Source: Flavobacteriales bacterium (GTDB taxonomy: Bacteria > Bacteroidota > Bacteroidia > Flavobacteriales_D > Sanyastnellaceae). Taken from it: a stretch of DNA of 35,690 nt. The stretch spans positions 1 through 35,690 of the forward strand of contig PKEB01000008.1 of the NCBI GenBank assembly GCA_002863125.1. Direction: 5' to 3'. The notes below the pieces were generated by a model that saw only the letters and a list, made by a program, of their open reading frames with translations, was not told where the DNA came from and did not search any database. A program made the translations under genes and the position numbers. This document shows positions 1 through 35,690 of the stretch, piece after piece; the stretch's first letter is position 1, and each line of letters starts with the position of its first letter.

Positions 1-126
1 ATGATTGGGCATATCATCCACCCTCAGCTCAGGAACTTCAAGATTCTGCAGATAACCAAGGGTCAACTGCGTGCTGGCATGCCCCATGACTTATTGAATT
101 ACGGCATAGCTTAAGACATCCCGCAC
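1..126 (-). pseudogene. Tyrosine recombinase (phage-integrase family), C-terminal remnant
   Basis: Read on the minus strand, the first 90 bases are open to the window edge and encode VMGHASTQLTLGYLQNLE followed by an acidic tail ending LRVDDMPNH. This matches the end of Bacteroidota site-specific integrases: an (L/M)GH(S/A)S box, then the catalytic Tyr in a (I/G)YL context nine residues after the His, then a short acidic tail. The upstream codons (LSYAVIQ) align with the helix that normally precedes the GH box, but a TAA stop (plus-strand 91-93) interrupts the frame between IQ and VMGH, and another stop lies at 136-138. Nothing integrase-like is visible beyond about position 126, so the N-terminal and core parts are missing. 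I infer a decayed recombinase gene. The tail may continue a few codons outside the window. Identification as an integrase end is fairly secure; the exact subfamily is not. Confidence 0.7.
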
Positions 127-190
127 GAATGCTAGTTAGGAAGTGCTAAAACAGATTCACCATGAATGAGTGCTTTTTCTTATTTTAGGT

Positions 191-264
191 CATTTTCCGC
201 CCTTTTTTGCTCGAAAACGACTGAAAAAGGGGCTCTTTCTTAAAAAAAATGATTTTTGTCACAT
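191..264. repeat. Flanking repeat copy A (hairpin, T- and A-rich)
   Basis: This element resembles copy B (945-1026): both start CATTTT, then CGCYCTTTTT, then CTCGAAAAYGAC, a run of A, and a TAAAAAAA tract ending with a T-run and ACAT. The two copies can be aligned over about 70 bases with a few small gaps. Inside copy A, GCCCTTTTT and AAAAAGGGGC can pair, so it may act as a transcription terminator. It lies upstream of the cupredoxin gene. Positions 127-190 before it hold no supportable gene, only a trivial 8-codon ORF. Confidence 0.55.
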
Positions 265-351
265 GTCAAAAGCATCTGGCATTGGCTCACTTTAACTAGG
301 AGAAGCAGCGGCTGAATAAACAATTTCTGTTTATCGATATTTAAAGAAGGG

Positions 352-933
352 TTGAAAATCCTCTTTATGTCACGTCTCTTTTTACCTCTATTTCCCGCCT
401 TTCTGTTCCCTTGTTTGGTGCCAGTACAAACCTACGCCCAGTGCGATAACGCAGATTATACTGTTCAAGCAAGTAATTATTCTTATTCACCGAGTATGCT
501 CACGATCGAGTCTGGTCAAAGCGTAGCATTTCTCAATATGGGTGGATACCATGATGTCAATGGCCAGATCAATTCCATTACTGGAGCACCTTACAATAAT
601 CCTGAAGATTTTTACCTGAGTCCTGTTTCGGGTAACTCCAGTGGAGCATGTATTGGTGTAGTAGTTTTTGACGTCGAAGGGACATACCAATATGATTGTA
701 GTATAGGAAATCACGCGGCTTACGGCATGGTTGCCTTTATTACTGTTGAAAGTAGTGCTCTGCCAAGCGGATGCACCTACGATTTTGCATGTAACTACAA
801 TTCTAATGCTGTAGTTGATGACGGCAGTTGTGAAATTTCCTCTTGCGCACTGCAAGGAGACATAACAGGAGATGGGGCTGTGGCAGTCGACGACCTGCTG
901 GTGTTACTGTCGGCTTTTGGGCAATCACTCTAG
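352..933 (+). CDS. Secreted cupredoxin-like protein with GCT repeat and dockerin-like C-terminal tag
   Basis: Predicted secreted blue-copper-type protein of 193 residues from TTG 352. An ATG at 367 is an equally plausible start and still leaves a signal peptide ending TYAQ (residue 30). Residues 35-133 look like a plastocyanin/azurin-type fold with a candidate type 1 copper site: His67, then Cys116-x4-His121-x4-Met126. One Cys-rich repeat follows (residues 140-160, GCTYDFACNYN...DDGSC), and the last 25 residues (GDITGDGAVAVDDLLVLL, then SAFG) resemble a single dockerin/EF-hand-like unit. The likely role is extracellular or surface electron transfer or copper binding; the partner is unknown. 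The gene is clearly AT-richer than genes beyond 1.2 kb and sits between two repeat copies, suggesting acquisition as a unit. Domain calls are from motifs only; the copper ligands are the strongest evidence. Confidence 0.75.
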   Translation: MKILFMSRLFLPLFPAFLFPCLVPVQTYAQCDNADYTVQASNYSYSPSMLTIESGQSVAFLNMGGYHDVNGQINSITGAPYNNPEDFYLSPVSGNSSGACIGVVVFDVEGTYQYDCSIGNHAAYGMVAFITVESSALPSGCTYDFACNYNSNAVVDDGSCEISSCALQGDITGDGAVAVDDLLVLLSAFGQSL

Positions 934-944
934 CGTTATTGAGC

Positions 945-1026
945 CATTTTTTGGCGCTTTTCGCTCTTTTTCCTCGAAAATGACAAAAAAGCGAGCCATT
1001 ATCTAAAAAAACTAGTGTTTTTACAT
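945..1026. repeat. Flanking repeat copy B
   Basis: Second, diverged copy of the element at 191-264, beginning about ten bases after the stop codon of the cupredoxin gene. It keeps the CTCGAAAA core and the TAAAAAAA tract but carries a short insertion near its start. Imperfect pairing between the T-run and the AAAAAAGCGAGC side is possible. It may form the 3' untranslated region or a first weak terminator of the cupredoxin gene. Confidence 0.55.
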
Positions 1027-1040
1027 AACTCCCGAAAACA

Positions 1041-1067
1041 AAAAGCCCTGCACAAGCAGGGCTTTTT
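1041..1067 (+). terminator. Intrinsic terminator after the cupredoxin gene
   Basis: A perfect stem (AAAAGCCCTGC, loop ACAA, GCAGGGCTTTT) is followed by Ts. It lies about 110 bases after the stop codon of the cupredoxin gene and reads in its direction. Confidence 0.8.
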
Positions 1068-1156
1068 GTTCGCTATAATCTTTAAGTGGAGGTGAATATT
1101 ATTTTCGATATCGAGATTGGAGTCAATCTAAGCCACCTGCATGCTAGTATGTTATC

Positions 1157-1183
1157 AACCCCCGCCGAAGCGAGGGTTTTTTT
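1157..1183 (+). terminator. Second rightward intrinsic terminator-like hairpin
   Basis: AACCCCCGC, loop CGAA, GCGAGGGTT forms a nine-pair stem with one mismatch, followed by a run of seven Ts (1177-1183). It points rightward although the next gene to the right is on the minus strand, and the previous terminator is only 90 bases upstream. It may back up that terminator, end a short unannotated transcript, or work weakly in both directions for the Mrr_N gene. Confidence 0.6.
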
Positions 1184-1188
1184 GTGCG

Positions 1189-1566
1189 TTAAGGTTGCGC
1201 TTGGGGTGGGAGCCAGCTCGGTCCAAATTTTTGTTCCCACGCCCGGGTAGAAGAAAGCAACGTCCAGCTGCATTCCCGAGATTCGACAGCGGCGTGTCCA
1301 TCCTCCGTGATCTGGATGAGGTTGCGCGACCGGTGCTGAATGAATCCGGAGGCATTCAGGTAGAATTTGGCCCAGGCAATGCGACGCTGAATCAAAGGCA
1401 CGCCGCGCTTGTCGGTTTGGATGTGGAAGATGGAAGGGAGGGCGGTGAATCCCTCTTGCTTTGCCGCTTGAAGCGCCGCTTGCTCATCCATCGGTTCACC
1501 TTTCGCTGCGAGCACCCGCAACAAGGGCAGGAAGCAATCTTCGACGGTGGGCATGGACAGCGTCAT
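1189..1566 (-). CDS. Orphan Mrr N-terminal (winged-helix) domain protein
   Basis: A 125-residue protein that matches the N-terminal DNA-binding domain of Mrr-type type IV restriction proteins (Mrr_N). It has an opening MPTVEDCFLPLLRVLA helix, the middle IQRRIAWAKFYLNASGFI segment typical of that domain, and a final beta strand LIQITEDGHAAVE. No Mrr catalytic (PD-D/ExK) domain follows: the frame ends about 25 residues later in a Ser/Trp/Pro-rich tail, and the next sequence downstream is a terminator-like hairpin. I prefer ATG 1566; a TTG at 1578 or an ATG at 1554 are alternatives. It could be a truncated restriction gene or a stand-alone DNA-binding regulator. Its place beside a dead recombinase suits an accessory region. 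The domain call is good; the function is uncertain. Positions 1567-1757 hold no supportable gene. Confidence 0.75.
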   Translation of the reverse strand: MTLSMPTVEDCFLPLLRVLAAKGEPMDEQAALQAAKQEGFTALPSIFHIQTDKRGVPLIQRRIAWAKFYLNASGFIQHRSRNLIQITEDGHAAVESRECSWTLLSSTRAWEQKFGPSWLPPQAQP

Positions 1567-1757
1567 TGGAGTTTCCAACCGATGGAGGAGTCGAAAAGTT
1601 TCATCTCACCGGCGGGTGGAATGCAGCGGCGGTGGCCTGTAGTTTTTGAATATGCCGAGATCCTCAGCCCATATTTTCAGGTATAAAATCAAATAAAACT
1701 TTGATAATAATCGATTAATGGGTTAAATTGGGACTTGCCCAACCAAAACCCATTTTG

Positions 1758-3335
1758 ATGCTTCGCATTGCCACCCGCGTGGCCTTGGCGGCACTTCTCG
1801 TGTGCAGCACGGCCCTTTCCCTTCCTTTGTATGCCCAAGTCACCGCGATCACGGTGGAAACCATTGAAGTGCACGACGGCATGGTCGGCAACTCGGATTT
1901 GACCGGGATGACGACCTACCGCTTGTACGCGCAGTTGACCGATTCGGCGGATTTTGTGGGAGCGGTCTACGGCAGTGCTGAAGAGCCCATTGATATTTCG
2001 ACGACGACTTCCTTTTTCCAGCACCCTGCCGGCGGTTCATTCGGTACTGACTTGAATGGTTTTTTCTTGAACATTCTGCCGGACTTGAATTACGACAGTT
2101 GGTTGACCATCGGCTTGGACCTAGCGCCATCCGGTGCCAATGAAGAGGGCATTTCCAGCCTCGGCATCATCGCAGAGCAGGCTGCTTTTGAGGCGGGTGA
2201 GAATTTTGTGTTGAACTCGGAAATTGGCGGAAGTTGGTTCGTGTTGCCCGGCAGCGACAACGGATTGGCCGGGGCCGATCAACAAGTCTTACTTGCTCAA
2301 GTCACCACCAGCGGGCTGCTTTCTGGTCAGCTCAATTTGCAGTGCTTCATTGGAGGCAATCCGTTTGATGAGCAGTTGGCTACGTTTGAATTTGGTGCCG
2401 GTGCACCGGGATGTACAGCAGAAGACGCGTGCAATTACGATTCAGAGGCCAATTCGGATGATGGTTCGTGCTGGTTCGCACCCGACGGATACAGCTGTGA
2501 ATTGGAGTGCCTTGAGGACGCGGACGGCGATGGCGTGTGCGACCCTTATGAGGTGGCTGGGTGCGAGGATCCTGCGAGCTGCAATTTCGCCGAGGGGGTG
2601 ACGGATCCCGTGGAATGCATTTACGCGGTTTCGGGATACGACTGTGCCGGAGCTTGCTTGGCGGATGCAGATGGTGACGGGGTATGTGATCCGTTCGAGG
2701 TCGCCGGCTGTACTGATGCTGAGGCGTGCAACTATGCCGCTGCAGCCACCGATGAGGACGACAGTTGCACCTACCCAGCACCGGCATACGATTGCGCGGG
2801 CGAATGCAACAACGATACCGACGGCGACGGGATTTGCGACGAATTGGAATTCCCGGGGTGCACGGACGAAAACGCCGATAACTTCTTCCCAGCGGCTACG
2901 GACGACGACGGCTCGTGCTACACGTCAGGCTGCATGGATCCGGCGGCGTGCGATTTCAATCCGCTTGCAGACACCGCTGCTGAATGCACTTACCCGGAAG
3001 CTGGCTACGATTGCGACGGAGTGTGCCTCGTCGATGAAGACGGTGACGGCGTCTGCGATTCGTTTGAGGTGCTGGGCTGCACGGATCCGTTGGCTGAAAA
3101 CTTCAATCCTGATGCCACTGAGGACAACGGGGCGTGCATCGTGCTGCCTCCGTCGTATTGCGGCGAAGGCACGGTGTGGGATGCCGAAGCGGGTCAATGC
3201 GTCAGCGACGGCTCAGGCGATGGTGGCATCGGCGGGTATGGCGGTGTGTGCTTCGGCGATTTTGATGCCGATGGCCAACGCGGAACGTCCGACCTCTTGA
3301 TGTGGCTCGGCGTCTATGGGTACGCGTGTGATTAG
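1758..3335 (+). CDS. Secreted Cys-rich calcium-binding-type repeat protein with dockerin-like C-terminus
   Basis: Predicted secreted protein of 525 residues. The ATG at 1758 puts a clean signal peptide at the start (MLRIATRVALAALLV, cleavage after YAQ, residue 27); an upstream TTG at 1728 would add ten residues. Residues 28-215 form a beta-rich domain I do not recognise. Residues 218-460 contain six Cys-rich repeats of the type GCTDPxAxNFxPxATxDDGSC, several joined by DADGDGVCDPYE-like acidic loops that resemble thrombospondin type-3 calcium-binding repeats. The end has a Gly-rich linker and GDFDADGQRGTSDLLMWLG, a dockerin-like single unit like that of the cupredoxin protein at 352-933. The likely role is a surface or matrix protein stabilised by calcium and disulfides. 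Its stop codon overlaps that of trxB, which converges on it. Confidence 0.8.
   Translation: MLRIATRVALAALLVCSTALSLPLYAQVTAITVETIEVHDGMVGNSDLTGMTTYRLYAQLTDSADFVGAVYGSAEEPIDISTTTSFFQHPAGGSFGTDLNGFFLNILPDLNYDSWLTIGLDLAPSGANEEGISSLGIIAEQAAFEAGENFVLNSEIGGSWFVLPGSDNGLAGADQQVLLAQVTTSGLLSGQLNLQCFIGGNPFDEQLATFEFGAGAPGCTAEDACNYDSEANSDDGSCWFAPDGYSCELECLEDADGDGVCDPYEVAGCEDPASCNFAEGVTDPVECIYAVSGYDCAGACLADADGDGVCDPFEVAGCTDAEACNYAAAATDEDDSCTYPAPAYDCAGECNNDTDGDGICDELEFPGCTDENADNFFPAATDDDGSCYTSGCMDPAACDFNPLADTAAECTYPEAGYDCDGVCLVDEDGDGVCDSFEVLGCTDPLAENFNPDATEDNGACIVLPPSYCGEGTVWDAEAGQCVSDGSGDGGIGGYGGVCFGDFDADGQRGTSDLLMWLGVYGYACD
2409..3137 (+). repeat. Coding tandem repeat: six Cys-rich GCT units
   Basis: In-frame protein-level repeats start with GCTAEDACNYD, GCEDPASCNFA, GCTDAEACNYA, GCTDENADNFF, GCMDPAACDFN and GCTDPLAENFN. 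Four carry an acidic DGDG(V/I)CD loop before the next unit. DNA identity between units is modest, so this is an old protein repeat rather than a recent DNA duplication. Confidence 0.8.
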
Positions 3336-4294
3336 TGGATGCCGCGGGCGGCGAGGTAACGCTCAGCGTCCAGCGCAGCGATGCACCCTGTCCCGGCCGC
3401 GGTGACGGCCTGTCGGTAGGTCTTGTCCGCAGCGTCGCCGCTTACAAATACGCCTTCTCGGTTGGTCTTGGACGTGCCAGGCTCACCGTACTTGATGTAG
3501 CCTTGCTCGTCGAGGTCGATCCACCCCTTGAAAACGTCCGTATTCGGCTTGTGTCCGATGGCCACGAAGAAACCGGTGCACGGAATGACGTGCTCTTCTC
3601 CGGTTTGGTTGTTCTTGACGCGTGCGCCTTCCACGCCGTCCTCACCAATGACCTCGACGGTCTCCGTGTTCCACAACACCTCGATGTTTTCCATACCCAA
3701 CACGCGGTTTTGCATGGCGCGTGAAGCACGCATTTCATCCCGGCGCACCAACATGGTCACCTTGGAACAGAGCTTCGCGAGGTAGCTGGCTTCTTCACAG
3801 GCCGTGTCTCCAGCGCCCACGATGACCACTTCCTGTCCGCGGTAGAAGAATCCGTCGCACACAGCACACGCGCTGACGCCGCCACCGGCATCGCGCAACC
3901 GAATCTCGGATTCGAGCCCCAACCACTTAGCAGAGGCACCTGTCGAGATGATGACAGAATCGGCGTGGATTTCGGTGCGGTCTCCACCTTCGCCCACCCA
4001 GATTTTGTGGACGGGGCCGGTGAAGTCCACCTCGGTCACCCAACCGTTGCGCACATCCGTGTCAAACCGCTTGGCTTGCGCCTCCAAGTCCATCATCATC
4101 TGGGGCCCGTTGATGCCCTCGGGGTAGCCGGGGAAATTGTCCACTTCGGTGGTTTCCGTGAGCTGACCACCGGGCTGCATGCCCTGGTACAAAACGGGTT
4201 TCATGTCCGCGCGTGCGGCGTAGATGGCGGCGGTGTATCCGGCGGGTCCCGATCCAACGATCAGGCACTTGACGTGTTCTGGTTGTGCACTCAT
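3332..4294 (-). CDS. trxB: Thioredoxin reductase
   Basis: NADPH-dependent flavoprotein that reduces thioredoxin in the cytoplasm. The 320-residue length is normal for the bacterial low-molecular-weight enzyme. The N-terminal FAD site is GSGPAGYTAAIYAA (residues 14-27), the redox-active disulfide is Cys143-Ala-Val-Cys146 followed by DG, the NADPH site is VGAGDTACEEA (residues 160-170), and the C-terminal FAD motif is GVFVSGDAAD. It is transcribed from its own promoter (4300-4329), only five bases before the ATG. Its TAA stop overlaps the TAG of the convergent repeat-protein gene, so the two 3' ends share bases and no terminator lies between them. The identification is very secure. Confidence 0.98.
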   Translation of the reverse strand: MSAQPEHVKCLIVGSGPAGYTAAIYAARADMKPVLYQGMQPGGQLTETTEVDNFPGYPEGINGPQMMMDLEAQAKRFDTDVRNGWVTEVDFTGPVHKIWVGEGGDRTEIHADSVIISTGASAKWLGLESEIRLRDAGGGVSACAVCDGFFYRGQEVVIVGAGDTACEEASYLAKLCSKVTMLVRRDEMRASRAMQNRVLGMENIEVLWNTETVEVIGEDGVEGARVKNNQTGEEHVIPCTGFFVAIGHKPNTDVFKGWIDLDEQGYIKYGEPGTSKTNREGVFVSGDAADKTYRQAVTAAGTGCIAALDAERYLAARGIH

Positions 4295-4299
4295 GGCGG

Positions 4300-4329
4300 C
4301 AAAGATACAGCGCTCATCAGGCCGTCAAA
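4300..4329 (-). promoter_or_regulatory. trxB promoter (TTTG-N18-TATCTTTG)
   Basis: On the minus strand TTTG (4326-4329) is followed after 18 bases by TATCTTTG (4300-4307), an exact match to the Bacteroidota -33/-7 consensus. Only five bases (CCGCC) separate the -7 box from the trxB ATG, so the transcript would start at or within a few bases of the start codon. Confidence 0.75.
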
Positions 4330-4346
4330 GTGCATTTTATCACCAA

Positions 4347-5117
4347 TTAACTTACGCCGTGGTCGAGCCGGAGCCAAGCGTTCCAGACGGGGTCGTCGGG
4401 CGGCGTGGCGAGAATGCGCATGGGGACGCGCTGCACCGGGTGAACGAACTCGATGCAGCGGGCGTGCAAGTGAATCGAGGCGTTGTCGTTGGTGCGACGC
4501 GAGCCGTATTTGATATCCCCTTTGATGGGGGAGCCCAGGCTCGCCAGGGTGGTACGGATCTGGTGGTGGCGGCCCGTTTTGGGTTTGACCTCCACAAAAT
4601 GGTAGTGGTCCGAACGGCCCACCGTGCGATAGGTCAATTCGGACTCTTTGCGTCCATTCCCCGGCGTGTCGTGCGCAAAGCTTTTGTTCAAGTCCTTGTT
4701 CTTGATCAGGTAGTTCACGATGTGCCCTTCACTTGGCGCGGGCGCGGGCTTCGTCACCGCCCAATACGTCTTCTGTACTTCCCGCAAGCGGAACATGTTG
4801 GTCAACCGCGAAAGAGCCTTAGAAGTGCGGGCATAGAGAATGACGCCGCTCACCGGCCGGTCGAGGCGGTGCACGGTCCCAATGAAGGCATCACCGGGTT
4901 TGTTGTACTTCCGTTTGACGTACTCGCCGACGACGCGGCAGAGGGTGGTATCGCCGCTGGAGTCGCTCTGGACGATGTCCGACGAGCGCTTGTTGACGGC
5001 AATGATGTGGTTGTCTTCGTAGAGCACATCGAGGTTGTCGATGGTGCTCATTACGATGGGCGCCTTCGGCTGCCGAGCCCAGTGGGAGGGATTCGAGACG
5101 TCCGGGCGATCCGCCAT
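4347..5117 (-). CDS. RluA-family RNA pseudouridine synthase
   Basis: Converts uridine to pseudouridine in rRNA or tRNA. The 256-residue protein carries the RluA/RsuA-superfamily catalytic motif HRLDRPVSGV, with the catalytic Asp, then KTYWAV, then the late TGRHHQIR motif that helps bind the target uridine. No S4 domain precedes the catalytic domain, as in the shorter RluA/TruC-like members. I chose ATG 5117, two bases after the panB stop; the open frame further upstream is only a shadow of panB. ATG 5051 (MSTIDNLDVLYEDN) is an alternative that begins right at the conserved domain. Close spacing suggests co-transcription with panB. The family is certain; the RNA target is unknown. Confidence 0.93.
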   Translation of the reverse strand: MADRPDVSNPSHWARQPKAPIVMSTIDNLDVLYEDNHIIAVNKRSSDIVQSDSSGDTTLCRVVGEYVKRKYNKPGDAFIGTVHRLDRPVSGVILYARTSKALSRLTNMFRLREVQKTYWAVTKPAPAPSEGHIVNYLIKNKDLNKSFAHDTPGNGRKESELTYRTVGRSDHYHFVEVKPKTGRHHQIRTTLASLGSPIKGDIKYGSRRTNDNASIHLHARCIEFVHPVQRVPMRILATPPDDPVWNAWLRLDHGVS

Positions 5118-5119
5118 GC

Positions 5120-5935
5120 TCAATACTGTTCGTCCGCGTTGGGAAAATCGCGGCTGCGGACGTCCTTGACGTACTGCTGAATGGCCGAGTTCATCTGCTC
5201 GCCCATGTTCAGGTAGCGCCGCAAGAAGCGCGGGCTGAATTCCTGCGTGATGCCGAGCATGTCGGGGAGGACGAGGACTTGTCCGTCGCAACCGCTTCCT
5301 GCGCCGATGCCAATGGTGGGGCAGTGGATGCTCTTGCTCACTTCCGTGGCGAGCTGTGCAGGAATCTTTTCGAATACCACCGAGAAGCACCCGATTTCGT
5401 CGAGCATCTTGGCGTCCTTGCGCAGCTGCTCCGCTTCCATGTCCTCCTTGGCGCGCACCGTGTACGTGCCGAACTTGTAGATGGACTGTGGCGTCAAGCC
5501 GAGGTGGCCCATGACCGGGATGCCGGCGGTGAGGATGCGTTCGACGCTTTCGCGCACTTCGCTGCCGCCTTCCAGTTTCACCGCGTGGGCGCCGCTTTCC
5601 TTCATGATGCGGATGGCCGAATTCAAGGCTTCTTTGGAATTGCCTTGGTATGTGCCGAACGGCAAGTCGACCACCACGAGCGCTCGTTTTGCCGCGCGCA
5701 CCACGCTCGATGCGTGGTAAATCATGTGGTCCAGGGTAATGGGCAAGGTGGTCTCGTGACCGGCCATCACGTTGGAGGCACTATCACCGACCAAAATCAC
5801 GTCGACACCAGCTTGGTCCACAATGGTGGCCATGGTGTAGTCGTAAGCAGTGAGCATGGCGATGGGCTCGCCGTTGGCCTTCATTTCCGCAAGCACTTGG
5901 GTCGTGATGCGTTTGGCTGATTTGTGAACGGACAT
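5120..5935 (-). CDS. panB: 3-methyl-2-oxobutanoate hydroxymethyltransferase
   Basis: First committed enzyme of pantothenate (coenzyme A) synthesis: it adds a hydroxymethyl group from methylene-tetrahydrofolate to alpha-ketoisovalerate to give ketopantoate. At 271 residues it has the normal size. Visible family features are the early [19 protein letters not shown] strand-helix, [19 protein letters not shown] with the magnesium-binding Asp, KLEGG, the [10 protein letters not shown] motif, and the late [21 protein letters not shown] segment. It has its own promoter element at 5964-5971 and is followed after two bases by the pseudouridine synthase gene. The identification is very secure. Confidence 0.98.
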
Positions 5936-5963
5936 GATTTCGGTTTTTACAGGTGCCGCAGAC

Positions 5964-5971
5964 CAAAGGTA
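5964..5971 (-). promoter_or_regulatory. panB promoter -7 element (TACCTTTG)
   Basis: Exact TAnnTTTG match on the minus strand, 28 bases before the panB ATG and 19 bases after the alkB-like stop. No convincing TTTG -33 element is visible at the usual spacing. It implies a leader of roughly 20 bases, in contrast to the many start-adjacent boxes in this window. Confidence 0.6.
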
Positions 5972-5990
5972 TCCAATTCAATTGAATGCA

Positions 5991-6566
5991 TTAGCCGCGA
6001 AGCGCCCGGAATGTGAGGTTGATGCGCGGCTCATGCACCTTCAGTCGCTTGGGCAAGGTGTGGTCAAAATCGTGCTGCATGTTTTCCATGACCAAGAGGT
6101 CGCCGTGACCGAGGCTGACCATCCATTTCTCCTTGGTCTGGCGGTGCCGAATGGCGAAGTCCCGTGTCGCTCCAAACGAAACGCTGGCGATGCATGCCGG
6201 GTCAATTTCAGGTTCGTTGTCGCGGTGCCACCCCATGGAGTCCACCCCGTTGCGGTACAGGTTGAAGAGGCAGGCATTCAAGACGGGGGCAGCATCACAA
6301 AAGCCCTGCACCGCATCCCGGAGCTCCAACACCTCATGCGTGAGCGGGCGTTCCGGCCAACGAATGCTGGAGTAAGCGTACGCGGGTCCCATCCACGCCG
6401 TCAGGCGAGGCTCCAAATGTTCTTTGCCGTAGACGGTGATGGCGTTTTGCTGCCAAGGAATGCACGCGTGCCATGCTTCGAACGCTTCACGGGCAAACAC
6501 GCCGCGCATTACAAAGCACGTCGCATCCCCCTCACTCAGAATGGTTTCTCTTGCCGTACGATTCAT
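5991..6566 (-). CDS. alkB: AlkB-family Fe(II)/2-oxoglutarate dioxygenase
   Basis: Likely repairs alkylated bases in DNA or RNA by oxidative demethylation. The 191-residue protein has the AlkB core: iron ligands His114-x-Asp116 in MGWHRDNEPE and His169 in HDFDHTLPK, and 2-oxoglutarate-binding Arg181 and Arg187 in the PRINLTFR strand. The upstream YSSIRW segment fits the nucleotide-recognition region of ALKBH2-like proteins. The ATG at 6566 overlaps the antiporter stop in an ATGA, so translation is probably coupled. The longer open frame upstream is a shadow of the antiporter gene. The family is secure; the lesion preference is not known. Confidence 0.93.
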   Translation of the reverse strand: MNRTARETILSEGDATCFVMRGVFAREAFEAWHACIPWQQNAITVYGKEHLEPRLTAWMGPAYAYSSIRWPERPLTHEVLELRDAVQGFCDAAPVLNACLFNLYRNGVDSMGWHRDNEPEIDPACIASVSFGATRDFAIRHRQTKEKWMVSLGHGDLLVMENMQHDFDHTLPKRLKVHEPRINLTFRALRG

Positions 6567-7525
6567 CCCACAACTGGCAAGACTCCGCCAATCCACCCGA
6601 TGTAGGCGAGGTAAATGAGCAACAGAAGGGCGCCTTTCCAGCGGTGGATCAGCCCCTTGTGCATCATCATCACGCCTACTAACAGGGCGACGCCGGTCAT
6701 CCACCAAAAATCAATTTCCAAGGCTTGCGCATCGACGGGAAGCGGGATGATGCTCGCGCTGATGCCCGCGGCCAGGAACACGTTGAAAATGTTGGAGCCG
6801 ATGAGGTTACCAAGCGCCAGGTCCGGCTCGCGCTTGTACGCGGCGATGCCCGAGGCGACGAGCTCCGGCACGCTGGTGCCGAAGGCGACGACCGTGAGTC
6901 CGATGATGTGGTCGCTCACGCCGTTGTTGATGGCAATCCGCCGCGCTCCGTCAACGAACCACTCTGAGCCGTAGAATAATCCCAAGCTGGCCACTGCACA
7001 TCCGCCCAGCAAAACGGCAAACGGCCGGTTGGCATCTTCCATTTCTTCGTCGTTGGCTTCTGTGGGCGTCTCCGTCAACCGCGCCCGCTGGCTGCGGAAA
7101 TACAGCATGGCCAGCAACGCAATCGCACCCCCCACGAGCACAAGGCCTTCGCTTTGCGTGATCGTCCGATCCCGGGCAAACCACCAGATACCGAGCGAAG
7201 CGGCCATCAGCACGGGCCAATCGCTGCGCATAAGCGAGCGGTCGACACGGACCGGGTGAATCAGCGCAGTTACGCCGAGGATGAGGGCCAGGTTGGCGAT
7301 GTTGGAACCGATGACGTTGCCCACCGTGATGCCGGGGTTGCCTTCTAAGGCCGCCCGGGCCGACGCCATGATTTCCGGTGCCGAGGTGCCGATGGATACG
7401 ATGGTCAACCCCACAATGACAGGTGGGACGCGCATCTTGATGGCGAGCCCGGAGGCGAATTTGACGAGGTAGTCACCGCTCAGCACCAAGACAACCAGGC
7501 CGGCGATCAGGATCAAAAATTCCAT
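6563..7525 (-). CDS. Calcium/sodium antiporter (CaCA family, YrbG-like)
   Basis: Integral inner-membrane exchanger of 320 residues, the usual size of prokaryotic CaCA proteins. It shows the two inverted alpha repeats of the family: IGTSAPE...GNVIGSNIAN in the first half and FGTSVPELVAS...GNLIGSNIFN in the second half. The acidic and polar residues of these repeats form the ion-binding site. A central hydrophilic loop (around residues 145-170, with several acidic residues) separates the halves. It starts directly after the stop of the TatA-type gene, with no gap, and overlaps the alkB-like gene by four bases. The family is secure; the transported ions (probably Ca2+ against Na+) are inferred. 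Confidence 0.94.
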   Translation of the reverse strand: MEFLILIAGLVVLVLSGDYLVKFASGLAIKMRVPPVIVGLTIVSIGTSAPEIMASARAALEGNPGITVGNVIGSNIANLALILGVTALIHPVRVDRSLMRSDWPVLMAASLGIWWFARDRTITQSEGLVLVGGAIALLAMLYFRSQRARLTETPTEANDEEMEDANRPFAVLLGGCAVASLGLFYGSEWFVDGARRIAINNGVSDHIIGLTVVAFGTSVPELVASGIAAYKREPDLALGNLIGSNIFNVFLAAGISASIIPLPVDAQALEIDFWWMTGVALLVGVMMMHKGLIHRWKGALLLLIYLAYIGWIGGVLPVVG

Positions 7526-7804
7526 TTACTCGGCTTTGGGTGCATCGGCGGAGGCCTGGTCCGCCTTCGTTGCAGCACTCGGCCGCTTGGGAACCGAGTT
7601 CAGGGGGTCCATAGAGTTCCGCACCTCATTGACGTCCTTGCGAATGTCGTCGGTGGTGGAGAGGATTTCCCGCTGAATTTGATCGGTGGCACTGCGGAAT
7701 TCACGCACGGCTTTGCCCATCGTCCGTGCAAACGAAGGGATGCCCTTGGCTCCAAACAGCAAGAGGTAAACAAGGAACGCAAATACGATTTCCGTCATGC
7801 CCAT
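7526..7804 (-). CDS. Twin-arginine translocase TatA/TatB-type subunit
   Basis: Small membrane protein of 92 residues with the TatA/B plan: a short N-terminal transmembrane helix (TEIVFAFLVYLLLFGAKGIP), a hinge Gly-x-x-x-Pro, and an amphipathic helix (ARTMGKAVREFRSATDQIQ), then a charged C-terminal tail. It would form part of the pore that exports folded proteins. I chose ATG 7804 because a promoter-like TACCTTCG ends four bases before it; ATG 7825 would add seven residues and ATG 7798 would remove two. The longer tail fits TatB or a Bacteroidota TatA. No tatC lies in the window. The gene is co-directional with, and abuts, the antiporter gene. Confidence 0.85.
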   Translation of the reverse strand: MGMTEIVFAFLVYLLLFGAKGIPSFARTMGKAVREFRSATDQIQREILSTTDDIRKDVNEVRNSMDPLNSVPKRPSAATKADQASADAPKAE

Positions 7805-7808
7805 GGCG

Positions 7809-7816
7809 CGAAGGTA
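7809..7816 (-). promoter_or_regulatory. Start-adjacent -7-like element (TACCTTCG) of the Tat gene
   Basis: Minus-strand TACCTTCG is followed by CGCC and the ATG at 7804. It differs from TAnnTTTG at one base and has the same start-adjacent geometry as several other genes here. It argues for 7804 rather than 7825 as the start. Confidence 0.5.
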
Positions 7817-7835
7817 CGTCAACATGGCGGGCGAT

Positions 7836-7862
7836 TTTGTTCCCTTTCGAGGGCTAATTTTG
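7836..7862 (+). promoter_or_regulatory. Promoter of the M1 peptidase gene (TTTG-N15-TAATTTTG)
   Basis: TAATTTTG (7855-7862) matches TAnnTTTG exactly and ends five bases before the ATG at 7868. TTTG at 7836-7839 could be the -33 element, though the 15-base spacing is short. The transcript would be leaderless or nearly so. Confidence 0.6.
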
Positions 7863-7867
7863 TGGGT

Positions 7868-10800
7868 ATGCGAAAATTGAATGCCACGCTTTGGGCCTGT
7901 TTATTCCTGCCACTTCTGCTCTCTGCTCAAGTGGAAGAAGCAACTGCGCCCTATTTCCAACAGGACGTCGACCACCGCATCGAGGTGGCGCTCGACGATG
8001 TGCGCCACGAACTGCACGGCACCATCGCCACGACGTACCGCAACAACAGCCCGGATGCTTTGGACGTCCTGTGGATTCACCTCTGGCCCAACGCATACAA
8101 GGACGGCACCACTGCTTTGGCGCAGCAGCAATTTCGCGAAGGCAACCTCTTCATGTTCTGGGCGATGCAGCGCGAATTGGGCGGCATCGATTCGCTCGAC
8201 TTTCGCATTGACGGAGCGCCGGTGCTGTGGTCGTTTGACGACGTGCACCAGGACATCGCCCGGATCGACCTGCCGGAGCCGCTGGCCCCCGGGGCGTCGC
8301 TCACCTACACCACGCCGTTTCGCGTGAAGGTGCCTTCCGGCAAAATCAGCCGACTCGGCCACATCGGTGAGTCCTACCAACTGACCCAGTGGTACCCCAA
8401 GCCCGCGGTGTACGACCGCGACGGTTGGCACCCCATGCCATACCTCAACCAAGGGGAATTTTACTCGGAGTTCGGTTCGTTTGACGTGAGCATTACTGTG
8501 CCTGCCAATTACGTGGTGGGCTCTACAGGCGACTTGGATCCGAGCGAAGCGGACAACGCGCGAGAGCTGGCCTTCTTGGACTCTTTGGCGCTCGCAACGG
8601 CTCGCCGGGTGGACGGAAGCGCGTTCGATGCGGAGGGGTTCGATACGGAGGAGGCGATGAAATTTCCCGAATCCTCCTCGCGCACCAAAACCCTTCGCTA
8701 CCGCCAATCCAATGTCCATGACTTTGCGTGGTTTGCCGACAAACGATGGTGGGTGCTCAAGGGCGAAGTGGAGCTTCCGTACTCGGGGAGATCCGTGACT
8801 TCTTGGGCCATGTTCACTCCAGCAGCTGCTAATCTCTGGCGTGCGTCGTTGGCCTATATCGAGGACGCCACGTACTATTACTCCAAATGGAACGGGGAGT
8901 ACCCTTACAACCACGTTACTGCGGTGGATGGCACCATCAGTGCGGGCGGCGGTATGGAATACCCCAACGTTACGGTCATTGGCAAAAGCGGGAGCGCCCT
9001 TGGGCTCGAGACCGTCATCGTCCACGAGGTTGGCCACAACTGGTTTTACGGCATCCTCGGCAGCAACGAACGCACCAACGCATGGATGGACGAGGGCATC
9101 AATTCGTTCAACGAGACCCGGTACTTCGTCGAGAAATACGGAGACAAGCTCGGATTGACTGGTTTTGAAGACCGGGCCACGCCGCTCATGGAGCGTTTTG
9201 ATCTGGTCGGAAAATCCTACGAAAGCAGAAATGTCTTCGCATATTTTCTCAGTGCACGTATGGCCGTCGATCAGTCTATGCAATGCCATTCCAACGACTT
9301 CAGTCCCATTAACTACGGTACGGTGGTCTACTCAAAGACGGCTGCTGCGTTTGACTACCTGCGCAATAGCCTCGGCACGGAGCGGTTTGACCGAGGCATG
9401 CACGCCTACTTCGATGCCTGGAAATTCAAGCACCCCGCACCCGAAGATCTCCGGGCTTCACTCGAAGGCAGCACAGGGGAAGACCTCGGGTGGTTTTTCG
9501 ACGGCCTCGTACCCACGACCGTACAAACGGATTACGCCATCCACTCGGTCCGCGGGGCTGGCGATGCGACTGCGGTGACCGTCCGTAACAAAGGGGAACT
9601 TGAAGGGCCTTGGTCGTTGCACGGCCAACGCGATGACGGCGAGTGGGAGGCTCTGGGATGGTACCCCGGCGTCGCAGCGGGCGAACAGTCGGAAGTTGAC
9701 GTGCCGGCATATGCTGCGTACCGCATCGACCACGACGGGGTGATGCTGGACAACAACCCTCACAACAACACCCGCCGCACGCACGGCCTGTTGAAGGCGA
9801 TCGAACCCCTGCAGCTCGGCGCCATCACCCGGCTGGATGACGGCACCCGTACCCAATTGGCCTGGCTCCCAGCATCTGGATGGAACGAACAAGATGGCTT
9901 CATGGTGGGTGCGGCGTTGCACAACACGGTTCTGCCGTTGCGGGATTTTGAGTGGATGGCGATGCCGATGTACGCGCTTGGCAGTATGCACGTCAACGGC
10001 ATGGCTCGGGTGTCATTGAAACGGGACGCGTGGCGGTTTGAAGGGACCGGACGCTCGTTCTCGGACGCCTTCATTGCCGATTATTTCGATGTACGGTACG
10101 TCCGGCACGAACTTAAAGCCATTCGAAGTTTCGATCGCATCCCCGCCGATCGCAGCCGGGCGCGGCTCGAGTTGAGCGCCATCGACATGCGCTCCCGCGG
10201 CGGTTACGATCCTGACGTGAACGACCCGGGGTTTGCTCCGGTGACATCGGAATACCGGCAAGTCCTGCGTGTGGCGTATACGTTGGAACGCTCCAATGTT
10301 CGGACCCAGCAGTCCCTTCAGTTGCGAGGTACGTGGGCCGGCTTGGCGTTTGATGAATACAATCAATACCTGTATGCGACGTTCGCTTCGCCGGGCCTCT
10401 TCCCCAACCATACCTCCAAAGGCAGTGTATGGGAAGCCACTTGGGAAGGTGAACGTGAGATCAACCGCTCGGGTGCAAACTGGAGTTGGCGCTGCTACGC
10501 CGCCACGTCGCTCGGCGATCACCATGTCTACGGGTTGCAGACCATGGGGTTGAACGGCAACGACGATTTGCTGCGCGACCACCTGACTTTTTCGAGGGGG
10601 GTCGACACATTCGCTAGCCGCATTGTTGCTCAAGAACAGGGCGGCCTCGCCTTGCAGGGCGGAACGGCATTCAGCAACCACCCGGTCCGGTCGTTGTTGA
10701 CGGTCAAGGTGGCCCGGTCGTTGTTCGCCGGCATCGATGTGTACGGTGGCGCGGTGTTCAGTTCCGGACAGGAAGGCGTGGTAACGGGATTGGAATGGGA

Positions 10801-10963
10801 CGCGGGCGTCCTGAAGTTGCAATTACCGCTCGTCACGTACATCCCCGCGGGCAATGTCTGGTACACGCCGGCCACGTCGGGTTCACCGGCCGTGACGGTC
10901 GCCTTGAACTTGGAACGCCTCAGTCCATACCAGGCGCTGCGCGGCGGTACGTTCTTGCCATAA
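7868..10963 (+). CDS. M1-family (gluzincin) metallopeptidase, exported, with long C-terminal region
   Basis: Exported zinc peptidase of 1031 residues. After a signal peptide (residues 1-19, MRKLNATLW...LLLSAQ) comes an M1-type beta-sandwich, then the catalytic domain with GGGMEYPN (the substrate-binding GxMEN-like motif) and the zinc site His386-Glu387-x-x-His390 plus Glu409 in NAWMDEG, which is the M1 spacing. After about residue 600 the sequence changes to alternating polar/hydrophobic strands rich in aromatic residues, ending VALNLERLSPYQ...GTFLP; this resembles an outer-membrane-like beta region and is unlike classical M1 C-terminal helices. I infer peptide breakdown at the cell envelope. 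I chose ATG 7868 because it starts the signal peptide and lies just after a promoter; the open frame further upstream is antisense to the Tat gene. Confidence 0.9.
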   Translation: MRKLNATLWACLFLPLLLSAQVEEATAPYFQQDVDHRIEVALDDVRHELHGTIATTYRNNSPDALDVLWIHLWPNAYKDGTTALAQQQFREGNLFMFWAMQRELGGIDSLDFRIDGAPVLWSFDDVHQDIARIDLPEPLAPGASLTYTTPFRVKVPSGKISRLGHIGESYQLTQWYPKPAVYDRDGWHPMPYLNQGEFYSEFGSFDVSITVPANYVVGSTGDLDPSEADNARELAFLDSLALATARRVDGSAFDAEGFDTEEAMKFPESSSRTKTLRYRQSNVHDFAWFADKRWWVLKGEVELPYSGRSVTSWAMFTPAAANLWRASLAYIEDATYYYSKWNGEYPYNHVTAVDGTISAGGGMEYPNVTVIGKSGSALGLETVIVHEVGHNWFYGILGSNERTNAWMDEGINSFNETRYFVEKYGDKLGLTGFEDRATPLMERFDLVGKSYESRNVFAYFLSARMAVDQSMQCHSNDFSPINYGTVVYSKTAAAFDYLRNSLGTERFDRGMHAYFDAWKFKHPAPEDLRASLEGSTGEDLGWFFDGLVPTTVQTDYAIHSVRGAGDATAVTVRNKGELEGPWSLHGQRDDGEWEALGWYPGVAAGEQSEVDVPAYAAYRIDHDGVMLDNNPHNNTRRTHGLLKAIEPLQLGAITRLDDGTRTQLAWLPASGWNEQDGFMVGAALHNTVLPLRDFEWMAMPMYALGSMHVNGMARVSLKRDAWRFEGTGRSFSDAFIADYFDVRYVRHELKAIRSFDRIPADRSRARLELSAIDMRSRGGYDPDVNDPGFAPVTSEYRQVLRVAYTLERSNVRTQQSLQLRGTWAGLAFDEYNQYLYATFASPGLFPNHTSKGSVWEATWEGEREINRSGANWSWRCYAATSLGDHHVYGLQTMGLNGNDDLLRDHLTFSRGVDTFASRIVAQEQGGLALQGGTAFSNHPVRSLLTVKVARSLFAGIDVYGGAVFSSGQEGVVTGLEWDAGVLKLQLPLVTYIPAGNVWYTPATSGSPAVTVALNLERLSPYQALRGGTFLP

Positions 10964-11052
10964 AGGTGTAAGCGAGTTTATGGCCATCGGGCTGTGATTA
11001 TTTTTCACACTCCCTGCATGCGAAGTCAGTTTGCATGAACTACTTTGGAATT

Positions 11053-11361
11053 ATGAAAAATCTCCTCGCAGCCAGCGCGATTCTCCTGATGGTCGGATGC
11101 GCTCCCGACAGCACCAAATTGCTCCAAGGGTACAGCACCGAAGGCTTGACCTACGAAAACACGTCGGTCTACTACAACGGCAAACTGGCCGCAACGCTTG
11201 CCTCCGTTGAAGTCGCTTTGGACGACGGGAAGCTCGTGCAGGAAGCCACTTTCGTGTTGACGTCGAATGAGTACAACGACATCGCTATCAACATCATCAA
11301 GCTGATCCAGCAAAAGAAGGAGAACCCCAATTGGGAGATTGAGGTCGAGCTTAAGCTCTGA
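11053..11361 (+). CDS. Small predicted lipoprotein of unknown function
   Basis: A 102-residue protein with a lipoprotein signal peptide, MKNLLAASAILLMVGC, where the Cys at position 16 would be lipidated. The mature part (about 86 residues) is a mix of short beta strands and a helix (NDIAINIIKLIQQKKEN) and ends in EVELKL. I do not recognise a family. ATG 11053 gives the most typical signal peptide; ATG 11035 would add six residues. It lies about 90 bases after the M1 peptidase gene in the same direction and faces the TonB receptor gene, whose end is 21 bases away. No clear terminator lies in that gap. Confidence 0.7.
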   Translation: MKNLLAASAILLMVGCAPDSTKLLQGYSTEGLTYENTSVYYNGKLAATLASVEVALDDGKLVQEATFVLTSNEYNDIAINIIKLIQQKKENPNWEIEVELKL

Positions 11362-11382
11362 CAGACTCAGACGACCCGCCGC

Positions 11383-14300
11383 TTATTCTTCCGTGAAGTT
11401 GTACGACAGGCCAAACGAGAACGTGCGGCCCCGCGTGAAGCTTTGGAAGGTGTATTCATCGCCTTTGAAGGTGTAGGACTGCCGGTACTCGGGATCGAGC
11501 AAATTGCGACCTTGCAACTTCAAGGTGAAGCGGTCACCCAACGTTTTCGTGACGCTCACGTCGAGCGCTCCCCGTGGCTGGTCGTAAATGTCCGGTGTTC
11601 CACCTGGGGTAATCAACACCAACTTCGGTCCGCTCACGTTGAAACCGGCGTTGACCGACAGTCCCAATGAGTCGTTGGCATAGTTGACGATGCCGTTGAC
11701 GATGTAAGGCGATTGGCCGTACATCGGACGGGTATCGAGGTGATCGGGATCCGTCGCTCGGATTTCAATCAACTCGTCCTCGGCGATGGCCGTGGCGCTC
11801 TGGATGTAGGTGGCGTTGAAGGCCACGTTGAAGGCCTCGAGCGATTCGCTGAGTGAGCCAAGGTTCTTCTTGAGTTCAAATTCGAAACCGCCGAGCTGCG
11901 CGCTTGCCACGTTCTTCCAGGTGATTTCGGTGTTTGCCGCAGTGGAGATGATGACCTGCTCGATGGGGTCGGTGAAGTGCTTGTAGAACAGGCTGACCGA
12001 CACCAACTCGCGCAATCCGGGGAATACCTCGAATCGGTTGTCGATGTTCAGGACCTTGGTGCGGTTCAGGTCGGTGTTGCCGGTCTGCTGCTCCTGAATT
12101 TCGAAATCGAACACTGAGAAGGGCGCCTTTTCCCGGAACAAGGGACGCGCGACGCTTTGGCTGGCCGAGAAGCGGTACTGGGTGATTTTCAAATCCTCCT
12201 CAGCGAGTTTCACGGTCATGTTCAACGAAGGCAGCACATCCAGTACGTTCAGTGTGCCGCGGAAGTTGCTTTCCAATTCAGGCAGCAAATCGTCATCGAG
12301 CAGCTTGTCGCTTTCCAGCAGCATGTCGGTGGCTTCCACGCGGATGCCGCCGTTCAACTTGATGTTTTCGCGCGGGTCAAAGTTGACCATGGCGTAGCCG
12401 CCGAGCACCGTTTGCTGGGCTTCGTAGCTGTTTTGAATGTCCGTGTCGTCCCGCAGGTACAGGTAGTTGGTGGCTCCTGAAGACGCGCCGGGGATGATCT
12501 CCATGTTGGCAGCGCTGAAGTAGTCGGTGGGGTTGCCGTTGTAGTCGACGCCTTGGGACACGAAGCTGAAGCGGTTTTCCGAATAGTCCCGGGTGCGCTG
12601 GACCATGGAGAGGCCCAAGGCCAATTTGTTATCCGGTCCCCATTCCTCCGCGATGGGCTTTTCAAAATTGAATTTCAAATCGAGCGTCGCGTTGTCCATG
12701 GTGCGGTAAAAACGCGTGGGCGAGGGGTAGAGGTTGTCCTGGATGCTGTAGGCCAACTCATCAGAGCTCGTCTCCGTCACGGTGTAACCGGGGTAGTATT
12801 CGTTCAAATCCTCGCCATCGGCCAACAGGGCGAGTGCGTCCTCCGTGATGTCGTTGCCAGAGGCATCGCTGTAGACCAAGCCGCCGGGCAGGCTTTCGTA
12901 GCTGTTGATGAACAAGCGCAAATCCGGGGTGACCTGCTTGCCCTTGGTGTACGAAGCGCTCCAGGTGATTTTGTGGTTGACGTTCTCGCTGAGTTCGTGC
13001 GTTCCACGCAATTGGAAGATATTCATGCTGCGCTCCAGGTAGCGCTGCTGGCGCTGCTCTTGACCGAGTCCAACGGCGTCACTGGGGTTGATGCCGTCTT
13101 GGTAACGTGCGTCGTTGATGCCCGAAATCGTGGGCATGTAGGTGAAGCCGATTTTGCTCGTGGGGCTGATGTTGTAGCCGAGGTTGAACAGGGCCGACGT
13201 GTAGACGGATTGTGTGCCGCGGGTGTCGGTGAACTGGCGCTGGACGTCGAGTTCGTTCTTTTCGGTTTCGATGCCGGTGAGCAGGAAGCGGCCCGTCGAG
13301 CCGTTCTCGTACATCCGGTTGGTGACTTTGTGTTGCAAGCCGAAGTTGTACCCCAATGAGCGCCCTGCGACTTTGACGACGTCGCCGAATGAGAGGCTCT
13401 GGGACAGATCCAATGAGGGAGCGCCTTGAACGGGCTCCCATGTGTTTCCGAAGGCCTGCGTCTGGCTGGACAGCAACTGATTTTGCTCGGCGCGGATGGC
13501 CGTCATGAATTCGTTATTGACTTGGCTCAGGTTCTCAATCTCGTCGATGGCGTTGACGATGTTGATGATGGACGTTTGGCCGCTGCCGCCGCCGATGTCC
13601 TCCGCTCCGTCGACGCCCAATTCGTTCAGTTGCTGCTCGAAGCCGGCCAGCACCAAGGCGTCGTAGTAGTTGGAGTATTGTGGCGCCTGAATGTCCGCGC
13701 CATCCACGATGCTCGGGATGTCCAACGTGCCGTTGTCAAAGCCCCACATAGCCGTGCTGCCCACCTCGCTGGTGATGAAGTTGTCGTTGAAGGTGGTGTT
13801 TGTGTTGAAACCGGTGGACGTCGAGTAGTTGAAGGTGAAGCTGTCCGGGAAGTCTTTGGTGATGACGTTGATGTACGCCCCCGAGTAGTTGGACGGCAGG
13901 TTGGCGTTGAGGGTTTTGACGACCACGAGGTTGTCCACCAGGTTGGTCGGGAAGATGTCCATCGACACCGAGTTGCGCTTCGGATCGAGGGAGGGGATTT
14001 CGGCGCCGTTCAAGGCGGTGCGAACATAGCGATCGCTCAGACCGCGGACGACCACGAAGTTCCCAATGGTGTACACCCCGCTCACGCGCTTGATCGCGCT
14101 GCTGACGTCGCTGTCGCCGTTTTTCTTGATTTCTTGCGAAGAGACGTAATCGATCATGGACGTGTCCTTCTTTTTGACGTTTTCCATGTACACGGCGCTG
14201 GCCTTGTTCTGGCGGACGTCGACGACCGCTTCGGCATCGATGGCGATGACCGTGGATTCCAACTCGAAATTCAAGCTGACCGTTTCGTTGCCTGTGATGG

Positions 14301-14553
14301 TGACCTGCTGCTCCTTTGAATTGTACGCGATGAAACGACCGATTAAGGTGTACGTTCCCGGCGCCAACCCAGTGAGGGTGTAGTTGCCGTCAAAATCGCT
14401 CATGACGCCCGTTCCGCCGGGTTCGATCATGATGGTCGCACCCAGCAGGATGTCCCCGTTCACCTTGTCGGTGACGGTTCCGGTGATGGTGCCTTGGCCC
14501 AAGGCGCTGATGGATGCGATGATGCCGCAAAAGGCGAGCAGGTAGGTTTTCAT
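11383..14553 (-). CDS. TonB-dependent outer-membrane receptor with carboxypeptidase-regulatory-like domain
   Basis: Outer-membrane, energy-dependent transporter of 1056 residues. A signal peptide (residues 1-19) is followed by a CarboxypepD_reg-like beta-sandwich (about 22-105, GTVTDKVNGDILLGATI ... FDGNYTLTGLAPGTY), a plug domain (about 130-240, with SAIKRVSGVY, VVVRGLSDRY and NLVDNLVVVKT), and a long beta barrel to the end (FSFGLSYNF). The substrate cannot be read directly. The gene lies downstream of a T9SS-sorted secreted protein and a PiT-type transporter with a Pho-box-like array, so uptake of a phosphorus-containing compound is a reasonable guess. An intercistronic hairpin (14584-14614) separates it from the upstream gene, so its transcription may be partly attenuated. 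The receptor call is secure; the substrate is inference. Confidence 0.95.
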   Translation of the reverse strand: MKTYLLAFCGIIASISALGQGTITGTVTDKVNGDILLGATIMIEPGGTGVMSDFDGNYTLTGLAPGTYTLIGRFIAYNSKEQQVTITGNETVSLNFELESTVIAIDAEAVVDVRQNKASAVYMENVKKKDTSMIDYVSSQEIKKNGDSDVSSAIKRVSGVYTIGNFVVVRGLSDRYVRTALNGAEIPSLDPKRNSVSMDIFPTNLVDNLVVVKTLNANLPSNYSGAYINVITKDFPDSFTFNYSTSTGFNTNTTFNDNFITSEVGSTAMWGFDNGTLDIPSIVDGADIQAPQYSNYYDALVLAGFEQQLNELGVDGAEDIGGGSGQTSIINIVNAIDEIENLSQVNNEFMTAIRAEQNQLLSSQTQAFGNTWEPVQGAPSLDLSQSLSFGDVVKVAGRSLGYNFGLQHKVTNRMYENGSTGRFLLTGIETEKNELDVQRQFTDTRGTQSVYTSALFNLGYNISPTSKIGFTYMPTISGINDARYQDGINPSDAVGLGQEQRQQRYLERSMNIFQLRGTHELSENVNHKITWSASYTKGKQVTPDLRLFINSYESLPGGLVYSDASGNDITEDALALLADGEDLNEYYPGYTVTETSSDELAYSIQDNLYPSPTRFYRTMDNATLDLKFNFEKPIAEEWGPDNKLALGLSMVQRTRDYSENRFSFVSQGVDYNGNPTDYFSAANMEIIPGASSGATNYLYLRDDTDIQNSYEAQQTVLGGYAMVNFDPRENIKLNGGIRVEATDMLLESDKLLDDDLLPELESNFRGTLNVLDVLPSLNMTVKLAEEDLKITQYRFSASQSVARPLFREKAPFSVFDFEIQEQQTGNTDLNRTKVLNIDNRFEVFPGLRELVSVSLFYKHFTDPIEQVIISTAANTEITWKNVASAQLGGFEFELKKNLGSLSESLEAFNVAFNATYIQSATAIAEDELIEIRATDPDHLDTRPMYGQSPYIVNGIVNYANDSLGLSVNAGFNVSGPKLVLITPGGTPDIYDQPRGALDVSVTKTLGDRFTLKLQGRNLLDPEYRQSYTFKGDEYTFQSFTRGRTFSFGLSYNFTEE

Positions 14554-14583
14554 TCAGGCAGGATTTGGTTGGCCCAAAACAAG

Positions 14584-14614
14584 AGAAAGAGGCACCAAGA
14601 CGGCGCCTCTTTCT
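14584..14614 (-). terminator. Intercistronic hairpin between the T9SS protein and TonB receptor genes
   Basis: AGAAAGAGGC (14584-14593) and GCCTCTTTCT (14605-14614) form a perfect ten-pair stem. Read on the minus strand it is followed by CTTGTTTTG, a moderately U-rich tail. It may be a full or leaky terminator that lowers receptor expression, or an mRNA-stabilising stem at the 3' end of the upstream gene. Confidence 0.6.
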
Positions 14615-14634
14615 GGATTGGGTATGTGAGTCGG

Positions 14635-16284
14635 TTACTCAATAATCAATTTCGAATAGTGGGTGCGGAGGCCATCTGACACCGTGACGATGTACAGACC
14701 TGCATCCACGTCGGTCAAGTCAACAGGCAGCTGCTGACCAACGCTCAATGCCTCGATGCTCTGAAACACGCGCTTACCGTTCAAATCAACTACTTGAATG
14801 GTGGCTTGCGATGCATTCCAATCGCTGGTGATGGTGAACTGACCGTTGGTCGGATTCGGGAATACCGCGAACGCGCTGGCTTCCGCCTGGGCGATGTTCG
14901 TGGGGCATCCGAAGAATGCTCGGTTGGACAGCATGGACCAGCCATACAACCACGGGCAGTCGTTTGAAGGATCGAACGCGCCAGCATATGTGACGTCGTC
15001 GAACCATTCCATCGTGGGGTTGGCACCGGCAGGAACTTCGGCGTTTGGAACCAAGTTCAACAGACCAGAACCCTCTTGAACGACCCAGCTCAAGCCTGTA
15101 GCTGCCACTGAGTTGTTGTTTGCTGCGAAAGAAGCTTGGAACGCTGCAGCTGAAGTCGTCGCGGCGTCTGTTGAATCTGCTTCGCTGGCCCAACCTGAAC
15201 CCATGGTGATTTTGAACAAATCGCTCGCTGTGGCGTCAAGACCCAAGCTGGTGCAAGCGTCAAATACGTTGCCTGCGAAGGCGATTTCGTTGTTCTCAAA
15301 ACGTGCATACGCATCCTCACCAGAAGCGAGGTTCTCGATGTCGATGCCCTTGCCCCAATTGTAGAAGATGGAGTTGTGGTATTCGCCACCAGCGTTGTCA
15401 CGCAAGGTCAGTGCACGTTTGCCAGCGTCAGCACCACGGCCGATGTAGGTCGCGTTGTAAATGACAGGGTGCGCGTAAGGCATGCCGTCCTCAGGATCTG
15501 TGCCGCCGTCGTGCTCACCGCCGCGGTCGCCTTCACCTTCTTCCTGGATGGTGCACCAGAACTGGCCGTAGCCCCGCCATCCTTCGTCGTAGTCGAACGA
15601 GTCGTCGCCGCAGAACGCGGTGACCACGTGCTTGATGGACGCGGTGCCACCGAAGAATTCCACGCCGTCATCGGCATTGGAGATGACTTCGATGTAGTCA
15701 AGCGTAGTGCCTGAGCCCACACCGCCGAGCGTAAGGCCGTTGATTTCGTTGCCGGCACCGATGTCTGTGCCGCCGTGTCGAATGCTGACGTAGGTCATGG
15801 AGCCGCTGCTGTCTGCATCGTCTGATCCGCCATAACGACCGCGTGATTCAGTGTCTGGAATGCCTTCGATTTGCGTTTCACCGGGAGAGGAGTTCAAGGT
15901 GGCGTCGCCCAAGATGATGACACCGCCCCACTGGCCGCGAACGTTGTAGGGTGTAGACCCGTCCAACGCGTCCGCCTCGAACGTGAAGATGATGGGAGCA
16001 TCAGCCGTACCGTTGGCTTGAATCTGTCCACCGCGAGCCACCACCAAAGCGGAAGCATCCGCGCCTGACCCGGCCATGCCTTTAATGACCGTTCCGGCCT
16101 CAATGGTCAAGACGTCACCGTCGTTGACGAAGACAAATCCGTCAAGGACGTACACGTTGTCGCTAGTCCATGTGGTGGTTCCTGTTCCGGAGCCATCGTC
16201 AGTGATGATGACCTGAGCGTTAATGGTTGCGAGGAGGCCGAAGGTGGCAATTATCGCGAGCGCTGAGCGTAGAATGTTTTTCAT
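14635..16284 (-). CDS. Secreted beta-helix-like protein with T9SS type-A sorting domain
   Basis: Predicted secreted protein of 549 residues. The signal peptide (MKNILRSALAI...ATINAQ, residues 1-23) gives ATG 16284; nine extra codons upstream lack support. The N-terminal region (TWTSDNVYVLDGFVFVN...LTIEAGTVIKG) and the following Gly/Asp-rich strands (IRHGG, ADDGVEFFGG) look like a parallel beta-helix of a family common in Bacteroidota and often annotated only as hypothetical. The last ~80 residues are a type IX secretion sorting domain: FPNPTNGQFTI, VDLNGKRVF, DAGLYIVTV, KLIIE. Passage through the T9SS and surface attachment or release are therefore expected. It lies between a PiT-type transporter gene and a TonB receptor gene in one direction and is probably a partner of the receptor. 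The function is inferred. Confidence 0.88.
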   Translation of the reverse strand: MKNILRSALAIIATFGLLATINAQVIITDDGSGTGTTTWTSDNVYVLDGFVFVNDGDVLTIEAGTVIKGMAGSGADASALVVARGGQIQANGTADAPIIFTFEADALDGSTPYNVRGQWGGVIILGDATLNSSPGETQIEGIPDTESRGRYGGSDDADSSGSMTYVSIRHGGTDIGAGNEINGLTLGGVGSGTTLDYIEVISNADDGVEFFGGTASIKHVVTAFCGDDSFDYDEGWRGYGQFWCTIQEEGEGDRGGEHDGGTDPEDGMPYAHPVIYNATYIGRGADAGKRALTLRDNAGGEYHNSIFYNWGKGIDIENLASGEDAYARFENNEIAFAGNVFDACTSLGLDATASDLFKITMGSGWASEADSTDAATTSAAAFQASFAANNNSVAATGLSWVVQEGSGLLNLVPNAEVPAGANPTMEWFDDVTYAGAFDPSNDCPWLYGWSMLSNRAFFGCPTNIAQAEASAFAVFPNPTNGQFTITSDWNASQATIQVVDLNGKRVFQSIEALSVGQQLPVDLTDVDAGLYIVTVSDGLRTHYSKLIIE

Positions 16285-16358
16285 GTCTTTGATTTGATGT
16301 TGGTACCGCAAAATTGCCTTCTGAATTCGAGTGCAATTGAAGCAGAACTTTGCATTAA

Positions 16359-16375
16359 GGTTAAAGAAACGTTAC
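16359..16375 (-). promoter_or_regulatory. Partial Pho-box-like pair upstream of the T9SS-sorted protein gene
   Basis: On the minus strand GTAACG (16370-16375) is followed with exact 11-base spacing by TTAACC (16359-16364). These resemble two degenerate units of the array at 17457-17506. A near -7 element CAATTTTG (one mismatch to TAnnTTTG) follows at 16309-16316. With only two units, chance is possible. Confidence 0.35.
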
Positions 16376-16385
16376 GCGGTGAGCT

Positions 16386-17399
16386 TCATTCGACAGGAAC
16401 CAATTCTGGAGTGGGTACTTCAATCGGTGGCGTTTCGAGGGTGCCGTCACCGTCTTGGTCCGTGCCGTAGTGGATGGCGAGGACGATGGACACGCTGACC
16501 AAGAGTCCCACGATCAACTTCAAGAAGTCTTTGGCCACAATGGGGAAGACGGACTTGAGGTTGCCCTTTTTGGTCAGGCCCGTGTTCAATGCCAACTCAC
16601 GCCCACACAACAAGCCTACGAACACCCACGTGGTCGACATGGGAATGTTGTTCAATTCCTTAAAGTATAGGAGGAGGAACGCGTAACCGAGGTCGATGAG
16701 GGTGGCTGAGCGCACGTACTTGGTGCTTTGCTTGTCCATGACAATTTGCTGAATCGCGCCGCCCTGCTTGTAAAAAATGTAGGCGAGTCCGGCCACAAAG
16801 AAGGCAATCACGGTGACCAACTGAACCACGGTCAACTGACGCGGCAGGAACACCGCGATGTTGGCGACGTCGTGGGAGAGCCAGGTGTGCCAGAGGAACG
16901 ACGTGCTCATCCATTGGAACACGCGCCAGAATTTCTTGGAGCCTTGGCTGACGTCTTCTTTTTCGTTCACAAACCGCGAAATGATGAGCCAGAGCACGTA
17001 CGCCACGATGGCTGCAAGCCCGTAGCCCATGATGCTCTTCATGAGCATCTTTTCGAGAACGAACGTGGAGGCAAAAGCTGACAGAACGAGGAACGACGTG
17101 GAGACCGGGATGCCACGGCGCGTCAACAAAACGAGCGCCAGGGGAGCCACGGCGTGGTACCACTGGGGTTCGATGTACGGGATCTTGGTCAATCGCCCGT
17201 AGGAGATGTCTCCATTGCCGGAGTACCAGCCGTATACGATGGTGAAAATCAAAACCGTGGAAGCTGCTGCCCACAGCGTGGTCCACTTGAATTTTTCGCG
17301 GTTGGAGGCGATCCAAGTGCCAAGGGTTTGGACGCTGTCGTTCGCGATAACGGAGAAACCGGCAAGGGTGAATCCGACGATGGTAAAGAGTTCAGTCAT
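16386..17399 (-). CDS. Inorganic phosphate transporter, PiT family
   Basis: Polytopic membrane protein of 337 residues, somewhat short for the family. PiT proteins carry a repeated GANDVAN-type signature; here a first copy is visible as IANDSVQTLGTW (residues 19-30) and a second, degenerate copy as LSHDVANIAVFLPR near the middle, each followed by hydrophobic helices. A hydrophilic stretch around ISRFVNEKEDVSQGSKKF separates the halves, and the C-terminus is acidic and Pro-rich. The expected role is cation-coupled uptake of inorganic phosphate. I chose ATG 17399; a TTG three codons upstream is less likely. A five-unit 11-bp-phased array lies 57 bases upstream, matching PhoB/PhoP-type control. 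The family call is good; substrate specificity is inferred. Confidence 0.82.
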   Translation of the reverse strand: MTELFTIVGFTLAGFSVIANDSVQTLGTWIASNREKFKWTTLWAAASTVLIFTIVYGWYSGNGDISYGRLTKIPYIEPQWYHAVAPLALVLLTRRGIPVSTSFLVLSAFASTFVLEKMLMKSIMGYGLAAIVAYVLWLIISRFVNEKEDVSQGSKKFWRVFQWMSTSFLWHTWLSHDVANIAVFLPRQLTVVQLVTVIAFFVAGLAYIFYKQGGAIQQIVMDKQSTKYVRSATLIDLGYAFLLLYFKELNNIPMSTTWVFVGLLCGRELALNTGLTKKGNLKSVFPIVAKDFLKLIVGLLVSVSIVLAIHYGTDQDGDGTLETPPIEVPTPELVPVE

Positions 17400-17456
17400 G
17401 CCAAGCAATCGTGATACAAAAGTCCCTTTTGAACCATGATTTCTGAGGAACCCCCA

Positions 17457-17506
17457 TGTTATCCCTGTGTTAAATCGGTTAACACCGGGTTAACATTTGC
17501 GTAACA
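17457..17506 (-). promoter_or_regulatory. Five-unit 11-bp-phased Pho-box-like array upstream of the PiT gene
   Basis: On the plus strand the six-base units TGTTAT (17457), TGTTAA (17468), TTAACA (17479), TTAACA (17490) and GTAACA (17501) start exactly 11 bases apart with five-base spacers. Three point one way and two the other. PhoB/PhoP-type response regulators bind 11-bp-phased direct repeats (TTAACA-N5 in Bacillus, TGTCA-N6 in E. coli), so this is a strong candidate operator for the phosphate transporter gene and perhaps the whole cluster. A near -7 element GACTTTTG (17417-17424) lies between the array and the start codon. Confidence 0.7.
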
Positions 17507-17524
17507 TGCCTTCGCGGCACCAAC

Positions 17525-17555
17525 AAAAAAAGGGCGGTCTTCGGATCGCCCTTTT
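17525..17555 (-). terminator. Intrinsic terminator of secDF
   Basis: AAAAGGGCGGTC, loop TTCG, GATCGCCCTTTT forms a twelve-pair stem with one G-U pair and a UUCG-type loop. In the minus direction it is followed by a run of Ts. It begins about 20 bases after the secDF stop and separates secDF from the regulatory array of the phosphate cluster. Confidence 0.85.
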
Positions 17556-17574
17556 CAAATTCGTTGTTGAAGTG

Positions 17575-20505
17575 TTACGCCTTCAACTCCTTGCTCAAGT
17601 CCAATACACTTGGTGTCGCAATGAAGATGGAGCTGTACGTACCGACGACCACACCGACCATCAAGGCGAATACAAAGCCTTTGATGTTGTCGCCTCCGAA
17701 GAGGAAGATGGTCAACAATACCACGAACGTCGAGAGCGAGGTGTTGATGGTACGGCTCAACGTGCTGTTGAGGGCGTCGTTCATCACCTCCTTGTCGTCG
17801 CGCTTTGAACCGTACAGGCCGACGTACTCACGGATGCGGTCAAACACAACCACCGTATCGTTGATGGAGTAACCGATGACCGTCAGGATTGCTGCGATGA
17901 ACGCCTGGTCGATTTCCATGGTAAACGGCAGGATGCCGGAAAAGATGCTGAAGCAGCTCAACACAATCACCACGTCGTGCACCATCGCGATCAACGCGCC
18001 GAGGCCGTACTGCCACTTGCGGAATCGGAAGAAGATGTACAAGAAGATGATGATCAAGGAGAAGATCGTCGCGTTCTGTGCGCCGTTGCGGAAGTCATCC
18101 GAAATGGTGCTGTCCACCTTGTTGTATTGGTCGATGGTGTAATCCACGCCTGCAACTGCCAGCCCCTCCTCGAGTGCCGCCTGGATCATCTCGTCCTGGT
18201 TGGCATCTGGGTTGTCGATCATGTAGTTGGTCATGATGCGGAGTTTCGCATCGCTGTCCTTGGTCTGTACAATGGGGTTGCCCACCTTGCCTTCTTCGGT
18301 GAAGGCCGTGGCCAGCGACTCACGGATTTGCTGCACGTCGACCTCCTGGTCAAACGTGATGTCAAATGTGGTACCGCCAGAGAACTCAACGCCGTACTGC
18401 AAGCCTTTCGTCATCAAGCTGCCCAATCCACCAACGACCAACAGGCCGCTCAGGATGTAGAACTTGGTGCGGTTGCCGACGAAATTGGCGTTGATCTTGG
18501 TGAACCAATTTTTCGTGAGTTCAGAAGAGAAGCTGATGGCTTTCTTGTTTTCCAATCGGCTGAAGAACACGAGGCGCGTCAGCACGATGGCCGAGAACAG
18601 CGAAGTGAAAATACCGATGATCAACGTCGTTGCGAATCCGCGGATGGCGCCGCTACCAAAGCTGTACAGAACGAACGCCGTCAACAACGTGGTGATGTTG
18701 GCGTCGATGATCGCGCTGTAGGCTTTCTGGTATCCGTCCTTCAATGCCACCATCAGGCCTTTGCCGCCGCGCATTTCTTCGCGGATGCGCTCGTAGATGA
18801 GTACGTTGGCGTCAACCGCCATACCGATGGTCAAGACAATACCTGCAATGCCCGGCAGCGTCAACGCTGCACCCAACGAGGCGAGGGCACCAATCAAGAA
18901 GAAGAGGTTGGCAATCAACGCGAGGTTGGATACCAAGCCAGCTCCCTTGTAGTAGAAAATCATGTAGAGCAGGATCACCAACAAGGCGATCACGAACGAG
19001 CTCAAACCCGATTGGATGTTCTCTTCACCCAATTGCGGTCCCACGCTCACCTCGTCCACGATGCGCGCCGGGGCGGGCAGTGAACCGGCCTTCAAGAGAC
19101 CGGCGAGGTCGTTGGCTTCGAGCATTTTCTGCTCAATGCTTTGGTCTGAACCGAAGCTGATTTGCGATCGTCCGCTGGTGATGGCTGTTTGTACGCTTGG
19201 CGCACTGAAGACCAGTCCGTCCAGCACGACGGCTACTGCACGCTGGTTGTCCGCTGCGCATTCTGTGGTCATGCGGCCCCAAATGCCAGCGCCTTCCGAA
19301 TCCATGGTCATGGAGACGACCACGTCACCGATCTCGTCGTACGAGACGCGTGCGTCGACAATGCTCTTGCCTGAAAGCTTCGCCTTGCCTTTGCGGCTGT
19401 CGTCGCGAATCGCGTACAACGCAGCGAAGTTCTGGTTGGGCTTGGCCTCCCACAACAAGCGCAAATCGTTGCGCAAGGCGAGGCGCGCCTCCGGGCGACG
19501 CAACAAGTCATTCACGCGGTTGGTATCCGCGATGGCTGCATAGCCCACAACTGCTGAGCGGCGCTGCAATTCCGGCTGCAAGTAGCGGAACAATGGAATC
19601 TTGGCAACCTTCTGCTCATCGGTCAAAACGCTGTCCGCAGGGGCGGAAGAGCCGTAGAGCTCAGGGTTGTTGGCCGTGGCGATCGCCGTGTTGGCTGCGT
19701 CGAGGCGCTGGATCACTTCGTCGTTGAAGAAGGTCTCCCAGAACTCGAGGTTGGCCGTGCTCTTCAACTGCTTGCGTGCTCGCTCGCGGTCATCGATGCC
19801 CGGCAGCTCGACCAAGATACGCCCGCCGCTGACCTTTTGAACGTTCGGCTGTGCCACGCCCAACTGGTCGATACGCTTGCGGATGATGCTTTCGGTGTTG
19901 TCAATCGCCGTGGTGCTCTCGTTGCTGAGAATGGCGAAGATTTCGTCTTCCGTGGATTGCGCAGGGAACAGGTCCTTGCTTTCCATGTTGTGGAAGATGC
20001 GCCACAGTTCAACTGGATTATCTGATGCGCCGTTCAACTCCTTCCAAGCGGATTCAAACAGCTCGACGTAGGTCAAACCTTGGGTTGAACGCTGGGCGTC
20101 CTTCGCTTGTGCGATGGCCTGGCGGAAGGTTTCGTTGCTGGAGTAATCGCTCAACGCGATGATGAGGTCCGGGATGCTCACCTCCAACGTGACCGACATG
20201 CCACCTTGCAAGTCCAAGCCCAGGTTCAATTCCTGTTCAATGACCTCGCGGTAGGTGTGGCCCAACATTGGGTAGATTTCCGCGTTGGCGCTGTCGCGCA
20301 AGAACTCACGCGCGGCCTGTGCCTGCGTGGTTTCCCAATCGTCTTCAGTGATTTCTCCGGTGCTTTCGAGCGAGTCCGCTACGAAGGCTCCATAGTTGGC
20401 TGCTTCCTCCTCGTAATTGTTCGCCACCCAGTTGAAACTGAGGGTGTAAAGTGTCGCGAGCGACAACAGAACGGTGAAGAGCAGAACTGCATTCTTGTTT
20501 TGCAT
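17575..20505 (-). CDS. secDF: Protein translocase subunit SecDF (fused SecD and SecF)
   Basis: Inner-membrane Sec accessory protein of 976 residues that uses the proton gradient to pull proteins across the membrane. SecD and SecF are fused in one chain, as is usual in Bacteroidota. The SecD half has the first helix (residues 6-26), the conserved LGLDLQGGMSV after a periplasmic insert, the large P1 domain with LVELPGIDDRERA, and the membrane block with AGIVLTIGMAVDANVLIYERIREE. The SecF half begins near GNRTKFYILSG, has GVEFSGGTTFDI and ends with IGYSINDTVVVFDRIRE. Its own -7 element lies at 20531-20538 and a strong terminator follows. The neighbouring DUF4159 gene is divergent. The identification is very secure. 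Confidence 0.98.
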   Translation of the reverse strand: MQNKNAVLLFTVLLSLATLYTLSFNWVANNYEEEAANYGAFVADSLESTGEITEDDWETTQAQAAREFLRDSANAEIYPMLGHTYREVIEQELNLGLDLQGGMSVTLEVSIPDLIIALSDYSSNETFRQAIAQAKDAQRSTQGLTYVELFESAWKELNGASDNPVELWRIFHNMESKDLFPAQSTEDEIFAILSNESTTAIDNTESIIRKRIDQLGVAQPNVQKVSGGRILVELPGIDDRERARKQLKSTANLEFWETFFNDEVIQRLDAANTAIATANNPELYGSSAPADSVLTDEQKVAKIPLFRYLQPELQRRSAVVGYAAIADTNRVNDLLRRPEARLALRNDLRLLWEAKPNQNFAALYAIRDDSRKGKAKLSGKSIVDARVSYDEIGDVVVSMTMDSEGAGIWGRMTTECAADNQRAVAVVLDGLVFSAPSVQTAITSGRSQISFGSDQSIEQKMLEANDLAGLLKAGSLPAPARIVDEVSVGPQLGEENIQSGLSSFVIALLVILLYMIFYYKGAGLVSNLALIANLFFLIGALASLGAALTLPGIAGIVLTIGMAVDANVLIYERIREEMRGGKGLMVALKDGYQKAYSAIIDANITTLLTAFVLYSFGSGAIRGFATTLIIGIFTSLFSAIVLTRLVFFSRLENKKAISFSSELTKNWFTKINANFVGNRTKFYILSGLLVVGGLGSLMTKGLQYGVEFSGGTTFDITFDQEVDVQQIRESLATAFTEEGKVGNPIVQTKDSDAKLRIMTNYMIDNPDANQDEMIQAALEEGLAVAGVDYTIDQYNKVDSTISDDFRNGAQNATIFSLIIIFLYIFFRFRKWQYGLGALIAMVHDVVIVLSCFSIFSGILPFTMEIDQAFIAAILTVIGYSINDTVVVFDRIREYVGLYGSKRDDKEVMNDALNSTLSRTINTSLSTFVVLLTIFLFGGDNIKGFVFALMVGVVVGTYSSIFIATPSVLDLSKELKA

Positions 20506-20530
20506 GATGCAAGAGTGTTTTTCAGGGGCG

Positions 20531-20538
20531 CAAATATA
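20531..20538 (-). promoter_or_regulatory. secDF promoter -7 element (TATATTTG)
   Basis: Exact TAnnTTTG match on the minus strand, 25 bases before the secDF ATG. No clear TTTG -33 element is seen. It lies back to back with the DUF4159 promoter. Confidence 0.6.
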
Positions 20539-20580
20539 ACTTAAAACCCTTTACGGTCGTGGGTTAGCAAGGGTACGAAC

Positions 20581-20588
20581 TACCTTTG
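20581..20588 (+). promoter_or_regulatory. Start-adjacent -7 element (TACCTTTG) of the DUF4159 gene
   Basis: Exact TAnnTTTG match ending four bases before the ATG at 20593, so the mRNA should begin at or next to the start codon. No clear -33 element is visible. Confidence 0.6.
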
Positions 20589-20592
20589 TTCT

Positions 20593-21288
20593 ATGTTTCG
20601 TTTTCGGCAGGTTTTTATAAAAGCGGCGGTGTTCGGATTTTTTTTAGCGACTGAGGCCCAAGAGGTTGCCGCTCAAAATGGCTTTTACCAATTGGCGGTG
20701 CTGAAATACCGAGGCGGGGGCGATTGGTACGCCAATCCTACGGCAGTGCCCAATTTGCGGGCGTTTTGCAACGATGAGTTGGCCATGGGATTGGGCGAAG
20801 AAGTGGCCACTGTCGAGGTGGGCTCGCCCAATCTGTTTGATTACCCGTGGATTCACATGACCGGCCATGGCAATGTGGTCTTCTCGGCCTCTGAAGCGCA
20901 AAACCTGAGAAGCTACTTGGAGGCCGGCGGTTTCCTGCACATTTCCGACAACTACGGCATGGATCCGTACGTGCGCCGAGAAATGGCGAAGGTCCTTCCC
21001 GATGCAGATTGGTTGGAAGTGCCGTGGTCGCATCCTGTTTTTCATGCCGCTTATGACTTGAATCAAGGCTTGCCCAAGGTCCACGAGCACGACGACCTCC
21101 CACCCCAGGGGTTGGGGCTGTTCCACAAAGGCCGACTCGCGGTGTTTTACGATTACGAATCCGATCTGGGTGATGGATGGGAAGATTACCAGGTGCACCG
21201 CGACCCGGAGGAAATTCGGCAGTGGGCCTTGCAGATGGGGGCCAACCTCGTGACCCACGCTTTCCGTGGCGCGGTCGGCCTCAATTGA
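20593..21288 (+). CDS. DUF4159 domain-containing exported protein
   Basis: A 231-residue protein with an N-terminal signal peptide (MFRFRQVFIKAAVFGFFLATEA..., ending near AAQ) and a DUF4159 domain over the rest. Typical features are the opening FYQLAVLKYRGGGDWYANP, the central GHGNVVFS and LRSYLEAGGFLHISDNYG, and the late HPVFHAAYDL and FHKGRLAVFYDYESDLGDGW segments. The fold resembles a glutamine-amidotransferase-like/flavodoxin-like domain found next to gliding- and envelope-associated genes in several phyla, but no enzymatic activity is established that I know of. It is divergent from secDF and convergent with the M61 peptidase gene. The family call is good; the function is unknown. Confidence 0.88.
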   Translation: MFRFRQVFIKAAVFGFFLATEAQEVAAQNGFYQLAVLKYRGGGDWYANPTAVPNLRAFCNDELAMGLGEEVATVEVGSPNLFDYPWIHMTGHGNVVFSASEAQNLRSYLEAGGFLHISDNYGMDPYVRREMAKVLPDADWLEVPWSHPVFHAAYDLNQGLPKVHEHDDLPPQGLGLFHKGRLAVFYDYESDLGDGWEDYQVHRDPEEIRQWALQMGANLVTHAFRGAVGLN

Positions 21289-21293
21289 GGGAT

Positions 21294-22721
21294 TTAGCTG
21301 GCGACGAGGGACGTGCGCCAGATGCCGTCTCGCTGCTCCTTGCTGAGTTTTAACCCTTGCCATTCCATGGCAGCCACGAGTGCGTCCCAGCTGTCGGATG
21401 TACCGTCCGCAAAGTCGCGTCGCAGGTCGTCCAGGGCATCCGGCGCCCCGGCGACTTCGTTCAGCACCGACCAATAATCCGTTTCGGTCAAGCCAATGCG
21501 TGGCTCGCCAAACTGCTCCCAAAGCAACCGCATGGCGGTCTGCAAGGAGGCCGCGCTACCTGTCAACTGCATGATGCGCACATCGCACAAAAAGGCCAGT
21601 ACGGCGCCTTCGACGTAGATGGAGCCTTTGCGCCCGGGCACCCCGGCCACGTATCCGTCCAACCAGGTGTCGTAGCTCGAATCGGCCACGCTAATGTTCA
21701 ACCGTCCGGGGTTGTTGACGTGGCGATCGAGAAGGCGCTCGGTCAACCGGCACCAGCCGTCGAGGTCAACCACGCCGCTTTCGAACAGGAAGAGGTCCCC
21801 CATGTAGGTGGTGACGCCCTCCGCAACGTACCCCATGCGGCTGGGACAGGCCTTCGAAAAGTCATACGGCGTCCATTCCGCTGGGCGGATGCGCTTGACG
21901 TTCCACGCGTGGTACAATTCGTGGGAGGCGATGCCGATCAATTCCATGTGGCCTTCTTCTGTGCGGCATTTTGCCGACGGCCCTTGGGCGATGACTGTCG
22001 TGTCTTCGTGTTCTACGCCGTGACGCACCTCGCGTTCAGGCAGCACGTACAGAAAATGGTAATGCTGCGCAGGAAACCCTCCGAAGTGGGCAATCTGCGC
22101 ATCGGTAAAGTCTTGGTGCTCCTGCACGAACCGCTGCTCGTCCGGCGTGGTCTCCCCGTACACCCAGATGTGAAAGGGAATGCCGTTTGAGGTGTAGGTG
22201 CGGTGCCACAGGTTGGGCCCTGCGAGGATCGGACTATCCATGGCATGCTGGACGTCGCGCGCGTGCAGTTGTCCGTTCTCAGAAGGCAAGCCCGTCGCCA
22301 CCGCCCACTCGGCGGGTACATCTGCGAGGGCGATGCTGTACCCCCAATCTTGGTGGTCCGGGTGGTACAAAAAACAATTTACCGGGTTGATGTACAGCAC
22401 GTCGTCGGCAACTCCAGTGGAACCGGCATTGAAGGTGTCGGCGTGAAACACCCAGCGCACGGCCTCGGTCTCAGAGGGAACGTGCCAGGTGTGGAGGGAG
22501 GTTTTGCTCAGGGCGTTCCATGTGCCATCGGCGGCTTGCCCCTCCATGGCGTACACGTACTGCGCAAACTGGCCCAGTTCGTATCGCCCTGGACGCCAAG
22601 TCGGCAGCTGCACGTCAAACGCTTCGCGCGTGGGGAAGACCGCCGTCAATTCAATGCGCGGTGCACCGTCCAGCAACCGCCGGATGCTCAGGGCGATGGT
22701 CTGCGGTTCAGTCTGCGCCAT
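21294..22721 (-). CDS. M61-family (glycyl aminopeptidase-like) metallopeptidase
   Basis: A 475-residue zinc peptidase. The N-terminal beta domain (LPTWRPGRYELGQFAQYVY, typical of the M61 N-terminal domain) precedes the catalytic site His267-Glu268-Leu-Tyr-His271 followed by AWNVKRIRP, and the downstream acidic ligand lies in YVAEGVTTYMGDL. Most M61 proteins continue into a PDZ domain; this one ends soon after the catalytic domain, so the PDZ is absent or very reduced. No signal peptide is seen, so a cytoplasmic location is likely. The ATG at 22721 overlaps the last base of the PafA stop (TGATG), indicating coupled translation. The long upstream open frame is a shadow. The family is secure; the substrates are unknown. 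Confidence 0.93.
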   Translation of the reverse strand: MAQTEPQTIALSIRRLLDGAPRIELTAVFPTREAFDVQLPTWRPGRYELGQFAQYVYAMEGQAADGTWNALSKTSLHTWHVPSETEAVRWVFHADTFNAGSTGVADDVLYINPVNCFLYHPDHQDWGYSIALADVPAEWAVATGLPSENGQLHARDVQHAMDSPILAGPNLWHRTYTSNGIPFHIWVYGETTPDEQRFVQEHQDFTDAQIAHFGGFPAQHYHFLYVLPEREVRHGVEHEDTTVIAQGPSAKCRTEEGHMELIGIASHELYHAWNVKRIRPAEWTPYDFSKACPSRMGYVAEGVTTYMGDLFLFESGVVDLDGWCRLTERLLDRHVNNPGRLNISVADSSYDTWLDGYVAGVPGRKGSIYVEGAVLAFLCDVRIMQLTGSAASLQTAMRLLWEQFGEPRIGLTETDYWSVLNEVAGAPDALDDLRRDFADGTSDSWDALVAAMEWQGLKLSKEQRDGIWRTSLVAS

Positions 22722-24580
22722 CAATCGAACAGGTCTTCGATGGGGCGCCCGGTCGTAGCATTGGGCATAGGGCTGTGGATGAGCGCGGCCACGGTGGGAG
22801 CGATGTCCCGGATGTAGGTGCGCTCGTAGGTGATGCCCACCGGAACGTGCCAGCCGTAGAATAACAGCGGTACGTGGGTGTCGTATGCAAACGGCGAACC
22901 GTGGGTCGTCCCGCTGCGGCTGTATTGGATCCATCCGGGTTTGGGCACGATGATGACATCGCCCGAAGCCGAGGCCGACCAACCGTTGCGCAACCGCTCG
23001 AGGATTTCGTCGTTGGAGGTGTTGCCGCGCACGAGGTCGGTCCCGGTGACCGCGGTGAACACGCCTTCATACTCCAAGGCCAACGCCTTAACGCGTTGCT
23101 GTATAGCTTCCAGATCCAGGCCGCGCTCACGGATGAGCGGACGGTTGAGGAAGAACTGGTCGTTGGAGTAATTGAGCACCCACTCGCCTTCACCATAAGT
23201 TGCAGCGAGGTCCGCCTTGGCGTCGTCGATGAGGTTGCCCGGCTTCCAATAATCTACTGGTATTCCGGCGTCTTGCGCCAGGGATGGAACGGTTGCGGCG
23301 CCATGGTCCGCCGTCAGCCAGCACATCCATTGCCCAGCTCCGACGGTTTGGTCCAGCGACCGGAAAAACCGGGCGAGTTGCTGATCGAGGCGAACGTAGG
23401 TATCCATGGTTTCCCAGGCGTGCACGCCGAATTGGTGTCCCAAGTAATCCGTGGAGGAAAAGCTCACAGCGAGGAGGTCGGTGTGGGCACCGCGTCCCAG
23501 TTTTTCGCCGGCGATGGCCGCAATGGCGAAGTCCATGACCAGGGTATTGCCAACCGGTGTGCCTTTGAGGACGTCAAAGCCGCCGTTGGCCTCGCTGAGT
23601 TCCTTGAGGTCATAGGGGTAGGTGGGGTTGTTGTCGCCTTTGAATGGCCGTTCGTAGGGCGTGTTGTCTTCGGTTTGAATGGACAACGCCGCCTCTGAAA
23701 GGTTCATCGCCCACGGTTGCTTCATGTAGCGCTCCGCCCACTTGCCGCGGTTCCATTTGTCGACCCAACGGGGGACGTCCTCCATGTACCGGGTGCTGGT
23801 GATGAATTTGCCTTCGTCTTTGCCGTAAAACCAATACGCTGCATCCGCGAGGTGGCCGGCTGGCAAAATGGCCCCGCGGTCTTTGATGCTGATGCCAATC
23901 ACCTTGGATTGCATGCCGGTTGCCAATTTGAGTTCGTCTCCGATGGTAGTGGCTTCCATGCGATGAGGCGACATGTGGCCAGCGGAATTACTCGCATCGG
24001 AAATCCCGACGGTTTCCACCGAATTGTCCGAAGCACAGTAAACGGAGTTGCCGGATCTGCGGTCGTACCAGTCGTTGCCGATGATGCCGTGGGAGCGGGG
24101 GGTGGTGCCGGTGAATATGGAGGCGTGGCCGGGTCCTGTGTAGGTGGGGGCGTAGCCGAAGTGGTGGTCTGCGCAGACAAACCCCTTCTCGACCAATCGC
24201 TTGAATCCGTTATCGCCGAAAGCGTCCCAGAAGCGGTAGAGGTAATCCATGCGCATTTGATCTACGGTGATCCCAACGACCAGTTTGGGCCGTTCGCCGA
24301 GGTTGGTCACCGGGTCGGATGGTTCAGGCCGCGGCGCTCGCTGAACGGATTGCGCCGGCTTTTCGGGTGGCTTTCTTCGGGCCTCTTCCGCCATTTGCCG
24401 CTTCTTTTCCTCCTTTTCCCGCATGCGGTTTTGCATGAGGGTTTGTTCGTCCAATTTTTCTCCTTTCGGCGGTTGTTCCGTCGGCGGCAAGCCGATTTGG
24501 CTCCAAGCCGCAGAGGCCCCGAGCATCAAGCCCACACAGAAAACGAAATGGACCAAGCGTAGCGTTGCAGTTGGTTTCAT
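22721..24580 (-). CDS. pafA: PafA-type alkaline phosphatase, exported
   Basis: Periplasmic phosphomonoesterase of 619 residues in the alkaline phosphatase superfamily, matching the Flavobacterium/Elizabethkingia PafA type. After the signal peptide (residues 1-28, ending WSQ) comes an unusual charged linker (about 41-92, rich in Lys, Glu, Arg and Pro). The catalytic region shows the nucleophile Thr in PTYTGPGHASIFTG (about residue 148), Asn169 in GNDWYD, and Lys233-x-Arg235 in SIKDRGAIL, as in PafA; metal ligands are in STDYLGH and TADHGAA, with a last His in DTHVPLLFYG. It would release phosphate from many phosphate esters. It follows crcB by 50 bases and overlaps the M61 gene. Start ATG 24580 is fixed by the signal peptide. 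The family is secure. Confidence 0.94.
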   Translation of the reverse strand: MKPTATLRLVHFVFCVGLMLGASAAWSQIGLPPTEQPPKGEKLDEQTLMQNRMREKEEKKRQMAEEARRKPPEKPAQSVQRAPRPEPSDPVTNLGERPKLVVGITVDQMRMDYLYRFWDAFGDNGFKRLVEKGFVCADHHFGYAPTYTGPGHASIFTGTTPRSHGIIGNDWYDRRSGNSVYCASDNSVETVGISDASNSAGHMSPHRMEATTIGDELKLATGMQSKVIGISIKDRGAILPAGHLADAAYWFYGKDEGKFITSTRYMEDVPRWVDKWNRGKWAERYMKQPWAMNLSEAALSIQTEDNTPYERPFKGDNNPTYPYDLKELSEANGGFDVLKGTPVGNTLVMDFAIAAIAGEKLGRGAHTDLLAVSFSSTDYLGHQFGVHAWETMDTYVRLDQQLARFFRSLDQTVGAGQWMCWLTADHGAATVPSLAQDAGIPVDYWKPGNLIDDAKADLAATYGEGEWVLNYSNDQFFLNRPLIRERGLDLEAIQQRVKALALEYEGVFTAVTGTDLVRGNTSNDEILERLRNGWSASASGDVIIVPKPGWIQYSRSGTTHGSPFAYDTHVPLLFYGWHVPVGITYERTYIRDIAPTVAALIHSPMPNATTGRPIEDLFD

Positions 24581-24630
24581 GAAAAGCACGTTCAGGTAGC
24601 TAAAGATACGCCGTGGAACCTCGGTCGGCA

Positions 24631-25011
24631 TCAGTTCGTAGGGGAATTCATCCACACGATGGTCCCTGCCGCGATGCAGAGGGCAACGTTGGCCACGACG
24701 TTGGCCACCGACCATGCCAACCCGTGGGAAGCGTGCAAATTGAGGGTGTCCGCTGCAAAGGTTGAGAACGTTGAAAAGGCGCCACAGAATCCGACGGTGA
24801 GCAGAAGAAAAATCGGTTGGGATTTGGCCGGCCAGCCGGTTGCACCAGCGGAGGCCTGGACCGTCAGCGTCAGCAGTAGTACGGTGGCCAATACGTTCGA
24901 AGCCAAGGTGCCCCACGGGGAAAGCCACCCCAGTTTACTGACCCCCAGACCGAGGGCATACCGAGCGAGGCTTCCGAGCCCGCCACCGATGAAAACAGCG
25001 ATGAAGTTCAT
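24631..25011 (-). CDS. crcB: Fluoride ion channel CrcB/FluC
   Basis: Small four-helix membrane channel (126 residues) that exports fluoride as a dimer. Family features are GGGLGSLARYALG near the start, WGTLASNVLAT with the conserved Asn, and GFCGAFSTFSTFA in the third helix, which carries the fluoride-lining Phe and Ser/Thr residues. The ATG at 25011 overlaps the PAP2 stop in an ATGA. No fluoride riboswitch is visible, as expected for a gene inside an operon. The identification is secure. Confidence 0.96.
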   Translation of the reverse strand: MNFIAVFIGGGLGSLARYALGLGVSKLGWLSPWGTLASNVLATVLLLTLTVQASAGATGWPAKSQPIFLLLTVGFCGAFSTFSTFAADTLNLHASHGLAWSVANVVANVALCIAAGTIVWMNSPTN

Positions 25012-25601
25012 TCGAGGTTGATGGGGGTTCCGACGAGTTTGTTTTGGATGCGCCACATGATGTAGCCGATGAAAGCACCGAGCAGCATGCCCCCGGCAAT
25101 GTCCAGCGGGAAGTGGACCCCGAGGTACATGCGGCTATATCCGATGAGGGCCGCCCATCCAAGCAGCACCCACAGCCAGGTGCCGCCGCCTAGGAGGAGC
25201 CCGAAGTACAGGGCAATGCCGGTGTAGTTCGCGGCGTGCGAACTGACAAATCCAAAACGCCCTCCGCGGTACGGTTGATCTTGTCCAGGTGGCGTCACCA
25301 GGTGCACGTCATCGCGCAATTCAATGGAATGCGACGGTCTGAACCGCTGCACGCCCGGCTTGATGATCCGCGCGGAGATGACGTCCGTCCCGGTGATGCA
25401 AAGGGCAAGGAAGAATACCCGCACGAGGGTGCGATCCCATGTTCGATCTGAATTTTTCCAGAGCTCCCAGAGCAGAAGCAGGTAGAGCGGAGTCCACCAC
25501 CACAAGCCCGACACGGCCCACATGATCTGGTCGCCACCCGGCCACGGGGTGTTGAACAGCTTGAACAGGACGAAGTCCAGGTTGATGAGCGTCTCAGCCA
25601 T
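25008..25601 (-). CDS. PAP2-family membrane phosphatase (undecaprenyl-diphosphatase-like)
   Basis: A 197-residue membrane protein with the three phosphatase motifs of the PAP2 superfamily: KPGVQRFRPS (motif 1, K-x6-RP), FVSSHAAN (motif 2, with Ser-His in the usual PSGH position), and SRMYLGVHFPLDIAGG (motif 3, SR-x5-H-x3-D). These fit lipid-diphosphate phosphatases such as undecaprenyl diphosphatase or phosphatidylglycerophosphatase. Five or six hydrophobic helices are visible. It is 15 bases after the acyl-CoA synthetase gene and overlaps crcB by four bases, so it is part of the same operon. The family is secure; the lipid substrate is not known. Confidence 0.94.
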   Translation of the reverse strand: MAETLINLDFVLFKLFNTPWPGGDQIMWAVSGLWWWTPLYLLLLWELWKNSDRTWDRTLVRVFFLALCITGTDVISARIIKPGVQRFRPSHSIELRDDVHLVTPPGQDQPYRGGRFGFVSSHAANYTGIALYFGLLLGGGTWLWVLLGWAALIGYSRMYLGVHFPLDIAGGMLLGAFIGYIMWRIQNKLVGTPINLE

Positions 25602-25616
25602 CCGGGGTAGGCGCCG

Positions 25617-27389
25617 TTAGGCGTAGAGCTGGTCGATTTCGCCTTGGTAATGCTCCTTGATGGGCTTGCGCTTCAGCTTGAGCGTTGGCGTCAATTCACC
25701 GTTTTCAATGGCGAACATCGTCGGCAAAATGCGGATGGCCTTGACCTTTTCCCATTGCGCAAACGGCTCCATCAAGCGATCGACGTCCTCTTGGATGCGC
25801 GCAGCAATCCGTGCATCGTCTCGGATACCCTCCATTCCGGGGAACGAGTGGTTCTTGCGCTTGCACCATTCTTCGACTGCGTCGGCACTCGGCACCACCA
25901 GTGCGCCGGGGAACTTCTGGCCATCGCCGACGACCATCACCTGTTCGATGAACAGCGAAGCCTTGAGGGCGTTTTCCAGGAGTTGAGGAGCGACGTATTT
26001 CCCGCCAGACGTCTTGAACATCTCCTTCTTGCGGTCCGTGATTTTCAAGAACCCGTCGTCCATGCAGCCGATGTCGCCCGTGTGGAACCAATCGTCGGTC
26101 ATGACTTCAGCGGTTTTCGTTTCGTCTTTGTAGTAGCCCATCATCACGTTGAATCCGCGGACGAGGATCTCGTCGTCCGGGCCGAATTTCACTTCAACGC
26201 CGTCAATGAGTTTGCCAACGTAGCCGATGCGCATCAGGCCGGGCTCAACGTCTGAGTTGACGGTCACTACAGGGCTGGTCTCCGTCAGGCCGTATCCTTC
26301 GTAAATAGGAATGCCCGCCGCGCAGAAGAAGCGCGCGAGGCGAGGGGCCAACGCGGCTGAACCACACGCCACTGCTCGGATGTTGTCGAGGCCGAGGGCG
26401 GTCTTGACCTTGCTGAAGACCAACTTGCGTGCGATGCCCAATTTCCATTCGTAGAAGCCGCCGTTCTGACCGTCGGGCTCCCATTGCAATGCGAGGTCCA
26501 CGGCCCAGTTGAAGATGGCCGCCTTGGCGCCGCCGGCTGCCCGCCCTTTCTGGACGATGCCGTCGTAAAATTTCTCCAGCAAACGCGGAACGGCCGTGAA
26601 GACCGTAGGTTGGCTGTAGGCCAAATCCTCCTTGATCGTCTCGAGGCTTTCGGCAAAGTGGATGTTGGCACCGATGTACATGTACAGGTAGTGCAGCATG
26701 CGCTCGAAAATGTGGCACACTGGCAAGAAGCTCAATACCCGGTAATCGGAATTTGTCAGCACCTCGGGGATCCGCGGGATGCTCTTCATCACGGTCTGGG
26801 TGATGTTGTTGTGGCTGAGCATGACCCCCTTGGGCGTACCCGTGGTACCGGACGTGTAAATGATGGTCGCCAAGTCTTCGGGCTTGACCGCTGCCATGCG
26901 CGCATCGAGTTCGGCCTGCTGGGCGTCGCTGCCTGCCTCGGCGATGGCGGACCAGTGGTTGCCGTTACCATGTTCGAACATGAACACGTGTTCGAGTGAA
27001 GGGATTTTGTCCTTGATGGACATCACCTTATCGTAGAGTTCTTTGTTGCTGACGACGCAGTAGCGGCTCTCGCTGTGGTTGAGGATGTACTCGTAATCCG
27101 CCTCCGTCAACGTGGGGTACAACGGGCAGTTGATGGCGCCCACCGACATGATGGCGTGGTCCATGATGTTCCACTCGCAGCGGTTGTTGTGCGACACCAA
27201 CGCCACTTTGTCGCCGGCGTTGAGGCCCATTGCAATCAAGCCGCGTGCGGTGCGGTCGACGGCTTCGACGAATTGTTCAGTTGAATACGAGACGCGGTTG
27301 CCGTTGTTCGGCATGGTCATCATGAGGTCCAAGGGGCGGTTGGCCAATTGGTACCGGGGGAAGTCAAATAAGCGAGTTGGTTGGCTCAT
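25617..27389 (-). CDS. fadD: Long-chain acyl-CoA synthetase (AMP-binding enzyme)
   Basis: A 590-residue enzyme that activates fatty acids to acyl-CoA with ATP. The AMP/ATP-binding loop is IIYTSGTTGTPKG (residues 176-188), followed by YEGYGLTETSP, the HTGDIG motif, and the C-terminal KITDRKKEMFKTSGGKYVAP hinge region. The length and the long SxxxxLPVCHIFERM segment fit the FAA1/FadD15-like long-chain group. Its leader contains an inverted repeat (27413-27432) and a near -7 element TAAATTGC at 27442-27449. It leads an operon of PAP2, crcB, pafA and M61 genes, although the shared role is not obvious. The family is secure; chain-length preference is inferred. Confidence 0.96.
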   Translation of the reverse strand: MSQPTRLFDFPRYQLANRPLDLMMTMPNNGNRVSYSTEQFVEAVDRTARGLIAMGLNAGDKVALVSHNNRCEWNIMDHAIMSVGAINCPLYPTLTEADYEYILNHSESRYCVVSNKELYDKVMSIKDKIPSLEHVFMFEHGNGNHWSAIAEAGSDAQQAELDARMAAVKPEDLATIIYTSGTTGTPKGVMLSHNNITQTVMKSIPRIPEVLTNSDYRVLSFLPVCHIFERMLHYLYMYIGANIHFAESLETIKEDLAYSQPTVFTAVPRLLEKFYDGIVQKGRAAGGAKAAIFNWAVDLALQWEPDGQNGGFYEWKLGIARKLVFSKVKTALGLDNIRAVACGSAALAPRLARFFCAAGIPIYEGYGLTETSPVVTVNSDVEPGLMRIGYVGKLIDGVEVKFGPDDEILVRGFNVMMGYYKDETKTAEVMTDDWFHTGDIGCMDDGFLKITDRKKEMFKTSGGKYVAPQLLENALKASLFIEQVMVVGDGQKFPGALVVPSADAVEEWCKRKNHSFPGMEGIRDDARIAARIQEDVDRLMEPFAQWEKVKAIRILPTMFAIENGELTPTLKLKRKPIKEHYQGEIDQLYA

Positions 27390-27412
27390 GGTCGTGAATT
27401 TGCGTGCTGTAC

Positions 27413-27432
27413 ACCGGAAAAGTGTCCGGTGG
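27413..27432. promoter_or_regulatory. Inverted repeat in the leader of the acyl-CoA synthetase gene
   Basis: CACCGGA (27413-27419) and TCCGGTG (27426-27432) form a seven-base perfect inverted repeat with a six-base centre. A second overlapping pair, TGTCC and GGACA, lies just beside it. It sits between a near -7 element and the start codon, where an operator for a repressor (for example a fatty-acid-responsive TetR-type protein) or an mRNA hairpin would lie. No direct evidence tells which. Confidence 0.4.
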
Positions 27433-27477
27433 ACAGGTTTGGCAATTTAGCACACAGGCCAAAGAATGCAAGGAAAT

Positions 27478-28284
27478 TTACAAGGCGTTTCCGCAGTGCT
27501 TGCAGTAGACCGCGTCCGGGTCATGGCCGTCTCGGCCACAGGCTGGGCAGGCTTGTGTGGAAACGCTACCAGACGAGTTGCCCTTGCGCATCATCTCGAC
27601 ACCAATCATGCCCGTAGGTACGGCGATGATGGCATAGCCGATAATCATCATGCATGAAGCGATGACCTGGCCGGCGATGGTCTGGGGTGCGATGTCACCG
27701 TAGCCGACCGTGGTGACCGTAACGATGGCCCAATAAATGCTTTTCGGAATGCTCGAAAACCCGGATTGCCCATCTTCCACGAGGTACATCAAGGTGCCGA
27801 GAATGGTCACTAGCGCCAACACCACACTCAAGAAGACGATGATGCGTCGCCGGCTGGCGCGCAGGGCCGTCTGCAGTCTGCGGGCTTCCTCAATGAAGCC
27901 AACCAGTTTCAATACGCGAAATGCCCTCAGCAGGCGCAGGATGCGAATGACCCGCAAGCTGCCCGAACCGGGAATGAGCAGCCCGACGAAGGTGGGGAGG
28001 ATGGCAAGCAGGTCGACCACGCCAAAAAAGCTGGTGGCGTAGCGCAGCGGTCGCTTGACCACGATGAGCCGGGCGATGTATTCGATGGTGAAGAGCCCCG
28101 TGAATACCCATTCAAGTAACACAAAGGTGCCGCGGTAGCGGTCGTGCCAGTCCGGCACTGTCTCGGCCATCACGGTGACCACGCTCGCCACAATGAGCCA
28201 AAGCAGCAGCACGTCGAACCGTTTGCCGGCCGGCGTGTCCGCTTCGAAAATGATTTCGTGCAAGCGTTCGCGGGAACCTTTCAT
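27478..28284 (-). CDS. Voltage-gated-type potassium channel with C-terminal zinc ribbon
   Basis: A 268-residue six-helix channel. S1 (LLWLIVASVVTVMAE), S2, S3 and a positively charged S4 (VIRILRLLRAFRVLKL) form the voltage-sensor part; S5, the pore helix with selectivity filter TVGYGD, and S6 follow. The last ~25 residues, CPACG...YCKHCG, form a short zinc-ribbon-like module with two CxxC pairs. This tail is not part of classical KvAP-type channels and could be a cytoplasmic folding or regulatory module. The gene starts 18 bases after the stop of the 3-hydroxyacyl-CoA dehydrogenase gene and is probably in its operon. The channel call is secure; the role of the tail is open. Confidence 0.95.
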   Translation of the reverse strand: MKGSRERLHEIIFEADTPAGKRFDVLLLWLIVASVVTVMAETVPDWHDRYRGTFVLLEWVFTGLFTIEYIARLIVVKRPLRYATSFFGVVDLLAILPTFVGLLIPGSGSLRVIRILRLLRAFRVLKLVGFIEEARRLQTALRASRRRIIVFLSVVLALVTILGTLMYLVEDGQSGFSSIPKSIYWAIVTVTTVGYGDIAPQTIAGQVIASCMMIIGYAIIAVPTGMIGVEMMRKGNSSGSVSTQACPACGRDGHDPDAVYCKHCGNAL

Positions 28285-28302
28285 GCCCCGAATATCGGAG
28301 AA

Positions 28303-29190
28303 TTAGCGGAAGTTGGGCGCCACGACCAGGTCCTTGCTGCCTCGGGTGTGTACGTAGAACCCTTGGCCGCTCTTGACGCCGAGGTGTCCGGCGGTGACCA
28401 TGTTGACCAGCAACGGACACGGAGCGTACTTGGGATTTCCCAACCCCTCGTGCAGCACGCGCAGGATGCTCAGGCAGACGTCCAATCCGATGAAGTCGGC
28501 CAGTTGCAGCGGCCCCATCGGATGCGCCATTCCGAGTTTCATGACCGTGTCAATGGCCTCCACATCCGCGACGCCTTCGTGCAGCGTGATGATGGCCTCG
28601 TTGATCATGGGCATCAAAATGCGGTTGGCCACGAAGCCGGGGTAGTCCTTGACTTCCACCGGTACTTTTCCGAGGGCTTTGGAGAGTTCCATGACCGCAG
28701 CGCACGTGGCATCGCTGGTGGCGTATCCGCGGATGACTTCTACCAACTTCATGACCGGCACCGGGTTCATGAAGTGCATGCCAATGACCTGCTCGGGGCG
28801 GTTGGTCGCAGCAGCGATTTGGGTGATGGAAATCGAGGAGGTGTTGGTAGCGAGGATGCAATCGGCAGGTGCCGCGGCGTCCATGGCCTTGAAGATGCTC
28901 AATTTGAGGTCGGTGCGCTCTGTGGCGGCTTCGACGATGAGGTTGGCGTTGGCCACGCCCTCATCCATGGCGGTGCTGGTGCGGATGCGGCCCAATGTGG
29001 CCTCTTTGTCCGCCTCCGTGATTTTTTCTTTCTTGATCAGCCGGTCGAGGTTGCGGCCGATGGTGCTCAGCGCCCGTTCGAGGGCGGCGTCTTGTACATC
29101 GATCAGGGTAACATTGAATCCCGATTGCGCAAATACGTGGGCGATTCCGTTGCCCATCGTTCCTGCGCCGATGACTGCGATTTCCTTCAT
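28303..29190 (-). CDS. 3-hydroxybutyryl-CoA / 3-hydroxyacyl-CoA dehydrogenase
   Basis: NAD(P)-dependent oxidoreductase of 295 residues that interconverts 3-hydroxyacyl-CoA and acetoacyl-CoA in fatty-acid or butyrate-type metabolism. The Rossmann motif is VIGAGTMGNGIAHVFAQSG (residues 5-23), the catalytic His is in GMHFMNPVP (about residue 139), and the C-terminal helical domain shows NRILMPMINEAI and LGMAHPMGPLQLADFIGLD. The length is normal for the stand-alone Hbd/PaaH type. It follows the DUF5606 gene by four bases and precedes the channel gene by 18. Fatty-acid oxidation is suggested by the acyl-CoA synthetase gene nearby. Secure at family level. Confidence 0.96.
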   Translation of the reverse strand: MKEIAVIGAGTMGNGIAHVFAQSGFNVTLIDVQDAALERALSTIGRNLDRLIKKEKITEADKEATLGRIRTSTAMDEGVANANLIVEAATERTDLKLSIFKAMDAAAPADCILATNTSSISITQIAAATNRPEQVIGMHFMNPVPVMKLVEVIRGYATSDATCAAVMELSKALGKVPVEVKDYPGFVANRILMPMINEAIITLHEGVADVEAIDTVMKLGMAHPMGPLQLADFIGLDVCLSILRVLHEGLGNPKYAPCPLLVNMVTAGHLGVKSGQGFYVHTRGSKDLVVAPNFR

Positions 29191-29194
29191 GCGG

Positions 29195-29704
29195 TTATTT
29201 CTTGGCAGCGGCTTTTTTGGCGGCTGGCTTTTTTGCGGCTTTCTTCTTCGGCGCTTCCTCTTTTTCCTCCGCTTTCGGTGCCTCGGCTTTCGGCGCCTCC
29301 TCTTCCTCTTCCGCCTCTTGTTCCAACGGGAAGGCGTCGTTTTCTTTCAAAATGGTGAACCACTGGACCAGCTTTTTGAGGTCCGAGTTGTACACGCGCT
29401 CGTGATCCAGTTCAGGAATGACTTCATCCACAAAATCCCGGGTGGCCTGTGCGTCGCCTTTGACATCGGGCGCGTCGTTGGACCCCACGTGTTCGTTCAT
29501 GCGGTTTAGGACGTCCATCAACAGCACGTCCTCGTCGGTCGTGTACATGGTGATGTCGGCCAAACTGCTGATGCGGCTGGTGCCGGGAATGCTCAAACGC
29601 TTGCGGTCCAACATGGACTCCACAACGAGGTTGGAACGGTTGGTCACCAGGATGCGGTACAGACCGGGTTTGCCGGCGATGGCAATGATTTCTTGAATGA
29701 TCAT
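29195..29704 (-). CDS. DUF5606-domain protein with Lys/Ala-rich C-terminal tail
   Basis: A 169-residue protein. Residues 1-115 match the Bacteroidota DUF5606 family (IIAIAGKPGLYRILV near the start, ESMLDRKRLSIPG, then ISSLADITMYTTDEDVLL). The end is a strongly acidic stretch (EQEAEEEEEAPKAE) followed by a basic Lys/Ala/Pro repeat (KKKAAKKPAAKKAAAKK) that looks like histone H1-type or nucleic-acid-binding tails. The family function is unknown. I chose ATG 29704 because a TATTTTCG element ends four bases before it; a start six codons earlier would lie upstream of that box. It heads an apparent operon with the dehydrogenase and the K+ channel. The family call is good. Confidence 0.88.
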   Translation of the reverse strand: MIIQEIIAIAGKPGLYRILVTNRSNLVVESMLDRKRLSIPGTSRISSLADITMYTTDEDVLLMDVLNRMNEHVGSNDAPDVKGDAQATRDFVDEVIPELDHERVYNSDLKKLVQWFTILKENDAFPLEQEAEEEEEAPKAEAPKAEEKEEAPKKKAAKKPAAKKAAAKK

Positions 29705-29708
29705 GGCG

Positions 29709-29716
29709 CGAAAATA
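29709..29716 (-). promoter_or_regulatory. Start-adjacent -7-like element (TATTTTCG) of the DUF5606 gene
   Basis: Minus-strand TATTTTCG is followed by CGCC and ATG 29704, the same arrangement as at the Tat gene (TACCTTCG, CGCC, ATG). It differs from TAnnTTTG at one position. Confidence 0.5.
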
Positions 29717-29759
29717 ATCCAACGGGGTTATCTCCGCGAATTTTCTGCACGCGCGGCGC

Positions 29760-30263
29760 TCACCCCGTCATTTCTGCATAGCTCGGAATGGCGTCGAGGG
29801 CGTTGAATTGGGTGCCGTCGAATCGGTAGCCTTGGTGGTGCAGGCCGTTTGAAATCACGAGGAGCGGCGTCCGCACTTCCAAGTGGTACCGCAGCACCTG
29901 GTCGAGGACGGTTTTGCTCAGGGCCACATCGGGGCGTTTCAATTCCACCATGAGGAGGGCCCGGCCGTCCGGGGCGTGGCACACCACGTCGGCAAATTGG
30001 GATTGGCCATTCAAGTCCAGCGGCAACTCCACGGAGGTCAGGCTGAGGGGGTAGCCGAGGTCGTTGGACAGATAGTGGAGCCAGTGCTGGCGCACCCATT
30101 CTTCGGGCTCGAGCGCCACGGTTTTCTTGCGGGCGAGGCAGGGAGTGATGACGCTTTTGCCGTCGCTGCTGGGTTGCCATTTGAGCTCGAACGGGGGCAG
30201 GTTGAGCGGCACATAGGTGCACGGTCCCAGTTGGATGCGCGCTGTCGGTAACTCCTGTGCCAT
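29760..30263 (-). CDS. HsdR N-terminal-like (PD-D/ExK nuclease fold) protein
   Basis: A 167-residue stand-alone protein resembling the N-terminal domain of type I restriction enzyme R subunits (HSDR_N). The nuclease-fold motif is visible as Asp92 in QFADVVCH and Glu107-x-Lys109 in LMVELKRPD, followed by a helix with DQVLRYHLE and the strand PLLVISNG. No helicase domain or partner hsdM/hsdS genes lie nearby. Such genes beside holA are, to my recollection, a conserved arrangement in Bacteroidota, so a housekeeping DNA role is more likely than restriction. ATG 30263 follows an exact TAnnTTTG element by five bases; the longer frame upstream crosses into the holA leader. The domain call is good; the function is unknown. 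Confidence 0.88.
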   Translation of the reverse strand: MAQELPTARIQLGPCTYVPLNLPPFELKWQPSSDGKSVITPCLARKKTVALEPEEWVRQHWLHYLSNDLGYPLSLTSVELPLDLNGQSQFADVVCHAPDGRALLMVELKRPDVALSKTVLDQVLRYHLEVRTPLLVISNGLHHQGYRFDGTQFNALDAIPSYAEMTG

Positions 30264-30268
30264 GGGCT

Positions 30269-30276
30269 CAAAAATA
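30269..30276 (-). promoter_or_regulatory. Start-adjacent -7 element (TATTTTTG) of the HsdR_N gene
   Basis: Exact TAnnTTTG match on the minus strand, five bases (AGCCC) before ATG 30263. With the holA element at 30291-30298 it forms a compact divergent promoter region of only 40 bases between start codons. Confidence 0.6.
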
Positions 30277-30290
30277 CCGCAACCGCATTC

Positions 30291-30298
30291 TATCTTCG
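30291..30298 (+). promoter_or_regulatory. Start-adjacent -7-like element (TATCTTCG) of holA
   Basis: TATCTTCG ends five bases before ATG 30304 (one mismatch to TAnnTTTG). The two divergent boxes are 14 bases apart, so polymerases bound on both sides would probably exclude each other. Confidence 0.5.
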
Positions 30299-30303
30299 TG
30301 GGC

Positions 30304-31320
30304 ATGCCGCATCGCCAGGTTATCCGAGACATCCAAGCCGGTTCATTGAAGCCGGTCTACCTCTTGCATGGCGAGGAACCATACTTCATAGACGAGATTG
30401 CCAAGGCGCTCGAAACCAACGTCGTCGAGGAGTCGATGCGCGATTTCAACCAAACCGTGGTCTACGGCCGCGACACCAATGTGGACCAAGTATTGGAGGC
30501 GGCGCGGCGGTTCCCCATGATGGCGGAACGTCAATTGGTATTGATGCGCGAGGCTCAGGATTGGCCGGCGTGGCGGCGCAAGGACGACATGGCAAAGTTG
30601 GAGGCCTATGCCGAAGTTCCGGTGGCGTCCACGGTGCTCGTGTTTTGCTTCAAAAACAAAAAGGCAGACGGCCGCCTCAAGGCCGTCAAGGCCATCAGCA
30701 AAGCAGGCGTGTTGTTCCTCAGCGAGAAAGTGCGCGATTACAAATTGCCGGAGTGGATCAGCAATTACGTCCGCGACACCGGCTTGAGCATTTCGCCGCA
30801 AGCTGCCCAGATTCTCGCTGAATACCTGGGCAACGATTTGCGCAAGGTGGTCAACGAGCTGACCAAACTCAGCATCGTATTGCCCGAGGGCACTACCATC
30901 GAGCCTGAGCACATTGAAAAGCACATCGGTATCAGCAAGGATTACAACGTCTTTGAATTGCAGCGTGCCCTCGGGTCAAAAGACTTGATGCGTGCCCAGC
31001 GCATCACGGAGTTTTTTGCGGCGAATCCGAAGGACCATCCGGTCGCGATGATCATGCCGGTGCTCAACAGTTTTTTCAGCAAGGTCCACGCGTACCACGG
31101 TTTGAAAGACCGTTCGGGGCCGGCTGCTGCCAAAGCCTTGAGGTGCGCCCCGTTCGCGGTCAAGCAATACGCTCAGGCTGCGCGCAATTACCCTATGGAC
31201 AAAGTTGGCAGGGTATTTGGCTACCTGAGGGAAGCAGACCGCAAGTCCAAAGGCCAAGGCAACGCCACGACGCCGGACGCCTTTTTGCTGAAAGAAGCGG
31301 TCTTCAAAATTTTGCATTGA
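30304..31320 (+). CDS. holA: DNA polymerase III delta subunit
   Basis: Subunit of the clamp loader that opens the sliding clamp. The 338-residue length is typical. The N-terminal AAA+-like domain starts QAGSLKPVYLLHGEEPYFIDEIAKAL; other family features are LVLMREAQDW, the VFCFKNKKADGR strand-loop, LGNDLRKVVNELTKL and the C-terminal helical domain with MPVLNSFFSKVHAYHG. I chose ATG 30304 because it directly precedes the conserved N-terminus and follows a start-adjacent -7 element; the frame upstream of it runs through the divergent gene. The identification is secure. Confidence 0.96.
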   Translation: MPHRQVIRDIQAGSLKPVYLLHGEEPYFIDEIAKALETNVVEESMRDFNQTVVYGRDTNVDQVLEAARRFPMMAERQLVLMREAQDWPAWRRKDDMAKLEAYAEVPVASTVLVFCFKNKKADGRLKAVKAISKAGVLFLSEKVRDYKLPEWISNYVRDTGLSISPQAAQILAEYLGNDLRKVVNELTKLSIVLPEGTTIEPEHIEKHIGISKDYNVFELQRALGSKDLMRAQRITEFFAANPKDHPVAMIMPVLNSFFSKVHAYHGLKDRSGPAAAKALRCAPFAVKQYAQAARNYPMDKVGRVFGYLREADRKSKGQGNATTPDAFLLKEAVFKILH

Positions 31321-31339
31321 TTGAAAGTGGCTAACTTGC
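31311..31339 (+). promoter_or_regulatory. Candidate promoter of the first OmpA-family gene (TTTG-N17-TAACTTGC)
   Basis: TTTG at 31311-31314 lies in the last codons of holA, and TAACTTGC at 31332-31339 is a near match to TAnnTTTG with good spacing. It is 27 bases before the ATG at 31367. Confidence 0.45.
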
Positions 31340-31366
31340 ACCCCCGGCTTCGGGCCTGACTTAGAA

Positions 31367-32551
31367 ATGAAAACAACTGGAATAACGATGATGAAGCGAT
31401 TCGCAATGGTGCCCTTCGTGGCATTCTTGGTGCTGGGGCTCAACCCCGCAACCGCTCAAGAGGACAACCTCGTTCCCAATGGAAGTTTTGAGAATTCAGA
31501 CTTGCGCAAATTGAAAAAGCAAGGTGAATTGGAGACGTACACGGAGGATTGGTTCCGTGCGACTGAGGTGCCGCTCGACCTGTACGCCGAAGGCATGAAG
31601 TCCGAGAAGGTGAACATCCCAAACAACGTCTACGGCACCCAAGAAGCATCGGACGGTGTTTGCTACGCCGGATTGCGTGCCTACAGCAAGGATCCCAAAG
31701 TGAAGCGCACCTACTATGAGGTGGAACTCACGACTGAAATGGAAAAGAACCAGCTGTACTGCGTGTCATTTGACATCAGCCTCAGCGACTTGTCCCGCTA
31801 CGCTGTAAACGGCGTCGGCGCGGTGCTCAGCGACCGCAAAGTGGAGCAAGGCAACACGGGGCTCTTGGTGCGCACGCCGGACGTTTTGCACAAAACCGAC
31901 AAGGTAATGTCCTTGGTCGACGGCTGGGAAACCGTTTGCGGCACGTACATCGGTACCGGCGAAGAGGAGTTTCTCATCATTGGCGGCTTCCACACCGACA
32001 AGGACATCGAAGACGAGAAGATGAAGAAGCCTTCTGATGTTTTGGGAACGCAGGTTGGCCACGCCTACTACTACTTGGACAACGTCAAGGTCACACCAAT
32101 CGAAGCGAAGTCACAATGTGCATGCTCGGCAGCCGATGAGGTCCGCACGGACTTGGTCTTTGGTGCGGCGGCCCCCGCCCCCGATGCTTCAGCTGATGAG
32201 GTGGTGGCCGGTTCGGCCGTTTACTACGCGTTCCTTAAGCGCCGCCCAACCGGCGCCGGCGAAATGGCCATCAAGCGCCTCGCGGATCTGTTGAAGGACA
32301 ACCCTTCTTGGAAACTCCGCGTTATCGGGCACACCGACACCGACGAATTTAACGAAGGCAAGATCAACCCACGCTACCGCGAACTCGGCTACAAGCGCGC
32401 GGGAGAAGTGGTCAAGAAATTCGGTGAGTTTGGCATCGCTGAGGACCGGTTCATTGTGGATTCCATGGAGGCAGACGATCCGGCGAGCACCCGCGACTCG
32501 GACATCAGCCGCGCGAAGAACCGCCGCGTTGTATTCGAATTGGTGAAGTAA
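31367..32551 (+). CDS. OmpA-family outer-membrane/peptidoglycan-binding protein (copy 1)
   Basis: A 394-residue exported protein. The N-terminus has a signal peptide ending NPATAQ; the ATG at 31367 is used here, but 31388 (MMKRFAMVPFV) gives a more usual signal length. Residues 30-255 form a beta-rich domain that begins NLVPNGSFEN, an opening also seen in carbohydrate-binding-like jelly-roll domains of Bacteroidota. The C-terminal ~110 residues are an OmpA domain that binds peptidoglycan: LRVIGHTDTDEFNEG, KRAGEVVKKFGEFG and SRAKNRRVVFELVK. It would tie the outer membrane or an extracellular structure to the cell wall. Copy 2 follows directly. A strong terminator-like hairpin lies 42 bases after the stop, inside the next gene. 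Confidence 0.9.
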   Translation: MKTTGITMMKRFAMVPFVAFLVLGLNPATAQEDNLVPNGSFENSDLRKLKKQGELETYTEDWFRATEVPLDLYAEGMKSEKVNIPNNVYGTQEASDGVCYAGLRAYSKDPKVKRTYYEVELTTEMEKNQLYCVSFDISLSDLSRYAVNGVGAVLSDRKVEQGNTGLLVRTPDVLHKTDKVMSLVDGWETVCGTYIGTGEEEFLIIGGFHTDKDIEDEKMKKPSDVLGTQVGHAYYYLDNVKVTPIEAKSQCACSAADEVRTDLVFGAAAPAPDASADEVVAGSAVYYAFLKRRPTGAGEMAIKRLADLLKDNPSWKLRVIGHTDTDEFNEGKINPRYRELGYKRAGEVVKKFGEFGIAEDRFIVDSMEADDPASTRDSDISRAKNRRVVFELVK

Positions 32552-32561
32552 ACCCACCGCA

Positions 32562-33734
32562 GTGCAGCGCATTGCGCGTACCATAGCATTTCAAAGCCAC
32601 CCCTGCGGCCTGCGGGGGTGGCTTTCTTTTTTCCTCCTGTTGGCAGCGGTCAATGGGTGGGCGCAAAACCTCATTTCAAACGGGAGCTTCGAGGACATGC
32701 AGTGGTGCCCGAACGACTACACGCATTCCGAGCTGAAAACGCTGAAGGGGTGGAGCCAATGCAACGCGGGTACGCCGGACCATTTCGATGCCTGCGCCGC
32801 CGGCTCGGCTTCGGGTGTTCCCAAGAATATTTTCGGGAGCCAACAGCCGCTCGATGGAGAGGCGTATGCCGGACTCGTTTTGTATGCGTCTTCCAAACCC
32901 AACTACCGCGAATACCTTCACGCCGCGTTGGAGCGCCCCCTCACGGCCGGTGAATGGGTGTGCGTGGAATGGTGGGTTTGCGCGGCGGACATGGGGCGGT
33001 TGATCACCGATGGCATGGGGTTTCACTTCAGTGCGTCGCCGTTGCGTGAGGTGGGGGAAGGGCGCTTGGATGCCATCGCCCAAGTCGAGAACCCGTTGTG
33101 GAATTTGCTCAGCGACCGCTGGAGCTGGACCAAATTGAGTGACGTCTTCCAGGCCCAAGGCGGCGAGGCGCACGTGACCATTGGCAATTTTCGTCCGCCT
33201 GCTGAACTCAAGGTGCTCGAACGCCGGGACGCGCCCAGCGAGTCCAGTGCGTGGGCGTATGTCTACCTAGACGGCATCAAAATCACCCCGGTGGATCAAC
33301 CGGACGACTGCAGCTGCCTCAACCAAACCATTGCCGAGGGCGTGACCGATCCGCCTTGGCAGGTCTACCAACGTGAGCACGTGCGGTGGGACGCGGTCCT
33401 GTTCGACTTTGATTCGAGCGATTTGACGCCTGCGGCCCTCGCACAGCTGGAATCCGTGGCGGCGGAGATGCGGGCCAACCGGTTTCTCGTCGTCGAGGTG
33501 AACGGCCACACGGATTTCATCGGAACCGAAGCGTACAACCTCGCGCTGAGCGAGCAGCGTGCGGCCTCCGTCATGGATGCCTTAAAGGAACGCGGTGTGG
33601 ATCCTGCGCGCCTGAAGCTGGCTTGGCACGGCAGCCGCAACCCCGCAGCCGACAACGCCACAGAAGGAGGACGTCAGCAGAATCGGCGGGTCGAATTTGA
33701 ATTGCTTGAGCACGCGTTTCTGCCGAAAGATTAG
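32562..33734 (+). CDS. OmpA-family outer-membrane/peptidoglycan-binding protein (copy 2)
   Basis: A 390-residue paralog of the upstream gene. It has the same plan: signal peptide (around GWLSFFLLLAAVNGWAQ), an N-terminal domain opening NLISNGSFED, with shared landmarks such as PKNIFGSQ, and a C-terminal OmpA domain with VEVNGHTDFIGTEAYNLAL and QQNRRVEFELLE. The start is unusual: the only good upstream start in frame is GTG 32562, eleven bases after the previous stop, and the codons that follow run through a perfect terminator-like hairpin (32593-32632). A later start would lose the signal peptide. Expression may therefore depend on read-through from copy 1. Sequence identity between copies is low, so the duplication is old. 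The stop is two bases from the convergent MFS gene. Confidence 0.87.
   Translation: MQRIARTIAFQSHPCGLRGWLSFFLLLAAVNGWAQNLISNGSFEDMQWCPNDYTHSELKTLKGWSQCNAGTPDHFDACAAGSASGVPKNIFGSQQPLDGEAYAGLVLYASSKPNYREYLHAALERPLTAGEWVCVEWWVCAADMGRLITDGMGFHFSASPLREVGEGRLDAIAQVENPLWNLLSDRWSWTKLSDVFQAQGGEAHVTIGNFRPPAELKVLERRDAPSESSAWAYVYLDGIKITPVDQPDDCSCLNQTIAEGVTDPPWQVYQREHVRWDAVLFDFDSSDLTPAALAQLESVAAEMRANRFLVVEVNGHTDFIGTEAYNLALSEQRAASVMDALKERGVDPARLKLAWHGSRNPAADNATEGGRQQNRRVEFELLEHAFLPKD
32593..32632 (+). terminator. Intrinsic terminator/attenuator inside the signal-peptide codons of OmpA copy 2
   Basis: AAAGCCACCCC (32593-32603) and GGGGTGGCTTT (32615-32625) pair perfectly over eleven bases and are followed by C and a run of six Ts. 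It has the full form of an intrinsic terminator for the first OmpA gene, but it lies within the second gene's reading frame. Confidence 0.7.
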
Positions 33735-33736
33735 CG

Positions 33737-35029
33737 TCAGATGCGCAGGGCTTTCGGGATCGAACTCAACAGCGCAATGCTCACCACAAAGAAGATGATT
33801 AAGGCCAAGATGCTGGACCGCATGGAGCCCGTAAAGCCCTCGATGTAGCCCCAGCTGAACATGCCGATGATGAGGCCGCCCTTTTCCAAGACTTCATAAA
33901 AACTGAAGTACGACGCGTGGTCCTCAGTGCTCGGCAGCATCTTCGAATAGCTGCTGCGGTTGAGGCTTTGCGTTCCGCCCATCATAAAGCCGATGACGCC
34001 CGCCGCGACGAAGAATCCGTTGACGTCTTTGACCAAGCTGTACGCGTACACGCACACGCCCATCCACACCACGAGGCAACCGATGAGGGTACGGATGTTG
34101 CCCACCTTGCTGCTCACCCACGACACAAAAAACGCCCCGGGAATCGAAAGCAATTGAACAGCGATGATGGCGACGATCAGCTGGTCGTCGGCGAGGTTGA
34201 CTTCCTTGATGCCAAACGACGAAGCCATCAGCATGATGGTTTGAAGCGCCATCGACAGCACGAAGAATCCCCACAAAAACCGGATGAGGTCCACGCGTTC
34301 AGCGAGTTCTTTGGCGACGTTGCGCAATTCGCGAAAGCCGTGGGTAAAGAGTTCGCTGGTTACCTTTTTGTTGAAGGGGTTTGAGGGCAATTTGCGAAAG
34401 GCCGGCTGGGCCCATGCCACCCACCAGATGCCCACCAAAACAAACGCCCACGGGGTCATGTGGTTCCCGACGCCCATGATCAAACCAAGGCATACCAGGA
34501 GCAACAACACGCTGCCGACGTAGCCCAGTGCATACCCTTTGGCGCTCAGCTTGTCGTGTTCTTCGCGCGGGGCGATTTCGGGGAGGAAGGCATTGTAAAA
34601 GCCGAGGCTGCCCCAAAAGCCAATGTTGGCGAGGAACAGACTCAGCATGCTCCATTCCAAGTGCGCCGCATCGAAGAAGTGCATGGACATGCAGGCCAAC
34701 GACCCGGTGTAGCAGAAGATTTTCATCAGCTGCAACTTCTTGCCGGACACATCCGCCATCCCGCTGAGGAGGGGTGAGGCGATGATGACCACGATGAAGC
34801 TGGCCGCAAGGACGTAGCTGTAGAGTTGGGTGTTGATGAACTCGGCCCCAAAAAACGTCACCACGTCATTGACGATTTCGCCCGCTTCGTTGCGTTCGGA
34901 GGTGAGGGCATTGTAGAAAATCGGGAAAATGGCCGTGGTGATGACCAAGGAGTACACGCTGTTGGCCCAGTCGTACATAGCCCACGCCGTTTTAACCTTT
35001 TTGGGATGATTCACAGCGGGCGTACTCAT
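33737..35029 (-). CDS. MFS transporter, UMF1 (Atg22-like) family
   Basis: A 430-residue membrane protein with about 12 hydrophobic helices. The family motif is at the start, KTAWAMYDWANSVYSLVITTAIFPIF, followed by SPLLSGMADVSGKK (the MFS loop 2-3 motif) and, near the end, GGTQSLNRSSYSKMLP, all typical of UMF1/Atg22-like permeases. The substrate is not known; yeast Atg22 exports amino acids from the vacuole. ATG 35029 is chosen since MSTPAVNHPKK directly precedes the conserved region and follows a start-adjacent -7-like element; a longer frame upstream runs into the divergent oxidase leader. It faces the OmpA copy 2 gene. The family is secure. Confidence 0.95.
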   Translation of the reverse strand: MSTPAVNHPKKVKTAWAMYDWANSVYSLVITTAIFPIFYNALTSERNEAGEIVNDVVTFFGAEFINTQLYSYVLAASFIVVIIASPLLSGMADVSGKKLQLMKIFCYTGSLACMSMHFFDAAHLEWSMLSLFLANIGFWGSLGFYNAFLPEIAPREEHDKLSAKGYALGYVGSVLLLLVCLGLIMGVGNHMTPWAFVLVGIWWVAWAQPAFRKLPSNPFNKKVTSELFTHGFRELRNVAKELAERVDLIRFLWGFFVLSMALQTIMLMASSFGIKEVNLADDQLIVAIIAVQLLSIPGAFFVSWVSSKVGNIRTLIGCLVVWMGVCVYAYSLVKDVNGFFVAAGVIGFMMGGTQSLNRSSYSKMLPSTEDHASYFSFYEVLEKGGLIIGMFSWGYIEGFTGSMRSSILALIIFFVVSIALLSSIPKALRI

Positions 35030-35033
35030 GTGA

Positions 35034-35041
35034 GCAAGATA
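35034..35041 (-). promoter_or_regulatory. Start-adjacent -7-like element (TATCTTGC) of the MFS gene
   Basis: Minus-strand TATCTTGC ends four bases before ATG 35029. It is a weaker match to TAnnTTTG but has the same geometry. It lies only ten bases from the divergent oxidase element. Confidence 0.45.
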
Positions 35042-35051
35042 GAGCGTTTTG

Positions 35052-35059
35052 TACTTTTG
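35052..35059 (+). promoter_or_regulatory. Start-adjacent -7 element (TACTTTTG) of the lhgO-like gene
   Basis: Exact TAnnTTTG match ending five bases (CGCCG) before ATG 35065. With the MFS element it forms a divergent promoter region of only 35 bases between start codons. Confidence 0.6.
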
Positions 35060-35064
35060 CGCCG

Positions 35065-35690
35065 ATGAATGAAGCGAAACAAGCAAGCGACGGGTATGAC
35101 GTTGTCATTGTGGGTGGCGGCATTGTAGGAGCGGCGACGCTGTATCAATTGCAGCAGCGGTATCCGGACCGGACCATGCTCCTGATTGAGAAGGAAGCCG
35201 GGCTTGCGGATCACCAGACAGGCAATAACTCCGGCGTCATCCACTCGGGCTTGTATTACCCGCCCGGCTCGTTGAAAGCCAAGAACTGTGTCCAAGGCCG
35301 CCGCGCCTTGGTTCGCTTCGCTCAGGAACACAACATTCCGCACGACGTCTGTGGCAAGGTGGTGGTGGCTGTGGAGGACAGCGAGCTCCCGATGCTCGAA
35401 AAGATCCATGGCATCGGCCAGCAAAATGAAATCGAAGGCCTCGAACGCATCAATGCCGACCAGCTGCGCGAAATCGAGCCGTATTGCAAAGGCATCGATG
35501 CCTTGTGGGTTCCGTGCACCGGCATCATTGATTACCGAGCGGCGACGAAAAAGATGGTGGAACTCGCGTTGGGCCAGCAACCCAAGAGTGCGCTCCGCTT
35601 GGGCGAGGAAGTCACGTCGTTCGAACGCGACGGCGAGGAAACGTTGGTCCACACCAACAAGGCGCCAGAGGGCTACCGCGCTAAGCACGT
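35065..35690 (+). CDS. lhgO: L-2-hydroxyglutarate oxidase, N-terminal part (runs off the window)
   Basis: FAD-dependent oxidase that turns L-2-hydroxyglutarate into 2-oxoglutarate, clearing a toxic side product. About 208 codons are present and the frame is open at the edge. The N-terminal FAD site is DVVIVGGGIVGAATLYQL, followed by the family hallmark HQTGNNSGVIHSGLYYPPGS, then KAKNCVQGRRAL, and later CTGIIDYRAAT, all of which fit LhgO/YgaF rather than general DAO-family enzymes. ATG 35065 follows a start-adjacent -7 element by five bases. No frame break is seen in the visible part. The identification is strong; the C-terminus is outside the window. Confidence 0.95.
   Translation, partial: MNEAKQASDGYDVVIVGGGIVGAATLYQLQQRYPDRTMLLIEKEAGLADHQTGNNSGVIHSGLYYPPGSLKAKNCVQGRRALVRFAQEHNIPHDVCGKVVVAVEDSELPMLEKIHGIGQQNEIEGLERINADQLREIEPYCKGIDALWVPCTGIIDYRAATKKMVELALGQQPKSALRLGEEVTSFERDGEETLVHTNKAPEGYRAKH

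Follow-up and report, generated by a model that had tools for sequence, protein, structure and literature searches.

Gene content of the locus and layout of the array

The window, by which we mean the whole stretch of 35,690 nucleotides analysed here, comes from the genome of a Flavobacteriales bacterium (G000). Near its centre lies a gene for a PiT-like phosphate transporter, followed by genes for a secreted protein and a TonB-dependent receptor and preceded by secDF, all on the same strand (Table 1). The gap between secDF and the transporter gene holds five six-base units whose starts (17457, 17468, 17479, 17490 and 17501) keep a period of exactly 11 bp and whose spacers are all five bases long. 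Two of the units face one way and three face the other. On the gene strand the array reads TGTTAC-N5-TGTTAA-N5-TGTTAA-N5-TTAACA-N5-ATAACA, after which 57 nt lead to the ATG at 17399. On re-reading, the five units, the phase and the spacers at 17457-17506 are exactly as the preliminary description of this DNA had given them. Its placement of the array between the secDF terminator and a PiT gene is likewise borne out, with a PiT assignment that is weak by Pfam. Upstream, secDF runs on the same strand and terminates in a stable hairpin (17527-17556, absent from the list returned by a simple terminator scan), so no divergent gene shares the array.

Table 1. Features of the locus, in order of position within the window
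Feature	Position	Strand	Basis or remark
TonB-dependent receptor, 1056 aa	11383..14553	-	stays near PiT in G010 and G013
Secreted T9SS-sorted protein, 549 aa	14635..16284	-	family scan
Degenerate second pair GTAACG-TTTCT-TTAACC, in the gap after PiT	16359..16375	-	sequence inspection
PiT-like phosphate transporter gene, 337 aa	16386..17399	-	PF01384, E 5.8e-4, below curated cut-off
Presumed promoter/leader of the PiT-like gene, contains GGGACTTTTG	17400..17456	-	alignment of promoters and inference
Gene-proximal pair TTAACA-CAGGG-ATAACA	17457..17473	-	57 nt before the PiT-like ATG; kept in close orthologues
Unit TGTTAT	17457-17462	read on +	direct reading
Unit TGTTAA	17468-17473	read on +	direct reading
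Three distal units TTAACA, TTAACA, GTAACA, opposite-facing, same 11-bp phase	17479..17506	+	among 26 promoters: G000, G005, G013
Unit TTAACA	17479-17484	+	direct reading
Unit TTAACA	17490-17495	+	direct reading
Unit GTAACA	17501-17506	+	direct reading
secDF terminator hairpin	17527..17556	-	fold of 37-nt stretch: -15.1 kcal/mol, z -4.3
secDF, upstream neighbour, same strand as PiT	17575..20505	-	family scan

The transporter is a diverged member of its family. Its product scores 19.4 bits against PF01384, below the Pfam gathering score of 33.7, and an orthologue that stands beside phoBR and a Porin_O_P gene likewise falls short of 33.7 (25.3 bits, E 8.9e-6). Close relatives share 75-96% identity and come from the same genus or family, the named assemblies among them being Flavobacteriales, Crocinitomicaceae and Bacteroidetes ones; from the isolate names, these Flavobacteriales would be marine. 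Homologues at 63-65% identity occur in SAR11 and other Alphaproteobacteria (L206-L273), which suggests that the gene may have been transferred between phyla. The phased pair was not seen by eye in three upstream stretches of SAR11 homologues, and no phosphate genes were found among the four neighbours scanned at one SAR11 locus.

Within the leader of the PiT-like gene, GGGACTTTTG resembles the Bacteroidota -7 element and is presumably a candidate for it. The degenerate pair that follows the PiT-like gene, GTAACG-N5-TTAACC, has counterparts at the corresponding place in all three further genomes inspected (G005, G010 and G013). A structure model of the 549-aa neighbour was discarded for its mean pLDDT of 35.

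The array stands out from its surroundings. When units were scored by a five-base core (TAACA or TGTTA) with zero mismatches, the window contained one five-unit array, and 40 dinucleotide shuffles of the window yielded a single two-unit array and none with at least three units. Throughout the genome of origin, TTAACA-N5-TTAACA with at most one mismatch matched three times, each time within the array. At two mismatches or fewer the same search returned 53 matches versus 115 for a reversed-pattern control.

Conservation upstream of PiT orthologues

Conservation was assessed in 26 PiT upstream regions from 22 genomes (21 from a genus and family search and five from named public contigs), some of them nearly identical; five distant PiT genes and fragments with no usable start were excluded. 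A pair oriented with the gene (TTAACA-N5-RTAACA) was present at a period of 11 in 25 of the 26 regions at no fewer than 9 of its 10 core bases, and exactly in 17, counts that are non-independent because the orthologues are related. Its distance to the start was 56-102 nt. Thirteen other periods in the range of 9-22 bp gave between 0 and 7 regions, and 300 letter-shuffled motifs gave a mean of 0.41 and a maximum of 10. Across the 26 promoters, information reached 1.79 and 1.52 bits per base in the two units, compared with 0.53 in the spacer and 0.22-0.28 in the flanks; in this alignment, row G014b was placed on an alternative site. Four further close orthologues (G144, G100, G152 and G098) all scored 9 or 10 out of 10, two of them looking identical to L201 and L203. 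PiT-like genes occur in two or three copies in G001, G007 and G014 (one G001 copy is cut by a contig end), and every copy is preceded, 58-61 or 101-102 nt before its start, by the pair with 9 or 10 of the 10 core bases intact.

The preliminary description had named a lack of conservation upstream of orthologous PiT genes as one of two outcomes that would count against it, and the pair is kept there. As for its suggestion that the three-plus-two layout could serve as a Pho-box template for the clade, the gene-proximal pair is conserved as a template would be, but the full five-unit layout occurs in 3 of the 26 promoters (G000, G005 and G013), all from close species. Judging from this distribution, the direct pair therefore seems to be the older part, and the triple that faces the other way seems to have been gained recently.

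It follows naturally to ask whether the functional part could be the gene-proximal pair alone, with the three distal units a neutral and recent local addition, a reading that is compatible with a Pho box. Full arrays are lacking from 23 of the 26 promoters, and the PiT proteins of the two other five-unit species are 96% identical to that of the window. Against neutrality, none of the 25 core columns varies among the three species, while variation is seen in the spacers (7 of 20 columns, compared with 3 of 30 unit columns), in what is a small sample. We consider neutrality of the distal units unlikely, at perhaps one chance in a few.

Beyond the close relatives, the box as a general feature of PiT homologues was rejected, being mostly absent. 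Among 17 distant homologues (G022 PiT counted once, and seven more with no locus left out), two (G030 and G120) reached 9/10 in gene orientation and none was exact; antisense pairs were exact in G066 and at 9/10 in G044 and G056. Similarly, a large regulon, judged by genome-wide excess of the exact pair, was not seen: the 22 genus genomes held 37 exact pairs versus 53 for the reversed pattern, with 21 of the 37 at PiT starts.

Phased units at the regulator genes

Searches for a relaxed triple (THACA-N6-THACA-N6-THACA) covered 25 genomes. The 16 from the genus gave nine matches and a control count of 0; the nine order-level genomes gave 0 matches and a control count of 3. Three of the nine genus matches lie at PiT, and five lie at a phoB-like gene, 45-53 nt ahead of the point where the model match of the best PhoB-scoring regulator begins. 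The remaining one, at a contig end in the window's own genome (G000:C18:52368-52394), follows the gene that precedes phoB in relatives, and the 3' part of phoB in that genome, together with phoR, forms the end of another contig (L147, G000:C1). We infer that the contig-end box is the 5' flank of a split phoB-like gene.

Of 14 phoB genes in the genus, 10 were preceded by a relaxed pair in gene orientation, against a mean of 0.05 and a maximum of 1 in shuffles, so that the box precedes the regulator's own gene, as is usual, if not universal, for Pho boxes. The unit words at this gene are phased and of TTYACA type. At the level of the order, 4 of 9 phoB genes had an exact pair, gene-oriented in G027 and G029 and antisense in G026 and G031. 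Among the 30 best-scoring PhoB-like loci from 148 genomes of the phylum, the exact pair was present at one, and a phylum-wide box at these genes was rejected on this count.

In six relatives, regulator, kinase, box and transporter stand together in the order phoB-phoR-box-PiT. In G009 the box is the pair and PiT is followed by a phosphate-selective porin gene, while in L201-L205 the pair and PiT are followed by an SBF symporter gene; phoB, phoR and the SBF gene of L202-L205 were confirmed by tblastn. This gene of the sodium/bile-acid-symporter family, assigned by Pfam in L201 and L204 and by tblastn in the others, occupies the position directly after PiT that a porin or T9SS gene takes elsewhere.

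The seven box-linked regulators that were scanned, including that of the window's own genome, scored 187-219 bits against TIGR02154 (cut-off 296.2) and 186-218 against NF053854 (cut-off 270). These values lie below the curated NCBIfam cut-offs for PhoB, and the two models were still the best two. The product of the adjacent kinase gene is a candidate PhoR-type partner, its best models being PnpS at 247-249 bits (cut-off 400) and phoR_proteo at 219-227 (cut-off 334.2) for three kinases. In the DNA-binding domain, the regulator has a stretch nearly identical to that of E. coli PhoB (DRTIDVHIRKLR, close to DRTVDVHIRRLR of the latter). This stretch, which we take to be the recognition helix, is widely kept in these regulators.

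The pair at NptA genes

PhoU-domain matches in 13 relatives outside the genus led to genes for a Na/Pi cotransporter (NptA), an identity that is supported by PF02690 in all 10 genomes scanned (G025 and G035 excluded) and also in G022. Upstream regions could be compared in 12 of the 13 genomes, G035 being excluded because its contig starts nine bases upstream of the gene. In these order-level relatives, a pair in gene orientation that matched no fewer than 9 of 10 core bases preceded NptA in 11 of 12 cases, four of them exact, and an antisense pair in 1 of 12; shuffled controls gave a mean of 0.4 and a maximum of 3. Other genes at the same loci had a gene-oriented pair in 4 of 49 cases and an antisense pair in 7 of 49 (Fisher p 3.6e-8 for the gene-oriented comparison). 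In five genomes the pair lies 57-63 nt from the NptA start, the distance seen at many PiT genes. The box is thus found at phosphate-acquisition genes beyond one locus, namely at PiT and at NptA. Since both the gene family and the genomes differ from the starting case, the NptA result is, among the genomic comparisons made here, the strongest independent argument for a predicted Pho box.

Relation to known systems

The word and spacing recall the Bacillus subtilis PhoP box, which consists of TT(A/C/T)ACA repeats with spacers of about 5 bp. The third base of that word, T or C, also appears in the units at phoB here, in another phylum. In E. coli, the Pho box is laid out the opposite way from the conserved pair described here, as follows from the gene strand reading TTAACA.

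The cited papers are drawn on below as excerpts. Classically, a Pho box is two 11-nt direct repeats with letters that depend on the species, and in E. coli such head-to-tail 11-nt units precede phosphate genes (PMC4415409, excerpt). The array likewise contains two or more direct repeats that recur every 11 nt. The E. coli unit CTGTCAT is not found in it, the words here being TGTTAA/TTAACA; because the consensus varies by species, CTGTCAT does not define a Pho box outside E. coli (PMC4415409, excerpt). The cyanobacterial SphR box also has an 11-bp period, made up of tandem 8-bp direct repeats and a 3-bp linker, and its sequence CTTAACCT contains TTAAC; flanking letters and phylum differ (PMC1906773, excerpt).

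Within the order Flavobacteriales, a parallel is PhoP of Riemerella anatipestifer, for which DAP-seq gave TTTAACA as the most conserved letters and which binds its own operon and the dnaG promoter in vitro (PMC9603813, excerpt). PhoPR of this species reportedly goes up when phosphate is scarce, and PhoP binds many non-phosphate promoters, with a motif that the authors liken to ArcA (PMC9603813, excerpt). The two systems share the order and the core word, a likeness of motif, and they differ in that the excerpt of PMC9603813 describes neither a phosphate box nor an 11-bp array. Deletion of Riemerella PhoPR raised pstS (PMC5399024, excerpt), a result that does not fit simple activation. The preliminary description had held that Pho boxes are poorly described in Bacteroidota. 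In view of the Riemerella data (PMC9603813, excerpt) the core word is not new, but the titles and abstract openings of the literature searched announce no defined Pho box for Flavobacteriales.

Other members of the phylum offer context for the regulator genes. The phoBR operon of Flavobacterium johnsoniae holds genes for OprP and a TonB-dependent receptor beside phoB and phoR, a likeness to the loci described here; no Pho box is described in the excerpt of that paper (PMC8115612). Upon phosphate depletion in that species, PhoB, the receptor and extracellular LTD-domain nucleases went up, while OprP and PhoR had no significant induction (PMC8115612, excerpt). Gel shifts show PhoB of B. fragilis binding to the pstC promoter, with no box defined in the excerpt (PMC3547664), and Pho boxes have been predicted in plcP clusters of marine heterotrophs (PMC4796936, excerpt).

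A predicted Pho box

Because the word pair recurs at the regulator gene and at other phosphate transporters in relatives, the array is very probably the site of a phosphate-starvation regulator. Our preferred reading, to which we assign a probability of about 86%, is that the array is a Pho box, a set of head-to-tail sites through which a PhoB-like regulator would activate the PiT-like gene under phosphate limitation. The preliminary description had already attributed the array to a PhoB/PhoP-type regulator, an attribution that genome comparison supports through the boxes at PiT (25/26), phoB-like and NptA genes and the phoB-phoR-PiT order in six relatives.

On this model, phosphate limitation would lead the PhoR-like kinase, whose gene is present, to phosphorylate the PhoB-like response regulator. 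The regulator would bind TTAACA-type units 11 bp apart, head-to-tail and on one face of the helix, with the gene-proximal pair as the conserved operator. Once bound, it would be expected to activate, rather than repress, the PiT-like gene, whose promoter would lie within the 57 nt that separate box and ATG. The role of the three distal units, which face the other way, is probably to recruit more copies of the regulator and to strengthen or tune the response. Furthermore, the same PhoB-like regulator would bind the phased TTYACA-type units at its own gene.

The element would be a Pho box of a known kind, in a lineage for which the titles and abstract openings searched announce none. Three species add an unusual extension of mixed orientation, and the setting appears to be free of Pst and PhoU. 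If so, the element provides a testable template for Flavobacteriales (TTHACA-N5-DTHACA, gene-oriented and mostly 35-150 nt upstream of the start). It would also tie the Riemerella DAP-seq motif to phosphate transport and predict which transporters are phosphate-regulated.

An argument can be made that the array binds another OmpR-family regulator, ArcA-like or WalR/YycF-like, that uses the same 11-bp half-site and counts phosphate genes as part of its regulon. WalR and ArcA sites are 11-bp direct repeats of similar words, and YycF and MtrA models score close behind PhoB for our regulators. The Riemerella motif was matched to ArcA, and the binding of Riemerella PhoP to the dnaG promoter (PMC9603813, excerpt) has a counterpart in a TTAACA-N5-GTCACA site at the dnaG/histidine-kinase gap of G000. 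Nevertheless, the nine triple matches of the genus are confined to the phoB-like gene and PiT, phosphate transport is the family function of both NptA and PiT, the PhoB model scores best for all seven box-linked regulators scanned, and the three partner kinases scanned are PnpS/PhoR-like. We regard control by another OmpR-family protein as improbable.

A symmetric repressor might instead recognise the array's central inverted repeat, TGTTAA-N5-TTAACA, with the 11-bp phase being incidental. Read on the gene strand, two adjacent units are indeed inverted copies of each other, and TGTTAACA is palindromic by itself. Yet the inverted junction is limited to three close species, the other promoters conserve a direct repeat, and this direct repeat recurs at phoB-like and NptA genes, which leaves a symmetric repressor with very little likelihood. 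Chance repetition, which the lower G+C of the gap (46%, compared with 57% for the window) might be thought to favour, has a negligible probability and is excluded by the shuffles, the search of the genome's own sequence and conservation among orthologues.

Phosphate sensing

Matches to PhoU and to PstC were each found in 0 of the 22 genus genomes (G000-G021), some of which are incomplete assemblies; in control genomes PhoU was found in 13 of 14 and PstC in 14 of 14. With neither protein matched in the genus, the usual signal path to PhoR would be missing. The genus genomes inspected have phoB- and phoR-like genes despite these zero counts. Tentatively, and at less than even odds, we suggest that the genus runs a minimal Pho regulon devoid of PhoU and PstC, in which the box, by the patterns used, stands mainly at PiT and phoB and PhoR senses phosphate independently of Pst-PhoU, perhaps via PiT. 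As part of the same suggestion, the triple of the three species would give a mixed-orientation operator on one face of the helix, where two oppositely directed regulator assemblies might be loaded. Our findings point to PhoBR control in genomes with no PhoU or PstC matches, and thereby offer a new angle on how PhoR senses phosphate.

Other occurrences of the word pair

The relaxed pair had six matches in the window's own genome versus four for the control. Three of these sites are in the array, one is in the phoB flank, one is in the dnaG/histidine-kinase gap and one is intragenic. The dnaG site, TTAACA-AATCG-GTCACA, lies at L036:1501-1517 (G000:C1:48899-48915), between divergent dnaG and histidine-kinase genes.

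A triple TAACA pattern was matched in 11 of 150 genomes of the order, eight of them besides G000, G013 and G022. In six of these eight, the neighbours scanned were a tRNA ligase and an integrase; an M50 peptidase; a signal peptidase; SUFU and a T9SS protein; rpiB; and, at one site, genes of no family. Because these six neighbourhoods held ordinary genes, single matches in AT-rich genomes are not evidence for a box. In G022, which belongs to the same family as the window's genome, three phased TTAACA units (L101:11360-11387) lie antisense to the gene for a 1403-aa lamin-tail-domain protein. Finally, an identical antisense pair, TTAACAACTCATTAACA, occurs at L108:1738-1754 (G008) and L109:5172-5188 (G011), in both cases upstream of homologous genes for large secreted-type proteins, which in G011 belong to the Sortilin/BNR families.
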